Shown here in pieces: positions 1 through 64,000 of a stretch of DNA of 64,000 nt. Made by a program: the position numbers and the translations under genes. A model generated the notes under the pieces. That model was not told the DNA's origin. It saw only the letters and a list, made by a program, of their open reading frames with translations, and did not search any database. This DNA is from Verrucomicrobiota bacterium (lineage in GTDB: Bacteria > Verrucomicrobiota > Verrucomicrobiia > Opitutales > UBA953). How positions within the stretch are numbered: the first letter of the stretch is position 1; every line of letters starts with the position of its first letter. The DNA lies in assembly GCA_015061905.1 (NCBI GenBank), contig SUVQ01000004.1:1-64000 (forward strand). Direction: 5' to 3'.

Positions 1-1
1 C

Positions 2-1504
2 ATCGGCGGGAACGCGCTCTCGCTCTACTCGGCAAACGGCAACTACGTCGGCTCCGCTCCGCTCTCAAGCTCGGGCGGTGGCGGAAGCGGAGGGAGTGGA
101 AATAGTGGAGGGAGTGGAAGTAGTGGAAGTAGTGGAAGTAGTGGAACGGGAACGGGCGGAGCAGGCACGGGAACGGGCGGCGCAGGCACACTTCCGGAAA
201 CGGTGCAGGAACTCGAATTTTCCGCACTCGGAGGCTCGGTTCCGCTGAGAGTTAACCACAGCCAAACAGACCGCGATATCATAGAAGGGGCAAATGCCGA
301 ATGGATTGCCGTCTCCGATGAATTTTTCGGCGCGGAAATAAAGCGCAACACGGAAAAAACTCCGCGCACGGGAACTCTCAAAATCCGCCACGAAACCCTT
401 GTTTACTACGGAGAACGCTCCGAATGGGTTGCCGCTTCCCGCACGATTTACAACATAACCCAGCGAGGAATTTTTTACGTCGAACCGGAAACGTTGCAAA
501 TCCCCTGCGAAGGCGGCGAAGCAAGCGTTGAATTTAAAAACGGCGTTCCCGTCGGCGTTGACAAAGGCTTTGCCGAAAGCGCGGGAACGGACGGCAAAAT
601 TCTCGTTCCCGCAAACCCGATTTGCGTGTTTTGCGACGGTGCACAGGTTTACGCTTTCGACATCATTTGGACGGCGGAAAGCACGGAAACATTCACTCAA
701 CGCGTGGAAATCGCCGCACCGGGAACAACCGCGCGCACGCTCACCGTCAGCCCGGAAGAGACGGCGACCTCCGGCGGGAACGTAACCGTTGCCGCCTCAC
801 ACCCGGAAAACGAAACCTGCGACCTTTCCGCAGGCTCCGCATACGCCGCAAGCCTCGTTTCGCTCACGAAAAACGCCGGCAAAACAGAGGCGGTTTACAG
901 CCTTCCCCCCGCACCCGCAAACACGCGGATAACATTCCTCGCCCTGTTTACCGCTGCGGCAAACTGCCGCAACGCACACACGGGAATACTTAGCAAGTCC
1001 GTGGTTTTTCGAGGCGAAGAATCCGGCGGAGAAGATACGGGAACCGGCGGCGGTGAAAATTCCGGCACCGAAGGCAATAGCGGGGAAGCAGGCGATAGCG
1101 GCGAGAACCCCGGGGACGGCGACGAGCCCGAAACCCCGCCGCCCGGAGAAGAACTTTCCCTTACCGGAGATCGCTCCCGATTCACCTGCGAGGCGTCACG
1201 GCTCACACTCACTGCAACCGCGACCGCCGGCATAGACCTTTCCGCTGCACAACTGTTCATTCCCGACGACGCGTCAGAATGGATTACCGTTATCGGCACA
1301 CCCGTAACCGACGGGAACACAAAAGCATGGACGTTGCTCATAACCGCCAATTTCACCGAGCGGGAACGCGCCGCCGCGCTTGCCGTCTACGCGGGAACGC
1401 TCGCCGCCGCGTTTCGTATTTCTCAAAAATACTTTCCCCGCCGCGCCGCAGCGTTTTACCGCAACAAGAGACTTTGGAAACCAACCTTTTTTAATAAGTT
1501 ATAA
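2..1504 (+). CDS. Gly/Ser-linker surface or fibre-like protein with BACON-like repeats (5' partial)
   Basis: The reading frame is open from base 2, so the protein starts outside the window. The first visible part is a flexible linker rich in Gly, Ser and Thr, built partly from 9-bp tandem repeats encoding GSS. It is followed by a stretch with the BACON pattern (NAEWIAVSD, then a short strand with RTGTLKI, then YNITQRG). A second acidic Gly-rich linker near base 1020-1140 precedes another BACON-like stretch (SEWITV to FRISQKYF). BACON modules are usually carbohydrate- or mucin-binding surface domains. In this context a tail fibre or adhesin is the best guess. It carries several copies of the window-wide octamer, including two in the linker. 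Confidence 0.6.
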   Translation: MGGNALSLYSANGNYVGSAPLSSSGGGGSGGSGNSGGSGSSGSSGSSGTGTGGAGTGTGGAGTLPETVQELEFSALGGSVPLRVNHSQTDRDIIEGANAEWIAVSDEFFGAEIKRNTEKTPRTGTLKIRHETLVYYGERSEWVAASRTIYNITQRGIFYVEPETLQIPCEGGEASVEFKNGVPVGVDKGFAESAGTDGKILVPANPICVFCDGAQVYAFDIIWTAESTETFTQRVEIAAPGTTARTLTVSPEETATSGGNVTVAASHPENETCDLSAGSAYAASLVSLTKNAGKTEAVYSLPPAPANTRITFLALFTAAANCRNAHTGILSKSVVFRGEESGGEDTGTGGGENSGTEGNSGEAGDSGENPGDGDEPETPPPGEELSLTGDRSRFTCEASRLTLTATATAGIDLSAAQLFIPDDASEWITVIGTPVTDGNTKAWTLLITANFTERERAAALAVYAGTLAAAFRISQKYFPRRAAAFYRNKRLWKPTFFNKL

Positions 1505-1596
1505 CTGATAGTTGATAACTGATAGTTGATAACTGATAGGTATTTACTTATCCGTTATCCGTTATCAGTTATAACCTACCAACTATCAGTTATTAC
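1498..1596. repeat. Cluster of short direct and inverted repeats
   Basis: Just after the fibre-like gene the 14-mer ATAACTGATAGTTG occurs tandemly, followed by a partial third copy. The same words then return in opposite orientation (CCGTTATCAGTTAT and CAACTATCAGTTAT). The block is AT-rich and lies between two same-strand genes. It could fold into a long hairpin and act as a terminator, or be a small mobile repeat. Confidence 0.75.
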
Positions 1597-1620
1597 TTAA
1601 AAACGACCTTTTTTTTCACT

Positions 1621-2406
1621 ATGGACAAACCGACATATTTAGGATTCCCGCAAGACGGGGAAGGGAAAATAATCACCTCCATTTCCTACGAGGACTCGAT
1701 GAAGGACCGCCCGCGCGGAATCATCAAATACACCATGCCCGTGCCCTACACAGGGCAAATTCCGGACGAAGAACCGAACTCCATGACGGAGTTTTTTCCG
1801 GAAACCATGAAGCTCGTGAAACGCCATGCCACGGGAACCGACGCCGGAACCACCGAAGTAACGCTTACCTACGAGACCATCGACACTACGGAAATAGACG
1901 GAAGGAACGAGCCCGCTTACAAACTTTCAACGCAAACGGTAAACGTTTCGATTCTGCTGCACCCGAGGTTTGCAACTATTCCGGAAAAGGAAAAAGTTTT
2001 GCTCAAGGCGTATTTGGACGGAACGCCGCCGGATGCGAAAATTTCGCTTTCGGAATCGAGCCTCGCAATAAAGGCAAATGAACAGAGCACGCTCACACTC
2101 CTTGCCGCGATGAAGAAACATATTCAGAGCGATGCCGGGAAAAAACTTTTTACCAAAATCAAAGCCGGCGTCAAAGAATATAGGGAAGCGCGGCTGACAT
2201 GGACGGAAACCGCGTATTCCGCGACGCTCAAATCCCGCGCCGCTCAAATCGGGAAAATTGACCGCCCGCCCGGGAACCCGCCGGCAGGAAGCTGGCTTTT
2301 GGAAAAAATCGACGCCGAAAAAACGCGTAGCGCGAACGCGTGGAGAATTACGACAACGTGGCAATGCGCCGCTCCGGGCGCAGCGTGGGACAAGGAGCTT
2401 TACTGA
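1621..2406 (+). CDS. Hypothetical protein of the integrated element (261 aa)
   Basis: Starts MDKPTYLGFPQDGEG and ends AAWDKELY. It has no signal peptide and no membrane segment. Composition is mixed beta/charged, as in phage structural proteins, but I do not recognise a family. It lies about 115 bases downstream of the fibre-like gene on the same strand, separated by the repeat cluster, so a shared late operon is plausible. Its 3' end overlaps the end of the opposite-strand gene at 2400-2717 by 7 bases. It contains none of the octamer copies frequent elsewhere, which fits a foreign origin. Confidence 0.6.
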   Translation: MDKPTYLGFPQDGEGKIITSISYEDSMKDRPRGIIKYTMPVPYTGQIPDEEPNSMTEFFPETMKLVKRHATGTDAGTTEVTLTYETIDTTEIDGRNEPAYKLSTQTVNVSILLHPRFATIPEKEKVLLKAYLDGTPPDAKISLSESSLAIKANEQSTLTLLAAMKKHIQSDAGKKLFTKIKAGVKEYREARLTWTETAYSATLKSRAAQIGKIDRPPGNPPAGSWLLEKIDAEKTRSANAWRITTTWQCAAPGAAWDKELY

Positions 2407-2717
2407 ACACCGGGCGCAATGGTCACGAACTCTACCGAAAAATCTTCTCCCAGCTCCACAAACTCGACGGAATAATCTTCGGCAAACTCCACTATTTCCC
2501 ACCGCCCGGGAGCGTTCGCCGCCAACTTCACGATTTCCACACGAAGATCTGCGCCAATCGAAACTTTCTTCACACGATAATCCGCTCCGATGTTCGTAAT
2601 CCGAATCCTCCCGTAGCACTTTGCCGCCTTTGCCTTACGGTCCGAATCCGAGCCGGCAAACCCGCACAGGGCAAGCATCGAAAAAGCACAAGACCAAAGC
2701 AGAATTTTTTTGAACAT
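2400..2717 (-). CDS. Small secreted protein with repeated beta-strand motif (105 aa)
   Basis: The N-terminus has a typical signal peptide (MFKKILLWSC followed by AFSMLALCGF) with Cys residues that might allow lipid modification, although no perfect lipobox is seen. The rest is a four- to five-fold pattern of alternating strands: IGADYRVKKV, IGADLRVEIV, FAEDYSVEFV, LGEDFSVEFV. Such periodicity suggests a small beta structure. Family not recognised. It is opposite in direction to its neighbours, like a cargo (moron) gene in a prophage. Confidence 0.55.
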   Translation of the reverse strand: MFKKILLWSCAFSMLALCGFAGSDSDRKAKAAKCYGRIRITNIGADYRVKKVSIGADLRVEIVKLAANAPGRWEIVEFAEDYSVEFVELGEDFSVEFVTIAPGVQ

Positions 2718-2739
2718 AAGAAGAAGTTTTTTTGAATTT

Positions 2740-3333
2740 ATGAAAAATAGCCTTCCCGAACTGCCTTCCGGTTTTCACTCCGGAGAACCCGTCCGCGCCG
2801 ATGATTTCAACAAAATGCTGGAATGGATGCGCACTGTCCAGCAATTAATCGAAAACGGAGCAAACATCGCCGCCGCGGGAACGACACCCGGCGGACTCCC
2901 GACGTGGCGACCGCGCAAACGCGCCCCGTTTGAGGTCGATGTAGAATACAACGAAGCCGGCAACCCGGAAAAAATCATCGTCGCCCGCGGGAACGTGTTT
3001 GCAAAAATGGTGCACCCGTTTTTAGACAACACCGGCATCCCGAGCGAGGAACAAATGGAAACAAACAACGCATTCGCCCGCTGCGAGGTCGACGAAACGG
3101 AGCTTGCCTATGAGCCAAACGCGCAAATTGCGCTTTTAATCCGTAGCACAGGATGGATTTTGCCGGATATTTTCGCGCGTGTTGCTTTTGAAAAAGATAA
3201 AACGGACGGCGAAGTCGTTTTCCCGCTTGCGCAATTGCGGGAAGACGCGGAAACGGGCGGCGTAGTGGTGCAACAACATCACGCGGGGAGCGTCTTCTTC
3301 GCGTGGTCAAACTGGTCGGTAACAAGTCTCTGA
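2740..3333 (+). CDS. Hypothetical prophage-type protein (197 aa)
   Basis: Starts MKNSLPELPSGFHSGEPVRAD. An in-frame ATG 30 bases upstream (2710) is possible but would overlap the opposite-strand gene start, so I chose 2740. The N-terminal segment SGEPVRADDFNKMLEWM looks like a short helical region of tail-associated proteins. The remainder is probably beta-rich (HHAGSVFFAWSNWSV at the end). No function can be assigned. It is the last rightward gene of the element. Confidence 0.55.
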   Translation: MKNSLPELPSGFHSGEPVRADDFNKMLEWMRTVQQLIENGANIAAAGTTPGGLPTWRPRKRAPFEVDVEYNEAGNPEKIIVARGNVFAKMVHPFLDNTGIPSEEQMETNNAFARCEVDETELAYEPNAQIALLIRSTGWILPDIFARVAFEKDKTDGEVVFPLAQLREDAETGGVVVQQHHAGSVFFAWSNWSVTSL

Positions 3334-3343
3334 TAACCGCCAA

Positions 3344-3553
3344 TCAGAGCAACCTTACGGCGGCATCGATGAGCTTGCCGACGGAGAGCCCGCGCGCTGC
3401 GGAAAGCTCGCGCAGGCGGGCAAGCGTTTCCGGCGCGACAGATGCGTTAAACGTTACGCGGTGAAGCTCTTTCGGCTTCGCGGCTGCTTTGTTGCCGACG
3501 GTAAAGGAACGACCGCGCGGCGCGGCTTTTTTTGTTTCGGAAGAATAATTCAT
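3344..3553 (-). CDS. Ribbon-helix-helix DNA-binding protein (69 aa)
   Basis: The C-terminal half (RVTFNASVAPETLARLREL then SAARGLSVGKLIDAAVRLL) fits the ribbon-helix-helix fold: one strand and two helices, with a Lys/Arg-rich N-terminal arm. Proteins of this size act as dimeric repressors or as antitoxins in mobile elements. It sits 87 bases downstream of a 20-residue hydrophobic mini-ORF on the same strand, so the two could be co-transcribed. Function beyond DNA binding is inference. Confidence 0.65.
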   Translation of the reverse strand: MNYSSETKKAAPRGRSFTVGNKAAAKPKELHRVTFNASVAPETLARLRELSAARGLSVGKLIDAAVRLL

Positions 3554-3607
3554 TTTTTCGAGGAAATCGGAGTATTTTTTGAATCAGACGAAATCCACCT
3601 CCATGGG

Positions 3608-3629
3608 GGCTCGCGGTTTTCCGCGAGCC
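3608..3629 (-). other. Perfect 9-bp hairpin after the hydrophobic mini-ORF
   Basis: GGCTCGCGG and CCGCGAGCC form a perfect 9-bp stem around a 4-base loop. It lies 11 bases after the stop of the mini-ORF at 3641-3703 and upstream of the RHH gene. No T-run follows on either strand, so it is more likely an mRNA-stabilising or attenuating structure than a simple terminator. Confidence 0.6.
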
Positions 3630-3640
3630 GAACCTCACTT

Positions 3641-3703
3641 CTATCTTGACACTAAAATCAAGAAAATCAAAATGAGCACCAATATGAGTTCGGAGGTGGA
3701 CAT
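3641..3703 (-). CDS. 20-residue hydrophobic membrane peptide
   Basis: The frame encodes MSTSELILVLILIFLILVSR and stops. That is a polar start, 14 consecutive aliphatic or aromatic residues and one terminal Arg, exactly the shape of a single-span membrane peptide. A GAAAGG ribosome-binding-like sequence lies about 6 bases before the ATG, and a 12-bp hairpin (3717-3746) lies just upstream. The size and shape recall type I toxin peptides and phage holin-like miniproteins. No homologue is recognised, and the reading frame is too short to be certain. Confidence 0.45.
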   Translation of the reverse strand: MSTSELILVLILIFLILVSR

Positions 3704-3716
3704 CGTCTGCCTTTCT

Positions 3717-3746
3717 GCCGCTAACGGTTGCACCCGTTGGCGGCAT
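3717..3746. other. 12-bp hairpin upstream of the mini-ORF
   Basis: TGCCGCTAACGG and CCGTTGGCGGCA pair over 12 positions with one G-T pair and a 6-base loop. On the plus strand TTTTGTTTT follows, so it could terminate rightward transcripts of the element. On the minus strand it would sit in the leader of the hydrophobic mini-ORF, ending about 13 bases before its start codon. Confidence 0.55.
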
Positions 3747-3878
3747 TTTGTTTTAGCCCCGGTTTCGTTTAAACCAACCGCGCGGGCATAACCGCGATTG
3801 ATTATGAAAATAAGTATAAATTTTTTAATTACATTATCAATGTTTTTTAGTTAAAAAACGCAAATAAAAAAAGCGTAA

Positions 3879-5051
3879 TTAAATCTTAAATTCAAGTTGA
3901 CGGTTGTCCGGGCGCAGAGCGAAAAACGCAGCAGATTCTTCGATAGTCTGGTTAACGCCCTTGTAGTGGCGTTTGAGCGTTTGGGTGTTCGTGTGGCGCG
4001 TCGCAAGAATCGTCTTGCCGTCATCATGGTTGTAGCTCGCAAGCATCGTCGCGAACGTGTGTCGCATCACGTTTTGTTTCCAGTTGCAGGACTTCGAGAT
4101 TTTCACTTTCGCCTTGGTATAGGGCGCGGGAACGTGTTCTCCGAGGGTATCGTTGCGGTAGCACGTAAGCCACGAGAACACGGTTTCGCCGTTGTCCGGA
4201 AGAAATGTCGGCAGAATGAGCCAATCGTCTCCGGTTTTGCAGACGCGGGAGCCGTCTTTGTCGCGCGCGGGAACGAGAATGGTGCGTTTTTCAAAATCAA
4301 TCCATTCCCAGCGCATTTTGCGCGCCTCGCTCGTGCGAAGCCCGGCAAAAAGCCGCAGGGCATAATGAGGCACAAGTGCCGGATAGCTTTGCTCGATAAA
4401 ACGCATCGCAAACGCCGCTTCCCGGAAAGACCAAATTTCAACACTTTTGCGTTCCGTGCGGGGAAGTAAACGCGTGTCGATTTCGGGAACGCGGCTAATC
4501 CAACCGCGCGCGGATTTGCACCAAGAAAGGAAATTGCGCGTGTTTGTCCATAAATTTTGGATACTTCGAGGCGAAAGATCGGAAAAAGAGAGAAGCCAGT
4601 TTTGGAGATCCCGCTCGTCAATGTCGTAGAGATTTTTGCCGGAAAACTTCGACGAAAATTTTTTCCCCGCAAGAACAAGTTCGCGGATGTGTCCGTGAGA
4701 GCGTCCGGACGCTTTCTGCCATGCGATAAATGCGGAAAAACATTCCGGAATACTCGGCACCGAAACCGCCTTGGGACGCCCGTGACGCTTCCAAAAAAGC
4801 ACGGCTTCTATCGGGTCAAAATCCCCGCAAATCTCTTTGATTCTCGCATAAGTCGCCCGCGCCGCCACATCAAAACAGAGCGAATCGGAATCCGTTCCGG
4901 TTAAATTCGCAAAAAACTTTTTCGAGAACGCATTCGCCGCCGCCAACGTCGAAAAACACCTCGCAATCCGTTTCCCCTTTATCATCTTTTCAAAAACATA
5001 AGGCTGACGCTTCCTTCCCGGATAATAATTTACATTCTTTTCCTTTTTCAT
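3879..5051 (-). CDS. Tyrosine recombinase / integrase
   Basis: About 390 residues from the ATG at 5051 (MKKEKNVNYYPGRKRQPYVF). A 13-codon longer form is possible. The N-terminal part has the SAM-like core-binding helices, and the C-terminal half holds the catalytic set: Arg in LFAGLRTSEARKM, the MRHTFATML box with its His-Arg partner, and the final LKRHYKGV with the nucleophilic Tyr. It recombines attP and attB to integrate or excise the element. The gene starts 185 bases from the 3' end of tRNA-Arg, which marks that tRNA as the insertion site. No separate excisionase is seen. Confidence 0.9.
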   Translation of the reverse strand: MKKEKNVNYYPGRKRQPYVFEKMIKGKRIARCFSTLAAANAFSKKFFANLTGTDSDSLCFDVAARATYARIKEICGDFDPIEAVLFWKRHGRPKAVSVPSIPECFSAFIAWQKASGRSHGHIRELVLAGKKFSSKFSGKNLYDIDERDLQNWLLSFSDLSPRSIQNLWTNTRNFLSWCKSARGWISRVPEIDTRLLPRTERKSVEIWSFREAAFAMRFIEQSYPALVPHYALRLFAGLRTSEARKMRWEWIDFEKRTILVPARDKDGSRVCKTGDDWLILPTFLPDNGETVFSWLTCYRNDTLGEHVPAPYTKAKVKISKSCNWKQNVMRHTFATMLASYNHDDGKTILATRHTNTQTLKRHYKGVNQTIEESAAFFALRPDNRQLEFKI

Positions 5052-5204
5052 GGTAAACCGTAAATTTAACTGTAAAATTCGGCGCGGCAACGAAAAAATT
5101 TCGATTTGACAATTTTGGAGCCTGAGATAGCATCACATAGCAATAACGGTTGCAGAGATATTCCTTCTTGCTTTTATTTACGAGGTTTCGAGAAGTCTGT
5201 TTCA

Positions 5205-5222
5205 GGAAATTAACAAATTTCC
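5205..5222. other. Perfect 7-bp hairpin between tRNA-Arg and the integrase
   Basis: GGAAATT and AATTTCC flank a 4-base loop just past the tRNA 3' end. It may belong to the attachment region or help end the tRNA transcript. The direct-repeat partner needed to define the att core lies outside the window. Confidence 0.4.
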
Positions 5223-5235
5223 TCCTTTGCTTAAA

Positions 5236-5311
5236 TGGCAGGGAATGCAGGATTCGAACCTGCGACCAACGGTTTAGAAAACCGCTGCTCTATCCACTGA
5301 GCTAATTCCCC
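5236..5311 (-). tRNA. tRNA-Arg (UCU)
   Basis: Complete cloverleaf of 76 bases with encoded CCA. The acceptor stem is GGGGAAT/ATTCCCT, the D stem GCTC/GAGC, the anticodon stem GCGGT/ACCGT with loop TTTCTAA (anticodon TCT), and the T arm GCAGG-TTCGAAT-CCTGC. Its 3' end faces the integrase, so it is the probable attachment gene of the left-hand element, which must restore the tRNA 3' half on integration. Confidence 0.96.
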
Positions 5312-5438
5312 GAAAGATAAAACGAGGCAACATTTATGGCGTATTCTTTTTGCTTTTTCAAAGAGAATCTTCGGTGTGCGTGCGCATTCTTTCTTGGTGC
5401 TTGCGCGGGAACGTGCGGAAGCGGTATCATCGGCACTA

Positions 5439-7208
5439 ATGGGCGAGGATTTTCAGAAGCAGGAATTTCGTTTGCAGGGCGTCGGCTGTTCTCCCGGAGT
5501 GGTTCGGGGAAAGGCGTTTGTTTTTTTGCAAAAAAATATTGAGGAGATTCCGTGCTACAAGATTGAGGAATCCGCAAGGGAGGCGGAGGCTCAGCGCTTT
5601 GAGCGCGCGTTGGAAGCCACGCGGGAGCAGATTGCCGGCTTGGCGGAAGATGTGCGTTCCCGCGGGGCGACGGCGGAGGCGGATATTTTTGATGCACACC
5701 TGTTGGTGCTGGACGATCCCGCAATCGTCGGCGAAACGCTTAAGGCGATGGCGACAACGGGACTGAATGCCGAGTATTGTTTTAATTCCACTTCGCGCCG
5801 CTACATTGAGTTTTTTGCCGGGCTGGAAGATGATTATTTAAAAGAACGCGTTTCGGATATTCGAGACGTGGCGCAGCGGGTGCTGAAAAATTTGCTCGGA
5901 ATTGCGCCGACGGGAACGTCGGATCGCTATTCGAAGCGCGTCATCGTTGCGGAGGATTTGACGCCTTCGGAGACGACGACCTTTGAGCGCTCCAATGTGC
6001 TTGCTTTGCTTACGGACATGGGCAACCGCACGAGCCATGCGGCGATTGTTGCCCGCGCGATGGGAATTCCCGCCGTTGTGGGTTTGCGCAACGCCTCACT
6101 GCGCATCGCTCAGGACGATGAGATTTTGGTCGATGGCGAAAAGGGAATCGTTTACATCAATCCTTCGGAAAAAACGCTTGCGTGTTATTCCACGATTTCG
6201 CGTCAGCGTTCCCGTTTGGCGGCGGTGATTGAGAAGGAATTGTCGCTTCCTGACGTGACGCTCGACGGGAGTGCGTTTCATCTTGAGGGCAACATCGGCG
6301 GTGCGGACGATATTGAAAATCTGAAAAAATTCCGCCTGAAAAGCGTCGGGCTGTTCCGCTCCGAGGGTATTTTTTTGCGAAACGACCGCTTTCCGAGCGA
6401 GGAGCAGCAGTTCGAGGAATACCGCCGGGCGGCGGAATCGATGCCGGAGGCGGGAACGCTGATTATCCGCACCTTGGATTTGGGCGGAGATAAACTGATT
6501 TCGAGTAGCCTTCTGGCGCGGGAGGACAATCCGTTTATGGGCTTCCGTGCGATTCGTTTTTGCTTGGAATTTCGCGATATTTTCAAAGATCAGTTGCGGG
6601 CGATTTTGCGGGCGTCCGCGTTCGGGAAAATTAAAATTATGTTCCCGATGATTTGCTCGGTGGCGGAAGTGGTTGCCGCGAAAGAGGTTTTGGAAGAAGC
6701 GAAAAACGAATTGCGTTCCCGCGGCGAAAAGTTTGACGAAGATATTTCCGTCGGCGCGATGATTGAGATTCCCGCCGCCGCGGTAATCGCGGAAAATATC
6801 GCCGAAGAAGTGGATTTTTTCAGCATCGGAACTAACGATTTGACGCAATACACGCTTGCCGTCGATCGCGGGAACGAGAAGATTTCGCATCTCTACGATT
6901 CGTATCACCCGGCGGTTCTGAAGCTGATTTATTTTATCGTAAAAGCGGCACGCAAAACCGGAATTCCCTGCGCCGTGTGCGGTGAAATCGCGGGCGATCC
7001 CGTGTTCGCGCCGCTTCTGCTCGGAATGGGCGTGAGCGCATTGAGCATGACGCCGAATTGCGCGGCAAAAATCCGCTACATTCTGCGCCACACGGATACG
7101 GATTCCGTGCGGAAACTGGCGCGGGCGGTGCTCGCCGAGCCGGAACCGCGCAACATTCAGGAGCGGCTTACGCTGTTTATGAACTCGATTCTTCCGGAAA
7201 CGGAATAG
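5439..7208 (+). CDS. ptsI: Phosphoenolpyruvate-protein phosphotransferase (PTS enzyme I)
   Basis: About 589 residues from the ATG at 5439. A longer frame upstream lacks family similarity. The phosphohistidine segment GNRTSHAAIVARAMGIPAVVG, the PEP-binding TIM-barrel motifs (IRTLDLGGDK, GFRAIRFCLE, MIEIPAAAVIAE, GTNDLTQY) and the active-site Cys in CGEIAGDP are all present, so it should be active. Enzyme I transfers phosphate from PEP to HPr in the cytoplasm. No HPr gene adjoins it here. A hairpin with a T-run follows at 7260. Confidence 0.93.
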   Translation: MGEDFQKQEFRLQGVGCSPGVVRGKAFVFLQKNIEEIPCYKIEESAREAEAQRFERALEATREQIAGLAEDVRSRGATAEADIFDAHLLVLDDPAIVGETLKAMATTGLNAEYCFNSTSRRYIEFFAGLEDDYLKERVSDIRDVAQRVLKNLLGIAPTGTSDRYSKRVIVAEDLTPSETTTFERSNVLALLTDMGNRTSHAAIVARAMGIPAVVGLRNASLRIAQDDEILVDGEKGIVYINPSEKTLACYSTISRQRSRLAAVIEKELSLPDVTLDGSAFHLEGNIGGADDIENLKKFRLKSVGLFRSEGIFLRNDRFPSEEQQFEEYRRAAESMPEAGTLIIRTLDLGGDKLISSSLLAREDNPFMGFRAIRFCLEFRDIFKDQLRAILRASAFGKIKIMFPMICSVAEVVAAKEVLEEAKNELRSRGEKFDEDISVGAMIEIPAAAVIAENIAEEVDFFSIGTNDLTQYTLAVDRGNEKISHLYDSYHPAVLKLIYFIVKAARKTGIPCAVCGEIAGDPVFAPLLLGMGVSALSMTPNCAAKIRYILRHTDTDSVRKLARAVLAEPEPRNIQERLTLFMNSILPETE

Positions 7209-7259
7209 TCGCGAATTTTTGAACCGCGCAAGCTCTTCGAAACACACGGAATTTCAAAG

Positions 7260-7292
7260 GAACAGAGGTCGCCCGGCTGTTCTTTGTTTTTT
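7260..7292 (+). terminator. Candidate terminator of ptsI
   Basis: GAACAG and CTGTTC form a 6-bp stem with additional G-C pairing inside, followed by TTTGTTTTTT. Position, 50 bases after the ptsI stop, fits rho-independent termination. Confidence 0.55.
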
Positions 7293-7299
7293 CGAAAAA

Positions 7300-7465
7300 A
7301 TGAAAACACGCCCGCGACGGGAACGTATTTGATTTCTAACGTTCCCGTGCGAAGCAAAATTTTCTTTCGAAAGATTCTCGCAAAAAGACGCTAAGTCGCA
7401 AAAAGATGTTTTGTTGTAAAAAAAAACGTGTGATTCGGTGTTCATCCGTGGTTCCTAAAAACCTC
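7300..7465 (-). repeat. Dispersed intergenic repeat, copy 1 (reverse orientation)
   Basis: The 350-base gap between ptsI and the HAD gene contains no gene. It holds a reverse copy of a repeat also found near 29.4, 38.9 and 39.1 kb. Shared words are CCACGGATGAACAC, AATCACACG, AGACGCTAAG and CGAAAGAAAATTTT. Part of it is an inverted pair of the octamer, CGGGAACGT and ACGTTCCCG, separated by 12 bases. The same inverted pair recurs in the copy near 29.64 kb. Confidence 0.75.
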
Positions 7466-7559
7466 GAATCTTCGCACGCATTTTTAACCCTTCAGAGGTA
7501 AAAATCTTTTAAAACGGGAACGGGAATGTTTTAATAAGACTTTTTTCCGACCTTACGCC

Positions 7560-8612
7560 ATGCTTTCACAAGATATTCGCACACATCACACGCTCGCCTG
7601 CATCTGGGATTTTGATAAAACATTAACTCCGGGCTACATGCAGACGCCGCTGTTTCGCGAATACGGAATCGATGAGCAGGCATTTTGGACGGAGGTCAAC
7701 CGCCTGCCGGAAATTTATGCGCGCCAGGGCATTCATGTTTCCAAGGACACGGTTTATCTCAACCACTTGCTCAGCTACGTGAAAAACGGTCCGCTGAAAG
7801 GTCTTTCCAACAAAAAGTTGCGGGAGCTGGGCGCGCAGATTCCGCTTTGCCCGGGCGTTCCCGAGGTGTTTGACAGCCTTCGCGCTTACGCCAAAAAAAT
7901 CGGTGAGGAGCTGAATCTCGATATTGATTTGGAGCACTACATCGTGAGCACGGGCTTGGCGGAAATGATTCGCGGGAGCGCAGTCGCGGAACACGTGGAC
8001 GGCATTTACGGCTGTGAATTTATCGAGCAACCCTTGCCGCCGCACTATACGGAGCAGGACGAACTCGCGCTCGAATTGCCTTCGGAAATTTCCCAAATCG
8101 GCGTAATGGTCGATAATACGATTAAAACACGCTTCATTTTCGAAATTAACAAAGGCTCCAACAAAAACCCGGAAATCGACGTGAACGCGGTCGTGCGCGC
8201 ACAGGATCGCCGCGTTCCGTTTGAAAACATGGTTTACATTGCGGACGGTCCGAGCGACGTTCCCGTGTTTTCCGTCGTGCGCAAGGGCGGCGGTTTCGCG
8301 TATGCGGTTTATTCGGAAAACAAACGCGCCGAGCGCCGCCAAAACGATACGCTTCAGGAAAGCAAACGCGTGAACGGCTACGGTCCCAACGATTACCGCG
8401 ACACGGGATTTACTTACGACTGGCTCTGCATGCGCCTTGAAGACATGGTGGCGCGGATTGACAAGGCGCGCTCGTTTGCCGTGGCTTCCAACGTGGCTCA
8501 GCCGCCGCGGCACATTCACGAACGCACGGACGGGAACGCTCGCTCCGCCGCGCCTTCCGTCGGACCGATGGACGAGGCAAAATCCTCCCCCGAACAACCG
8601 TCTTTACTCTGA
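7560..8612 (+). CDS. HAD-superfamily phosphatase
   Basis: 350 residues. HAD motif I is DFDKTLTPG near residue 17 with the nucleophilic Asp. Motif II is the Thr in IVSTGLAEM, and the metal-binding motif is YIADGPSDVPVF near residue 225. The large cap between motifs I and II fits small-molecule phosphatases of the phosphoserine-phosphatase-like group, but the substrate cannot be named. The last 40 residues are low-complexity. The ftsK start follows 4 bases after the stop, so the two are translated from one message. Confidence 0.8.
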   Translation: MLSQDIRTHHTLACIWDFDKTLTPGYMQTPLFREYGIDEQAFWTEVNRLPEIYARQGIHVSKDTVYLNHLLSYVKNGPLKGLSNKKLRELGAQIPLCPGVPEVFDSLRAYAKKIGEELNLDIDLEHYIVSTGLAEMIRGSAVAEHVDGIYGCEFIEQPLPPHYTEQDELALELPSEISQIGVMVDNTIKTRFIFEINKGSNKNPEIDVNAVVRAQDRRVPFENMVYIADGPSDVPVFSVVRKGGGFAYAVYSENKRAERRQNDTLQESKRVNGYGPNDYRDTGFTYDWLCMRLEDMVARIDKARSFAVASNVAQPPRHIHERTDGNARSAAPSVGPMDEAKSSPEQPSLL

Positions 8613-8616
8613 GAAA

Positions 8617-11421
8617 ATGGCTTCGCCGAAGAAAAATTCTGCCGTAAAACGCGGCGGGAACGCAAAAACCGCGCCAGCCCGCCGAGAAAAGGAAACGCCG
8701 CAAGCGTCCGGAAATTTTAACAGCACAACGCAACCGCTCCTGTTTTTGCTGATGCTGGTTGCCGGGCTTTTGTTGCTCGCCGCGCTCATGCTTTTTGAAA
8801 ACGGACAACCGTTTTTCGGCGACGGGAATCCCGTGCTTTGGGGCGACCGCGGCTGGCTTCAGAGCTTGGTGGTAACTTCCGAGCCGAATTTAACCAACCC
8901 GATGGGGAAACTCGGTGCCACCGTTGCGGTCGTGGCGTTTTACATGTTCGGCTTGGCGGCGTTCATGTTCCCGGTGTTTTTGTTTTTGTTCGCGTATTAC
9001 ATGGCGCGTTTCCGTGCGGATATTTCCCTGTCGTGGAAAACTTTTTTGATGTTTCTGGCACTTTGCTCCGGGGCGATACTGCTCGAAATTTTCCCGAAGG
9101 ATTTAATCGGATTTGACCCGCAGGCGTCGCCGCAGAATCCGTATATGCCGAGCGCGTGCGGGCCCGGCGGCGCGTTCGGGAAATTCCTTTTCAACGATAT
9201 TTTTAATCCGTTCATCGGCTTGGCGGGAAGCGTCGTTCTCGCTCTTTGCGTTTACTCTTTTTGCGTGCTCGGGCTTTTGGTTTCCGCTCCGCAAAAAACG
9301 ATTGCCGCTTGCGTGAACCGCTGCTTCGAAGGCGTGAAAAAATATTTTGAAAATCGCCGTCAGTGGAAAGAACACAAGCAACGTCAGCGCGAAGCTCAAA
9401 TCAAAGCCTACCAGGAGGCGCAGGACAAACTCCGCAAAAACCGGGAAGCGGCGGAGATTGAAGCCCGAAAACATGAGGCGGAAAACCACTCGGAAGAGGA
9501 AGCCGAAGACACTGTCGACGAAAATGCCGCTGGCGTTCCCGCCGAGTTTGACGGCGCGGAAACTGAAGACGAAGATTTTTCCGAAGTCGCAATCGACGAA
9601 GATGCAATCCCCGAAACGGTAGCTCCCGTCTTGGAAGAACTGCCGGCAACGGCAACCCTCACACCGATTAATTTTGACGAAGAAGCGGAAAAACTCGCGC
9701 CTCAGACAGACGTTCCCGCTCCCGTTCCCGCCGAAAACGCCGCGCCGGAATTTTCGGAAGAAACCCCGGAAACAGGTTCTCTGAAAGTGGTCGAAGCCGA
9801 AACGCTCGAACGCGCGGAAGACGCGGACGCGTTCCCGGAACGCGGAAATTACGTTTTCCCGCCGCTGGATTTGCTCGCGGAACCGCGCCCGTCCGTTTCC
9901 GGGCAGGAAGAAGATTACGAAGCCCGAGGACAAAAAATCATCCGCGTGCTTTCCGAATTTAATTGCGCGGCAACGATGCAATCCGCACAGGTCGGACCGA
10001 CAATTACGCGCTACGAAATCGTTCCCGGCGCGGGCGTAAAAGCGGAGCGCATTCTCAACTTCCAAACCAATGTTGCGATGGCGTTGCAGGCACAGTCCGC
10101 CCGCCTCGCTCCCGTTCCCGAAAACGGAACCATCGGGATTGAAGTGCCGAACAAAAAGGCAAAGCCCGTTCTGATTCGCGAAGTGCTCGAGTCCAAGGCT
10201 TGGCACGAAAATAAAATGGAAATCCCCGCCGTCCTCGGGAAAGACGTTACGGGAAAACCCGTTTTGATTGACCTCGCGAAAATGCCGCACGGCTTGATCG
10301 CCGGCTCTTCCGGCTCCGGGAAATCCGTTTGCCTGAACGGAATTATCACCTCGATTTTGTATCATTCCGCGCCCGATGAAGTGCGCCTCGTCATGGTGGA
10401 CCCGAAAGTCGTCGAGCTCAAAGTTTACAACGACGCTCCGCACATGCTCATTCCCGTCATCACGGATATGAAGCGCGCGCCCGGCGCACTCAAATGGCTC
10501 ATCGACGAAATGGAACGCCGCTACCAGCTCTTGGAAGAAGCCGGCGTGCGCAACATTGTCGGCTACAACGCCAAGGTCGAAAAAGATAAGGCGGAAGCGG
10601 CGCGCCTCGCCGAACTCGCCGCCGCTTCCGAAAACGAAAACGCATTTGAAGGCATTCAAAATCTCTCCGACGGGAACGCGGACGGCTCCGGCGTTCCCGC
10701 CGAAATCTCCGTGCCGCGCGACGACGGCGTGCTCGACGAACTTCGCGGGCGGAAAAAAATGTCTTACATCGTCTGCATCATCGACGAGTTTGCCGATATC
10801 ATGGCGCAAAATGCCGCCGAAATCGAAACCGGCGTAGCTCGCCTCACGGCAAAAGCCCGCGCCGCCGGGATTCACCTCATCCTCGCCACGCAACGTCCGG
10901 ACGCGAAAACCGTTACCGGGCTCATCAAAGCGAACTTGGGAACGCGTATCGCTCTGCGTGTAACCTCGGGAACGAACTCGCGCATTATTCTCGACGAAGT
11001 CGGCGCGGAAACGCTCATCGGAAAGGGAGATATGCTCGTTCTCGGACCCGGGTCGCCGTTCCCGCAACGCGCGCAGGGCGTCTGGGTTTCCGAAGAGGAA
11101 ATCGAAGAAATCGTCAAATTCCTTGCCGAGAAAAACGGAAAGCCGAAATACGCGGACGACGTAACGTCCGCAATCGACAGCTACGCCGCAGAAGACGAAG
11201 AGGGCGATTCCGGCGGAAGCGGCGTTTCCGATTCCCGCGATGACCTCGTCGGCAAAGCCTGGGATATTATTCGCACAACGAAACGCGCCTCTATTTCCAA
11301 TCTTCAGCGCAAGCTCGGAATCGGCTACAACCGCGCCGCGAAAATTATCGATATTCTCGAAGAACAAGGGCGCATCGGACCGGATCCGGGACCGAACAAA
11401 CAGCGCGAAATCTACGAATAA
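8617..11421 (+). CDS. ftsK: DNA translocase FtsK
   Basis: About 934 residues from the ATG at 8617, directly after the HAD gene; upstream in-frame ATGs lie within that gene. The N-terminal 230 residues hold about four membrane segments. A charged coiled-coil/acidic linker spans about residues 240-430. The motor has Walker A GSSGSGKSVC, Walker B CIIDEFADIM and the ATQRPD motif. The C-terminus is the winged-helix gamma domain (ISNLQRKLGIGYNRAAKIID). It pumps chromosome DNA at the division septum and activates XerCD at dif. An insertion of about 40 acidic/Ala residues lies between the Walker motifs (near residue 650-690). Many octamer copies fall within the linker. Confidence 0.95.
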   Translation: MASPKKNSAVKRGGNAKTAPARREKETPQASGNFNSTTQPLLFLLMLVAGLLLLAALMLFENGQPFFGDGNPVLWGDRGWLQSLVVTSEPNLTNPMGKLGATVAVVAFYMFGLAAFMFPVFLFLFAYYMARFRADISLSWKTFLMFLALCSGAILLEIFPKDLIGFDPQASPQNPYMPSACGPGGAFGKFLFNDIFNPFIGLAGSVVLALCVYSFCVLGLLVSAPQKTIAACVNRCFEGVKKYFENRRQWKEHKQRQREAQIKAYQEAQDKLRKNREAAEIEARKHEAENHSEEEAEDTVDENAAGVPAEFDGAETEDEDFSEVAIDEDAIPETVAPVLEELPATATLTPINFDEEAEKLAPQTDVPAPVPAENAAPEFSEETPETGSLKVVEAETLERAEDADAFPERGNYVFPPLDLLAEPRPSVSGQEEDYEARGQKIIRVLSEFNCAATMQSAQVGPTITRYEIVPGAGVKAERILNFQTNVAMALQAQSARLAPVPENGTIGIEVPNKKAKPVLIREVLESKAWHENKMEIPAVLGKDVTGKPVLIDLAKMPHGLIAGSSGSGKSVCLNGIITSILYHSAPDEVRLVMVDPKVVELKVYNDAPHMLIPVITDMKRAPGALKWLIDEMERRYQLLEEAGVRNIVGYNAKVEKDKAEAARLAELAAASENENAFEGIQNLSDGNADGSGVPAEISVPRDDGVLDELRGRKKMSYIVCIIDEFADIMAQNAAEIETGVARLTAKARAAGIHLILATQRPDAKTVTGLIKANLGTRIALRVTSGTNSRIILDEVGAETLIGKGDMLVLGPGSPFPQRAQGVWVSEEEIEEIVKFLAEKNGKPKYADDVTSAIDSYAAEDEEGDSGGSGVSDSRDDLVGKAWDIIRTTKRASISNLQRKLGIGYNRAAKIIDILEEQGRIGPDPGPNKQREIYE

Positions 11422-11430
11422 AAGGAGGAG
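11421..11430 (+). promoter_or_regulatory. Strong Shine-Dalgarno deciding a GTG start
   Basis: AAAGGAGGAG lies about 8 bases before the GTG at 11437, immediately after the ftsK stop. This is one of the few clear Shine-Dalgarno sequences in the window and supports the GTG start of the methyltransferase gene. Confidence 0.8.
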
Positions 11431-11436
11431 CTTGAC

Positions 11437-12231
11437 GTGGAAATTTTTCTTTGCGGGCGGGATTCCGTCGAAGCGTGCGTAAAAATGCGCCCGGCGGCGT
11501 TGCGCGAAATTTTTGTCGACGAAAAAAAATCGAAGCTTTTTACGGACCTGCAATCCGGCATCGGGCGGGAACGCGCCGAATGGAAGGCGGTTTCATCGAC
11601 AGAGCTATCTCGAATTGCGGGAACGCCGAAGCACGGCGGCATCGTTGCCCGCACGGAACGCCCGGAGCCGGCACAGGTGAAACCCGCTATGCGAGACGAC
11701 TGGCACGCCGCCGGCGAAAAAGTTCTTTTTCTCGAAAATATTTCGGACTCGGCGCAACTGGCATCGATTGCGCGCGTTGCCGCAATTTGCGGCATTACCC
11801 GCGTGATTGCGGACGAAAAAGTAAGCGTTCCCGCTCTCGCAAATTCGCGGGTTTGGAGCGCGTCCGGCGGCGCATTGGAAATGCTGAAAATTTATCGCAC
11901 GGAATCCATGGCGGGTATGTTGCGCATGATGAGCGAAAAGTATTTCGTCGTCGGGCTTGTGCGCGAGGGCGGGCGAAGAATCGATTATTCCGCCGCACCG
12001 GCGTTCCCGGGAAAACCGGTGGCACTATTTTTGAGCGGCGACGAAAACGGCGTTCCTGCGGATATGATTTCACGTTGCGGGTATTTATTTCACGTTCCCG
12101 AACCGGAATCGGCGATGTTGCATTACTCTCCGGCGGAGCTTGCCGCGCTGGTTTTGCCGTGGATTTCTTCACGCGTAAAACGCCCGGGCGTCGGCTTTCT
12201 CGCCCGCAAAAAAGCCCGAGCGAAATCGTAA
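11437..12231 (+). CDS. Divergent SpoU/TrmH-family RNA methyltransferase
   Basis: 264 residues. The N-terminal substrate-binding part (GRDSVEACVKMRPAALREIFV, then TPKHGGIVA) and the SPOUT core (FLENISDSAQLASIARVAAI, then LSGDENGVP) place it in the 2'-O-ribose methyltransferase family. The usual third motif with SLN before the last helix is replaced by SAMLHYSPAELAAL, and the first-motif Asn is not kept. Activity is therefore uncertain. It follows ftsK by 15 bases and is probably in the same operon. Confidence 0.7.
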   Translation: MEIFLCGRDSVEACVKMRPAALREIFVDEKKSKLFTDLQSGIGRERAEWKAVSSTELSRIAGTPKHGGIVARTERPEPAQVKPAMRDDWHAAGEKVLFLENISDSAQLASIARVAAICGITRVIADEKVSVPALANSRVWSASGGALEMLKIYRTESMAGMLRMMSEKYFVVGLVREGGRRIDYSAAPAFPGKPVALFLSGDENGVPADMISRCGYLFHVPEPESAMLHYSPAELAALVLPWISSRVKRPGVGFLARKKARAKS

Positions 12232-12243
12232 TTGTTCGCTTCT

Positions 12244-12354
12244 ATGAAAACAAAATTCGTCCTTTTTGCCGTAATCGTGGCACTTGGCGGATTCCTCGCT
12301 TGGGAGAATTCCGCTACAACATTTGACGTTCCCGCGACGGTGAAAATTCCGTGA
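12244..12354 (+). CDS. 36-residue single-span membrane or secreted peptide
   Basis: Starts MKTKFVLFAVIVALGGFLAW and ends VPATVKIP. It has a Lys start, one hydrophobic segment and a short polar tail with an octamer copy encoding VPA. It begins 12 bases after the methyltransferase stop. It has no recognised family and no clear ribosome-binding site, but the coding style matches its neighbours. Confidence 0.45.
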   Translation: MKTKFVLFAVIVALGGFLAWENSATTFDVPATVKIP

Positions 12355-12500
12355 CCGCATCGGCTTCCGCATTATTCTCTCCGAGGTTGAGAATATCTGG
12401 TGTATGTCGCACCGTGATGCGAACGTCGGAACGTTCCTGCGGGAACGTGGGCGTCGGATTTTTTCCGCGCCGCCGCCTCGCATTTTCCTCTGCCTTTGGT

Positions 12501-12519
12501 GCTCGATTCCTTCCCGGAA
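12501..12519 (+). repeat. 19-bp direct repeat, left copy
   Basis: GCTCGATTCCTTCCCGGAA occurs here and again at 13977-13995, flanking the DUF4143 ATPase gene. Sequence upstream of the two copies is also loosely similar, so the original repeat may have been about 50 bases long. Confidence 0.7.
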
Positions 12520-12588
12520 GTTGCGTTGTGCGGGATAGGCACTTACCTGCGTGATTTTACCCTTGAGTGTTCACCCTGTGGGCAGGTT

Positions 12589-13794
12589 TTAAAAATCCGT
12601 TTTCTTCAGAAAATCCCGGATGTGGCAGTGTGTGATTCCGTCTTCGTTCCCGCCGGGGTTGAAGGGATTCATGGATACGACGTATTTGGGAAAATTGTCG
12701 GGAATTTTTTTCAAATTTCCGAACTCCCGTTGGCGCGTTTTTTCGTCGGCAATGAGGTAGGACACTTGAAAGTAGAGTTGTTGACTTCCTTTTTGCGCAA
12801 CAAAGTCAATTTCCGCGTTTCCGAGATTCCCGACGGATAGTTTGTAACCGAGTTTTCGCAGATGAAGATAAACCGCGTTTTCTTCAATTTTTGCGATATC
12901 TTGGGCAAGATTTCTTCCAACGAGTGCGTTGCGGAGCCCGATGTCTTCAAAGTAGTATTTTTCCTGTGTTTCAAAAAAAGATTTCCCCCGAATATCAAAA
13001 CGCGGAAGGCGATTGATAATGAAGGCATTTTGCATGGCTCTCAAATAATGAAGAATGCTTGAGGTCGAAATAGGTTCTTTTTGTGATTTTAAATATTTGC
13101 TGATGCTTGTTGCGGAAAAAAGACTTCCGATGTTGTCCGCAACGAAAGAGGAAAGCCGTTCCAAAAAAAGAATGTTGCGGAGACCGAGCCGGGCCGTGAT
13201 GTCTTTGAGCAGGATTGTCGAGTAGAGATTTCGAAGATATTCGTCTACAAGCTCGCTATTCAGTCCGAGCCGGGCTAAATGCGGCATCCCGCCGTAAGAA
13301 AAATACAAATTCAGGGATTCGTCGGAGTCTTCAAGTTTGTGGAACCGGAGAAATTCCGTGTAGTCCAAAGCGTGGATTTCGAATTCGATATAGCGTCCGG
13401 AAAGTCCGGTTGCAAGTTCTCCGGAAAGCATTTTGGCATTACTGCCCGTACAAAAAATATCACATCGAGCTTTCGCGTGAAGGCTGCGTAAGGCAATTTC
13501 AAATTCGTTGATTTCTTGGACTTCGTCGATGAAGAGGAAATTCTTTTTTCGGGGATCAAGTTGTGCTTCTACGCAATCAATAAGATCTTTTGCCGTTTGA
13601 ATATCGGAAAAAGCGAAATCTTCTTTGTCAATGTAGATACAACGCGTGTCGCTGTCTTGGGAAAGTCTGTCTCTCAGTTGACGCATAATACAGCTCTTCC
13701 CGACACGTCGCTGACCGACAAGCACCTTGATCAAGCCAGCATCAATGTAGGGTTCAATTTTCTGCGTATAAAACTTCCTTTCGATAAGTTTCAT
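12589..13794 (-). CDS. AAA ATPase with DUF4143 domain
   Basis: 401 residues. The N-terminal AAA_14 ATPase has a Walker A-like VGQRRVGKSCIMRQL, Walker B NFLFIDEVQEI and a sensor FCTGSNAKML. The C-terminal DUF4143 (near residue 200-400) has the usual GNAEIDFVAQKG motif. Such genes are common, patchily distributed cargo of unknown role. It is AT-richer than the flanking genes, has one octamer copy near its 3' end, and lies between 19-bp direct repeats. All of this points to acquisition. Confidence 0.88.
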   Translation of the reverse strand: MKLIERKFYTQKIEPYIDAGLIKVLVGQRRVGKSCIMRQLRDRLSQDSDTRCIYIDKEDFAFSDIQTAKDLIDCVEAQLDPRKKNFLFIDEVQEINEFEIALRSLHAKARCDIFCTGSNAKMLSGELATGLSGRYIEFEIHALDYTEFLRFHKLEDSDESLNLYFSYGGMPHLARLGLNSELVDEYLRNLYSTILLKDITARLGLRNILFLERLSSFVADNIGSLFSATSISKYLKSQKEPISTSSILHYLRAMQNAFIINRLPRFDIRGKSFFETQEKYYFEDIGLRNALVGRNLAQDIAKIEENAVYLHLRKLGYKLSVGNLGNAEIDFVAQKGSQQLYFQVSYLIADEKTRQREFGNLKKIPDNFPKYVVSMNPFNPGGNEDGITHCHIRDFLKKTDF

Positions 13795-13976
13795 AAGGCA
13801 AAAAATGTATGTTTTTGTAGTTTATATCAAATAAAAATGCAGGAAGATAGGTGTTTGTTGTTTATAAAATTCAAATTTTTGCAATCAAAGGGGCACTGTC
13901 AGCATTATTCTTTCCCATAAGCTCTCGGATTCCTACGGGAACGCGCCGACGGCACACGTTTCACTTTCCGTTGGCC

Positions 13977-13995
13977 GCTCGATTCCTTCCCGGAA
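13977..13995 (+). repeat. 19-bp direct repeat, right copy
   Basis: Second copy of GCTCGATTCCTTCCCGGAA; see 12501. The two copies bracket the DUF4143 gene. Confidence 0.7.
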
Positions 13996-14020
13996 ATCGC
14001 CCGAAAAACTGATTTTTCAT

Positions 14021-14304
14021 TTAGAATTTTTGAGGGTTAGAGTTTTGTTCGAGAATTTCCCGGATCTCGTCGAAAATCCTGTTTGCCTGTTTCTTCGAAA
14101 AACCGACGCGTTCTCCCACGGCGATTACATCACTCTTTTCGAGATTTCCTTTTCCGTTGATGGCTGTCGTGTGCTGTCCATTAATCCTTCGCTCGGAAGA
14201 ATGTCGTAGGCGGGAGCAAGTGCCCGGACTCTGTTTCGTGTCAGTGCGAGTTTACCGATGCGGTTTTGATTTTGAAAAACCTCAATAAGCACTGGCGATT
14301 TCAT
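14021..14304 (-). pseudogene. hipA remnant
   Basis: From the ATG at 14304 the frame reads MKSPVLIEVFQNQNRIGKLA, which is a HipA N-terminal strand pair. It then jumps directly to VRALAPAYDILPSE, a segment that in HipA lies some 300 residues later, so the kinase core is deleted. A frameshift follows, after which another frame gives HTTAINGKGNLEKSDVIAV and then GFSKKQANRIFDEI, the HipA C-terminal helices. Only a scar of the persistence kinase is left. It lies directly after a broken hipB. Confidence 0.75.
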
Positions 14305-14306
14305 TT

Positions 14307-14600
14307 TTATTTCCGTGCTCGCTTTCTCGGCGGCTTACTTGCCCTTAAGACTTCTTCAATCGTTTCGTAATGGGGTTGTGTAAAAAGATTTTTTATCTTC
14401 GGGGTTTCTTCAAAAAAAAATCGCGATTTTTATAAAATTTTTTAAGGAAAGATTTCCGGTTTGCTCAAATTTTCTATAGGTCGGAAGACAAATATTGAGT
14501 TTTCGGGAAAGCTCCTCCTGGGAGAGGTTTCTTTGTAAATATCCCTTTTTTCAGCAAGCGGATTTCCTCTGCCTCAAGGCGATTGTGAAAAGCTACTTAA
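14307..14600 (-). pseudogene. hipB-type antitoxin remnant
   Basis: On the minus strand a helix-turn-helix of the XRE/HipB type is readable (RNLSQEELSRKLNI, LPTYRKFEQTGNLSLKN). Stops and frameshifts interrupt it on both sides, one in a nine-T run. The C-terminal tail (LFTQPHYETIEEVLRASKP, then PRKRARK) resumes in another frame and ends at 14307, three bases before the hipA remnant. The pair is a decayed hipBA toxin-antitoxin module. Confidence 0.7.
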
Positions 14601-14639
14601 CCTTTGCGTCGGCAGGAAGCGGAAGTAAGGTTACGGGGC

Positions 14640-15328
14640 TTATGTCGGAGAATGTCGTTTCTTTAATTCCTCGTCTTCTTTCAGTCGCTGTTGTAGTGCT
14701 TTTGCTCCGTTTTTCCCATGAGGACCGGTGCCTTTCAATTTGCTTTGGATTTTTGCGGCGAGCACCTTTAAGCGGAATTTCCCGTCTCGAATTGCATATA
14801 ACCAGTCCAGGCAATAGAGGTCTTTCCCTTTTGAAATCCAAGACGGTTTGTTAAATCCGAGATCAATTGCACGAAGCGTTCCGTCTCCGCAAATCAGAAA
14901 GTTCCCTGCGTTTGCATCGCCACCCCAGCCCAAATTGTGTTTATGCATGGAAAGAACGGTTTCCCATATTTGTTTTTTATAGTTTCACCAAGTAGGACGA
15001 AGATCAACCCCGTCGAGTTGCTCCGCAATGAGAAACCTTTCCCGAACAACTCCATAATGATATTTTTCGGCAAACAGAAATATTCTCATCGGGGTTGTGA
15101 ATCCTTTGGCGTGTGCCAATTCAATCCGTGTTATCAGTGCTCCTCCTCGTGCGAAGAAACCTCGCCATGCACGCTCTATATTCCACCGCTTCTTTTTTAC
15201 GGCACTCTTAAATATGTTTCATTTTTTTGGATTTTTTCAAAAAATTCTTTGAATTTTTGTAAAACGTCGAATCCGCAATCGGAGACATAGGTTATGTGGT
15301 AATCATTCCATTTTGTTTTATTTATCAT
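14640..15328 (-). pseudogene. Broken LPS/Kdo-type kinase (InaA/RfaP-like)
   Basis: The gene starts at the ATG at 15328 (MINKTKWNDYHITYVSDCGF). After KNETYLR the frame shifts and continues as KRWNIERAWRGFFARG, then KGFTTPMRIFLFAEKYHYG. After GVDLRPTW an in-frame TGA interrupts it before MHKHNLGWGGDANAGNF, the catalytic-loop region of the family, and AIDLGFNKP. At least one frameshift and one nonsense change make it a pseudogene. An intact relative of the same broad kinase family lies at 20426-21136, so this may be a lost older copy of an LPS core kinase. Confidence 0.75.
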
Positions 15329-15356
15329 TGATCAGAGTAGGCATAGTTGTTGATTT

Positions 15357-16523
15357 TTAGGTCAAATTTTTAAAGAGATCGAGCCATTTCTCGCCGATGG
15401 ATTCGATAGCATATCGGCGGGCGTTTTCTTTGCAGGCGGAGGTGGCGATAGAGGTTTTTCCGTTCATCAATGAGCGGAGTTTTTGCGCGTAGGCATCAGT
15501 GTCGAGCGGCGGAACTAGTATACCGGTTTTTCCATTTTCGAGGATGTCTCGTGCTGTCGGAAACGCGTCAAATGCAATAGGGATACATCCGAACGCAGAA
15601 GCCTCGAGGAGGACCATTCCAAAACCTTCGTTGGACGATGTCATGCACAGCAGGGGTGCTTTTTTGAAGTAGGGTTCCGGAGCGGTGAACCCGCGAAAAT
15701 GCACACGCGGAATTTTTCGGGCTTCGGCGATGGCCTTGACTTCATCAGCATCGTCGCCGTTTCCGAGCATTTCGAGCTGCCAATCCGGAAAATCCCTTTC
15801 GATTTTTGACCAGATTTCGAGCATCAGATCCGGACGCTTTTGGTTCATACAAAGGCGTCCGACGTAGAGAAGGATTCTCTCCTTTTCAAAATTCTCTTCA
15901 ATCGGACGATAAGAGCAGGGATTGGGAATGCTTGCGATTTTGCGGGAACAATCGCCGCCGACGATGTGTGCGGCAAGCGTTTTGCAATATGCTTCAGAAA
16001 GCACGATATAATTGTCGCATTGCTCGTAGTTCCAACGATAAACAGCGTTTTTCTTGAGGCGTCGAAGTGCGATTTTCGCGGGAACGACGAGTGTATTCCA
16101 AATCGGCGAGAGCAGGGCTTTTTTCAACGGAGAATATTTTCTGAGCTTGAAAATTGCCTTATCGCGAACGATAGCATCGTAAGCGCACGGATCGAGGTGT
16201 AGAGCACAGATTAGCGGTGGGTGACCATCAAATTTTACCCAAGGAAATTTTTTGTGTCCGCCTTGAAACACGACGATATCGATTTTTTTTTCTCGGAGGA
16301 ATTTTTTATAAAAATCGAGGTTTTTAGGTGTGTCCGTTTTTTCGAAGTCAGGCAGAAAAAACTGTCGTCGCGGATGTGCGACATCCGCATTCTCGTCAAT
16401 AGTGGCGAGGTAAAAACACTGATGACCTTGAGATTCGAAATAATCAGCAAGAACGGCGGTTACGCGTTCTACGCCTCCGCGTTCTGGAGCAATAGCCGGA
16501 AGATAGAAAAAAAGGATGTTCAT
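15357..16523 (-). CDS. Glycosyltransferase family 4
   Basis: About 388 residues from the ATG at 16523 (MNILFFYLPAIAPERGGVER). The Rossmann N-domain has the GGVERV donor-side loop. The C-domain has ILLYVGRLCMNQKRPDLML and the retaining GT4 E-x7-E motif in TSSNEGFGMVLLEASAFG. It should transfer a sugar from a nucleotide donor to an LPS or exopolysaccharide acceptor at the inner membrane; the specificity is unknown. It is the last gene of a leftward run. The stop of the upstream gene lies at 16525, one base away, so translation is coupled. Confidence 0.9.
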   Translation of the reverse strand: MNILFFYLPAIAPERGGVERVTAVLADYFESQGHQCFYLATIDENADVAHPRRQFFLPDFEKTDTPKNLDFYKKFLREKKIDIVVFQGGHKKFPWVKFDGHPPLICALHLDPCAYDAIVRDKAIFKLRKYSPLKKALLSPIWNTLVVPAKIALRRLKKNAVYRWNYEQCDNYIVLSEAYCKTLAAHIVGGDCSRKIASIPNPCSYRPIEENFEKERILLYVGRLCMNQKRPDLMLEIWSKIERDFPDWQLEMLGNGDDADEVKAIAEARKIPRVHFRGFTAPEPYFKKAPLLCMTSSNEGFGMVLLEASAFGCIPIAFDAFPTARDILENGKTGILVPPLDTDAYAQKLRSLMNGKTSIATSACKENARRYAIESIGEKWLDLFKNLT

Positions 16524-16524
16524 T

Positions 16525-17322
16525 TTATTTTTTGGTGCTAAGGGTAATACACTTTGATGCAAAAACGGAAAAAGGATGTGTGAGGTGTAGGAATTTTAGG
16601 CCTCCGCGAAATAGTTTTTCTAGTCTAAGAAAGAGGGTGGGGATTCGACCATTCAACATGTATCTAGATTTGATAATATTCAACTCTTCGTGCATTTTGG
16701 AAGGAGAGGTTGACGATATTCCTCCCAGGAAAAATTTTGTGCAGTAGCAGTCTGTTTTTTGATAAGAATAGGTTTTTGTTGTAAACGCACGAAAAATCCA
16801 CTCTAAGTCTGCTGTAATTTGGATATTTGTATCAAACATTCCAATCTCTTTAAAAACGGAGTGTTTGACAAATGTCGCAGGATGTGCAAAAAAGCCGCGC
16901 AGAATGTTAAAAATATTCAAAGGGGGCAGGGTTTCTTTGTTTTCGTAGCGATCGTTGAAGGTAATCATATTACATGTGACGATATCTGGATCGTTCCGTA
17001 TGGCGTTTTTCACTTTTTCTAGAGAAACATTGCTCGCAAAGCAGTCGTCTGCATTTAAAAAGTAAATGTATCTTCCGTGTGCAAGGGATATACCTTTGTT
17101 CATCGCGTCGTAGATTCCTTTGTCCGGCTCTGAAATGAGAACATTTATTTGAGGTTCAAATTTTTTGAGTAATTTAAGCGTTCCGTCAGAGGAATTTCCA
17201 TCAATAACGATGTATTCAAAATCTCGACAGCTTTGGTTCGAGACAGAAATCAAGGTTCGTTCAATCGATTTTTCGGCATTGAAACAAACCGTGATAACAG
17301 AGAAAAATGGGTAGGGTTCCAT
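16525..17322 (-). CDS. Glycosyltransferase family 2
   Basis: About 265 residues from the ATG at 17322 (MEPYPFFSVITVCFNAEKSI). The frame is open further upstream but only as overlap with the acyltransferase gene. The GT2 core is complete: FSVITVCFNAE, IVIDGNSSDGT, the DxD-like YFLNADDCF, and a downstream ITADLEWIF. It resembles colanic-acid or O-antigen GT2 enzymes. AT-rich and without octamer copies, unlike the flanking core genes, so probably acquired or fast-evolving. Confidence 0.88.
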   Translation of the reverse strand: MEPYPFFSVITVCFNAEKSIERTLISVSNQSCRDFEYIVIDGNSSDGTLKLLKKFEPQINVLISEPDKGIYDAMNKGISLAHGRYIYFLNADDCFASNVSLEKVKNAIRNDPDIVTCNMITFNDRYENKETLPPLNIFNILRGFFAHPATFVKHSVFKEIGMFDTNIQITADLEWIFRAFTTKTYSYQKTDCYCTKFFLGGISSTSPSKMHEELNIIKSRYMLNGRIPTLFLRLEKLFRGGLKFLHLTHPFSVFASKCITLSTKK

Positions 17323-17369
17323 AGATGATGTTTGCACAAATGCTTGAAAGAGAGGTAATTCGTTGTCGT

Positions 17370-18101
17370 TTAGAGGGAGAGGAGTGGGCGTTTGGGAGAG
17401 TGCATATTTGCGTGGTTGGGGGCGCGTGGATCCCATGAAACATCCGTCTTCACAATACAGGCTGGATTCCCGGCAATAATACAATTTCCTTTGGGGAATT
17501 TTTTGGTTACAACGCTTCCCCAGCCGATAACGCAATTTGATCCAATAATTACGTTCTTTCCGATTTTCACAGACATTCCAACCCAAACATGATCGCCGAT
17601 GATGATTTGGTGTCCTAAGTTAGTTACTTCGCCTACTTCATTTAAAATAGAATGAGAATCTGTCGCCCAAACTTCGATATCCCAAGAGAAGAGGCATTTT
17701 TTGCCTATTTCAATTTTGCTACCATTTTCCATTAATCGGAAGTTTACCCCATTAAATTGTGTTGATTCTCCCACGGAAAAGGATGCGTCATTGCAAGGGA
17801 ACTCACTCGTTCCAATAGAGATTGTGGTGCATTCTGGTGTAGTAACGTTTTCTCCAATTTCTATCGTATTGTTATTCCCGTGGATGTGGATTTTGAGGCG
17901 AATGGGGTCTTGTCTCGTTCCGCTGAAAATAATCTTATTCCCTCTTCCAAAAACTAGAACCTTTCCTATTATTGATCGGTTACTTTCAAAAACGTTTCCT
18001 TTAGGAATCTTGATTTTTGTTATAAGCTTATTTCGTAATGCTTTCCTTTTCTTTTTATTGAAAATAAGGGAACTGATTAAAGTTGCAAAAAATTTATTCA
18101 T
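17370..18101 (-). CDS. Left-handed beta-helix acyltransferase (WcaF/maa-like)
   Basis: 243 residues. The C-terminal half contains hexapeptide repeats (IIIGDHVWVGMSVKIGKNVI, then IGSNCVIGWGSVVTKKFPKG). This is the trimeric left-handed beta-helix fold of O-acetyltransferases that decorate surface polysaccharides using acetyl-CoA. An extended N-terminal part with additional imperfect repeats precedes it. It sits between glycosyltransferase genes in one orientation. No octamer copies. Confidence 0.85.
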   Translation of the reverse strand: MNKFFATLISSLIFNKKKRKALRNKLITKIKIPKGNVFESNRSIIGKVLVFGRGNKIIFSGTRQDPIRLKIHIHGNNNTIEIGENVTTPECTTISIGTSEFPCNDASFSVGESTQFNGVNFRLMENGSKIEIGKKCLFSWDIEVWATDSHSILNEVGEVTNLGHQIIIGDHVWVGMSVKIGKNVIIGSNCVIGWGSVVTKKFPKGNCIIAGNPACIVKTDVSWDPRAPNHANMHSPKRPLLSL

Positions 18102-18167
18102 AGAGTGAAAAGCAACCGGATGGGTGTTTGCGGTGAGATGTTGTGGAAATTGGATTTTAGCTAGGTA

Positions 18168-19118
18168 TTACAAATGGTCTAGGAGTCTCGATAGATAAGC
18201 TATCCGTTTTAGAACAGAGTTTTGCATTCGCACTAGTACTCGGAGGATTTCATGAAATTTCGCCCATATGAGGAAGTCTATGTAGTGTTCTCTAACACTG
18301 GGACCATACGTCCTTATTCCTGTAGCGAGTAGTCCACCTAAAGCGAGTTTTTCCCAGAAAGATTTTCCAAAAAAATTTAATTCGCAAAGAAAATCCTGTT
18401 CAAAATCTCTTGCTTTGCTTTCCGTGCAAAATTCTTCGCGATAAATCATTACCGGAACGGGGGAGGTTGCAATTGGCTTGCGAGTTCTAAAATAGTCGAA
18501 CAAAAATTTTGCGTCTTCATAGCGTTTCAGCTTGGTGTCGAAGGGAAACTTTAGTGCTTGGGCTCGGCGAAAGATAAACGTTCCCGTGCGCGGGAAGAAC
18601 AGGCGCAAAACCCATGCGCGAAATCCGTTTGTGATAATTTGTGCTTTCATCTTCGGAAGAAACGGTTTCCCTCCGTGCGTCAAAAAATTTGCACAGGCGA
18701 AATCGATGTCTGTTGTATATGCAGGGGGGGTAGTCGCTTGGTAGAGTTCTTGGAGTCCGCCGGGAAGAAATAAATCGTCGGCGTCAAGGAAGACAACCCA
18801 TTCGCCTCGAGCTTGCTTTACGCCGTAATTTCTTGCTGCGGAAACGCCGGTATTTTCTTGAAAAAAGTAACGAATCCGTGCGTCTGTCTGGGCGAGGTCT
18901 CGGATGATTTCTCCGCTTTGGTCGCGGGAGCCGTCATCGACAACGACAATTTCGAACGGCACGGAAAGTTTTTGGGATGTGACTGATTCCAGCGTTGTTT
19001 GTATGGCCGCCGCTTTGTTGTATACGGGGATGACTACCGAAATTTTCGGAGTAGGCTCTTCCGCGGAGCGGTTAAAAATCGCGTCCTCAAAAGGAAAATC
19101 TGTGCGTAGCTGCCTCAT
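18168..19118 (-). CDS. Glycosyltransferase family 2
   Basis: 316 residues. Motifs: ISVVIPVYNKAAAIQTTLES, IVVVDDGSRDQSGEII, ARNYGVKQARGEWVVFLDAD with the DxD metal site. Its ATG overlaps the stop of the upstream nucleotidyltransferase-kinase gene as ATGA (19115-19118), so the pair is translationally coupled. Role in LPS or exopolysaccharide assembly is inferred from the cluster. Confidence 0.9.
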   Translation of the reverse strand: MRQLRTDFPFEDAIFNRSAEEPTPKISVVIPVYNKAAAIQTTLESVTSQKLSVPFEIVVVDDGSRDQSGEIIRDLAQTDARIRYFFQENTGVSAARNYGVKQARGEWVVFLDADDLFLPGGLQELYQATTPPAYTTDIDFACANFLTHGGKPFLPKMKAQIITNGFRAWVLRLFFPRTGTFIFRRAQALKFPFDTKLKRYEDAKFLFDYFRTRKPIATSPVPVMIYREEFCTESKARDFEQDFLCELNFFGKSFWEKLALGGLLATGIRTYGPSVREHYIDFLIWAKFHEILRVLVRMQNSVLKRIAYLSRLLDHL

Positions 19119-20299
19119 CTTCTGATGCGCACTTGGAGTGCGTTTTCGATTGGGGTTTCGGAGATGAGGATGAGGTAGCCTCCGCCGCCGGCTCCGGAGA
19201 TTTTGTGCCCGAGGGAAGCGGGAGCGTATTTGGCAATCATTTCGTGAACGTCCGGCGGTGCCATGTTCGGGAACATCGCAATTTGTGCTTCAAACGCAGC
19301 CGTCGTTGCTGCGCCCCACGCGGTAGCGTCTTTCGCAAGAAGCGCGTTCCAAACCGCTTCCGTCGCATCCGCAAGCGCTTTTGCGTTTGCCGCATTAACA
19401 TCCGTTCCCGCGAAAACATCGTATTCGGCGCGGCGCGGGTAGAGCGGAACGAGCCAAATGCGTTGTTCAATCCACGCGAGCAAATCCGCATCGCGGTTCG
19501 ACGTAATTTTTACGGGCCAGTAGCCCTTGTCGTAATCGAGTTTGTTCAGCCCCGGCATTACAATCCCGAGCGAATCCTGCGAGCCGCTCACGTAGCGGTT
19601 GCCCATCATCGGCGGGTTTTCGTAGCAGAAAAGAATTTTCGCGAGTTTTTCCAAATCGCTACTGTCGGGAATGTCCGTTTGCCACAGCTCCACGGCTTTT
19701 TTGCGGGAACTCGTGGACATGCCGCTACGGTCGTTGAACTCGTAATCGGGTTCGATCGAAATCGTCAAAACCGCGCCCGGAGCGAGCTCGTTCACGAACG
19801 GCTGGTCGAGCCAACCGCCGGCGAGGTCGATACGATACGGGATTTTGCATTCCTTGCGAAGCGCAGTCGTCGAGCGTGCGGGAAGGTTCCCGTGCGGAAC
19901 CCGCTTGGCGACAACGTATTCGATGCCGTGTTTTTTACAAAAATCCTCCTTCGCGGGGGAGTGCCCGTCGGTGTTGACGAAGAAAATATCCGGTTTGAGT
20001 TCGAGGACGTCCTGCTCGAAGTCCATGACGCCGCTCCCGCGATTAATCCACGCGTCCTTGACGCATTTGAGCGCTTTGACCATGTAGAGGCGTTCAGCGT
20101 CGGGATTGATGGTTTTGCGTGCTTTGAGCCCGAAAATGGTGGCATCGCTTCCGATGCCGACGTAGAGCTCGCCGAGCTTGGACGCTTCTTCAAAAAACGC
20201 GACGTGCCCGCTGTGGAGCATATCGTAACAGCCCGAGACAAATACTTTTTTCTTCTCGGTTGCGGGATTCAAATCTTTTTCCGTTAAATTTTCATTCAT
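19115..20299 (-). CDS. Nucleotidyltransferase-GHMP kinase fusion
   Basis: About 394 residues from the ATG at 20299 (MNENLTEKDLNPATEKKKVF). Residues about 18-150 are a cytidylyltransferase-like domain: VFVSGCYDMLHSGHVAFFEE contains the HxGH site. Residues about 165-394 are GHMP-kinase-like: PYRIDLAGGWLDQPFV (first motif), SGSQDSLGIVMPGLN, and HKISGAGGGGYLIL (third motif). The expected PxGLGSS ATP loop between the first motif and SGSQDS is not visible, so kinase activity is doubtful. The likely role is activation of a sugar phosphate for surface glycan synthesis. The domain order differs from HldE, which has a PfkB-type kinase first. Confidence 0.75.
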   Translation of the reverse strand: MNENLTEKDLNPATEKKKVFVSGCYDMLHSGHVAFFEEASKLGELYVGIGSDATIFGLKARKTINPDAERLYMVKALKCVKDAWINRGSGVMDFEQDVLELKPDIFFVNTDGHSPAKEDFCKKHGIEYVVAKRVPHGNLPARSTTALRKECKIPYRIDLAGGWLDQPFVNELAPGAVLTISIEPDYEFNDRSGMSTSSRKKAVELWQTDIPDSSDLEKLAKILFCYENPPMMGNRYVSGSQDSLGIVMPGLNKLDYDKGYWPVKITSNRDADLLAWIEQRIWLVPLYPRRAEYDVFAGTDVNAANAKALADATEAVWNALLAKDATAWGAATTAAFEAQIAMFPNMAPPDVHEMIAKYAPASLGHKISGAGGGGYLILISETPIENALQVRIRR

Positions 20300-20320
20300 G
20301 GCTTTATTTCTTTTCTTTTT

Positions 20321-20398
20321 TGACGCAGATTGCGCATGTAGATAACCACAGATAAATACTGCGTTAGCTTTCACAAATACCTGTGGAAATCTGCGTTA
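20321..20398. repeat. Composite inverted repeat
   Basis: ACGCAGATT pairs with AATCTGCGT at the outside and CCACAG with CTGTGG inside, separated by an AT-rich loop. It lies in the gap between the kinase gene and the nucleotidyltransferase gene. The short words resemble the dispersed repeat family near 7.3, 29.4 and 39 kb, so it may be a related small element. Confidence 0.6.
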
Positions 20399-20425
20399 TC
20401 TGGGCTGAGCTTGGGTGGAGTTGGA

Positions 20426-21136
20426 TTAGCTGTGTTGGGGTGGTTTTCCGCAGAGTTTTCTGTAGAAATTTCTGAGAGAATTTAAAAAGAGAAAGAGCTT
20501 TTCCGCAAATCCGTATTTTCCGACGGGAATGCCGAGGGTGAATTGGAGCTGAAGGCGGTCGCGAGCTTTGGCGAGCCACGGGAAAACCTTATTTCCCCGA
20601 AAGTCGATAAGCTTTATGCCATCGGGTGTTACCATAAAATTATCGAATTGAACATCGCCGGAAATGATGCCGTGGGCGTGGCTTTCCGTGAGAAGATTTT
20701 TGATTTCCGCCGCCCGTTCCGGAGAAATCGGCGGACGCAGGGGCGCACCGTCCAAAAATTCCGTGACCGAAATGGTTTCCCTCAAAATGCCGCCGGAAAA
20801 TTTTTCGGCAACCAGAAATGTTTTCGGAATCTTGGTGAATCCGCGTTTCCGTGCGCGGCGGGTGATTTTGAAAATATTTTTGGCATCGGAGCCGAAAAGA
20901 AACGCCTTGAATGAGCGGTCAAAACGGAAAACGAATAGTTCCCGCTTGATGACGACGGGCGTTCCCGCGATTTCGGTTTTAAGAATCAGTCGTTTGCGTT
21001 TGGGCGCGTCCATCCTGTCCGCCAAAACTTTCCCTTTCCGCTTGTCTAATATTTCGCGGATTTGCGGGAACGCTTCGGTAAACTTTTGATCGGAGGCTGA
21101 GAGAGAAAAATTGTCGATACGGAGCGGAGAGGTCAT
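20426..21136 (-). CDS. LPS core-type kinase (Kdo/heptose kinase-like)
   Basis: About 236 residues from the ATG at 21136 (MTSPLRIDNFSLSASDQKF). The catalytic loop is HGIISGDVQFDNFMVTPDG with the Asp and Asn of a protein-kinase-like fold, and GIKLIDFRGNK supplies the metal-binding Asp. This matches the WaaP/RfaP/InaA/KdkA group that phosphorylates lipid A core sugars on the cytoplasmic side. Its ATG overlaps the stop of the upstream glycosyltransferase (ATGA). A broken relative is at 14640-15328. Confidence 0.8.
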   Translation of the reverse strand: MTSPLRIDNFSLSASDQKFTEAFPQIREILDKRKGKVLADRMDAPKRKRLILKTEIAGTPVVIKRELFVFRFDRSFKAFLFGSDAKNIFKITRRARKRGFTKIPKTFLVAEKFSGGILRETISVTEFLDGAPLRPPISPERAAEIKNLLTESHAHGIISGDVQFDNFMVTPDGIKLIDFRGNKVFPWLAKARDRLQLQFTLGIPVGKYGFAEKLFLFLNSLRNFYRKLCGKPPQHS

Positions 21137-21927
21137 TTTTGCGTGTCGGAGGCGCGTTCCCGTTGAAGAAAGAACAGCCTCACGTATTTCATTTCCGTGT
21201 AGAAGTAGTGGTTTACAGAGAGAATCCAACCTATTTTTCCGTCAAGAAATCCGCCTTGAAGCACATACATTTTGAAAAAGGCGAAAGCCGGACGAAAAAC
21301 GATGTCTTTAAAAAATTTTGCACGCTTGCCTTCCGCGAAAGCTTTTTCGGCGGCGAGGCGCGTGTATTTTTCAAATTTGTTTAAATATGCGCTCCATTTT
21401 TCATAGGTAAAATGAAGCATCGGTGCACGAAGCTTTTTCAGCGGGTAGGGGAAAATGATTTTCTGGTGCACAAAGCCCTCAACGCGGGAACCTTCGCGCG
21501 GCATAAGGCGCGGGACAAAATCCGGGCGCAAAACGCCGTGGTTGACGCGAATCCCCTTAAAATGATTGATGCGCTTGATGGCATAGGCGGTTTTTTCCCC
21601 GGAAAGAACGCGTTCCCGTATTTCGACCGCAAGTTCCGGAGTGATGCGCTCGTCGCAATCCAAGAGCAAGATCCACGGTTGTGTTGCTTGCTCGATGGCA
21701 AATGTTTGTTGCGCGCCCCAGTCGCCCGCCAGCGCGCGTTGAAAAACTTTCGCTCCGAGGCTTTCGGAAAGTGATTTCGTGTTGTCCGTAGAAAAATCAT
21801 CGACGATTACGATTTCGGAGGCGAATGCAACGCTTCCCAGACATTCGGCGATATTTTTCTCTTCGTTTCGGGCAACAATAACGACGGAAAGAGGCAGTTT
21901 TTGAGGTTCTTTTGTTTCCGGGGACAT
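21133..21927 (-). CDS. WaaE/KdtX-like glycosyltransferase family 2
   Basis: 264 residues. Motifs: LSVVIVARNEEKNIAECLGS, IVIVDDFSTDNT, PWILLLDCDERIT, and the later HFKGIRVNHGVLRPDFVPRL region typical of LPS core glucosyltransferases of the WaaE/KdtX group. Translationally coupled to the following kinase gene, which supports a job in LPS core assembly. Confidence 0.87.
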   Translation of the reverse strand: MSPETKEPQKLPLSVVIVARNEEKNIAECLGSVAFASEIVIVDDFSTDNTKSLSESLGAKVFQRALAGDWGAQQTFAIEQATQPWILLLDCDERITPELAVEIRERVLSGEKTAYAIKRINHFKGIRVNHGVLRPDFVPRLMPREGSRVEGFVHQKIIFPYPLKKLRAPMLHFTYEKWSAYLNKFEKYTRLAAEKAFAEGKRAKFFKDIVFRPAFAFFKMYVLQGGFLDGKIGWILSVNHYFYTEMKYVRLFFLQRERASDTQK

Positions 21928-22012
21928 TGCCCGAATAATATCCGAGTTTCCCCTTTGCGGGCAAGGTAAATTCCAATTTGCCAGTATTTCCCCGGAGTGC
22001 TAAAGTTCACAC

Positions 22013-22861
22013 ATGCCTCTCACCGTTTTTACCTATCATCGAGTTTTGCCGAATCCGCATCCGGACGCATTGAGTGTCGACGTTTTTGAGCGTCAGCTGG
22101 ATTATATTCGGGAACGTTTTACGATTCTTTCTCCGGAAGACGCGTTGGCGTTTATTCAGGGGAATTTCGGAAAGCCGAGCGGACGCTACGCGATGCTTTC
22201 CTTTGATGACGGGTGGTTGGATAATTGGCTTTACGCGACACCGATTTTGAAAAAGCGCGGCTTAAAAGCGGCATTGGCTCTCTCGGCGGGCTTTCTGCAT
22301 GACGCTCCCGTGCGAAGCCTCGGCGACGTTCCCGAAGAAATTGTCGAGCGGCACAATCTTGATGCGGAGCAAATGGCTCCGTCCGGCGATACGCTTTGCT
22401 ATTTGTCCCGAGCAGAAGTGCGCGCGATGCACGATTCCGGTTGCTGGTCGATTGAGGCACACGGGACGAAGCACATTAAAAACAACCGGGAAATCAGCTC
22501 CATCGCGGCGGCGGGAACGGGCGTTTCCGGGAACGATTTTGAAAATTCGCTTCGTGCGGATTTGAGAAATTGTATCCGTGAAATCAATACAATCACGGGG
22601 CGCGCCCCGAAACTGATGTTTTGGCCGTGGGGGCACTATTCCGATATTTCGGTGAAAATTGCCAAGGAGGAAGGTTTTGCCGCGCAATTTACGACGGCGA
22701 AAGGCTCGGTTTCATTTAACGACAAGCGCGACATTCTTCCGCGCCTGAATGCGGCTGCGAAATGGAAAAAATTTAAGCGCAATACGTTTATTTTCAGCCG
22801 TCCGTGGCTCGCACGCTTGCACGACTTAGTCGCGCACACGGAAGTGCTGAAAAAAGTTTAG
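22013..22861 (+). CDS. Polysaccharide deacetylase (NodB domain, CE4)
   Basis: 282 residues. The CE4 motifs are visible: YAMLSFDDGWLDNW with the catalytic and metal Asp, EAHGTKHIKN with the two metal His, and FWPWGHYSD, the third motif. It removes N- or O-acetyl groups from a surface polysaccharide. No clear signal peptide is seen, so it could act in the cytoplasm on lipid-linked sugars. It is transcribed divergently from the waaE-like gene and ends 7 bases before the convergent GT4 gene. Confidence 0.88.
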   Translation: MPLTVFTYHRVLPNPHPDALSVDVFERQLDYIRERFTILSPEDALAFIQGNFGKPSGRYAMLSFDDGWLDNWLYATPILKKRGLKAALALSAGFLHDAPVRSLGDVPEEIVERHNLDAEQMAPSGDTLCYLSRAEVRAMHDSGCWSIEAHGTKHIKNNREISSIAAAGTGVSGNDFENSLRADLRNCIREINTITGRAPKLMFWPWGHYSDISVKIAKEEGFAAQFTTAKGSVSFNDKRDILPRLNAAAKWKKFKRNTFIFSRPWLARLHDLVAHTEVLKKV

Positions 22862-22868
22862 CTTCTCT

Positions 22869-23942
22869 TTAAAGATGCTCCAAAAGAGCGTCGATATGGA
22901 GCTCAAGCGAGTAGGGATAGAGAACGGATTTTTCCGGCGCGTCGAGCGCAAGCGTTCCCGTGCGGTGGCGTTCCCGCGCAGATTCAATTGCGGCGCGAAC
23001 GCCGTCCGGTGTGCGCGGAAATTTGATGCAACCCGGCTCGCAAAGCGCGTCCGTCGCCCCGCAGGCTTCCGAAAGAAGAGCCGGGGTTCCGCAGAGGATA
23101 GATTCTACGGCGACGAGCCCGAAGGCTTCATATTTGCTGGCAAGAATCGTCGCATCTGCCGCCGCGTAGCATTTTTCCACGTCTTTGCGGAAGCCGATAT
23201 TAATCGCTCTCGGGTGGTCAATCGGGCGGCGTGAAGCAACGACGAGCTTGATTTCCGGATCATTTATTTCATCAAGCGCGGCGAGAATTAAATCTGCGCC
23301 TTTAAGTGCGTGATTGTTCGACGGAAAAAGCAATACGAAATCGGAATCTTTTACGCCCCAGGATTTTCGTATCTCCGTGCGGGAACGGCGTGTTTCGAGA
23401 TTGAATTTCGACGTGTCGACCGGAGGAAACAGGCAAATGACTTTTTCCGGCGGAGTGGCATTGAGGGCAACAATTTCATCACGCGTCATTTGCGAATGCG
23501 CGACGCAAATTTTCGCCTGAGAGTAAAGTGCGACCTCGTGAGCCATCGTCATTTTATCCGTGAGCGACGGCTTCTTCTTGCCTTTTTTCTGTAAGTGCGC
23601 GAGATGTGTGCCGCCGGAAATAGCCATATCTGTAGGCGCGGGAACGCGCGAGGCACTGATAATTTTCCATCCGGGTTTGCAAAAGCTCGCGGCGCGGTTT
23701 TCAAAGTCCCAATTCGCAAAGCGTTGCGAGAGATTCCACGGGAATTTTGCGGGAACGCGAATCAGCTCAATTTTATCGCGAAGATTTTCCGGAAAGACGG
23801 AAATATCGGTGCGCATTGCAATGCCGCGCACGGGAATGCCTTTCGCCGCGAAGCCGCAAATCATGTCAACGACGGCGCGCTCCATGCCGCCGGCGCGCGC
23901 GATGGTGTGAAAAATAAAATTAATTCCCGGAATTTTTTTCAT
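22869..23942 (-). CDS. Glycosyltransferase family 4
   Basis: 357 residues. It starts MKKIPGINFIFHTIARAGGM and has the GT4 C-domain with KVICLFPPVDTSKFN, FVLLFPSNNHALKGADLILA and the E-x7-E site in ASKYEAFGLVAVESILCGTP. Probably an LPS core glycosyltransferase (WaaG-like) by context. Confidence 0.88.
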   Translation of the reverse strand: MKKIPGINFIFHTIARAGGMERAVVDMICGFAAKGIPVRGIAMRTDISVFPENLRDKIELIRVPAKFPWNLSQRFANWDFENRAASFCKPGWKIISASRVPAPTDMAISGGTHLAHLQKKGKKKPSLTDKMTMAHEVALYSQAKICVAHSQMTRDEIVALNATPPEKVICLFPPVDTSKFNLETRRSRTEIRKSWGVKDSDFVLLFPSNNHALKGADLILAALDEINDPEIKLVVASRRPIDHPRAINIGFRKDVEKCYAAADATILASKYEAFGLVAVESILCGTPALLSEACGATDALCEPGCIKFPRTPDGVRAAIESARERHRTGTLALDAPEKSVLYPYSLELHIDALLEHL

Positions 23943-23972
23943 AAAATAAAAATTTTCGATGCGTGCGAAAAA

Positions 23973-25490
23973 TTATTGCGAGGCGGGTTTGCGGGTTACT
24001 TTCCATTGTCCGTTTCTCGCGGAGCCGATGCGTTGCAACTCGCCGGAGGTTTTTAAGAGACGGAGATTTTTTTCCACGCCTCGGCGGGAAAGCCCTGTGA
24101 TTTCTTCTAAAATTCCGACGGTCGCCGTCGGATGTTTTTTCAAATAATCCTTAATTTTTTTTCGGTTTTGAGGTGTGGTGAAATCGTCGGTTTTACCACA
24201 CTTTTTACCACACTTTTTACCACACTTTTTACCACACTCTTCGGAAGACGGTTGTTGCTCTTCAGCCCTTTTGCGAAGCGGCTTCGGGCGATATATGACA
24301 ACTTTAAATTCTTCGTTTTGAATAAATTCCGGAGCTTTTAATCCGAGTTCGGAACACTGCCTGATAATGTCGCCGGTTCCGGTGCCCATGCGTTCGATTG
24401 CGCCGGCGAGATACATCGGCTCGGCAAGAAGCGGATTGGTCGGAATGGAGGTGTGCGGAAGTTTTAATTTTGCCGGAGTTAAACCGAACGGCAGGCGTCC
24501 CGGATTCCATATTTCCAAGCGGTCGCGAAACAGCATGACCTGCACGCTTGCGTTCCCGGTGTAGTCCCGGTGCGCAACGGCGTTGACGATGGCTTCGGCG
24601 ACGGCGGGAACGGGAAGCTCGTAGTTTACATCGACGGAAACGCCGTAGCTTCTTTCTCCGGTCGTCGCATTAATCTTGGAAAGAACAAAGTCTGTCGCTT
24701 GCGAAACCAACTCGAAAACATCGCCCTTGTAAACCTGATAGGAAGGAATCGGCTTGGTGATTTCCGTGCCGTGGAAATGCGCGCATTTGACTTCCGAGGT
24801 CGGGAAAAATTTTTGCGGAGCTTTCCCGAAAAGGAGAAGCGCGGCATTGGTCAGGCGGGAATCGGCCATCAGATTCAGATGTGTCAAAACGGTTTTTACG
24901 CTTGAGCCTTCCGGAAGCGGGAACGCGCGCTTACTGCGTGCGACGCTCACGAACCTCGAGACGCGCTCGGAATCAATGTCGGATATCTTTGCCGCAGGAT
25001 TTAGCGTCGCATCAAACGGCGAATGGCGAATGTATTCGTTTTCTTCGAGATAGCGGATGAGCGAGGCATAAACGGCTGCTTTTAAATCCGAAAATTCGGA
25101 AAAACTTTTTCGGACGACTTCGCTTTCGATTTTTTTCACGAAGGCGCGCTGTTTTTGTTGGCGTTCCCGCGCCGGCATGGATTTCAAAAATACAAGCCGG
25201 GTTTTGTGCAGTTTTTTCGCGCGGTTGTATTCGCGTTCGGTCGGAGAAATGCCGCGCGCATCCGCGTTCCCGTAAAATTTTCCGAGAAGCCCGAGGTAAA
25301 TATCACATTGGGCAACTTCTTCCAGATAGAGCGTCTTTGCCGAGTGTTTGACGGCGGGCGTCGCTTCAAAAATAAACGGTTCAAAGAATTTGCCGAGTAG
25401 CGCGTCTGTCCGAATGTAATCGGCAAGAAGCTTTCGCTCTTCCGCGAACTCCGCCTGAACACTGCTGATGAAAACGCGAATCGCCTGCAT
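23973..25490 (-). CDS. DUF4062/RecG-like C-terminal ATP-binding transcriptional regulator
   Basis: About 505 residues from the ATG at 25490 (MQAIRVFISSVQAEFAEERK). The first 100 residues are DUF4062 (nucleoside-deoxyribosyltransferase-like fold: FISSVQAEFAEERK, YLGLLGKFYGN). The middle has the HATPase_c_4 domain of RecG-like regulators (AIVNAVAHRDYTGNASVQV, then NPGRLPFGLTP). The C-terminus is a winged helix (HPTATVGILEEITGLSRRGV). A linker of four CGKK units is encoded by a 12-bp tandem repeat. Such proteins are patchy accessory genes with unclear targets. Confidence 0.8.
   Translation of the reverse strand: MQAIRVFISSVQAEFAEERKLLADYIRTDALLGKFFEPFIFEATPAVKHSAKTLYLEEVAQCDIYLGLLGKFYGNADARGISPTEREYNRAKKLHKTRLVFLKSMPARERQQKQRAFVKKIESEVVRKSFSEFSDLKAAVYASLIRYLEENEYIRHSPFDATLNPAAKISDIDSERVSRFVSVARSKRAFPLPEGSSVKTVLTHLNLMADSRLTNAALLLFGKAPQKFFPTSEVKCAHFHGTEITKPIPSYQVYKGDVFELVSQATDFVLSKINATTGERSYGVSVDVNYELPVPAVAEAIVNAVAHRDYTGNASVQVMLFRDRLEIWNPGRLPFGLTPAKLKLPHTSIPTNPLLAEPMYLAGAIERMGTGTGDIIRQCSELGLKAPEFIQNEEFKVVIYRPKPLRKRAEEQQPSSEECGKKCGKKCGKKCGKTDDFTTPQNRKKIKDYLKKHPTATVGILEEITGLSRRGVEKNLRLLKTSGELQRIGSARNGQWKVTRKPASQ
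24195..24238 (-). repeat. 12-bp tandem repeat inside the regulator gene
   Basis: TGTGGTAAAAAG (coding strand) is repeated almost four times and encodes CGKK units. The unit length is a multiple of three, so copy-number change would alter linker length without breaking the frame. The row of Cys and Lys could also bind metal. Confidence 0.9.
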
Positions 25491-25501
25491 GAGTGTATCT
25501 A

Positions 25502-26314
25502 TTATTTCTTTACAATTCCGTGCGGCGTCCAAAATTCGGGCGAGGCGAGGGCGCGATTGAGGATTTCGATGTTTTTCGCGTCGCGGGAACGGTCGTTTTC
25601 TTTGTGAAAAAGATGATACTGCGCTCCGGCAAATTTTAACGATTGCCGCCGAATCCCCAGTTTCATCAGGCGAACTTCGATTTCCGCATCCTCACGCCCC
25701 CAGCCGGAAATGCTTTCGTTGTAACCGTTGACGGCGATTAAATCTTTTCGCCAAAAGCCCATGTTGCATCCTTTGGAAATATAGGGTTTCCTCCGGCGAT
25801 AGCGTTCCCGAAAGAAACGCGTGAGCAAGGGAATGCGCACGGCATTAAATTTGTTGCAAACTCCCGGGGAAAACGGCGTTAAGCTTGGCGTTCCCTCAGC
25901 GAGAACTTGCTCCGTGCGTTCCCGCGTCAGCAATGTGCGACTCCCGCAGGTAAACCAGCCCGGACGCGCATTTGCCAAATGGTCTTCGATAAAGCGCGGA
26001 GACAAAACGCAGTCGCCGTCAATCTGAACAATGTAATCGCACGAACACCGCACAATGGCTTTGTTCCAAATGATGCACTTGCGAAATCCGTTGTCCTCGT
26101 GCCAGACGTGGATCAGCGGGCAGGGGAAATTTTTTTGAAAATTTTCGATAAGTTCCCGCGTCTCGTTTCCGCTTCCGTCGTCGGCGATGATGACTTCGTC
26201 GGGCATTCTCGTCTGTGTTTTAATGCTTTCGAGAACAAGCCGCAGGGCTTCCGGCCAATTATAGGTCGAAATTAAAAGGGCACAGGTCTGAGGTTTTTTT
26301 CGCAACGCCGCCAT
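25502..26314 (-). CDS. Glycosyltransferase family 2 with GT7-type C-terminal domain
   Basis: 270 residues. N-terminal GT2 motifs: ALLISTYNWPEALRLVLESI, EVIIADDGSGNETR, YIVQIDGDCVL. The C-terminal ISGWGREDAEIEVRLMKLGI is the galactosyltransferase GT7C-like signature (WGREDxE) seen in LPS core enzymes. It lies 11 bases upstream of the regulator gene start. Confidence 0.9.
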   Translation of the reverse strand: MAALRKKPQTCALLISTYNWPEALRLVLESIKTQTRMPDEVIIADDGSGNETRELIENFQKNFPCPLIHVWHEDNGFRKCIIWNKAIVRCSCDYIVQIDGDCVLSPRFIEDHLANARPGWFTCGSRTLLTRERTEQVLAEGTPSLTPFSPGVCNKFNAVRIPLLTRFFRERYRRRKPYISKGCNMGFWRKDLIAVNGYNESISGWGREDAEIEVRLMKLGIRRQSLKFAGAQYHLFHKENDRSRDAKNIEILNRALASPEFWTPHGIVKK

Positions 26315-26474
26315 TCTCGTTCAATCCGCCCGGGAACGCAAGGACGTTTCGATTTCGCGTCGCGGGAACTTTCCGGAACTTGGCGGCGCATGCGTATTCC
26401 CGAGAAACGTTCCCGTCGCCGTGAAATTCGTTAGACTTGCTTTTCCCGCCGATTCGGGCAAGAATGTCCCCCTT

Positions 26475-27029
26475 ATGATTAAAAACATTCTTGCAGTAGT
26501 CGGTTTGTTCGCGCTCGTCGCCGGCGGCGCGGCTCTCGCCGTATTTAAACCGTGGGAAAAGACGGAAATCGTCTCCGTTGCGACCGTGTCCGTTCCCGTC
26601 GTTTACTTCGACGCCTTGCGCGAAGACGGCGTCAACGTGGAACGCGTCAGCATCGAAACGGGGAAAAACCAGAAAGCGGTGCTTTATGTTTCGTATTCCA
26701 AGCTTTTCAAATCGCCCGTAATTTTGCGTGCCTTTGACCGCAACCGCAACGAAATCGGTCGCTCAAAGCGCGTTATTTCCGGCGATGTCGAAGAAGCGGA
26801 TTATGCGGACTTTGAGTTCGGCGCGCGCGTGCCGATGAAATCCGTAACGTTCTTTGAATTGACGAAATCGAAGGTCGAGCCCGTCGCCGCCGAAGAAGAA
26901 GCTGAGCCGGAAATGACGGAAGAGGAAACGGTTTCCGACGTGGCGGAAGCGGAAGTTCTCGACGAAGAAGAACCTGCCGCCGCAGACGTTCCCGCCGTTG
27001 TCGAGCCCGAAGCCGTTCCCGCACAATAA
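26475..27029 (+). CDS. Membrane-anchored hypothetical protein with acidic tail
   Basis: About 184 residues from the ATG at 26475 (MIKNILAVVGLFALVAGGAA), which gives a clean N-terminal membrane anchor. A small beta domain follows (residues 30-120), then an Ala/Glu/Pro-rich acidic tail that includes two octamer-encoded VPA units. Most of the protein is probably periplasmic. Family unknown. It precedes the M42 peptidase gene by 21 bases and is likely in its operon. Confidence 0.65.
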   Translation: MIKNILAVVGLFALVAGGAALAVFKPWEKTEIVSVATVSVPVVYFDALREDGVNVERVSIETGKNQKAVLYVSYSKLFKSPVILRAFDRNRNEIGRSKRVISGDVEEADYADFEFGARVPMKSVTFFELTKSKVEPVAAEEEAEPEMTEEETVSDVAEAEVLDEEEPAAADVPAVVEPEAVPAQ

Positions 27030-27050
27030 TTTTTTCAAAAAGGCAAAATC

Positions 27051-28145
27051 ATGGCGAAAAAGGTTTCTGCCCCGAAGAGCGAAAAAAACTTCGAAATTCC
27101 CGCTTTTCTGCGGGAGCTTCTCGAAGCGAAAGCTCCCACCGGACACGAATTCGAAGCGCAGGCGGTTTGCGATAAATACATGAAAACCGTTGCCGACGAA
27201 TATCGTAAAGACGTGCTCGGCAATCGCATCGCGACGCTCAATCCGAAGGCAAAAACCTCCGTCATGTTTGCCGGGCACATCGACGAACTCGGTCTTCAGA
27301 TCTCCTACGTCGATGACAAAGGTTTCCTCTACTTCAACCTGCTCGGCGGGCACGACCTGATTATTCCGAGCGGTCGCCGCGTTTTGATTCTGACGAAAAA
27401 CGGCATCGTGCTCGGCGTTACCGGAAAGCGTGCCGTTCACCTGATGAGCCCGTCCGAACGCACGAAAGTTCCCGAAGTTCACGAAATGTGGATCGACATC
27501 GGCGCAACGTCCCGCGAAGACGCGCTCAAACGCGTCGCCATCGGCGATCCCGCCGTTTACGACGAAACCGTCGAGCTTCTGAACGGCTCCGTCGCCGTTG
27601 CCCGCGCTTTTGACGACCGTGCCGGTTGCTACATCGCGATGGAAGCCGCTCGCCGCTTGGCGAAAGAAAAGAAACTTGCCGTGCGCGTTGACGCCGTCGC
27701 GACAACGCAGGAAGAAATCGGCACGCGCGGCGCGCAAACCGCCGCCCAAGGGCTGAATCCGACCGTCGGCATTGCCATCGACGTTACGCATTCGACTGAC
27801 CATCCGGACGCCGACAACCGCAAATTCGGACGCATCACGCTTTCCGGCGGTCCCGTGATTTGCCGTGGTCCGAACATCAATCCGATCGTGTTCGACAAAC
27901 TTGTCGCCGCCGCCGAAAAACTCGGCATTCCGTATCAGCTCGAAGCGGAATCGCACCCGACGGGAACGGACGCGCGCGTCATTCAAATGGCAAACGGAGG
28001 CGTTGCCGCCGGCTTGATTTCCGTGCCGTTGCGCTACATGCATACGCCGGGCGAAGTCGTCGATATCGCCGTCGTCGAGCAATGCGTGCAACTCCTCGTT
28101 GAGTTCACGAAATCCGTTTCCGCCGGCGAATCTTTTGCTTGGTAA
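27051..28145 (+). CDS. M42 family metallo-aminopeptidase
   Basis: 364 residues. All metal and catalytic positions of the tetrahedral aminopeptidase family are visible: FAGHIDELGLQI (His, Asp), AFDDRAGCY (bridging Asp), TTQEEIGTRGA (general base Glu), AIDVTHSTD and RYMHTPGEVVD (His). These cytoplasmic enzymes trim short peptides in large dodecamers. A strong terminator follows at 28168. Confidence 0.93.
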   Translation: MAKKVSAPKSEKNFEIPAFLRELLEAKAPTGHEFEAQAVCDKYMKTVADEYRKDVLGNRIATLNPKAKTSVMFAGHIDELGLQISYVDDKGFLYFNLLGGHDLIIPSGRRVLILTKNGIVLGVTGKRAVHLMSPSERTKVPEVHEMWIDIGATSREDALKRVAIGDPAVYDETVELLNGSVAVARAFDDRAGCYIAMEAARRLAKEKKLAVRVDAVATTQEEIGTRGAQTAAQGLNPTVGIAIDVTHSTDHPDADNRKFGRITLSGGPVICRGPNINPIVFDKLVAAAEKLGIPYQLEAESHPTGTDARVIQMANGGVAAGLISVPLRYMHTPGEVVDIAVVEQCVQLLVEFTKSVSAGESFAW

Positions 28146-28167
28146 ACGAAATTCGTTTTTTAGAAAA

Positions 28168-28206
28168 ATCTCTCGCGAGGCGCGTGCTTCGCGAGAGATT
28201 TTTTTT
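28168..28206 (+). terminator. Rho-independent terminator after the M42 peptidase gene
   Basis: AATCTCTCGCGA pairs with TCGCGAGAGATT (12-bp perfect stem) and is followed by a run of eight T including the stem end. Confidence 0.9.
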
Positions 28207-28217
28207 GAAATAAAAAA

Positions 28218-28247
28218 GCGTTCCCGCGAAATTAATCACGGGAACGC
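28218..28247. repeat. Inverted pair of the iterated octamer
   Basis: GCGTTCCCG and CGGGAACGC face each other around a 12-base AT-rich loop between two convergent genes. It is one of several intergenic inverted pairs of the motif. Confidence 0.9.
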
Positions 28248-28295
28248 AAGAGGGAGAACAGGCATTTCGCCTGCTTTTCGTGAACGGTTTTCTCT

Positions 28296-29213
28296 TTACT
28301 TACGGCGTCGGCGCGAAGCCACAAGCGCAAGCGCGCCTATTCCCGCAAGCAAACCGAATGCCGAAGGCTCGGGGACCGAGGGCGTCGGAGTCGGTTCCGG
28401 TTGCGGTTCCGGCGGCGGGGTAGGAGGTGTCGCCGCAACAAACTGACGTGCTTCTTTTTCGAATGTTACATTGGTCAGCGACACCGAACCCAAGCAATCG
28501 TCAACAAAGCAACCGACAGTTAGATTTCGGTCATGGGCAATGCCTCCGAAATTGTCATCAATACTAAAGACGCCGGATTGGGACGGGCTGGCACTGTCGC
28601 CTAAATTATCATAAGTGAACATAATTAAATCGTCTTTGCTATGATCCGAAAAAGATTCGACGATAATTGTGTAGCGATGCGTGCCGTTTGCCAAATTCCA
28701 GCCCGCGTGGACGGTTCCTTTATCTATTCCGTCAACCAGCTTGGGCGTGCCGCCTGCGTGCCCGTTCAAATAATCGCTGAGGACATAGCTGTTTGCGGAA
28801 ACGTTTTTGTCTCCTTCGGCGACATTTGCTCCGTTGAAATGTTGTATTGCTGCGGCTCCGCGTCCGGAATAAAGGTAATAGTTACCGTAAACGATAGAGT
28901 TGTTCGGTGCTGCTAAATACGCGTTAAAAAGAGGCTGTCCGTGAGCTTGCCCATTGTTTGTATCAATTGTAAACGTGATAACCCAGCGTGCATCTTGCCC
29001 GAGATTGAGCTGTGTGCTGCCCCAAGAATAATTATGGACCTCCGAGTAAGGATTGCTTCCTACTAATGAGGGTTTAAACCACGTATTTTCGTCGGTGTAA
29101 TGATACGTTCCCGCGTCGGTTGCGCCAAGCCTGTCTGTCAGGTTGTTTGCCGCCGGTAATATGCTCGTTCCCGCTAAAATGAGGGAAGCGGTTGTTAATA
29201 ATTGTTTTTTCAT
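28296..29213 (-). CDS. PEP-CTERM surface protein
   Basis: About 305 residues from the ATG at 29213 (MKKQLLTTASLILAGTSILP), giving a clear signal peptide. The C-terminus has the VPEPSAFGLLAG motif, one membrane span and a basic RRRRK end, the exosortase sorting signal; a Pro-rich linker (PPTPPPEPQPEPTPTPS) precedes it. The middle is a beta-rich domain of about 230 residues with lectin/laminin-G-like features but no firm family. It shares its domain type with the protein at 45733. The exosortase at 42511 is the obvious processing enzyme. Promoter and leader belong to the conserved block at 29235-29335. Confidence 0.88.
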   Translation of the reverse strand: MKKQLLTTASLILAGTSILPAANNLTDRLGATDAGTYHYTDENTWFKPSLVGSNPYSEVHNYSWGSTQLNLGQDARWVITFTIDTNNGQAHGQPLFNAYLAAPNNSIVYGNYYLYSGRGAAAIQHFNGANVAEGDKNVSANSYVLSDYLNGHAGGTPKLVDGIDKGTVHAGWNLANGTHRYTIIVESFSDHSKDDLIMFTYDNLGDSASPSQSGVFSIDDNFGGIAHDRNLTVGCFVDDCLGSVSLTNVTFEKEARQFVAATPPTPPPEPQPEPTPTPSVPEPSAFGLLAGIGALALVASRRRRK

Positions 29214-29234
29214 GTTTGTTTGGTGTTTTTTTTT

Positions 29235-29335
29235 GAATGAGTGCAAGAGCCTGTCTCTTGACAAATAGACTCAATTCGAAGGCTCAATTCTGAAAAAAAA
29301 AAACGGAAGTCAAACAAAATCTACCGATATGATAG
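29235..29335 (-). promoter_or_regulatory. Conserved PEP-CTERM promoter and 5'-leader, copy A
   Basis: In gene direction: a dyad CTATCATATCGGTAG (29321-29335), TTGACT as -35 (29308-29313), a spacer with eleven T, and CAGAAT as -10 (29287-29292). The predicted transcript then begins with GAATTGAG (29270-29277), which pairs with CTCATTC (29235-29241) with one bulged T. Inside is a hairpin CAAGAG-ACAGG-CTCTTG (29244-29260). The same order, spacing and pairing recur upstream of the two other PEP-CTERM genes. Confidence 0.75.
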
Positions 29336-29402
29336 AATATAAAATCGGGTAAAAAGGCTTTGAAAATTTTAAAGATGTTTCGTGTTTTTGTGTGATTTCC
29401 CT

Positions 29403-29700
29403 GTCTGCGGAAAACTCGCGAGAAGACGCTAAGCCGAAAAGTTTTTTGGAACCGCGGATGAACAAGGAATCACACGGATTTTTTTACGGTAAAGTATTTT
29501 TTCGTGTCTTCGCGTTTTGCGCGAGAATCTTTACTCTACCCGCGAAAGAAAATTTTCGCTTCGCACGGGAACGCCCTGCGACGCAAATTTCTTTGCGTTA
29601 AAACATTCGTGTTTATTCGTGGTTTATTCTTTGCGCACGGGAACGCCGGAAATCAAATGCGTTCCCGTCGCTGTGTGTATTTTTACTTTTTAGAAAAATA
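29403..29700 (+). repeat. Dispersed intergenic repeat, copy 2
   Basis: The gap of about 500 bases between the PEP-CTERM gene and the DksA-like gene holds no gene. Its core (CGCTAAGCCG, GGATGAACAAGGAATCACAC, TACGGTAAAGTATTTTTT, CTTTACTCTACCCGCGAAAG) matches the copies near 7.3, 38.9 and 39.1 kb. An inverted octamer pair, ACGGGAACGC and GCGTTCCCGT, lies near 29.64-29.67 kb. Confidence 0.8.
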
Positions 29701-29719
29701 AATTTTGCGGTTTATATTT

Positions 29720-30814
29720 CTATTTTGCTTCGCTTTCGGCTTCCGGATCGGCAGTCGTTGTTTTTTTGCGATCGGCATCGTCGTCTTCACCGAAAACAAT
29801 CGGGACATCGTTTTCGAGGTCGGTTACGGAGGCGATATCGGTGGCGGCGTTGGCGCGGCGGCGGCGAGCGGCGGCGGCGCGTTGTTTTTCCGCTTCGATT
29901 TTTCCTTCGATAGAATAGCGCGTGAAAGGCACGTCGCGCAGGCGTTCCGCCGGAATAGGTTTTCCGGTGATTTCGCAAATGCCGTAAGTTCCTTTTTTCA
30001 TGCGCTCGATGGCGATATTGATTTCGGCGAGTTCCTGCTGTTTTCCGGCGAGCAGGCTCAGCGCGCAATCACGCGTGAACGCTTCGTTGTCGATGTCTGC
30101 CGTGTGTTGGCTGTAAGAGGCTGAAAGGTCTCCGGTGTCTTCTTTTCCTTGGCGGCTGAACGCGTTTTGGGAATGCTCGTCGATTTCCTTTTGAATCGCC
30201 ACTTTGAGCGCGGTGAGTTTTTTGTAATACTTCATCCATTTCGCCGGAATCATTTTTTCTTCGGCGGAAACGCTGTCTTTGGCAAAGGGATTGTAGCCGA
30301 AGAGGTCGTCGAGGGAGACGGCTCCGACTTTGCGCGGTTTTGCCTTGGGAAGTTCCGTCAAGATCTGGCGTGCGGGAACGGCAGGTTTTGTCTGCGGTTT
30401 TTCCGTGCTTGCCGGATTAAACAGATTGATATTTGCGGAGCCGCGGCGCAGGAACATCAATTCCAGTTCTTTCGGCGTGTAGGCGATGAGTCCGCGGCGG
30501 CGAGTAACGATTTTGGTTTGAACGGTTTCCGCGTCGCGGCGGACAACGATGTCGGCGAGAGAATTTTTCGGTGCTTCGACTTTTGCTTTTTTGGATTTCG
30601 TCGCGGGAGTTTTTTTCTCTTTCTTTGCGGCGGTTTTCGGGAGTGTTTCCGCTTTTTTTTCCGTAGCGGCTTTCTTTGCCGGCGTTGTTTTTACGGCGGC
30701 AATCGGTTTTTTTGCGGCAGACTTTTTCTGCGCGGAATCCGTTTTCTTTGCTGTAGCGGTTTTTTTAGCCGGAGCTTTTTCCTTGGCAGTTTTTTTGTTC
30801 GATTGGGTTGCCAT
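29720..30814 (-). CDS. DksA/TraR-like protein with histone H1-like lysine-rich N-terminus
   Basis: 364 residues. Residues 1-90 are Lys/Ala/Thr-rich with many AKK units, like bacterial histone H1-like proteins. A middle segment is unassigned. Residues about 205-335 match the DksA/TraR fold: a coiled coil (DTGDLSASYSQHTADIDNEA, then LAEINIAIERMKKGTYG) and the finger CEITGKPIPAERLRDVPFTR. Three of the four zinc Cys are replaced, leaving only the first. DksA proteins act on RNA polymerase; the basic tail suggests DNA or RNA contact. The gene follows ileS by 37 bases, a known neighbourhood for dksA-like genes. Confidence 0.75.
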   Translation of the reverse strand: MATQSNKKTAKEKAPAKKTATAKKTDSAQKKSAAKKPIAAVKTTPAKKAATEKKAETLPKTAAKKEKKTPATKSKKAKVEAPKNSLADIVVRRDAETVQTKIVTRRRGLIAYTPKELELMFLRRGSANINLFNPASTEKPQTKPAVPARQILTELPKAKPRKVGAVSLDDLFGYNPFAKDSVSAEEKMIPAKWMKYYKKLTALKVAIQKEIDEHSQNAFSRQGKEDTGDLSASYSQHTADIDNEAFTRDCALSLLAGKQQELAEINIAIERMKKGTYGICEITGKPIPAERLRDVPFTRYSIEGKIEAEKQRAAAARRRRANAATDIASVTDLENDVPIVFGEDDDADRKKTTTADPEAESEAK

Positions 30815-30851
30815 TTGAAGAAAAATTAAAACGTTGTCGGATAATTTCGGA

Positions 30852-33662
30852 TTAAACTTCGTTCGGGAATTTCTCCTTAAGAGCGTCGCGGCAACGCGCG
30901 GAAACTTTGCCGAACGTTCCCGCGTCGACGAGTTCCGGAAGCCAACGCCACGAGCGCGGGCAACGGACGTAGCCGAGCGTTTCCGCTTTGACGGCTTCGA
31001 CGGCGAGCGGCGTTCCCGCAGGCGCGTCGGAGAGGCGCACTTCCGAAACGATGAAGGTTTCCGCGAGCAGGGCGGCGTGCTTTTTCAAAAGCGCGAAAGT
31101 CGCGTCGGCGGGATCGCCGGAAATCGTGAGCACGGCTTCGAGCGATTGTCCGATGACTTTCGCAGAGCGAAGCGCGTCGAGCTTCAGATTCACGTCGTCG
31201 AGCACTTTGAGCAATGCGTCGAATTCCGTCGCTTCTTCCTCGAAAACGCATTCCGGATTTACCTGCGGCCAATCCTGCAAAAGAACGGAATCCTTCGCGT
31301 ATTCGTTTTTCGCCGTGAAAAATCCCCACGCTTCGTCCGTCGTAAACGGAAGCATCGGCGCGAGCATTTTGACGTAAGCCGTGAAAATCGTGTAAATCGC
31401 GGTTTGCGACGAACGGCGTTCCCGCGAGTTCGCGGCGTAGGTGTAAAGGCGGTCTTTGAGAATGTTGTGATAGGTTGCCGAAAGCGTTTCCACGGTAAAC
31501 GCGGCGATGGCGGCGTAGGCTTTGTGGAACTCGCAGTTTTCGTAATTCGCGGTAACGTCGGCGAGGAGGCGGAAGAATTTCGTGAGCGCCCACTTGTCAA
31601 TCAGCGTTAGCTCCGCAAACGGAACGGCGTCTTTCGCGGGATCGAAATCGTAAAGATTCGAGAGCTGGTAGCGGAGCGTGTTGCGGATGTTGCGATACTG
31701 CGTCGCCGTCGCGTCGAGAATGCCGTCGGAAAGCGGAATATCGTTCTGATAATTTTCCGAAGCGATCCAAAGGCGCACGATGTCGGCTCCGTATTTGGAA
31801 ACGTAGCCGTCGGCGGTTTGCGGCTTGCCGTCGGACTTGGAAATTTTCTGGCGCGTGCCTTCGTTGACGACAAATCCGTGCGTGATGACTTTTTTATACG
31901 GTGCGCAGCCGAAATTGATAACGCTTGTCCACAGCGAAGATTGGAACCAACCGCGGTGCTGGTCGGAACCTTCGAGATACAAGTCCGCCGGGAACGCGAG
32001 GTCCGCGTTGCGCTTCAAGACAGCGGCGGAAGACGAACCGGAATCGATCCAAACGTCGAGCGTGTCCGTTCCCGCGACGAGTTTTTCCGGCGCCGGCCAG
32101 TTGGCGGGAACGTCGATGCCCGCTAGCAGTTCCGCCGGGGATTTTTCAAACCAAATATCGGTTCCCGCGACGGCGATTTTGTCTGCGATACCATTGATGA
32201 CGTTTGCATCGAGAAACGCTTCGCGCGTGTCCGCGTCGTAGAAAACCGGAATCGGCACGCCCCAGGAGCGTTGGCGGGAAATACACCAGTCCGGGCGACC
32301 TTCGACGGCGGCGCGAATGCGGTTTTCGCCGCTGGCGGGAATCCAGGAAACGTCGCCGATTTGGGCAAGCGCCTTGGCGCGCATGCCGTTTTTGTCGAGC
32401 GCGACGAACCATTGGTCCATGGCGCGGAAAATCACCGGCGTTTTCGAGCGCCAGCAGTGCGGGTATTGGTGGTCGATTTTCGCGACTTTTAAAAGCTTGC
32501 CCGAAGCTTCGAGCAGTTTCAAAACTTCGATGTTTGCCGGGCATTTTCCGTTTGTATCCAAAACGGAGATACCGACGAGCGACGCGGGAACGCGACCGTC
32601 ATTGGCGTAAACGCCTTCGTCGTTGACCGGACAATAAATTTCGATGCCGTAGCGCAGGCAGGTTTGGTAGTCTTCAAGACCGTGACCGCCGGCGGTGTGA
32701 ACGCAGCCCGTTCCCGCGTCGGTCGTGATGTAATCGGCGCAAACGACGGGCGAAGTGCGCGCGCAAATCGGATGTTGCGTTTGAATGCCTTCGAGGGTTT
32801 TTCCGGGGACTTTCGCGCCGCGCACCGCGCCTTCCAAGCCGCAATCGGCGATGAATTTTTCCGCGAGAGCGTCGGCAACGATGTAAATTTTTCCGGCGTG
32901 GGAAATTTCGACGTATTCAAGTTCCGGATGCACGGCGACAGCCATGTTTGCGGGAATCGTCCACGGAGTCGTTGTCCAGATGACAAAATTCTTTTCCGGC
33001 GCGTCGATTTGCGAAAACGCGACCCAAATTGACGGCGAGGTGTGGTTTTTGTATTCGATTTCGGCTTCGGCGAGCGCGGTTTTGCAGGGAATTGACCAGT
33101 AAACCGGCTTTTTGCTGCGGTAAATCAAATCATTCGCGACCATGTTTGCGAAGGTGCGGACGATGTCGGCTTCGTAGGCGGGATTTTTCGTTTTGTATTC
33201 CGCCGCCCAGTCGGCGAGGATGCCGAGGCGCTTAAATTGTTTGCGCTGTTTTTCGATAAAGCTTTCGGAAAATTCGGCGCAGGCTTTGCGGATTTCGAGC
33301 GGCGTGAGCGTTTTTTCCTTGGCGTGGAGTTCTTTCATCACCTTGTGCTCGATCGGCAAGCCGTGGCAGTCCCAGCCGGGAACGTAGGGGACGCGGAAGC
33401 CGCGCATCGTTTTGTAGCGCATGATGATGTCCTTGAGGAGCTTGTTGAGCGCGGTGCCGATGTGCACGTCGCCGTTGGTGAACGGCGGACCGTCGTGGAG
33501 AATGTAAGATTTTCCCGTTCCCGCGTTCTTTTGCTGAAGGCGGCTGTAAAGGTCTGTTTCCTCCCAAAACGCGATGCGCTTGGGTTCGCGGGAGGTGAGA
33601 TTTGCCCGCATCGGGAAATCCGTTACGGGGAGATTCAAGGTGTCTTTAAGTTCCACTGCCAT
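30852..33662 (-). CDS. ileS: Isoleucyl-tRNA synthetase
   Basis: 936 residues, full length. Class I signatures: PFTNGDVHIGTALNKLLKD (HIGH box) and the KMSKS-type loop KISKSDGKPQ. The long editing domain (GTGCVHTAGGHGLEDY) sits between the catalytic halves. Charges tRNA-Ile with isoleucine. The C-terminal zinc site is altered: the usual CPRC is CPRS, and the second pair reads SARC. Two of four Cys are thus Ser. Upstream lies lpxI on the same strand. Confidence 0.97.
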   Translation of the reverse strand: MAVELKDTLNLPVTDFPMRANLTSREPKRIAFWEETDLYSRLQQKNAGTGKSYILHDGPPFTNGDVHIGTALNKLLKDIIMRYKTMRGFRVPYVPGWDCHGLPIEHKVMKELHAKEKTLTPLEIRKACAEFSESFIEKQRKQFKRLGILADWAAEYKTKNPAYEADIVRTFANMVANDLIYRSKKPVYWSIPCKTALAEAEIEYKNHTSPSIWVAFSQIDAPEKNFVIWTTTPWTIPANMAVAVHPELEYVEISHAGKIYIVADALAEKFIADCGLEGAVRGAKVPGKTLEGIQTQHPICARTSPVVCADYITTDAGTGCVHTAGGHGLEDYQTCLRYGIEIYCPVNDEGVYANDGRVPASLVGISVLDTNGKCPANIEVLKLLEASGKLLKVAKIDHQYPHCWRSKTPVIFRAMDQWFVALDKNGMRAKALAQIGDVSWIPASGENRIRAAVEGRPDWCISRQRSWGVPIPVFYDADTREAFLDANVINGIADKIAVAGTDIWFEKSPAELLAGIDVPANWPAPEKLVAGTDTLDVWIDSGSSSAAVLKRNADLAFPADLYLEGSDQHRGWFQSSLWTSVINFGCAPYKKVITHGFVVNEGTRQKISKSDGKPQTADGYVSKYGADIVRLWIASENYQNDIPLSDGILDATATQYRNIRNTLRYQLSNLYDFDPAKDAVPFAELTLIDKWALTKFFRLLADVTANYENCEFHKAYAAIAAFTVETLSATYHNILKDRLYTYAANSRERRSSQTAIYTIFTAYVKMLAPMLPFTTDEAWGFFTAKNEYAKDSVLLQDWPQVNPECVFEEEATEFDALLKVLDDVNLKLDALRSAKVIGQSLEAVLTISGDPADATFALLKKHAALLAETFIVSEVRLSDAPAGTPLAVEAVKAETLGYVRCPRSWRWLPELVDAGTFGKVSARCRDALKEKFPNEV

Positions 33663-33754
33663 AGCCTAAAAAAATGAGATGCAGAAAGAATGTAGATTTT
33701 CTGCATTTAGTCAACTGCGGGAACGCTTCGGCGCGGGATTTCCGCTTGTCCGCT

Positions 33755-34603
33755 TTACTCGTAGCCGACGATGGTGATGCCCTTTTTACGGGCTTCGGCG
33801 AAAACGTTTTCCTTGTCGAGAATGACGACGTTATCTTTCTCAAGCGCGGCGGCGGCGATTCCGCCGATTTCCATGCTTTCGAGCGTGCGCAAGCCGAAGC
33901 AGGGAACGTCGAAGCGGTAGTCGTGCCCGGGCTTGACGGTTTTGACGTAAAGCGGATTTTTTTTCGGAATGTCGACACAGCGGCGCAACATTTTGTCCGT
34001 TCCCTCATAGGCTTCGACGGCGGTAACGGTGCCGCCGGAAACGACGACGCCTTGTCCGATGTCGAGCCGTGCGCATTCTTTGGCGATTTTGATGCCGTAT
34101 TCGAGCGCGAAAGGTTCAATATTTTTTTCTTTTCCGACGAGCGTTCCCGCCGTTGCGAGTTGGTCGTCCATAAAGGAGCGCGCGTCGAGCTGCGTGACGC
34201 CGATTTTTTCGGCTTCGTCGGCGATGGCACCGAAAATGGTGTGCGCGTTGCGTTCCTTGAGCCGGGCGAGAATCAGGGCTGCTTTCAGGTCGGGAACGAG
34301 CCCGCTGAAAAGGCGTTTGGGCGCAACTTGTCCCGCCATCATGAAATAGCGGGAACGCAGTTTTTCCAAGGAGGAGAGAAATTTTCCGAGTTGCCCGACT
34401 TTTACCCAATAAACGCGATCCTTCGGGAACGTGGCGACAAAATCGTCGTCCACTTCGTCGACAATGGCGATGAGCGAGACATCGACTCCTGCGGCGCGCG
34501 CACGTTCGGCGACGAGTTTGGGATACATTCCCTTGCCGGAGAGTAGCGTGAGCCCGCCGACGGGATCGAAGTTTTCGGGCAAAAATTTGGAGAGCGGATG
34601 CAT
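33755..34603 (-). CDS. lpxI: UDP-2,3-diacylglucosamine pyrophosphatase LpxI
   Basis: 282 residues of the DUF1009/LpxI family. GLTLLSGKGMYPKLVAERAR at the start, GQGVVVSGGTVTAVEAYEGT in the C-terminal domain and HDYRFDVPCFGLRTLESMEI are characteristic. It makes lipid X in lipid A synthesis and replaces LpxH in many lineages. It supports an outer membrane with LPS. Confidence 0.92.
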   Translation of the reverse strand: MHPLSKFLPENFDPVGGLTLLSGKGMYPKLVAERARAAGVDVSLIAIVDEVDDDFVATFPKDRVYWVKVGQLGKFLSSLEKLRSRYFMMAGQVAPKRLFSGLVPDLKAALILARLKERNAHTIFGAIADEAEKIGVTQLDARSFMDDQLATAGTLVGKEKNIEPFALEYGIKIAKECARLDIGQGVVVSGGTVTAVEAYEGTDKMLRRCVDIPKKNPLYVKTVKPGHDYRFDVPCFGLRTLESMEIGGIAAAALEKDNVVILDKENVFAEARKKGITIVGYE

Positions 34604-34607
34604 TTTT

Positions 34608-37037
34608 TTATTTTTTTGAAGACTTTTTGGCGGTCTTTGCTGCCGTTTTCTTTTTTGCCGGGAACGGCTTGGTCGTGATTTCCTTGGCTTTTCCGTTGAT
34701 GACGACTTTGACTTTTTGCGGAGCCGGAGAAAGGAGTTCGTATTTGGTTACGCGCCCGTTTTTCCAATCGAAATTCACGGTGATGTTCCCGCGGGCTTTC
34801 ATGCCGCGCACCTGTCCGTTTTGCCAGGCTTTGCAGGGCGCGGGTAGCAGTTCGATTTGCCCGGCGTGCGATTGCAGGAGCATTTCGGCGACGCCTGCCG
34901 GGTAGGAGAAATTGCCGTCCATCTGGAAGGGCGGGTGCGTGGTGAGCATGTTCGGGAGCAGGTTGTGCTGGAATAACCCTTCGATCATTTCGTGAGCCTT
35001 GTCGCCTTCTTTAAAGCGCGCCCAAAGTGCGGTGCGCCACGGCCAGGACCAAGAGCGGCGGGAGTCGCCGGTCGTGCCGCGCAGTTCGAGAGATTTTTTT
35101 GCGGCTTCCGCGAGTTCCGGTGTTTGGGCGAAAGAGATTTCGCTTCCCGGATAAACGGCGAAAAGGTGAGACGTGTGGCGGTGTCCGCTGACCATGTTCG
35201 GGCGGTCAATCATCCATTCCTGCAGGTAGCCGTTTTTGGAAATTTTATCCGGCGCGACGCGGGAGAGTTTTTCCCGAAGCTTTTTTGTCCAGGCGGCATC
35301 TACGCCGAGAACGTCTGCAGCGGCGATGGTGTTTCTGAAAAGGTCGCGAACGAGTTGCTGGTCGTGGGCGATCCCGTCTTCCGTGGGACCCCATTCGTGC
35401 GACCAGCCGTTCGGCGCGACGAGCGTTCCCGCGGGCATGCCTTTGAGCTGTTCGAGATCGACGCCGGCTTCTCCGGAGTGGAAGCCTTTTCCGTCTTTGC
35501 CGAGTTCTTTGAGATGGTCTTCCCAAAAGTGGCAGGCTTCCTTCATCATCGGATAGGCCTGTTTTTTCAAAAATTCCTTATCGTGGGTAAATTGATAGTG
35601 CTCCCACATGTGAAGGGCATACCACGCGTTAATCGGAATATTCCACATTGTCCATCCGCCCCAGCCCCAGGGATTTTGCGAAATGCGGGTGGTCCAGCCG
35701 CGATGATTTTCGCCGAACTGTTTTTTCGTCATTGCGCGCGATGCGGGAGCGGTTTGGGTGATGTAGTTTAGAAGCGGCATGTGGCATTCCGAAAGATTGG
35801 TAACTTCGGCGGGCCAGTATGCTTCCTGAATGTTGATATTGTTGTGGTAGTCGCTCGCCCAGGGCGCGTGGACTTTGTGGTTCCAAAGCCCCTGAAGATT
35901 GGCGGGAAGCGAATTTTTTGAAGAAGACATCAGCGCGTAACGCCCGAACTGGAACAGCGTTTCCTCAAGATCGGGATCGTCCTTGTCGGTCGCATAATTT
36001 TTGATACGTTGCGCGGTCGGGAGCGCGGCGGTTTTCTTGTCGGTTTCTCCGAGGTCGATTTTGCAACGGTTGAAAAGTTTCGCGTGGGCGGCAACGTGTT
36101 TTTTACGCATGGCGTCCGCCGGTAATTTCGCGGCGGCGGCAATCGTTCCCGCCGATGTTTTCACGGGGTCTGCGCCTTCCCAATTTTTCTTTTCGTTCAT
36201 CACGTAGTCGGTGTTCATGGCGACGAGGATGACGAGCGAGTCTGCGTTTTTGACGGAAATTTTCGGGAGTTTGTTCCGGTCAAAATCCGCCTGCATATTG
36301 TCTCCCTTGCCGGTGTAGGAGACCTCGATTTTTTCGCTTCCGCCGCTTGCGGAAACCGATCCGCCTTCAGCAATGACGGAAACATGCGCCGCGAAATTCA
36401 AGTCGTTCGCAAGCGTTCCCGACATGGTAAGCACGTTCCCGCTCGCGGAAAGTTTTGCCGTGTGGTTGGGTGAAAGCGCGATGTTGGCGGTGATTTTTCC
36501 TTTTTTGGAAGCCCGGTAAACGACGGCGATAACGTCTTGCGGAGTGCTTGCGAAAACTTCACGCGTGTATTCCACCCCGTCTTTCTTAAATGACGTGTAA
36601 GCGATGCCCTCGGCGAGCGAGAGCGCGCGGACGAAATCTTTCGGCGCATCAAGCCCGGGAGATTCGATTAAAAGATCGCCGAACGGCTGGTAGCTTCCGA
36701 AAGCATTGCGCCCGGCGGTCGGTCCGTAACTGTAGCCGGAACAGTTGCCGCCCGCATTTTCGCCGCCGGTCCAGAGCGAAATTTCGTTGAGCGCGATGCG
36801 TTCCCGCTCCGCGTTCCCGAGAATCATGGCGCCGATGCGCCCGTTGCCGACGGGGTAGCCCTCCGGCTCCCAGCCTTTTCCGGCTCCGACATTGTCGGCG
36901 GGAATGCTCCAGTCGGCGTTAAAACTTTGCGCGGGAACGTCCGACCAAATCCAGTTTTCAGACTCGATTTTGGGTGCCGCCTGCAGAAGAGAGGCAATGG
37001 CGAGGGTAAAGCAAATTCCGGAGATTGATTTTTTCAT
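34608..37037 (-). CDS. GH95 family alpha-L-fucosidase, secreted
   Basis: About 809 residues from the ATG at 37037 (MKKSISGICFTLAIASLLQA), which gives a signal peptide; a longer upstream frame exists but has no family match. Early motifs GKGWEPEGYPVGNGRIGAMI and the central NLQGLWNHKVHAPWASDYHN are hallmarks of GH95, which removes alpha-1,2-fucose (or galactose) from host or plant glycans with an inverting mechanism. The Lys/Ala-rich last 20 residues are unusual. It suggests use of fucosylated mucin or plant glycans. Its stop lies 5 bases before the lpxI ATG at 34603, so the two may be co-transcribed. Confidence 0.92.
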   Translation of the reverse strand: MKKSISGICFTLAIASLLQAAPKIESENWIWSDVPAQSFNADWSIPADNVGAGKGWEPEGYPVGNGRIGAMILGNAERERIALNEISLWTGGENAGGNCSGYSYGPTAGRNAFGSYQPFGDLLIESPGLDAPKDFVRALSLAEGIAYTSFKKDGVEYTREVFASTPQDVIAVVYRASKKGKITANIALSPNHTAKLSASGNVLTMSGTLANDLNFAAHVSVIAEGGSVSASGGSEKIEVSYTGKGDNMQADFDRNKLPKISVKNADSLVILVAMNTDYVMNEKKNWEGADPVKTSAGTIAAAAKLPADAMRKKHVAAHAKLFNRCKIDLGETDKKTAALPTAQRIKNYATDKDDPDLEETLFQFGRYALMSSSKNSLPANLQGLWNHKVHAPWASDYHNNINIQEAYWPAEVTNLSECHMPLLNYITQTAPASRAMTKKQFGENHRGWTTRISQNPWGWGGWTMWNIPINAWYALHMWEHYQFTHDKEFLKKQAYPMMKEACHFWEDHLKELGKDGKGFHSGEAGVDLEQLKGMPAGTLVAPNGWSHEWGPTEDGIAHDQQLVRDLFRNTIAAADVLGVDAAWTKKLREKLSRVAPDKISKNGYLQEWMIDRPNMVSGHRHTSHLFAVYPGSEISFAQTPELAEAAKKSLELRGTTGDSRRSWSWPWRTALWARFKEGDKAHEMIEGLFQHNLLPNMLTTHPPFQMDGNFSYPAGVAEMLLQSHAGQIELLPAPCKAWQNGQVRGMKARGNITVNFDWKNGRVTKYELLSPAPQKVKVVINGKAKEITTKPFPAKKKTAAKTAKKSSKK

Positions 37038-37111
37038 GGGATTGCAAGTTGTGCGGTAAATAAAAGAATAAACGGGAACGCGATTTTTCGGGAGCGGCGG
37101 CGAAGGCAAGG

Positions 37112-37570
37112 TCAGCGGGCGAGGTCGTCAAGCTCAAGCACGCGGATTCCGTAACCGGAAAGAACACTACGGGAAAGTTCCGTGTCGTCTGTGGAGAGGA
37201 CAATTCCGCACGCGCCGTTCGGTCGGCAAAACAGCGGATAAAGATAGTGAATGTTTATCTCCGCCTGATACAACGCCTGCGTGATTTTGACCAAATTTTC
37301 GGGGCAGGCGAACTCGACGGCGAGAACACGGTTTTTCGTATAGGAAATTTTTGACTTTTTCAGAAATTTTTCCGCCGCTTCCGCGTAATCGGGCAAAAAG
37401 CGAATGATGGCGCAGTCCGTTTGGTCAAGGCAACTCATGCCAAGGACGTGAACGCCGTTTTCGATGAGCGATTCCGTGATGAGATTCAGACACCCGATTT
37501 TGTTTTCGGCAAAAACCGAAAATTGAAAAATGCTTTTCTGGATGCGGTTCTTTGAAAGGGCTCTGGGCAT
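37112..37570 (-). CDS. Double ACT domain protein
   Basis: 152 residues with two ACT-like units: FQFSVFAENKIGCLNLITES and VLAVEFACPENLVKITQALY. The second ends in a typical IRVLELDDLA strand. Stand-alone ACT proteins bind amino acids and regulate other enzymes; the partner is unknown. It lies 75 bases upstream of the fucosidase gene on the same strand. Confidence 0.82.
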   Translation of the reverse strand: MPRALSKNRIQKSIFQFSVFAENKIGCLNLITESLIENGVHVLGMSCLDQTDCAIIRFLPDYAEAAEKFLKKSKISYTKNRVLAVEFACPENLVKITQALYQAEINIHYLYPLFCRPNGACGIVLSTDDTELSRSVLSGYGIRVLELDDLAR

Positions 37571-37738
37571 GGCTGTCGAGTGGGGAATCAGAAAATTTGC
37601 GCTCGTCCATTGTCTGACGAACGTATTTTTGAGGCAAGCGAATAAACACGAGAAAGGTAAGGCTCGCCGTGATTAAAAAAGCTTTCCACTTGCGTAAGAG
37701 GCGCTTTTCCGCAAAAATTCCGAACTTTCCCTTTTCGC

Positions 37739-37814
<76 letters not shown>

Positions 37815-37950
37815 AATTTACAGCCAAGCCGTGCGCGGCGGCTGAAAAAGGCTCCGGAATCAAATTTCGCCGAATCGGAAAATCGCTAAGCGGGAGCCGG
37901 CAACCTGAGCGTTCTTCAGAAAAAAATGAATTTTTCAAAGAATTTTAAAA
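37815..37950 (+). other. Hairpin-rich intergenic stretch after the CAU tRNA
   Basis: The leading part contains a strong hairpin (CAGCC-AA-GCCG-TGCG-CGGC-GGCTG) and a longer-range pairing GGCTCC with GGAGCC enclosing CCGGAATC-type sequences, followed by GGCAACCTGAG. No T-run follows, so these are not ordinary terminators. No known RNA family is matched with confidence. Confidence 0.35.
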
Positions 37951-37953
37951 GCA

Positions 37954-38055
37954 TACCTATTTGGTAGTAATATATTGACGGCTACGTTTTTTTTTTGCTA
38001 AAACACAGGTTGGAAATTGAGTCAAATCGGAGAAATAAAAAATCTCGCTCAATTT
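37954..38055 (+). promoter_or_regulatory. Conserved PEP-CTERM promoter and 5'-leader, copy C
   Basis: Dyad TACCTATTTGGTA (37954-37966), TTGACG as -35 (37975-37980), a spacer with ten T, TAAAAC as -10 (37999-38004, spacing 18). The leader has AAATTGAG (38014-38021) perfectly complementary to CTCAATTT (38048-38055), and an inner GAGA/TCTC hairpin. Same order as copies A and B, with different bases but kept pairing. Confidence 0.75.
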
Positions 38056-38089
38056 ACAAATAAAAATAACCCCCAAAAAAAAACATAAC

Positions 38090-38788
38090 ATGAAAAAATA
38101 CATTACAATCGCGGCTCTCCTTTCCGCAGGAACCGCCCTCGCAAATGCGGAACCGGAAAAACTGACATTAACAAGCCCATCCGGGAATAAAGTGGAATCC
38201 GGAAATGCTTACACGGCGTGGTCTAATTCCGGAGAAGGTTATTCTGTTTTAGATAGCTGGTCTGTGTCGTTTTCGTTGACGGATTCGGCGCTCTCTTCTG
38301 CCGGTGTTTTTTCAACAACAAGAAAAGCCAATGGCGGATTTTCCGGATATGTTTTGAAAACTAAAGCTGACGGTGGAATTGAACTTACAAATACAAGCAT
38401 TTCGCTTGCCGGAATTTTGACTGCCGGGCAAAAGTCAGATTTGATAACCGTTTCTTTTGTTGCCGATGTTTTAGAAGACGGAACTTTTTCCGGCGGAACC
38501 TTTACGGTCTCATCCGGGGACAAAAGCAGTTCGGAAAAAGTTAGCGGATTAACAACCGACTCCTATCCCACGGAAACGAATGGCGCGACCGGACTTATAA
38601 ATGGAGAGCAAACATTCGGAAATACGAAATGGTCTTCTCGTTTTTGGACAAACGGCGGTGCGGAAAAAATTTATGATATCTCGATTTCGAAATTGGATAG
38701 TAATGTAATTCCCGAGCCGTCGGCGTTTGGGATGCTTGCGGGGCTTGGCGCGTTGGCGTTGGTGGCATCGCGTCGTCGCCGCAAATAA
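38090..38788 (+). CDS. PEP-CTERM surface protein
   Basis: 232 residues. Signal peptide MKKYITIAALLSAGTALANA, a beta-rich middle of about 180 residues without a recognised family, then IPEPSAFGMLAG, a membrane span and RRRRK. It is exported by Sec, then cut or anchored by an exosortase. The gene is AT-richer than its neighbours and has no octamer copy. Expression is probably driven by the conserved block at 37954. Confidence 0.87.
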   Translation: MKKYITIAALLSAGTALANAEPEKLTLTSPSGNKVESGNAYTAWSNSGEGYSVLDSWSVSFSLTDSALSSAGVFSTTRKANGGFSGYVLKTKADGGIELTNTSISLAGILTAGQKSDLITVSFVADVLEDGTFSGGTFTVSSGDKSSSEKVSGLTTDSYPTETNGATGLINGEQTFGNTKWSSRFWTNGGAEKIYDISISKLDSNVIPEPSAFGMLAGLGALALVASRRRRK

Positions 38789-38824
38789 TTTAGTAATATA
38801 TTAATTCATAATTATATTAAGTGT

Positions 38825-38865
38825 GGCGTTCCCGCGGCTTCGGTCGCGGGAACGTTTTTTTTTTT
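38825..38865 (+). terminator. Terminator built from an inverted pair of the iterated octamer
   Basis: CGTTCCCGCG and CGCGGGAACG form a perfect 10-bp stem around an 8-base loop, followed directly by eleven T. It is placed about 35 bases after the PEP-CTERM stop. This mirrors how uptake sequences of Neisseria and Haemophilus often occur as inverted pairs in terminators. Confidence 0.9.
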
Positions 38866-39275
38866 CGCGCGAAGCCGCTAAGCCGTGAAGTTTTCGGAAC
38901 CACGGATGAACACGGAATCACACGGATTTTTTTTACGGCAAAGTATTTTTTTGCGACTTCGCGTCTTTGCGTGAGAATCTTTACTCTACCTACGAAAGAA
39001 AATTTTGTTTCGCACACAAAACGCCCTGCGGCGAAAATTTCTTTGCGTTCGCACAAACTTCACGTTGAAAGCGACAGGAGTGTTACTTCTCCCGTTCTTT
39101 TTTTTTCGCGCGAAGCCGCTAAGCCGCAAAGTTTTCGGAACCACGGATGAACACCGAATCACACGGATTTTTTTTACGGTAAAGTATTTTTTTGCGTCTT
39201 GGCGTCTTTGCGCGAGAACGTTAAGTCTTGTGTGAAGTCAAATTTCGCTTAGCACTTAAAACGTGCTACAACAAA
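38866..39275 (+). repeat. Dispersed intergenic repeat, copies 3 and 4 in tandem
   Basis: The 545-base gap between the PEP-CTERM gene and tRNA-Leu has no gene. It holds two head-to-tail copies of the dispersed repeat starting at about 38866 and 39107. Both run CGCGCGAAGCCGCTAAGCCG, then GGAACCACGGATGAACAC, then AATCACACGGATTTTTTTTA, and continue to GCGTCTTTGCG. They are about 85-90 percent alike by eye over the first 130 bases and diverge afterwards. Confidence 0.85.
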
Positions 39276-39284
39276 AATTTACGA

Positions 39285-39323
39285 AAAAGCCCGCGAGCCT
39301 TGTATTTATGCGGCTTGCGGGCT
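39285..39323 (-). terminator. Terminator of tRNA-Leu
   Basis: In tRNA direction: AGCCCGCAAGCC, a 12-base loop and GGCTCGCGGGCT followed by TTTTT. The same hairpin with the same flank (TTCAAAACAGCCCGCAAGCC) follows tRNA-Lys at 46941. Confidence 0.88.
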
Positions 39324-39332
39324 GTTTTGAAA

Positions 39333-39417
39333 TGGTGCCCAAGAGGGGACTCGAACCCCTATGCCTCGCGGCACAGGTACCTGAAACCTGCGTGTCTACC
39401 AATTTCACCACCTGGGC
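39333..39417 (-). tRNA. tRNA-Leu (CAG)
   Basis: 85 bases with encoded CCA, a class II tRNA. Acceptor GCCCAGG/CTTGGGC, anticodon stem CAGGT/ACCTG with loop TTCAGGT (anticodon CAG), long variable arm TGCCGCGAGGCAT, T arm AGGGG-TTCGAGT-CCCCT. Confidence 0.96.
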
Positions 39418-39575
39418 AAATTTCGTTTCAAGCCAAATGCTTGAAATGGAGAGCCAAGGAAATTCTTTTTTCGGGGTTCTGTCAAACTCAAAGGAGCTTG
39501 GCGGGAACGTCTTTTTGCGAATTACGCTTCCGCAAAGGTCGGGGAGGTTTCCGCATTGCGGATGCGTTTCCGGTG

Positions 39576-40325
39576 TTATTTTCTCCGAAGAATCGCTTCG
39601 CAGAAAATGAGGTCTTCGGGAACGGTGAGCTTGGGGTTGGGAGAAATATTTTCGACAATGGCGACGGGAACGCCGGCGGCTTCGGCGGCGGCGACATCGT
39701 CTGTTACAAAAATATTTTCGTCATTAATTTTTTGATACGCGGCGAAAATTTTTTCGAGCGGAAATACTTGCGGGGTTTCCGTTTCCCAGAGCCGCGCCCG
39801 ATCAAGGTCTTCCGTGCGGCATGCCGTTTCCGGCGGCGTGTCGGCGGGAACGCGTTTGACGGTATTTTTGCAGCGATGCGCGAGCACGGCACCGCCTTCG
39901 CGCTGTGCGACGTCGGCGAGCTTGAGCAGGTTTTCTGCGGAAATCAGCGGGCGGGCGCAGTCGTGGATAAAAGCGAGCGTTCCCGCCGCATTTCCGTCCG
40001 CGCCTGCGGCGGTTCGAAGCCCGTTTAAAACGGAATCTTTCCGCTCTTTTCCGCCTTGGCAAAAAAGGGCGTTTGCGGAGAGAGCAGGGGAAAATTTTTC
40101 GGCGATTTTTTGTATTTCGCTTTTTTGAGCTTCGTCGCGAAAAACGAAAACGGCGCGGGAGAAAATGCCTGCGGCTTCAAAGGCTTTCAGCGAGTAGGCG
40201 AGTGCCGGCGTTCCCGCGAGCGGAGCCAGAATTTTGTCAGCCACGCTCCCGCGCATTCGCGTTCCGCTTCCGCCGCAGAGGAAAACGGCAATGTGTTTGG
40301 CGTTTGGTTGTTTATTAAATTTCAT
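39576..40325 (-). CDS. ispD: 2-C-methyl-D-erythritol 4-phosphate cytidylyltransferase
   Basis: About 249 residues from the ATG at 40325. The N-terminal nucleotide loop AVFLCGGSGTRMRGSVADKI, the central IHDCARPLISAENL and VTDDVAAAEAAGVPVAIVEN are IspD signatures. It forms CDP-methylerythritol in the non-mevalonate isoprenoid pathway. The start overlaps the end of the upstream M60-like gene by 11 bases. Confidence 0.92.
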   Translation of the reverse strand: MKFNKQPNAKHIAVFLCGGSGTRMRGSVADKILAPLAGTPALAYSLKAFEAAGIFSRAVFVFRDEAQKSEIQKIAEKFSPALSANALFCQGGKERKDSVLNGLRTAAGADGNAAGTLAFIHDCARPLISAENLLKLADVAQREGGAVLAHRCKNTVKRVPADTPPETACRTEDLDRARLWETETPQVFPLEKIFAAYQKINDENIFVTDDVAAAEAAGVPVAIVENISPNPKLTVPEDLIFCEAILRRK

Positions 40326-42393
40326 CGAAATCTGCTTCTTCCGGGTTGTAATTTTCGGGCACGGAATTTGCCGCTTCTTCGACGGGAACGTTGCCCGGAA
40401 GCTCCTCGTCGGCTTCGGGATAGTCGCCGGACTCTTCCTCGGTTTCCGCGTCCGGCTCTTCGTCGTTTTCTTCAGAAGCCGTGCCGAAGGGAGAAAGATT
40501 TGCTTTTTCCGTTTTGGGAAGTTGGGGAACACGGTAGTTTTCGTTCAGCACGGCGATAGTCGGGAACGGCGAATAGCCAAGAAAGCCGGTCGCGCCGCTT
40601 TCCGAGTGGGGCGTATCTTCACTTGCCTGTGTTTTGGGGACGAAATCCGCATAATTCCCGCCGCCGTTTTGTTTGGGGAAGCCGAATTTTTCGAGGTGCG
40701 GCGAGAGATTTTTTTTCGTCGCCTGCGACCACAGCATGACGAAGGTGCGCTGTTTTTCCTCTTCGGTATCGAGCGGGAGGCGGTTGCGCACGGTGTAGAA
40801 TTTAAAAAGTTTCTCAACCGGTTCCCAGCCGCATGCATCGATGACGGGAATGTAGGCGGCGAGGCGTTGAAAGGGCACGCCGGGATCTTGCCAGTTGTCC
40901 TCTACATCCGCCTCGTCGGCTTCTTTTTGGCGTTCCCGCCGACCTTTTCCGGATGATTTGTCCGTCAGGATTTTCTTGTGTTGAGATTTTTTTTCGCGTT
41001 CTTCCTGTTTTAGGCGTTCCCGCAGATTTTTTTTGTTTTTTTCTTCAACATTTTCCCGTTTTAGTCGAGCGAAGCAGGCGGAGCGAAGCGCGGGAACGTC
41101 GAAGAACGTGGCGGCTTTACGTCCGGTTGTTTTTTCCATGCTGTAAAGCGCGAGAAGCGCGGCGGGCGTGTCGCGGTCTCCGAAGAAACTCCATTTGGAG
41201 CTGACGAGGTTTTTTCCGATGGCGTGAAAAAGTTCCCACGAACCTTCTTTGCGGATGTGCTCCAAGTCCCAATAACCGCGCGACCACATGAGGGTGCCGA
41301 CGATCGGGTCTCCCGCGTGTCCGGCGGCGGCGGTTGATTCGATGTCGACGACAAAGCGGATCGGCTGTGAGCGTTCCTTGGGACCCGAGGTCAGCTTGTC
41401 TAACTCGGCGACAACGTTGTCCCAGAAACGAATGATTTTTTCCGGATTATCGATGGCGGCGGCTTCTTCTGCGGGAATGGTAGCGGCGAAATTTTTTCCG
41501 ACAAATTCAGCCCACGGCGCGGGAGCGTAGCGCACGTAGTTCCACTGCGAGAGTTTTGTTTCGTCAATTCGGAAAAACGGGGCTTCGACCACGCCGCTGA
41601 AAATCATTTGCGTGCGAGCGGAAATTCTCCCGCGCGGGACCGCGACGTAAATCAGTCCGCCGAACGCGCTGGCGATTTCAAAGGATTGTTCGCGAACGCC
41701 GTATTCGCAGGTGATATCGGGAAAGCGATACCAGTAGCGTTGGCGGGACTGGAGCAGGTCGTCCGTGTGGCTCCCGATGCGGATGCGGATGCCGGCGGCG
41801 ATGGCGGATTTTGAAACGCGGACTTTGACGCGTTCGCCCGGCGCGGCGTAGAGCCCGGTGCTTTGCCAGCCGCCCGTTTGCGGATCCGGGTAAAACGGTT
41901 TCCCGATGCGTTTGAATTTTTCGGGAACGTCGCCGGGAAAGAATTTTGCGCTCGGATGCGGGAAAACTTCACGCGCGGGAACGCGTTTGTAAGCGGGAAG
42001 TTTTTCTTTGATTTCTTTGCGGAGTTCCGCGTTGATGCTGAGCGCGAGCGGATCTGTCGGCGTAGGCAAAATTTCGGCAAACCATTCGTCGATTTCTTCC
42101 GGTTTGGCTTTTTCTTTGAATTTGCTGACGGTGCGCAGTTTGGTTTTGAATGCGGCTCGCTTTTCGCTGATTTTCGCGTTGGGCTTTTTTTCCGGAAAAA
42201 CCGGGATTTTCGGCTCCGTGGTGTCCGGTGTGTAAATTTCGTCGAGAGCGGATTCCCACGCATTTAAGTCGGCGGGAAGTGCGGGTATTTCATCGGGGTC
42301 GGGGTTTTCCGTTTCCGCGCAAAGCGGCATAACGGGAACGCAGGCGAGAAAAGTTCCGGCGGCGAGCGAAAGGATTTTTTTCAGAGGCGGCAT
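40315..42393 (-). CDS. Secreted M60-like peptidase homologue lacking the zinc motif
   Basis: About 692 residues from the ATG at 42393 (MPPLKKILSLAAGTFLACVP, signal peptide). Residues about 175-290 match the M60 N-terminal part: TGLYAAPGERVKVRV, IRIGSHTDDL, GLIYVAVPRG, and APWAEFVGKNFAATIP. The expected zinc-binding HEIGH box appears as WELFHAIGKN. The catalytic Glu is Ala and the second His is Lys, so it should not be an active mucinase. A long, highly charged insertion (KKNLRERLKQEEREKK region) and an acidic tail follow. It may bind glycans or glycoproteins instead. Confidence 0.78.
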   Translation of the reverse strand: MPPLKKILSLAAGTFLACVPVMPLCAETENPDPDEIPALPADLNAWESALDEIYTPDTTEPKIPVFPEKKPNAKISEKRAAFKTKLRTVSKFKEKAKPEEIDEWFAEILPTPTDPLALSINAELRKEIKEKLPAYKRVPAREVFPHPSAKFFPGDVPEKFKRIGKPFYPDPQTGGWQSTGLYAAPGERVKVRVSKSAIAAGIRIRIGSHTDDLLQSRQRYWYRFPDITCEYGVREQSFEIASAFGGLIYVAVPRGRISARTQMIFSGVVEAPFFRIDETKLSQWNYVRYAPAPWAEFVGKNFAATIPAEEAAAIDNPEKIIRFWDNVVAELDKLTSGPKERSQPIRFVVDIESTAAAGHAGDPIVGTLMWSRGYWDLEHIRKEGSWELFHAIGKNLVSSKWSFFGDRDTPAALLALYSMEKTTGRKAATFFDVPALRSACFARLKRENVEEKNKKNLRERLKQEEREKKSQHKKILTDKSSGKGRRERQKEADEADVEDNWQDPGVPFQRLAAYIPVIDACGWEPVEKLFKFYTVRNRLPLDTEEEKQRTFVMLWSQATKKNLSPHLEKFGFPKQNGGGNYADFVPKTQASEDTPHSESGATGFLGYSPFPTIAVLNENYRVPQLPKTEKANLSPFGTASEENDEEPDAETEEESGDYPEADEELPGNVPVEEAANSVPENYNPEEADFDEI

Positions 42394-42441
42394 AGCGGGG
42401 ATTTGCCGAATCGTAAAAGAAATTGCGGACAAATACAAATA

Positions 42442-42480
42442 AACACGGATTTTTTGTTTTGCTTCCAAAAAATCCGTGTT
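42442..42480 (-). terminator. Terminator downstream of the exosortase gene
   Basis: AACACGGATTTTTTG pairs perfectly with CAAAAAATCCGTGTT over 15 bp around a 9-base loop, between the exosortase stop and the M60-like start. The words ACACGGATTTTTT are shared with the dispersed repeat family, so the terminator probably derives from it. Confidence 0.7.
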
Positions 42481-42510
42481 CGGTGTGCGGGTGTGTGCGT
42501 GCGGGTAAAA

Positions 42511-43611
42511 TTACTTTTCTTCCGGCGGCGGCTCGTCGACAAATTCGAAGCCCATTTCCTCGTCGGTTTTGGTCAGCTTGAGATTAAACAACGGAATGAG
42601 CATCAAAAGCATAATGAAAGTGATAATCATCGCCGTCCAGCCGGCAACGTCGTGCACGGTGCCGAGCGTGAATTTTACGCTGTCTGTAGGATTCCCGAAA
42701 AAGTCATAATCCAAAGCTTTGGAGCCGTTCCAGAGCGACCACACCGTCAAAAAGCTGGTGCGCAACACGTTCAAAACGAGCGCGAATACGATGGAAACGC
42801 CGACGAAGCAGACTTTTTTCCCCCAGGAATGGAGAAAAATTGCGGCGAGAAACGAACCTGCGAAGACGCATGCCGTCATCGAGCGGATTCCCGAGCAAGC
42901 GTCCGCCACGCCGACGGTATCGCCTCCCGGAAGCACGATAATGTTGCCTTCCTGAACGAGGGAAAAATCAAAGAGATTGAGCAAATAGACGACGGTTGCC
43001 GTAACTTTGTCCAAGAGCAGGGTTTTGATTTGGCTGTCTACGAGAAACGTAAACGGACCGGAAACAAACCATACGCAAATCGGGAAAACAAAAATCATCA
43101 GCACGCGCAATCGGGTGCGCAAATCGAGCGGCGTTCCCGTCAAATCTTTTGCCGAAGCGAACCAAACCAAGCCGAACGCCGTGCCGATGAAGCCCATCGT
43201 GTTTTCGTGAGTCGTAACTGCCGCCGCGCCGTAAATTGCGGTGCCGACACCGCCTCCGGCGAACAAAAGGAGCGAGAAAAGCGTTCCCGCGGCAAAAATC
43301 AGATCGAGAATCCACGGCGTTTTCCACCCGGGGCGAATAAACGCGGGCGGCGAAAATTCGTCGGTCGGTTCGCCGCTGTCGTCCGTCGCCGTCGCCAACG
43401 GCGAGCCCGTGAAAATCGCGCGCAAGAGGTGAAAGCGTTCTTTCAAAACAAAAGCGCACAAAAACGGCACGAGATAGCCGAAAATGTAATCGTCTTTGGA
43501 CGACCAGCAGTATTGCTGATCCCAAATGACGATGGCGCACATAAGAATTCCGATCGCCGCAAACCACAGCGGCGTTTTATCTGATTTTTTTTCTGCGGAA
43601 ATACTGCTCAT
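42511..43611 (-). CDS. Exosortase (PEP-CTERM sorting enzyme)
   Basis: About 366 residues from the ATG at 43611 (MSSISAEKKSDKTPLWFAAI), with about eight membrane segments. The catalytic triad of the exosortase/archaeosortase family is visible: Cys in VADACSGIRSM, Arg in LVLNVLRTSF and His in GTVHDVAGWTA. It is an inner-membrane transpeptidase-like enzyme that recognises PEP-CTERM tails. Three substrates lie in this window (28296, 38090, 45733). A hydrophilic loop near residue 75-100 is unusually rich in Asp/Pro. The exact subtype cannot be assigned. Confidence 0.92.
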   Translation of the reverse strand: MSSISAEKKSDKTPLWFAAIGILMCAIVIWDQQYCWSSKDDYIFGYLVPFLCAFVLKERFHLLRAIFTGSPLATATDDSGEPTDEFSPPAFIRPGWKTPWILDLIFAAGTLFSLLLFAGGGVGTAIYGAAAVTTHENTMGFIGTAFGLVWFASAKDLTGTPLDLRTRLRVLMIFVFPICVWFVSGPFTFLVDSQIKTLLLDKVTATVVYLLNLFDFSLVQEGNIIVLPGGDTVGVADACSGIRSMTACVFAGSFLAAIFLHSWGKKVCFVGVSIVFALVLNVLRTSFLTVWSLWNGSKALDYDFFGNPTDSVKFTLGTVHDVAGWTAMIITFIMLLMLIPLFNLKLTKTDEEMGFEFVDEPPPEEK

Positions 43612-43797
43612 TGTCGGTGAGTAAAGATACAAAATATGCCGCTCAGATTAACGAAATCTCGCGTTCCCGCGCAACGGTAAAGACGAGAGGGCGTTCCCGC
43701 CGGAAAAAGCCGAGCGCTTCCGGCGCCCCTGCTTGCTCTATGCGTGCTAAATTGAAATTTACGTTTCCCGGCTTTTGCGTTTTGATTGTGCGAAAGT

Positions 43798-44700
43798 ATG
43801 AAATTTAAAATCTCTGTTCCCGCGACGAGCGCAAACGTCGGTCCCGGTTTCGATATGATGGGACTTGCTTTCGATATGTTTAACCGCTTTACGTTTGAAA
43901 CCGGCGGGGACGGTTTATCCATCACCGGTTGCGAGCCGCAGTTCGCGAGCGCGGAAAACAACCTCGTTTACAAAACTTTAGAGAAAACGCTCCAAAGCTA
44001 CGGTCGTCCCGTTCCCGCGATGAATATTCACTTCGATACGGACTTGCCGCTCTGTAGCGGCTTGGGCTCAAGCTCAACCTGTATCGTAGCCGGAATTATG
44101 GCGGCAAACCAAATCGGCGGACTTAATTTCGACAAGGGCGAAATTTTGCGCATCGCGTCCTTGATTGAAGGACACCCGGACAACGTTGCTCCGGCGATTC
44201 TCGGCGGCTTCGTCGCCGCCATCATCGAAAACGATTTTGTTTACTGGCACGAATATTCCATCAGCGACAAGCTCAGTTTCTATGCGCTGATGCCGGATGT
44301 GCGCGTTTCGACGGAGGAAGCGCGTAAAATTCTTCCGAAATCCTACAGCCTCTCGGATTGTATTTATAACTTGTCCCGCGTGCCGCTTCTTGTCGAAGGC
44401 TTGGAAAAAGCGGACGAGCAACTGATCCGCGCCGGTTGCAAAGATCGGCTTCATCAAAGCTACCGCCTTTCGCTGATTCCGGAAGGCGATAAGGTTTTCA
44501 ACTACGTCAAGGAAAGCGATAACGCGGTAACGACTTACGTTTCCGGTGCGGGACCGACGATTGTCGCCATCGTCGTGAATGACGACGACAGCTTCGGCAA
44601 AGAAATCGCGGATTACTGCGATACGCTTTCCCTTAATTGGCGCGTGCGCAAAATGCACGTTAACCATCGCGGCGCATCCATCAAAATCATCCGCCCGTAA
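43798..44700 (+). CDS. thrB: Homoserine kinase
   Basis: 300 residues from the ATG at 43798 (MKFKISVPATSANVGPGFDM). GHMP motifs: PATSANVGPGFD, LCSGLGSSSTCIVAG (ATP loop) and VSGAGPTIVAIV. It phosphorylates homoserine in threonine synthesis. menB follows after 15 bases. Confidence 0.93.
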   Translation: MKFKISVPATSANVGPGFDMMGLAFDMFNRFTFETGGDGLSITGCEPQFASAENNLVYKTLEKTLQSYGRPVPAMNIHFDTDLPLCSGLGSSSTCIVAGIMAANQIGGLNFDKGEILRIASLIEGHPDNVAPAILGGFVAAIIENDFVYWHEYSISDKLSFYALMPDVRVSTEEARKILPKSYSLSDCIYNLSRVPLLVEGLEKADEQLIRAGCKDRLHQSYRLSLIPEGDKVFNYVKESDNAVTTYVSGAGPTIVAIVVNDDDSFGKEIADYCDTLSLNWRVRKMHVNHRGASIKIIRP

Positions 44701-44715
44701 AATTTTTTTTGTATC

Positions 44716-45567
44716 ATGGAAAAAAATACAAGCGTTCCCGTTTGGAAAAAAGTTCGTGAATTTTCCGAAATTATTTACGAAAAATGCGACGAGGGCATTG
44801 CACGCGTAACGATTAATCGGCCGCATCGCCGAAACGCGTTTACGCCGGAAACCGTGCAGGAAATGCTCGAAGCGTTTTCGGATGCTCGCGAAGACATTAA
44901 AATCGGCGTCGTGCTTTTGCGCGGAGCCAATCCGCAAACAGACGGAAAATACGCGTTTTGCTCCGGCGGCGACCAGAAAATCCGCGGCGACAAAACCGGC
45001 GGCTACACGTCAAAATCCGGCGTGCCGCGCCTGAATGTTTTGGACCTGCAACGCCTGATCCGCACCATGCCGAAAGTCGTCATCGCACTTGTCGCCGGCT
45101 ACGCCATCGGCGGCGGTCACGTTTTGCACATGGTTTGCGATTTGACAATCGCGGCGGACAACGCCGTGTTCGGGCAAACGGGACCGAAGGTCGGAAGCTT
45201 TGACGGCGGCTTCGGCAGTAGCTACCTCGCACGCCTTGTCGGTCAAAAAAAAGCGCGCGAAATTTGGTTCCTTTGCCGTCAATACAATGCGGAAGATGCG
45301 CTGAAAATGGGGCTCGTCAATACGGTCGTTCCCGTGGAACGCCTCGACGAAGAAGGCGTGCAGTGGGCGCGGGAAATTTTGACAAAAAGCCCGATCGCAA
45401 TCCGTTGCCTCAAATCCGCGTTCAATGCCGAGCTCGACGGGCAGGCGGGGATTCAGGAACTCGCCGGGAACGCGACGCTGCTGTATTATCTGACGGAAGA
45501 GGGCAACGAAGGCAGAAAAGCTTATTTGGAAAAACGCGCTCCCGAATTCGGAGATTGGCTTCCGTAG
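44716..45567 (+). CDS. menB: 1,4-dihydroxy-2-naphthoyl-CoA synthase
   Basis: 283 residues, crotonase fold. [40 protein letters not shown] and [20 protein letters not shown] are diagnostic of MenB rather than general enoyl-CoA hydratases. It closes the second ring in menaquinone synthesis. It is in an operon with thrB, without other men genes nearby. Confidence 0.95.
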
Positions 45568-45654
45568 CCGTTTCCGGAACCGCTGACGGGAACGCGCGCG
45601 ACCGGCGCGAATCAGTTTCCCGGATTTATCTTGTAAAAAAAACGGGCACAAATG

Positions 45655-45705
45655 AGGGGTTTTTGCGGAAGGAAAGACATATCTTCTTTCCCCGCAAAAA
45701 CCCCT
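45655..45705. terminator. Bidirectional terminator between menB and a PEP-CTERM gene
   Basis: AGGGGTTTTTGCGG and CCGCAAAAACCCCT form a perfect 14-bp stem. The loop itself contains GAAAG/CTTTC pairing. It lies between convergent genes and can serve both. Confidence 0.75.
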
Positions 45706-45732
45706 TCTCGTTTCTTGTTCTATTCTACTTTT

Positions 45733-46605
45733 TTATCGCTTACGCCGCGAAGCAACGAGCGCCAGCGCGCCTATGCCTGCAAGCAAACCGAATGCCGACG
45801 GCTCGGGAACGTTTTCTGCCGTGCGAGTCCACTTTGTAAACGAGTTTTGAGGCGTTCCGTTTTCGGAGCCGACAAAAGTAACGTCGCCGACATTCGATTT
45901 ATTTCCGCCGGGAGCCGCTGCGTCTCCGATGAGATGAAATCCGATATCATCAAAAACCTGTTCCGTATGTCCTCCGCATCCGAGGTGTGACGAGTTTAGG
46001 ATGAGAAAGTATGTGTTGGCTCCGGTCGTCTCGTTTTTCACACCGAAGTAGATTTTGTCGTTAATGGACGAGTCGGCAAATGTTTCAAAGATAATTGTGT
46101 ATTGGTAATGTCCGTCCCCGTAATTGATGTTGCCGGGCGATGTCCAAACTTGTTTTCCGGCGGACCCGAAAGCAAGAGATTCAAGTGCAGGCGTATTGGG
46201 AACGTCTGCATACAACAAAACTCCTGTTTGAGACATTACACTCGGCGAATTTCCGAAAACGATACAAACGTCATTGGAAGTGTTTACCATCGAGAGCATT
46301 CCTGATGCGGGTTGTGTGTCGGAAAGCCCCTTGTCATGAACCATCTCAAACGTAATTTCGTAGCGGGCATCTTGGGTGAAGTCCACTTTCATGCTTGAGC
46401 TCCCGTGGATTTGGACTTCGTTCGCGGCACCTGTTGTTGCCGTGTCTTTTTCTGTGAAAGTGAGTTTTTGTTCTTGGTTGTAAGTGTATTTCACCTTGTC
46501 GGTGTCCTGTTCCCAGATTTTTGTTTTTTGAGATTCCGTCCACGCGTTTGCGCTGAGCGTTCCCGCGAGGAGGAGGGTTGCTATCGGTAAGAATGTGTTT
46601 TTCAT
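45733..46605 (-). CDS. PEP-CTERM surface protein
   Basis: About 290 residues from the ATG at 46605 (MKNTFLPIATLLLAGTLSAN, signal peptide). It ends VPEPSAFGLLAG, a span and RRKR. The middle (HYQYTIIFETFADSSINDKI) resembles the protein at 28296 (HRYTIIVESFSDHSKDDLI), so the two are paralogues with the same beta-rich domain. Likely exported and handled by the exosortase at 42511. The upstream conserved block is at 46625-46724. Confidence 0.88.
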   Translation of the reverse strand: MKNTFLPIATLLLAGTLSANAWTESQKTKIWEQDTDKVKYTYNQEQKLTFTEKDTATTGAANEVQIHGSSSMKVDFTQDARYEITFEMVHDKGLSDTQPASGMLSMVNTSNDVCIVFGNSPSVMSQTGVLLYADVPNTPALESLAFGSAGKQVWTSPGNINYGDGHYQYTIIFETFADSSINDKIYFGVKNETTGANTYFLILNSSHLGCGGHTEQVFDDIGFHLIGDAAAPGGNKSNVGDVTFVGSENGTPQNSFTKWTRTAENVPEPSAFGLLAGIGALALVASRRKR

Positions 46606-46624
46606 GTGTGTTTCTGTTATTTCG

Positions 46625-46724
46625 ATTGAGCGCAAGAGACCGTCTCCTGACAAATAGACTCAATTTGAAACTGCCATTTTGAAAAAAAAAAACGTAGGTC
46701 AACTCAAAACTACAAAAATGGTAG
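46625..46724 (-). promoter_or_regulatory. Conserved PEP-CTERM promoter and 5'-leader, copy B
   Basis: In gene direction: dyad CTACCATTTTTGTAG (46710-46724), TTGACC as -35 (46697-46702), a spacer with eleven T, and CAAAAT as -10 (46676-46681). The leader has AAATTGAG (46659-46666) pairing with CTCAAT (46625-46630), enclosing the hairpin CAGGAG-ACGGT-CTCTTG (46633-46649). One inner pair is G-T here and A-T in copy A. Confidence 0.75.
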
Positions 46725-46856
46725 AATATGTAATTGGCGGAGAAGCTCTTTTTTTTTTTTTTTTGATTTACCCTGAGAAAAAAAAAAGGCTTGCGCTCTT
46801 CGAAAGAAAAGGGCATTTTCTTCCTCAACTTTCGTTTGAACGAAGGTCGCTGAAGT

Positions 46857-46931
46857 GGGGCGCTAGCTCAATGGTAGAGCAGTTGCCTTTTAAGCAATTG
46901 GTTCGGGGTTCGAATCCCCGGCGCCCTACCA
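46857..46931 (+). tRNA. tRNA-Lys (UUU)
   Basis: 75 bases with encoded CCA. Acceptor GGGGCGC/GCGCCCT, D stem GCTC/GAGC, anticodon stem GTTGC/GCAAT with loop CTTTTAA (anticodon TTT), T arm CGGGG-TTCGAAT-CCCCG. Confidence 0.96.
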
Positions 46932-46940
46932 CTTCAAAAC

Positions 46941-46982
46941 AGCCCGCAAGCCAAACAAATAAAAGCTTCGCGGGCTTTTTTG
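46941..46982 (+). terminator. Terminator of tRNA-Lys
   Basis: AGCCCGCAAGC and GCTTCGCGGGCT pair with a small mismatch around an AT-rich loop, followed by TTTTTTG. The 5' arm and its flank are the same as at the tRNA-Leu terminator. Confidence 0.88.
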
Positions 46983-47036
46983 TTTTTTCGAACGAATGAA
47001 AACACAGATTCTTTTTTTTTTTGAAAAATCAATCTC

Positions 47037-47612
47037 ATGCTGGATTTAGGATTACAGGAATTTAAAAAATTTAGTTTGCCCGAGGAAATTTCGGGCGAAA
47101 AAATCGTCGTGCGCCGCCGCACGCATGCTCACGACGAAGAATTGTTTGCGCTGATTGAGCGTTCCCGCGAGCATTTGCGCGAATTTCTCTTTTGGATCGA
47201 CGGGACAAAAAGCGCGGAAGACGTGCGCATCGTTACTGATATTTTTTCCGAAAACTGGGACGCGCAAAAATCTTTCGAATACGTGTTTTTTTCCAAGGAT
47301 TCCGGAAAAATGGTCGGCGCGGGCGGCGTGCATACGATTTCTCACATGAATCGCATGGCGGAATTCGGTTATTATTTGGACAAAACCGCTTGCGGGAACG
47401 GCTACGCCACGGAATTTGTCCGCCTTTTGGAAAAAGCGCTTTTCGCCTGCGGAATTCATCGTTGCGTTATTGAATGCGACGCGGATAATTGCGCTTCTGC
47501 CGCCGTCGCCAAACGCCTCGGCTACACGCTTGAAGGTCGCCTTCGCGATGTTAAATGCGCTTACGGAGGTTTCCGCGACGGACTCATTTTTTCCAAACTT
47601 GAAAACGAATAA
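47037..47612 (+). CDS. GNAT acetyltransferase, RimJ/RimL-like
   Basis: 191 residues. The acetyl-CoA domain has AEFGYYLDKTACGNGYATEF, VRLLEKALFACGIHRCVIEC and AVAKRLGYTLEGRLRDVKCA, the RimJ/RimL pattern of ribosomal-protein N-acetyltransferases. The substrate is not known. Confidence 0.88.
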   Translation: MLDLGLQEFKKFSLPEEISGEKIVVRRRTHAHDEELFALIERSREHLREFLFWIDGTKSAEDVRIVTDIFSENWDAQKSFEYVFFSKDSGKMVGAGGVHTISHMNRMAEFGYYLDKTACGNGYATEFVRLLEKALFACGIHRCVIECDADNCASAAVAKRLGYTLEGRLRDVKCAYGGFRDGLIFSKLENE

Positions 47613-47627
47613 AGCCGGCGTTCCCGC

Positions 47628-48686
47628 ATGAAAAAAATTGACGAAATATTAGCTTCCGCCTACACGGAAAAAGATTTTCCCGCCGCCGCGTATCAGACGG
47701 AAATTTGGGCAAAAACGCGTCCGCTCGAAGGTTTGAGCGTGATTGAGGCTTCTCCGATTTTCCGCAACACGATGACGAAATACCGCGCGCTCATCGCGGC
47801 GGGAGCGCGGCTGACCATCGGTTGGCGCGAAGGAATTATCTATGATGCCGCCGTGATGGAGCGGATGCGCGAGGCGGGCGTTCCCGTCGTGCGCTGGGAC
47901 GACGAGCCCTTCGAGGTCGATTTGATTTTGGACAATGCCGGCGGTTTTTCCGCATGGAAACCGCGTCTCGGATTCGCCGAGCTGACGCGTTCCGGCGTTG
48001 AAAAATACCGAAATTCCGATCGTCCCGTTTTTCTTGCAGACGGCGGGCGCATTAAGCGTATCGAAACTTTTCTCGGAACGGGCGAAAGCTTTTACCGAGC
48101 GATGGCGCAACGCGGCTACGCGGATTGGGCAGGAAAAAAGCTTGTGATTTTCGGGAGCGGAAAAGTCGGCTCCGGGCTAATTTATTACGCAAAACAAAAG
48201 GGCGCGTATGTCGTTTCCGTGACGGATCCGGCTACCGTTTCCGAAAAAACGCGGGAACGCATTGACGAACTCGTCGATTTTCGCGATACCGAAAAAACCG
48301 CGCTCGCCGTCGCCGATGCATTTGCGGCGGTTACCGCGACGGGAATCCGCGGCGCGCTTGATCGCGGGAACGTTCCCGAAGCCCTCGTCGCTTCGCCGGC
48401 GCTCCTTGCCAACATGGGCGTTGAGGACGAATTCGGTCCGCGCGTTCCCGCCTCGCGGGTGCTCGGCGAAAAGCGTTCGCTGAATTTTTTCCTCGAAGAA
48501 CCGACGCATCTGAAATACATCGACGCGACGCTGGCTTTGCACAGTGCGGGCGCCGTTTACCTCGCTCAAAATGCCGGGAAACTGCCGAGCGGCATTATTT
48601 TGCCGCCGGACGATATTGAAGACGAAATCCTGCGCATCACGCGGGAACGCGGTTGCATCGCCGACGAAATGGATTTTTTGAATTAA
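47628..48686 (+). CDS. Adenosylhomocysteinase-like NAD-binding protein
   Basis: 352 residues, shorter than true SAH hydrolase (about 430-480). The C-terminal half has a Rossmann fold (AGKKLVIFGSGKVGSGLIYY, then YVVSVTDP) preceded by RIETFLGTGESFYRAM, which resembles the SAHH linker. The N-terminal part resembles its substrate domain only loosely, and the usual C-terminal KxxxYRY tail is missing. It lies directly before an MTA/SAH deaminase-type gene, which supports a role in SAM-product recycling. It could also be a dehydrogenase of another pathway. Confidence 0.6.
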   Translation: MKKIDEILASAYTEKDFPAAAYQTEIWAKTRPLEGLSVIEASPIFRNTMTKYRALIAAGARLTIGWREGIIYDAAVMERMREAGVPVVRWDDEPFEVDLILDNAGGFSAWKPRLGFAELTRSGVEKYRNSDRPVFLADGGRIKRIETFLGTGESFYRAMAQRGYADWAGKKLVIFGSGKVGSGLIYYAKQKGAYVVSVTDPATVSEKTRERIDELVDFRDTEKTALAVADAFAAVTATGIRGALDRGNVPEALVASPALLANMGVEDEFGPRVPASRVLGEKRSLNFFLEEPTHLKYIDATLALHSAGAVYLAQNAGKLPSGIILPPDDIEDEILRITRERGCIADEMDFLN

Positions 48687-48731
48687 AACGAAAAACCGCC
48701 GGACGCGGCCGCTTCTTCCGTTATTTTTCCC

Positions 48732-49991
48732 ATGAAAAAAATTCTTTTTAAAAATGTGTTTCTGAACGGCGCGGAAACGGATGTGCTCGTTTGCGGCAAC
48801 CGTTTTGAAAAAGTCGCTCCGTGTATTGAAATTTCGGATACGGAAAATGCGGAAATTGTTTCCGCGAAAAATCTCGCGATACTTCCGTCGTTTTGCAATG
48901 CGCACACGCACGCGGCGATGACGCTTTTGCGCGGTTACGCGGACGATATGGAGCTTTTCAAATGGCTCAACGACCACATTTGGCCGTTTGAAGCAAAGCT
49001 TTCCGCCCGCGATATTTACGAGGGTTCCCGCCTTGCGATTCTCGAAATGATACGCTCGGGAACGACTTTTTTTAACGACATGTATTTTGAGAGCGCGGAA
49101 ACGGTGCGCGCCGCACGCGAGCTCGGAATTCGCGCCTGCGTCGGCATGACCGTTACGAATTTTACGGGCGAAGAAAAAATCGAAAAAATGTTCGCACGGC
49201 TCCGCGAGCTCCCGAAGGGCGGGGCGGTCGGAGACGACGGGCTCGTGCGCTTCGCGATTGCGCCGCACGCGGTTTACACCGTAAGCGAAAAACTTTGGTT
49301 GCGCTGTGCGGAGTTGGCGCGGGAACGCGGCGTTTTGCTACACATTCATCTTTCGGAGACGAAAAAGGAAGTGGCGGATTGCATCGCCGAGCACGGCGTT
49401 TCGCCCGTGCGTTGGCTGGATTCTCTCGGCGTGCTTGGCGAAAATGTTGTTGCTGCGCACGTTGTTCATGTCGACGACGAAGAAATTGAAATTTTGCGGG
49501 AACGCAGCGTTACAATCGCGCATAATCCGGTTTCCAACATGAAATTGGCGTCGGGAATTTTTCGTGCGGAGGCTTTTTCCGCGCACGGCGCAAAGATTGC
49601 ACTCGGCACGGACGGCACGGCATCTAACAACAACTTGGATATGCGCGAAGAAATGAAGTTTGCCGCGTTGCTTGCAAAAGTCGGCGGCAATCCGGAAGCC
49701 GTTCCCGCCGAGGAAGTTTTTTCATGGGCTACGAGAAACGGATTCCGCGCTTTCGGAATCGATGCCGGGGAAATCGCCGAGGGCAAACTCGCCGATGCCG
49801 TTTTTGTAGATTTGAACAACGAACGCATGTTCCCGAATCACAATCTGATTTCAAACTGGGTTTATTCCGCCGACGCGCGAGCCGTGCGGCACGTGATTTG
49901 CGACGGGAAATTTTTGATGCGCGACGGCATCGTTCCCGCCGAGGAGGAAATCCTCTCCGCCGCCCGTGAATTGCCTTTGCTGAAAAAATGA
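48732..49991 (+). CDS. Amidohydrolase, MTA/SAH deaminase type
   Basis: 419 residues. Metal and active-site motifs: CNAHTHAAMTLLRGYADDME, LLHIHLSETKKEV, AAHVVHVDDEEIEIL and LGTDGTASNNNLDMREEM. This set fits the MtaD/SsnA group, which deaminates methylthioadenosine or S-adenosylhomocysteine. The stop overlaps the start of the following hydrolase gene as ATGA (49988). Confidence 0.85.
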   Translation: MKKILFKNVFLNGAETDVLVCGNRFEKVAPCIEISDTENAEIVSAKNLAILPSFCNAHTHAAMTLLRGYADDMELFKWLNDHIWPFEAKLSARDIYEGSRLAILEMIRSGTTFFNDMYFESAETVRAARELGIRACVGMTVTNFTGEEKIEKMFARLRELPKGGAVGDDGLVRFAIAPHAVYTVSEKLWLRCAELARERGVLLHIHLSETKKEVADCIAEHGVSPVRWLDSLGVLGENVVAAHVVHVDDEEIEILRERSVTIAHNPVSNMKLASGIFRAEAFSAHGAKIALGTDGTASNNNLDMREEMKFAALLAKVGGNPEAVPAEEVFSWATRNGFRAFGIDAGEIAEGKLADAVFVDLNNERMFPNHNLISNWVYSADARAVRHVICDGKFLMRDGIVPAEEEILSAARELPLLKK

Positions 49992-50713
49992 AAAACGTTT
50001 CCGTATCCGAATCTTTTGTCAACGGTTGTCGCGTTGTCTGCGCCCGCCCGGAAAGTCCGCGCGGCGTGCTTGCGTGGTTTCACGGCGGCGGTTGGGCGGT
50101 TCCGCTCGGCGAAGATTCAATTTCGTGGGGGCGAGACCTTGCCGCCGCGACCGGGCTCGAAGTGCGCATGCCGGATTATCCGCTTGCGAAAAAAGCACCG
50201 TTTCCCGAAATCAACGCGTGGTGTCGCGATTATTGGAAGAATCTCTGCGAAACTTGCACGAACGCGGGAACGCCCGTTTTTATGGGCGGCGACTCTGCCG
50301 GTGCGCACCTCGCGCTTTTGTCGCTTTCTGCGGGAACGCCGAGAAAAGCGGCATTTATCTACGCCGTAACAACGCTTTTGCCGGAGCGGGAACGCGGTTC
50401 GTGGGCGGCGTATGAAAAGAGCTGGACGCTTTCGCCGCGCCTCATGGATTTTTTCTGCAAAGGTTATTGCCCGGATTTGGCGGCGCGCCGGGAACTTTCT
50501 CCGCTCGAAATTTTGGAAAAAATCCCGCCGACGCTTTTAATTACGGCGGAAGACGATATTCTTGCCGACCAGCAAACCGCCTTCGCGCAAAAATTCGGAG
50601 CAAGGCAAATCGTTTATCGCGGAGCCAAACATATTTTTCTCTCGCGTGAGGACGGCGCGGAATTTCGTTCCCGCGCGCTTTGCGACCTCGCGGCGGTTTT
50701 CGCCTGCGAATAA
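49988..50713 (+). CDS. Alpha/beta hydrolase, acetyl-esterase type
   Basis: 241 residues. The oxyanion motif FHGGGWAVPL, the nucleophile elbow GGDSAGAHLAL and late Asp (AEDDILADQ) and His (AKHIFLS) positions match the hormone-sensitive-lipase-like esterases. It is coupled to the deaminase gene. The substrate is unknown. Confidence 0.85.
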   Translation: MKNVSVSESFVNGCRVVCARPESPRGVLAWFHGGGWAVPLGEDSISWGRDLAAATGLEVRMPDYPLAKKAPFPEINAWCRDYWKNLCETCTNAGTPVFMGGDSAGAHLALLSLSAGTPRKAAFIYAVTTLLPERERGSWAAYEKSWTLSPRLMDFFCKGYCPDLAARRELSPLEILEKIPPTLLITAEDDILADQQTAFAQKFGARQIVYRGAKHIFLSREDGAEFRSRALCDLAAVFACE

Positions 50714-50770
50714 AACAAAATTCCGCGCCGCGTAAGAAAGCTCCCGATTCCCGGTTGCTTATTTCCGGGA

Positions 50771-51805
50771 TTAAAATTCCACGCCGAGCATGAGCGAGCT
50801 CAGCCCGGAGCCGATTCCGAGGAGCGCGGCTTTTTCTCCGCGCTTAAACGTTCCCGCTTCCGCGTAAAGCGCAAGCGTCGCCGGAAGAGAAACGGAGCCC
50901 ACGTTGCCGAGACGGTCAAAACTGCGGCGGTCTTTTTCCGGATCAAGCCCGAGTTTTGCAAATAACGCCGACGAGTGGCGCACGCCGACTTGGTGCGTGA
51001 TGATGTGCGCGGGAACGCTTTCGTCCCAGCCCGTTTCCGCTTTGAAATCCGCCCACGCGCGCGCGGCGAGATCGATTCCGGCTTCGAGCAGTTTTTCAGA
51101 GTCCGTTTGCATCGCGAGCGCGTTCCCGCTGGTGTCGCCTTCGCAGAGGCGGTTTGCCGCAGAATCCGTCGCGACGATGCCGCCGATGAGTTTCGGGGAG
51201 CCCGCCGGAGCGAGATCTTCCCGGGAAAGAACGGCGGCGACCGCGCCGGCACCGATGGTGAAATTGGCAAAATAGGGCTTGATGGAATTTCGCGTCAGCG
51301 TTTCGTCGGAATTGAGCTTGGCAATGGTGTTTTCGACGAGCGGGCGTCCGTTTTCGCCGGAGCAAATAAGCGCACGGCGGATTTGCCCGCTCTCAATCAT
51401 GTTGGCGGCAACCGCCATCGCGTTCAGAAAGCCGAGGCAGGCGTTGGATACATCGAAAATCATCGTGCGTTGCGTCAGCCCGAGCAATCCGTGAACGTAG
51501 GCCGCCGTGGAAGGCTCCAAGCGGTCCCGGCATACGGCGGAATGAATGAGCAAATCAATGTCTTCGGGACGTGTTCCCGCTTTTTCCATTGCCTTTTTTC
51601 CCGCCATGGCGGACGCGGCGGAAGGAAGCGTCGGGCGGCTCCAAAAACGGCGTTCCCGGATTCCCGTCATGAGTTCCAAACGCCCTTGCGGCAGTTTGAG
51701 GCGGGAATAAACGGGTGCGAGTTTTTCTTCGAGCAATTCGGAGCTCCAAACTTCGTCCGGAAGTTCCACCGACATGGATTCAATCACTGTTCGGGAAAAT
51801 TTCAT
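50771..51805 (-). CDS. OleA-like beta-ketoacyl-ACP synthase III
   Basis: About 344 residues from the ATG at 51805 (MKFSRTVIESMSVELPDEVW). The thiolase core has the Cys in FDVSNACLGFLNAM, His in AHIITHQVGVRHSSALFA and Asn in FDRLGNVGSVSLPATL. The segment CRDRLEPSTAAYVHG with its Glu matches OleA, which joins two fatty acyl-CoAs head to head for long-chain olefins, more closely than FabH. No oleB, oleC or oleD is adjacent. Confidence 0.8.
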   Translation of the reverse strand: MKFSRTVIESMSVELPDEVWSSELLEEKLAPVYSRLKLPQGRLELMTGIRERRFWSRPTLPSAASAMAGKKAMEKAGTRPEDIDLLIHSAVCRDRLEPSTAAYVHGLLGLTQRTMIFDVSNACLGFLNAMAVAANMIESGQIRRALICSGENGRPLVENTIAKLNSDETLTRNSIKPYFANFTIGAGAVAAVLSREDLAPAGSPKLIGGIVATDSAANRLCEGDTSGNALAMQTDSEKLLEAGIDLAARAWADFKAETGWDESVPAHIITHQVGVRHSSALFAKLGLDPEKDRRSFDRLGNVGSVSLPATLALYAEAGTFKRGEKAALLGIGSGLSSLMLGVEF

Positions 51806-51909
51806 CGCTTCATCCTCGCGCAAAAGCCGCGCCGATGCGATAAAAAAGCGTTCCCGCGCGGCGGAAACCGGGCGGGAACACTTTCGTTTTATTGTCAGAA
51901 AAAAACGGA

Positions 51910-52467
51910 TTAGACTTTCTGCAAATCGGCTTCCTTGACTTTGAGCGCCTTGTCAACTTCGGCGATATACTTGTCGGTAAGCGTTTGGATGTCTTTTTCC
52001 GTGCGCTTGCAATCGTCTTCTGAGGCGGCTTTGTCCTTGTTGATTTTTTTGACGAGTTCGAGAGCGTCGCGGCGGCAGTTGCGCACGCCGACGCGCCCGG
52101 CTTCGGCGTAGCGGTTGGCTACTTTGACGAGTTCGGCGCGACGTTCGCCGGAAAGCTCGGGAACGCTACAACGGACGAAACTGCCCATATTGGCGGGCGT
52201 GAGCCCGACGTTGGCACCGAGAATGGCTTTTTCGATGTCTTTGATGATGCTTTTGTCAAAGGGCGTGATGACGATGGTGCGCGCGTCCGGCGTGGAGACG
52301 GAAGCCGTATCTTTCAGGCGCATCATGCTGCCGTAAGCTTCGACCTGAATATTTTCCACCATCGCGGGAGCGGCTTTGCCCGTGTGGATTGTGGAAAATT
52401 CTTTAACGGTGTGTTCGAGAGCTTTTTTCATTGCGCTCTCGGCATCTTGTTTAATTTTGCTGAGCAT
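51910..52467 (-). CDS. frr: Ribosome recycling factor
   Basis: 185 residues, the usual length. HTGKAAPAMVENIQVEAYGS, ANVGLTPANMGSFVRCSVPE and GVRNCRRDALELVKKINKDK are RRF signatures. It splits post-termination ribosomes with EF-G. It follows pyrH, the conserved bacterial order. Confidence 0.97.
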   Translation of the reverse strand: MLSKIKQDAESAMKKALEHTVKEFSTIHTGKAAPAMVENIQVEAYGSMMRLKDTASVSTPDARTIVITPFDKSIIKDIEKAILGANVGLTPANMGSFVRCSVPELSGERRAELVKVANRYAEAGRVGVRNCRRDALELVKKINKDKAASEDDCKRTEKDIQTLTDKYIAEVDKALKVKEADLQKV

Positions 52468-52495
52468 AATTTATGAATGAGTTTTAAAAGAAAAT

Positions 52496-53224
52496 TTACG
52501 AAACGAGCGTGCCGATGGACTCGCCGCAAATGGCTTTGCGAATAGCGTCTTTTTCCGACATGGAAAAAACGAGAATCGGCATGTGATTTTCCTGGCAAAG
52601 CGCGAACGCCGTGGAATCCATGACGCCGAGGCGTTTCATCAAAGCTTCGTCGTAGGAAATTTTTTCGTAGCGGACGGCGTTTTTGTCTTTCATCGGGTCT
52701 GCGGTGTAAATGCCGTCGACCTTGGTCGCTTTGAAAATAATGTCCGCATGGACTTCGTTGGCGCGGAGAGCGGCGGCGTAATCCGTGGTGCAGAACGGAT
52801 TGCCCGTTCCCGCCGCGAAGATGACGATGCGTCCTTTTTCGAGGTGGCGCAGGGCGCGGCGGAGAATGAAGGGCTCGGCAACTTTGTCCATGGAAATGGC
52901 GGATTGGACGCGCACGTCGATTCCGTTTTTCTCAAGGCAATCCATAATGGCGAGCGCGTTGATGGTGGTGGCGAGCATTCCCATATTGTCGCCGGTGGTG
53001 CGGTCGGTGCCGTTATTGCGCGCTCCCGCGAGCCCGCGGAAAATATTTCCTCCGCCGCAAACGAGGCAAACCTGAACACCCATGTCGTGCAAAAGTTTAA
53101 GTTGCTCGGCGAGGTTTTTCAGAATGGCGGGATCGAGCGGATCGCCGGTTTGGTAGTTTTTGAGGGCTTCGCCGCTGATTTTGAGAACGATGCGGCGGTA
53201 TTTCGGTTTTTGGCAGGTGCTCAT
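52496..53224 (-). CDS. pyrH: Uridylate kinase
   Basis: About 242 residues from the ATG at 53224. RRIVLKISGEALKNYQTGDP, VCGGGNIFRGLAGARNNGTD and AAGTGNPFCTTDYAAALRAN define bacterial UMP kinase. It makes UDP; GTP and UTP regulate it in the family. It precedes frr by 28 bases. Confidence 0.96.
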   Translation of the reverse strand: MSTCQKPKYRRIVLKISGEALKNYQTGDPLDPAILKNLAEQLKLLHDMGVQVCLVCGGGNIFRGLAGARNNGTDRTTGDNMGMLATTINALAIMDCLEKNGIDVRVQSAISMDKVAEPFILRRALRHLEKGRIVIFAAGTGNPFCTTDYAAALRANEVHADIIFKATKVDGIYTADPMKDKNAVRYEKISYDEALMKRLGVMDSTAFALCQENHMPILVFSMSEKDAIRKAICGESIGTLVS

Positions 53225-53275
53225 GGCGTTAGTATTCAAAAGTTGTTCGGTATCGTCAAACGCATTCCCGAAAGG

Positions 53276-54175
53276 CTATGCGTTTTTGTCGCGGGAACGC
53301 GATTTGGTTTGCTTCTCGGAACGGGCTTTTTCGTGTTTTTCAAAATCGTCCACGTCGTCAAGGTTTGCAAAAATATCCGGCGGGAGCGTTTCTTTTTTCT
53401 TGCGGCGCAACTCGTGAATGTAGCCGCGGAGCCAGTCTTGAGTATCCGAAATCGGTTGGCTGTGCAGGTTGAGGCGCACGGCGGCGTAGCGCAAAACAAG
53501 CGTAACGACGGCGACGACAATCGCGGCAATCGTCGGCGGAATGAGTTGGTGAAGCATGACGTAGAGCGCGCTCCCGACCACGGCGACGACGCCGTAAAAC
53601 TGCCCTGGCTTAAACACCATCGGTTCCTCGCGGGCGATAACGTCGCGCAATAACCCGCCGCCGACGGCGTTGATAAACCCGATGCCGACGGCGACCGGAA
53701 TCGTCATGCCGTAGACCAATGATTTGTTGGTGCCGAAAACGGCGTAAAGCCCCAGCCCGAGCGCGTCGCAAAACATGACGATCCCGTCGAATTTGTTTAA
53801 AATGCCGCCGAGGAAAATTCCGCAGAGCCACGCGCAGATGAGGGCGACCATGTAGTTGCCGTCTTCAAAAATCGGCGAGATGCCGTCCTGAATGCAAATC
53901 CCGTCGCGCACGAGCGCGCCGCCCATTGCCGTGATGCCGGCGAGCACGAATGCGCCGACGTAGTCGTAGCCTTTTTGCCGGGCGACCATTGCGCCGCTGG
54001 TGCCGAAAACAAAAACGGCGGCGTAGTCAATCCATGCCGGGAGCGCGAGCGTTTCCGAAAAAAAGGATTCCTGCAAAGAGGCTAAAATGCCGCGCACAAT
54101 CTCAATCGTGCTCGGTGTCAGAACCACGCAAATCAGCAGAAGAATCAGGGCGGCAAGAAAACGTCCGGGGCGCAT
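53276..54175 (-). CDS. TRIC/YicG family membrane channel with C-terminal extension
   Basis: 299 residues. Two repeats of the family are seen: VFGTSGAMVARQKGYDYVGA with GITAMGGALVRDGI, and YAVFGTNKSLVYGM with NAVGGGLLRDVIAREEP. There are about seven membrane segments. Family members are usually near 205 residues. The extra length comes from an N-terminal signal-like helix and a charged C-terminal tail of about 50 residues (RSEKQTKSRSRDKNA end). Confidence 0.85.
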   Translation of the reverse strand: MRPGRFLAALILLLICVVLTPSTIEIVRGILASLQESFFSETLALPAWIDYAAVFVFGTSGAMVARQKGYDYVGAFVLAGITAMGGALVRDGICIQDGISPIFEDGNYMVALICAWLCGIFLGGILNKFDGIVMFCDALGLGLYAVFGTNKSLVYGMTIPVAVGIGFINAVGGGLLRDVIAREEPMVFKPGQFYGVVAVVGSALYVMLHQLIPPTIAAIVVAVVTLVLRYAAVRLNLHSQPISDTQDWLRGYIHELRRKKKETLPPDIFANLDDVDDFEKHEKARSEKQTKSRSRDKNA

Positions 54176-54238
54176 AAATTTATTTCTTCGGGATTGTGAG
54201 CTTCCCGCGAGGGAAAAGCAAATTTCAATTTAACAAAC

Positions 54239-54257
54239 GCGGGAACGCGTTCCCTTT
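54239..54257. repeat. Adjacent inverted octamer copies upstream of secA
   Basis: CGCGGGAACGCGTTCCCTT puts two copies of the motif head to head with an overlapping centre, in the divergent promoter region between the channel gene and secA. Confidence 0.8.
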
Positions 54258-54343
54258 TTCTGAGAAGACTGTGTTTTACCCTTGCGAATACCGTCGATAA
54301 ATAAGATTCTTACCAATCATTTTTTTTATAAAATCCGTCAGTC

Positions 54344-57300
54344 ATGGGCATTACTTCCATTTTTAAAATTTTCGCCGGGCGTCACCATCGCCAATTTGTG
54401 CGCAAGTGCAAACCCATCGTAAAAAAAATTAATGCGCTGGAAGCCGAATATCAGAACCTTTCCGACGACGCTCTCAAAGCGAAAACGCCTGAGTTCATGG
54501 AGCGTTTCAAAAAAGGAGAAACGCTGGACAAACTTTTGCCGGAAGCCTTCGCTGTCGTAAAAAATGCCGCGCGTCGCCTTTGCGGAACCACCGCCCGCGT
54601 TTGCGACCATGACCTGACTTGGGATATGGTGCATTTTGACGTGCAACTCATCGGCGGGATCGCACTTCATCGCAATAAAATCGCGGAAATGGCGACCGGG
54701 GAAGGAAAAACGCTCGTCGCCACGCTCCCGCTTTATCTGAATGCGCTTTCCGGACGCAACTGCCAACTCGTTACCGTTAACGATTATCTCGCGCGCCGCG
54801 ACTCCGAGTGGATGGGGCATCTTTTCAAATTCCTCGGACTCACCGTCGGTTGTATCCAAAATTCCATGCCGCCGCACGAACGCCGCGAAGCCTACAAATG
54901 CAACATCACTTACGGGACGGCTTCCGAATTCGGGTTCGATTATCTGCGCGATAACGGCATGGCAACCTCGCTTGCCGAACAGGTGCAGAGCGACCACTAC
55001 TATTGCATTGTCGACGAAATCGACTCCATTCTCATCGACGAAGCGCGCACGCCGCTCATCATTTCCGGTCCCGTGCAGGAAGACCGCGCCGCTCCGTTTG
55101 AGCAGTTTAAACCCGGCGTGCAGGGCTTGGTCGAAAAGCAAACCCGCCTTTGCAATTCCCTCGTCGATTCCGCCCGTAAAATTTTGGAAAAAGCCGCCAA
55201 GGACAAAGATCTCCGAGCCGAGCAAAACGGGCTCGTGAAGCTTTTGCAGGTTAAACTCGGCGCGCCTCGCAACAAGCAATTCCTCAAAATGATGGAAAAC
55301 GGCGAGTGGCGCAAAAAACTCGATTTGTTCGACGCGGAAATGATGAACGCGTTTAACCGGGAACGCCGTTTCGCCATCAAGGAGGAACTTTATTACGCCA
55401 TCGACGAAAAGCGCCGTGAATCGGACCTGACGCAACTCGGGCGCGACACGCTTCGCCCGGATAATCCCGACGCCTTCGTTTTGCCGGATATCCCGACGGA
55501 ATTCGTCGCCATCGACACCAAGGAAAACCTTACCGCCGACGAGCGCGCCAAGCTCAAACAGCAGGCGGAAGAACGCTTCGTCAAGGCAAGCGAAGACATT
55601 CACTGCATTTCGCAACTCCTGCGCGCTTACGCCCTTTTTGAAAAAGACGTTCACTACGTAATCAAAGACAACAAGGTTATGATTGTGGACGAAAACACCG
55701 GGCGTATTATGCCGGGACGCCGCTGGAGCGACGGTTTGCACCAAGCCATCGAAGCAAAAGAAAGCGTCGATATCGAAAAAGAATCGAAAACCTACGCAAC
55801 GATTACGATTCAGAACTATTTCCGCATGTATGAAAAATTGGCGGGAATGACGGGAACGGCGGAAACCGAAGCCGGAGAATTTTACGATATTTATCGCTTG
55901 GGCGTGGTCGCGATCCCGACAAACAAGCCCTGTATCCGTATCGACGAAGATGATACAATTTTCAAAACCCGCCGCGAAAAATACGCGGAAGCGGTAAAAG
56001 AAATCAAAGCGGCGCACGAGCGCGGGCAACCCGTTCTCGTCGGGACCGCCAGCGTCGAAGCTTCGGAAATGCTTTCCCGCAGCTTGAAATATGCCGGTGT
56101 CCCGCACAATGTGCTGAATGCAAAAAATCACGAAATCGAAGCTCAAATCGTGGCGCAGGCAGGGCAACGCGGCGCGGTAACGATTGCCACCAATATGGCG
56201 GGACGCGGAACCGATATTAAGCTCGGCGAAGGTGTTCGCGAATTGGGCGGGCTTTTCGTGCTCGGCACGGAACGGCATGAATCGCGCCGCGTCGACCGCC
56301 AGCTACGCGGGCGTTGCTCGCGTCAGGGCGATCCCGGGCGTTCCAAGTTCCTCGTTTCGCTGGAAGACGATTTAATGCGCCTGTTTTCGAATGCGGGCGT
56401 CATTTCGCGCGTTTTACAAAAATCTTTCGTCGAAGGTCAGCCGCTCCAGCACTCGCTTTTGAACCGTTCGATTGAAACGGCGCAACGCCGTGTGGAAGCC
56501 GTTCACTACACGTATCGAAAAAATACATTACAATACGACGACGTTTTCAACAAACAGCGCGAAATTATTTACGGAATCCGCAATGAGGCGTTGAAGACGG
56601 GAACGCCGCGCGATTTGCTCTTTGCGCTCGTTGACGAAGAGCTGAACGAACGCGTGGACGCCGCCATTCCCGCCGACGAAAAAGCGGACGTCAATCAAGT
56701 CGTTCTCGAAGATTTTGTCCGCTGGCTGAATACGACGTTCCCGATTCGTTTTACGTCGGAAGAACTGCTTGCCGCGCGTGATGAAGGTGCCGCAAATCTC
56801 GTAGTCGAGCGCGTGCGCAAGGCTTACTCGGAGCGCGATGCGTTTGAAGGCGCGGAAGCACTCAAAGGCATGGAACGCTACATCGTTTTGCGGGCGATTG
56901 ATAAAAATTGGCAGGATCACCTTGCCGAAATGGCGGATTTGCGCCAGAGCATCGGCTTGCGCGGCTACGGTCAGCGCAACCCGCTCGTCGAATACAAAAA
57001 CGAAGCGTTCACGTGCTTTAAAACGATGCTCGGGCGCGTGCGCACGGATGTTTGCACGGGGCTTTTCCGCTCGGCAACAAGCTACGAAGCTTTTGAGCAA
57101 CTGATTCGCCGTCTGCGCGGAATCGAGATTCCGGAGGAAAAAACGGAAGCTCCGAAACGCGCCGTTGCCGTTGAAAAATCCGCCGTCGCCGATTCGATTC
57201 TCGGCACGAGCGGCGTTCCCGTTGCCGAATCCGAAAGCGTTCCCGCCGGGCTTTCCGACGGAGAAATCGGGCGCAACGACCTCGTTGAAATTGAATTAAA

Positions 57301-57382
57301 CGGCGAAACGCGTGTCGCGAAATGGAAAAAAGCGCAGGCACTCATCGCCAACGAAGGTTGGACTTTTGTCAAAAAAGTTTAA
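54344..57382 (+). CDS. secA: Protein translocase ATPase SecA
   Basis: 1012 residues. Walker A region [19 protein letters not shown]-type [36 protein letters not shown] and [19 protein letters not shown] are all intact. It drives Sec export, including the PEP-CTERM and other secreted proteins here. The usual C-terminal zinc/SecB tail is absent; the protein ends in a short domain ([20 protein letters not shown]). Confidence 0.97.
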
Positions 57383-57421
57383 TTACGGGGAGCGCGGTAT
57401 TTTTCCGCTTCCCTTAAAAAT

Positions 57422-57510
57422 ATTGAAACCACGGATTATACTACGGATTTCTGAAAACGGTTTTCTTTGAAGAAAGCATCTTTCAAATCATAAAATCCGT
57501 GGTTTTCTTG
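57422..57510. repeat. Inverted CCACGGAT repeat between secA and the helicase gene
   Basis: GAAACCACGGATT on the left and AAATCCGTGGTTTTC on the right form an 11-bp stem around about 55 bases. The words match the dispersed repeat family and may act as terminator for secA. Confidence 0.65.
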
Positions 57511-57532
57511 TAACTGTCAGCGGTTCGTTTTT

Positions 57533-60016
57533 ATGAAAATTCCGCCGCAAATTCCCGATACGGAATGGCTCGAAGCGGTTTCCCCGACGACGCTTCGGGA
57601 GGGAAAAACTTTAGCCGATTCTGCGGCGGATATCGTGTGGGACGCGCCGCTTTTGCGCGGAAAGGTCGCTGACGGCGCACGCCGGTTTCTGGTCGTTTTG
57701 GATTTGCGTTCCCGCACGTTCCCGCGAGTCGAATGTTTGTGCGAAACGGGAAAAACCGGGCGCGTTTGCCGCCATGCGCTGGCTATTTATTTCGGGTATT
57801 TTGCGCCTTTGCTGAAAGCGGCGGAAGCGGCGCGGCTTGCGGCGGGAATTGCTTCGGCTTCGCAGAATCCGATGCCGCGTCCGCACGGGAACGGCTTGGG
57901 GAAATCGGGTTTGCCTTCGGGGTCGGCGGCGAAAAAGCCCGCTGTTTTTTTTGAAAAATCCGCAGAGGCTTCGCCGCAAAATGCCGTCGCGAAATTCCGT
58001 GCTCAAATCGACGGCGGCGCGGAGGGGATTTCGCTTGTTTTGCCGTCGAGGGAAAATCCGCAATACGAAACGGTTCGGGATTTGGTTAAGGCAAACGGTT
58101 TTGTGCTGGATGCGCGTTCCCGCCACTGGTTTTTGCGGGGCGAGCATAAGGTGCTCAATTTTATTTCCGCGTATCGGGATTTTTTCGAAAACGAATGCCG
58201 CGTTGAATACGCTCCCGCTTTCCGCCGCTTTATGCGCGCACTCAAAGTTGCAAAAATTTTTTGCGACATCAAAGAAGAGGGAGAAAAATTTGACGTGGCG
58301 GTGCGCTTGGAAACACACGGTGTTTCCGGAAACGAAATGGCGGCGGCTTTGGCGCGCGGGCAACGCTATGTGCGGCGGGAAAACGGGAAAATCGTTTTGC
58401 TCTCCGAAGCGAAATTGAAAACGATTTCCGGCTTGCGGGAACGCCTCGGTTACGGGGAAATCTCGGGAACGGAAAATGCGTTCCGGCGGCGTTTTTCTCG
58501 GCAGGAACTTCCGTCGGCGGAGTCTGCGTTGGAGGAGTTCGGCATCGGGTTTGAGCTTCCGGAAACGTGGAAAAAACGTTCGACCGCGCTTCGGGATTTG
58601 TCCCGCTTGGAAAAACCGCCGATTCCGGAAAAGCTTTTTTCGCAGCTTCGTGCTTACCAGCAAATCGGCGCGGCGTGGTTTTGGCATTTATACAAAAACG
58701 GCTTGGGCGGCTTGCTTGCGGACGAAATGGGACTTGGAAAAACCGTGCAGGCAATCGCGTATATCGCGGCGGTTTTTGCGGAAAATCCGGAGGGCGATTT
58801 GCCTGTATTGGTGGTCGTTCCCGCCGGGCTTATTGAAAATTGGCGAAGAGAATTTGTGCGCTTTGCTCCGGAAATTCCGGTGCGCGTGCATCACGGTCAA
58901 CGCAGAATGGAGCAGGCGGGTGCGTCGTTTTCGCGCGGCGCGGTTTTAACTTCGTATTCAACGCTCGCTATTGATTTGGATTTTTTCCAAGCCCGGGAAT
59001 GGCACACGATTTTTGCGGACGAAGCTCAGCAAATAAAAAATCGCCGCTCCCGCAACGCGCGTTCTCTGAAGGGCTTGTTTGTAAAAACACGGTTTATTCT
59101 CACGGGAACGCCGATTGAAAATTCGCACGAAGATTTACGCTCCCTGTTTGAATTTCTCATGCCGGGTTTTTTGCCGGCGGGAACGCCGGGCGCGCTTGCG
59201 GGGAAGCGGGAATGGGAGCGCGCGCATTTGAAAACCTTGGTCGCGCCGTATATTTTGCGGCGCACAAAATCCGCTGTCGCTCCGGAGCTTCCGCCGAAAA
59301 TCGAGCAAACCGTTTGGTGCCGGTTGGGCGAAATGCAAACAAAGCTTTACGAAGATTGGAAAACGCGTTCCCGCGACGAAATTTTCAAACTCGAAATGGC
59401 GGGTGCTTCGGATGCGCGTTTGCGGATTGCCGCGTTTTCTCAGCTTTTGCGTTTGCGGCAAATTTGCACGGAGCCGCGCGTCGTTTCGCCCGATTTCCCG
59501 GAAGCGGAATCCGCAAAGTTGCGTGCGTTTCGCGAAATTTTAGATGAAACCCGGGCGGGCGGCTCGCGCATGCTTGTTTTTTCGCAGTTCGTTTCCGTGC
59601 TTGATTTTCTCGCGGAAGCCTTGCGCGCCGACGGCGTTCCCTTTTGCCGTATAGACGGTTCGACGCGGGAACGTTCCCGCGAATGCGAGCGATTCAATAA
59701 TTCTCCCGAAATTCCGGTTTTTCTGATTTCGCTGAAAGCCGGCGGACTCGGCTTGAATATCACCGGAGCGGACACCGTTTTGCACTACGATCCGTGGTGG
59801 AATCCTGCGGCGGAAGCGCAGGCGACCGACCGCGCGCATCGGATAGGGCAGCGCAAAACCGTTTCGGTAATCAAATTGGCGATTGCCGATTCCGTTGAAG
59901 AGCGCGTGCTTTTGCTTCAGCGCGAAAAACGCCTGCTGTTGGAGGAGTTGTTCGAAGCGAGCGAAGCCGGGAACGCAAAAATTTCCCTCGCCGAGCTGAA
60001 AGACCTTATGCGCTGA
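57533..60016 (+). CDS. SWIM zinc-finger SNF2 family helicase
   Basis: 827 residues. A SWIM finger (C68-x-C70, C79-x-H81) opens the protein. The SNF2 motor has LLADEMGLGKTVQAI, the DEAQ box FADEAQQIKNR, and the C-terminal half with LISLKAGGLGLNITGADTVL and ATDRAHRIGQRKTVSVIKLA. It moves along double-stranded DNA without strand separation. The cellular role of bacterial members is unclear. Confidence 0.92.
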   Translation: MKIPPQIPDTEWLEAVSPTTLREGKTLADSAADIVWDAPLLRGKVADGARRFLVVLDLRSRTFPRVECLCETGKTGRVCRHALAIYFGYFAPLLKAAEAARLAAGIASASQNPMPRPHGNGLGKSGLPSGSAAKKPAVFFEKSAEASPQNAVAKFRAQIDGGAEGISLVLPSRENPQYETVRDLVKANGFVLDARSRHWFLRGEHKVLNFISAYRDFFENECRVEYAPAFRRFMRALKVAKIFCDIKEEGEKFDVAVRLETHGVSGNEMAAALARGQRYVRRENGKIVLLSEAKLKTISGLRERLGYGEISGTENAFRRRFSRQELPSAESALEEFGIGFELPETWKKRSTALRDLSRLEKPPIPEKLFSQLRAYQQIGAAWFWHLYKNGLGGLLADEMGLGKTVQAIAYIAAVFAENPEGDLPVLVVVPAGLIENWRREFVRFAPEIPVRVHHGQRRMEQAGASFSRGAVLTSYSTLAIDLDFFQAREWHTIFADEAQQIKNRRSRNARSLKGLFVKTRFILTGTPIENSHEDLRSLFEFLMPGFLPAGTPGALAGKREWERAHLKTLVAPYILRRTKSAVAPELPPKIEQTVWCRLGEMQTKLYEDWKTRSRDEIFKLEMAGASDARLRIAAFSQLLRLRQICTEPRVVSPDFPEAESAKLRAFREILDETRAGGSRMLVFSQFVSVLDFLAEALRADGVPFCRIDGSTRERSRECERFNNSPEIPVFLISLKAGGLGLNITGADTVLHYDPWWNPAAEAQATDRAHRIGQRKTVSVIKLAIADSVEERVLLLQREKRLLLEELFEASEAGNAKISLAELKDLMR

Positions 60017-60191
60017 TTTTTTACGTTCTAAAAAACGTAGTATTTTTGCGGCTTAGCGTCTTCGCGTGCGATTTTTATATTTTTGCGCGAGAGCCGGTTT
60101 TTTCCGCAGTTCAAAAAAAGCGCAAAGTTCGGCACGGAAAATGCATTTGGAAAGAAAAATCTTTTATTTTATAGTAAATCCTTTTTCGATT

Positions 60192-60857
60192 ATGAGACAT
60201 TCCAAAGAAGACGTTCCCGCAGAGGAAATTGTAAACGAAGAGCAAGTCGCTTCCGCTCCCGCCGGAGAGTCGGAACCGTGTTGCGGAATGGGATTTTGCC
60301 CGGAATCCGAAGGCGCGGACACGGCTTGCGAGTGCGGGAACGAAGATAATACGGCGGAATTTATTCCCGAGGACGCGGAAACGGTGAAACTTGCCGAAGA
60401 CCTCGCCAAAGCCCAAGAAGAACTTTTGAAAACCAAAGAAGCGTATTTGCGCTCGGTCGCGGAATTTGACAACTACCGCCGCCGCAACAACGAAGAAAAA
60501 CCGAAGCTCGCCAACTATGCCAAGGGTGATTTGGCGAAGGATCTTTTCCCAATTCTCGATAATTTTAAGCTCGGCTTGGACGCCGCCGAAAAGCAGCACC
60601 CGGAAGCAAAATCCATCACGGAAGGTTTCGCGATGATTGCAACGCAACTCAAAAACGCGCTCGCCCAGCACCGAATCGAGGAAATCAATCCGATCGGAAA
60701 AATGTTTGACCCGAACGAACACGAATCGCTGACGAGCCAGCCGTCGGAAGACGTTCCCGAGGATCACGTTTTGTTCGTGCATCGCGTGGGCTACAAAATC
60801 GGCGACCGCCTTTTGCGCCCCGCCAGCGTCGTGATTTCCGCCGGGAAAGGCGCATAA
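60192..60857 (+). CDS. grpE: Nucleotide exchange factor GrpE
   Basis: About 221 residues from the ATG at 60192 (MRHSKEDVPAEEIVNEEQVA); a longer upstream frame lacks GrpE similarity. The long helix (AQEELLKTKEAYLRSVAEFD, NYRRRNNEEK) and the C-terminal beta domain (EEINPIGKMFDPNEHE, GYKIGDRLLRPASVVIS) are typical. The N-terminal extension is Cys-rich (CCGMGFC, then CECGN), which is unusual and might bind metal or sense redox state. dnaJ follows 32 bases later. Confidence 0.93.
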   Translation: MRHSKEDVPAEEIVNEEQVASAPAGESEPCCGMGFCPESEGADTACECGNEDNTAEFIPEDAETVKLAEDLAKAQEELLKTKEAYLRSVAEFDNYRRRNNEEKPKLANYAKGDLAKDLFPILDNFKLGLDAAEKQHPEAKSITEGFAMIATQLKNALAQHRIEEINPIGKMFDPNEHESLTSQPSEDVPEDHVLFVHRVGYKIGDRLLRPASVVISAGKGA

Positions 60858-60889
60858 GGAAGCTTTAATCTCTTTAAGCTTTTCAAAAA

Positions 60890-62020
60890 ATGGCAGACGA
60901 TTTTTACAAGTTGCTCGGCGTCGAGAAATCGGCAACGGCGGAGGAAATAAAAAAGGCTTATCGCAAGCAGGCGATGAAGTATCACCCCGATCGCAACCCG
61001 GGGAATAAAGAAGCGGAGGAAATGTTTAAAAAAGTTTCCAACGCTTACGAAGTGCTTTCCGATCCGCAAAAACGCGCAACCTACGACCAATACGGTGCCG
61101 CCGCTTTTGAAAACGGCGGCATGGGCGGAATGGGCGGCGGCGGATTCCGAGATGCAAGCGACATCTTCCGCGAATTTTTCGGCGGCGGAGGCGGCGGAAT
61201 TTTCGAAAGCTTTTTCGGCGGCGGTGCTCGCGCGGCAGAAGAAGACCGGCGCGGGAACGATCTGCGTTTTGACCTCGAAATCACGCTCGAAGAAGCCGCA
61301 AGCGGCGTGGAAAAAACCATCAAATACAAACGCCACGCCCGCTGTTCCGTTTGCGGCGGGAACGGAGCGGAGCCCGGCTCCAAGCGCAAAACCTGCCCGA
61401 CCTGCCACGGGCGCGGCCAGGTCATCCGCCGTTCCGGTTTTTTCCAAATGCAACAGCCTTGCCCGACTTGCCACGGGAGCGGAACCGTTGTCGAAAAACC
61501 CTGCAAAAGTTGCGGCGGAAGCGGCGTCGTGGTTGAAAGCCGAACGCTTACGAAACGCATTCCTGCAGGTGTGGACACGGGAACGCGCCTGCGTTCTTCC
61601 GGAGATGGTGAAGCCGGAGAATTTGGCGGCGATTACGGGGATCTCTACCTCGTTATCCACGTTCGGGAACACGATTTGTTTGAGCGCGACGGCGACAATC
61701 TTTATTGCACAATCCCGATTAAATTTACGCTCGCCGCTCTCGGCGGAATGTTGGAAGTGCCGACGCTTACCGGACGCGCCGAGCTCAAGATTCCGGCGGG
61801 AACGCAAAACGGAACCACTTTCCGACTGCGCGGCATGGGAATGCCTTCTCTGCGCGGGAACGGAAAGGGCGACCAATATGTGCGCATCGAAATCGACGTC
61901 CCGAAAAATCTTTCTTCCGAACAGAAAGAACGTCTTTCGGCGTTCGCGGATTCCTGCGGCGACAAGGAAAAACCGGTTTCGGAATCGTGGATGGAGAAGT
62001 TTAAAAACTTTTTCAAATAA
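60890..62020 (+). CDS. dnaJ: Chaperone DnaJ
   Basis: 376 residues, type I DnaJ. J domain with [14 protein letters not shown], Gly/Phe-rich linker (residues 75-120), and four CxxCxGxG units ([32 protein letters not shown]). It stimulates DnaK ATPase. It is an operon partner of grpE; dnaK is not in the window. Confidence 0.97.
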
Positions 62021-62056
62021 TCCGGTATTTTTTGAAAATAAAAAAGCGCACAAAAG

Positions 62057-62530
62057 CTAAATTGAGAGCTGAATGATTTCCGCCGAGCGCGCCTTGTTGT
62101 AAATCGTGAGAATGCCTACGCTGACGGGAAGGCTGAAGCGGCGGGGTCCTGCCGAACCGGGATTCATGACGAGAACGTTTTCCCGCCAAAAAATTCGCGG
62201 TGCGTGCGTGTGCCCGGAAACGAGAACATTCGTGCCGTGCGGCACAATATTAAATTCCTCCAAATGTCCGTGGTGCATGAAAATTTCCGCCGAGGCGAGG
62301 CTGATTGTTTCGCAGACCGGAAGTTTCCGGCATTCGGGGGAAACGTCCGTGTTCCCGCGCACGGCGGTTACGGGCGCAATTTTTGAAAGTTGATGCAAAA
62401 CGGCGATGTCGCCCACATCTCCGGCGTGTAAAATGTGATCGACGTTTTTGAAAACTTCCGAAATTTCGGGACGCAGTAAGCCGTGCGTGTCCGAAATGAT
62501 GCCGATACGAAGCGGTGCGCCGAGATTCAT
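62057..62530 (-). CDS. YfcE/MJ0936-type metallophosphoesterase
   Basis: 157 residues. GIISDTHGLLRPEI, ILHAGDVGD, AVRGNTDV, MHHGHLEEF and VSGHTHAPR give the complete binuclear metal set of calcineurin-like phosphodiesterases. The natural substrate is unknown. Confidence 0.92.
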   Translation of the reverse strand: MNLGAPLRIGIISDTHGLLRPEISEVFKNVDHILHAGDVGDIAVLHQLSKIAPVTAVRGNTDVSPECRKLPVCETISLASAEIFMHHGHLEEFNIVPHGTNVLVSGHTHAPRIFWRENVLVMNPGSAGPRRFSLPVSVGILTIYNKARSAEIIQLSI

Positions 62531-62551
62531 GGGAAGCGGAGAGGTTGGCGG

Positions 62552-63037
62552 TTAATCTTCGGGGGCGGAATCGTCCGCTTCTTCTTGCGGCAAATCAGCG
62601 GAATCTGTTGCAACGATTTCGCCGTGCGAAGAGAAAATGCGGGCGTCCTCCGCCGGAACGAGTCGCGAAAAACGTGTTTGGAAGCGGTCGGCAAGATAGT
62701 CCCGAAGGGACGCGGGAACGTTTGCTTCGGCGTTTTTTATTTTTTCCGCATCGGGGCGAAGCGCGCGTTTGGGCGGCTCGGGTTCGATTTCTTCGGATTT
62801 CGCCGGAGCGACGGAGGCTTCGTCGAAATTGGCGTAGCGGCTTAGAAAATCGTCGTCCGGAGTTGCCGTCGGTGCGAGCGGCTTTGTTTCCGCAACGATT
62901 TTTGCCGAATTTTCCTCTCGGGGATTAACGGTCTTCGCGGGAACGCGGTTCGGGTTTAATTTTTTTTCTGCCGGGACAAAATGCGCTTGGGCTTGGGCGG
63001 CAACTTCTTCGAGTGCCGCTTCGCATTTTGCCGTCAA
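62552..63037 (-). CDS. dnaX: DnaX tau-specific C-terminal extension (reached by frameshift)
   Basis: An open frame of about 160 codons lies directly after the dnaX stop in another frame, and is already open across the A10 tract (AKQKKNN, then LTAKCEAALEEV). It ends PQEEADDSAPED. It has no ATG and no ribosome-binding site of its own near the start, so it is best explained as the tau tail joined to DnaX when the A10 tract loses one A in RNA or when a +1 shift occurs. A homopolymer sequencing error is the alternative. Confidence 0.65.
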   Translation of the reverse strand: MTAKCEAALEEVAAQAQAHFVPAEKKLNPNRVPAKTVNPREENSAKIVAETKPLAPTATPDDDFLSRYANFDEASVAPAKSEEIEPEPPKRALRPDAEKIKNAEANVPASLRDYLADRFQTRFSRLVPAEDARIFSSHGEIVATDSADLPQEEADDSAPED

Positions 63038-63038
63038 A

Positions 63039-64000
63039 TTATTTTTTTTTTGCTTCGCCGGCGGGAACGGAATCGGCGAGTGCGGAAATTTCTTTGATGA
63101 GAGCGTCTATCGCGCGTGTTCGACTTTGTTCGACGGCTTTCAGAAGCGTAACTTCAAAATTTGCGCGCTCGCTCAGTCCGAATTTTATGCCGCCTTCTCC
63201 GGCGTTGAGCGCGTCGAGCATTCGCAGGAGCTGTTCCGTGCGCATGGCGGTGCCGAGCAGGGAGGTTTTCCCGTTCCCGCGGATGGAATCCAGTAGGGCT
63301 TCGCGAATATATGCTTGCGTGTGGGCGAGAACGCGTAGCAGGTCGCGACCTTCTTCGACAAATTTATCGGCGGCGGAAATAACTTCCGCGTAGTCGGCGC
63401 GCGCCATCGCGGCGGCAAGATTTTCGATTTCGTGTTTGGAGGCGAGCCCGTAAATATCGGAAACATCGCGCTCGGTAATTTTTTTTCCGCAGAACGAAAT
63501 GACCTGGTCGAGAATGGATTGCGAATCCCGCATCCCGCCGTTGGCGAGGCGGGCGATGGCGATGAGCGCGTCGTGGTCGGCTTCCACGCCGTCATTTTCC
63601 GTAATTTGGCGCAGACGGGCGGCGATTTTTTCTTCGGGAATCGGCTGAAATTCGAAGCGCTGGCAGCGCGACGTGATGGTGTCCAAAACTTTATCGGATT
63701 CCGTCGTCGCAAAAATAAATTTAACAAATTCCGGCGGTTCTTCGATGACTTTGAGCAGGGCGTTGAACGCGTCTTTGGAAAGCTGGTGAACTTCGTCGAT
63801 GATGTAAATTTTGTAGCGGCATTGCATCGGCGGGTAGTAGCATTCTTCGCGAATTTGCTTGGCATCGTCTACGCTACGGTTGGTCGCCGCGTCAATTTCC
63901 GTCACGTCCGGGCAGGAACCGTCGACGATTGCGCGGCAGATGGGATCGTCTTCCGGCGGGTTTACGCAAGGCCCGTTGGTGCAATTGAGCGCTTTGGCGA
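63039..64000 (-). CDS. dnaX: DNA polymerase III subunit gamma/tau (partial)
   Basis: The frame enters from the right edge. Seen are the zinc module (LNCTNGP, ICRAIVDGSCPDV), the AAA+ Walker B/SRC region (YIIDEVHQLSKDAFNALLKV, LDTITSRCQRFEF) and the lid and collar domains to SVPAGEAKKK, where TAA ends the short form after A10. It is the clamp-loader ATPase; gamma is the short product, tau carries the tail that binds polymerase and helicase. Confidence 0.95.
   Translation of the reverse strand, partial: AKALNCTNGPCVNPPEDDPICRAIVDGSCPDVTEIDAATNRSVDDAKQIREECYYPPMQCRYKIYIIDEVHQLSKDAFNALLKVIEEPPEFVKFIFATTESDKVLDTITSRCQRFEFQPIPEEKIAARLRQITENDGVEADHDALIAIARLANGGMRDSQSILDQVISFCGKKITERDVSDIYGLASKHEIENLAAAMARADYAEVISAADKFVEEGRDLLRVLAHTQAYIREALLDSIRGNGKTSLLGTAMRTEQLLRMLDALNAGEGGIKFGLSERANFEVTLLKAVEQSRTRAIDALIKEISALADSVPAGEAKKK
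63042..63051 (-). promoter_or_regulatory. Ten-A slippery tract in dnaX
   Basis: On the coding strand GC-A10-TAA ends the short frame. With nine A the reading continues as GCA AAA AAA AAT AAT TTG into the tau frame. This is comparable to the A9 transcript slippage site in Thermus thermophilus dnaX. Confidence 0.7.

Follow-up and report, generated by a model that had tools for sequence, protein, structure and literature searches.

Candidate phase-variable promoters with homopolymer spacers at PEP-CTERM genes in an Opitutales genus related to genomes from the ruminant gut

Homopolymeric tracts in promoters are known to accompany switching of bacterial surface proteins. In Neisseria meningitidis, porA carries a poly-G tract between its -35 and -10 boxes, and length changes alter their spacing (PMC7864442; the primary reference, van der Ende 1995, as cited in PMC5084427). 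Every vlp promoter of Mycoplasma hyorhinis contains a homopolymeric A tract, and experiments have tied switching to changes in this tract (PMC10502178). The promoters described here resemble porA in that a homopolymer separates the -35 and -10 boxes of a gene for a surface protein, here a predicted one, and vlp in that the members of a multigene surface family all have the same kind of homopolymer near their promoters. They differ from porA, a single gene, in that about 30 promoters are involved, with poly-T or poly-G depending on the species and a structured leader following, and in that their switching is only predicted. Unlike vlp, which encodes lipoproteins of a wall-less bacterium, the genes are scattered, their products are exosortase-sorted and they have stem-loop leaders.

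For PEP-CTERM genes themselves, a sigma-54 regulon (PrsK/PrsR) has been described, with motifs limited to Proteobacteria and those of other groups still to be found (Haft 2006, PMC1569441). As in that regulon, many PEP-CTERM genes here have a common upstream regulatory site, but it consists of a homopolymer-bearing promoter of the TTGAC/-10 kind in which no -24/-12 element was seen. By direct reading, GG and GC, where they flank the T-run, are 13–15 nt apart, not the 10 of a -24(GG)/-12(GC) site, and other classes are without them; no sigma-54/PrsR site was seen, and we read these promoters as of the TTGAC/-10 type. Stabilising 5'-terminal stem-loops are described for the ompA and papA leaders in the references given in PMC3997798. 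The stems described below likewise lie at, or a few nt from, the predicted 5' end of surface-protein mRNAs, but they are common to dozens of unrelated genes, their sequences covary and any stabilising role is a predicted one. Gut-bacterial PEP-CTERM genes have also been associated with invertons, i.e. candidate phase variation by DNA inversion (PMC11892184), a case like ours in the surface proteins concerned and unlike it in mechanism, a homopolymer tract being involved here. An Akkermansia genome paper on PEP-CTERM and phase variation concerns intragenic tracts. We found no prior report of the present element in the open-access papers searched.

The window (the whole 64-kb stretch of DNA analysed here) contains three PEP-CTERM genes, each preceded by one copy of the element (copies A, B and C), together with an exosortase gene that is without it. 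The original prediction had listed a dyad, TTGAC, a T-run and two leader arms for every copy, and all of these were located (Table 1). The dyad-to-TTGAC distance is exactly 7 nt in A, B and C. Folding from the predicted transcript start recovered the proposed outer stem enclosing an inner hairpin in all three leaders (-10.8, -10.4 and -12.2 kcal/mol in A, B and C, respectively); when copy A was folded from further upstream, it adopted a different structure involving bases that precede the predicted start. A -35/-10 spacing of 17–18 had been proposed as well, which holds for copy B but not for A and C, where the best -10-like hexamers lie at 15. The PEP-CTERM motif was the sole Pfam match in the three proteins.

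Table 1. Positions in the window of the three copies of the element, their genes and the exosortase gene.
Feature	Position	Strand	Evidence
Copy A dyad CTATCATATCGGTAG, candidate operator	29321..29335	(-)	sequence; dyad-TTGAC pattern enriched in genus
Copy A promoter TTGAC-N5-T11-CAGAAT	29287..29313	(-)	
Copy A T11 homopolymer within promoter spacer	29293..29303	(-)	
Copy A leader stem GAATTGAG/CTCATTC, one bulge, around inner hairpin AAGAG/CTCTT	29235..29277	(-)	fold from predicted start
Copy A gene, PEP-CTERM protein, 305 aa, N-terminus MKKQLLTT	28296..29213	(-)	PF07589, TIGR02595
Copy B dyad ATACCTATTTGGTAG	37953..37967	(+)	
Copy B promoter TTGAC-N7-T10-GC-TAAAAC, spacer 18	37975..38004	(+)	
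Copy B T10 homopolymer within promoter spacer	37987..37996	(+)	
Copy B leader stem AAATTGAG/CTCAATTT around GAGA/TCTC	38014..38055	(+)	
Copy B gene, PEP-CTERM protein, 232 aa, N-terminus MKKYITIAALL	38090..38788	(+)	
Copy C dyad CTACCATTTTTGTAG	46710..46724	(-)	
Copy C promoter TTGAC-N5-T11-CAAAAT	46676..46702	(-)	
Copy C T11 homopolymer within promoter spacer	46682..46692	(-)	
Copy C leader stem AAATTGAG/CTCAAT around AGGAGA/TCTCTT	46625..46666	(-)	
Copy C gene, PEP-CTERM protein, 290 aa, N-terminus MKNTFLPI	45733..46605	(-)	
Exosortase, predicted sorting enzyme for PEP-CTERM proteins	42511..43611	(-)	PF09721 2.5e-34; TIGR04178 above cut-off

The source genome (G000; 2.08 Mb, 17 contigs) has 65 PEP-CTERM matches above the TIGR02595 cut-off. 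We fetched the upstream regions of all 65 genes and inspected directly the approximately 58 that were readable. At least 31 of the 58 showed TTGAC or TTGC, a run of T9–T12, a -10-like hexamer and a 5' stem-loop leader. The element thus precedes every PEP-CTERM gene in the window, as had been proposed, but only about half of those in the genome. The pattern TTGACN{5,8}T9N{1,6}ANAAT matched the 2.08 Mb 29 times and its reversed control not once, which rules out chance resemblance. These matches comprised 26 complete PEP-CTERM genes, two gene fragments at contig ends (L080 and L083, near-identical genes whose mature part falls in a PEP-CTERM cluster) and one secreted protein (L072), so that the further PEP-CTERM copies on which the original prediction depended do exist; its observation is real and larger than three copies. 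A stricter first pattern ending in AATTGAG had no matches, because the -10 and leader sequences differ by class. Across the set the spacer length varies from about 14 to 20, and many spacers measure 19 or 15, outside the usual 16–18. PEP-CTERM tails, signal peptides and the exosortase gene predict a cell-surface location for these proteins.

Some other features of these upstream regions were observed. Promoters of the class with MKKYI signal peptides (e.g. L014, L047 in the source genome) have a second T-run, from about T7 to T21 and followed by CAAAA...TGC, adjoining the -35 box upstream, which could be an UP-like element or a further slippage tract. Two long PEP-CTERM genes (L034, L049) have another upstream layout consisting of dyad-like ends, TTTTGTCTCAA, A10–A12 and CGGTAGG, which in part resembles the element in reverse. 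The secreted protein L072 and its relative L261 in G004, which has the promoter too, are coiled-coil-like, with no PEP-CTERM tail and no Pfam match.

Among sister species, 18 of the 19 poly-T loci examined precede PEP-CTERM genes, as do 10 of 13 loci with poly-G in place of poly-T and 10 of the 12 loci fetched with a looser pattern. Counting every search and locus, seven genomes out of the eight in the genus have the poly-T or poly-G form in front of PEP-CTERM genes at least once. The exception, G003, has six PEP-CTERM matches only and a single pattern match (L103), which we take as chance since the downstream frame is not PEP-CTERM. The same searches gave no poly-T or poly-G matches in 107 genomes of other genera from the same family and order. 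A promoter scan of the whole GTDB returned 22 matches, most of them in two genomes of Opitutales from the rectum of sheep and goat; the remainder, single matches in unrelated groups, are probably due to chance. No matches to the element were found in the viral contigs searched. Pure gene duplication can be ruled out as the sole cause by the mature parts of 34 of the proteins (signal peptide and tail removed), which fall into 19 clusters with no detectable similarity at E 1e-3.

The T-run had been listed in the original prediction as part of the spacer. Its location was right, but it is also the most conserved feature of the element and is replaced by poly-G in sister species. Tract lengths in the source genome cluster tightly at T10–T11. 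They differ between orthologues, i.e. L053 (T9) and L104 (T11) at 94% protein identity, L001 (T10) and L105 (T11) at 85%, and L045 (T11) and L115 (T10) at 81%, and between the paralogues L080 (T11) and L083 (T10) at 98.5% identity. These comparisons draw on one genome per species, and the lengths come from metagenome-assembled genomes and may include sequencing or assembly error. The two paralogues are 94% identical across 661 nt, including some 130 nt of upstream DNA, and the changes in their leaders preserve a stem. In two sister species (G001 and G006) the PEP-CTERM promoters carry G7–G10 in the spacer instead of T, and G004 has both poly-T and poly-G promoters, one of its tracts being G13. 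For one of the two poly-G species (G001) the T-to-G swap is confirmed by orthologues, namely L047 (T11) versus L207 (G8) at 71% protein identity and L111 of G007 (T11) versus L211 (G7) at 78%. The genome of G001 has eight sites with at least G7 shortly before ANAAT, and six of these eight are PEP-CTERM promoters.

What is conserved, as far as sequence comparison can tell, is a pure homopolymer separating the two promoter boxes, which is the hallmark of phase variation by slipped-strand mispairing. That it is kept between -35 and -10 despite a change of base fits phase variation of the porA and vlp type, and its conservation together with the poly-G replacement points to phase variation rather than only to a regulon made of an operator and an RNA element.

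Stem sequences differ between the classes of leader, of which two are large (signal peptides MKKYITLAALLA and MKNTLLITTLLA) and several are small. The original prediction held that base changes keep pairing, and on this the arm-swap and covariation tests agree. For 34 distinct arms from six species, pairing with the own partners was far better than with shuffled ones (0 of 100,000 permutations, z -7.1), and with 15 representatives none of 20,000 permutations matched the own-partner pairing. The reversed-arm control fell slightly below its own mean (789 of 20,000), so that a small part of the arm-swap signal reflects composition. In the MKKYI class, 93% of cells were paired versus 33–54% when slid, and the covariation score was reached by none of 500 shuffles. 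By these tests the leader stems appear as real RNA structure, in which the pairing is conserved and the sequence is not. A covariance model of this class alone (R1) gave 14 strong matches, all at PEP-CTERM genes; it misses copies A, B and C of the window.

The distance from -10 to stem was 5–9 nt in 57 of 57 leaders, with the lower bound imposed by our discarding pairs less than 5 nt from the -10 beforehand, whereas the gap between stem and ATG ranged from 10 to 54 nt. The leader thus seems to be anchored to the promoter or predicted transcript start and not to translation. No loop sequence is conserved in common among the leader classes and, by eye, no Shine-Dalgarno-like sequence was found in the leaders. 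At the gathering score, Rfam matched only tRNAs in the 64-kb window, with no leader or riboswitch family, and a known Rfam family for the leader was rejected on these grounds. In G001 the promoter is present without the leader, which is therefore not essential to the system. Given that the 5'-terminal stem-loops of ompA and papA stabilise mRNA, the most likely role of this one is probably the same.

We also noted a short repeat in the genus, similar to those of the uptake-sequence type. The 8-mer CGGGAACG/CGTTCCCG occurs 194 times in the 64 kb, which makes about 3 per kb overall, 2.98 for coding DNA and 3.25 for non-coding DNA. Six of the eight genus members have it at 2.3–4 per kb, but G001 and G006, the species with poly-G-only promoters, have 0.2–0.55 per kb, and other genera have almost none. 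In two leader classes this 8-mer lies within the inner hairpin.

The dyad, 7–11 nt upstream of TTGAC in some classes including all three window copies, has a narrower distribution. The pattern TACY-N5-RGTA-N7..11-TTGAC had 14 matches in the source genome versus one in the control. Of these 14, PEP-CTERM genes or PEP-like fragments account for 11 and a secreted non-PEP family for two; the last lies in apparently coding DNA (C5:135739), and we take it, with its G007 counterpart, as chance. The secreted family (L245 on contig C16 of the source genome, L247 in G007) is multi-copy, about 475 aa long and without a PEP-CTERM tail, and has the dyad and TTGAC upstream. PEP-CTERM genes of G004, G005 and G007 are also preceded by the dyad, and it occurs at some PEP-CTERM genes with neither T-run nor leader. 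It is missing from the poly-G promoters and from most promoters of the MKKYI class, the largest. Since only some classes have the dyad and G001 has no leader, operator, homopolymer promoter and leader are three separable modules. Of the dedicated regulon with a DNA operator and an RNA element that had been proposed, the shared promoter and the paired leader stood, while neither dyad nor leader proved universal. The proposal is thus partly supported: regulon and RNA element are, and the operator is for a subset only. The most revealing component of the element is the homopolymer.

Taken together, these modules probably make up a unit for exosortase-sorted PEP-CTERM genes, with a candidate phase-variable promoter, an mRNA-stabilising 5' stem-loop and, in some classes, an operator. 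The promoter is sigma70-like, and its -35/-10 spacer holds an uninterrupted homopolymer, poly-T or poly-G, of variable length. Slipped-strand mispairing would alter the spacer length, so that the transcription of each gene could be switched or graded independently, and such independent switching would give a phase-variable surface. In most of these species the transcript is predicted to start with a nested stem-loop, which may shield the mRNA from 5'-end-dependent decay and would leave an unstructured A/C-rich stretch downstream for ribosome entry. The dyad may serve as the operator for a regulator common to PEP-CTERM genes whether or not they have the homopolymer. For the genome as a whole we lean, somewhat more cautiously, towards a combinatorial switch in which about 30 unlinked PEP-CTERM genes with slippage-prone spacers and a stabilising stem-loop would give each cell a random subset of exosortase-anchored proteins.

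Each module can be read in other ways. Poly-T runs bend DNA, and the T-run could work without switching, as a structural spacer, bent and rigid, whose length is no switch and which determines how strong the promoter is or how it responds to supercoiling or temperature. The narrow range of tract lengths in the source genome and the upstream T-run of the MKKYI-class promoters are in line with such a structural spacer, but DNA bending and similar alternatives fit the T-to-G change less well, since orthologous promoters have the mechanically different poly-G at the same place, and the lengths differ even between close orthologues and paralogues; we consider it quite unlikely. The leader, in turn, could be a regulatory RNA that is bound by a protein, a small RNA or a ligand and acts on how the PEP-CTERM regulon is translated, not on mRNA stability. 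Its conserved nested two-stem architecture and the lack of a visible Shine-Dalgarno-like sequence make this a tentative alternative, which is rather doubtful given the anchoring of the stem to the promoter, the variable gap to the start codon, the classes having no common loop sequence and the window matching no such Rfam family.

A classical operator regulon, with a single regulator acting on every PEP-CTERM gene through CTACC-N5-GGTAG, would explain the enrichment of the dyad with TTGAC in the source genome and its presence at PEP-CTERM genes of three other species, but not the many promoters of the largest leader class and of the poly-G type that are without it, nor its occurrence upstream of a secreted non-PEP family, and is in our opinion unlikely. 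Finally, recent gene duplication or the shuffling of cassettes might have left the shared upstream region as a mere relic, without any regulatory function under selection. Within the MKKYI class, signal peptides and C-terminal tails are indeed highly similar, and the assembly is broken by repeats at some copies. Against this stand the unrelated mature parts, the pairing that stays while the stem sequence turns over, and the retention of the element across species with different dialects, which make a mere relic very improbable. These sequences are best read as candidate phase-variable promoters of PEP-CTERM genes that extend across the whole of this Opitutales genus, itself related to genomes from the ruminant gut.

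Verrucomicrobiota have PEP-CTERM proteins in large numbers, and how such proteins are regulated outside Proteobacteria was left open by Haft 2006. The leaders provide an unusual natural series of 5' stem-loops in which structure is kept and sequence turns over ahead of unrelated genes. With a promoter homopolymer at about half of the PEP-CTERM genes and the replacement of T by G, phase variation of the surface can be tested directly from tract lengths in existing metagenome reads. If true, this would be the first known homopolymer-spacer contingency system of the PEP-CTERM/exosortase pathway, and it suggests a randomly switching surface in a bacterial group for which none had been described before.
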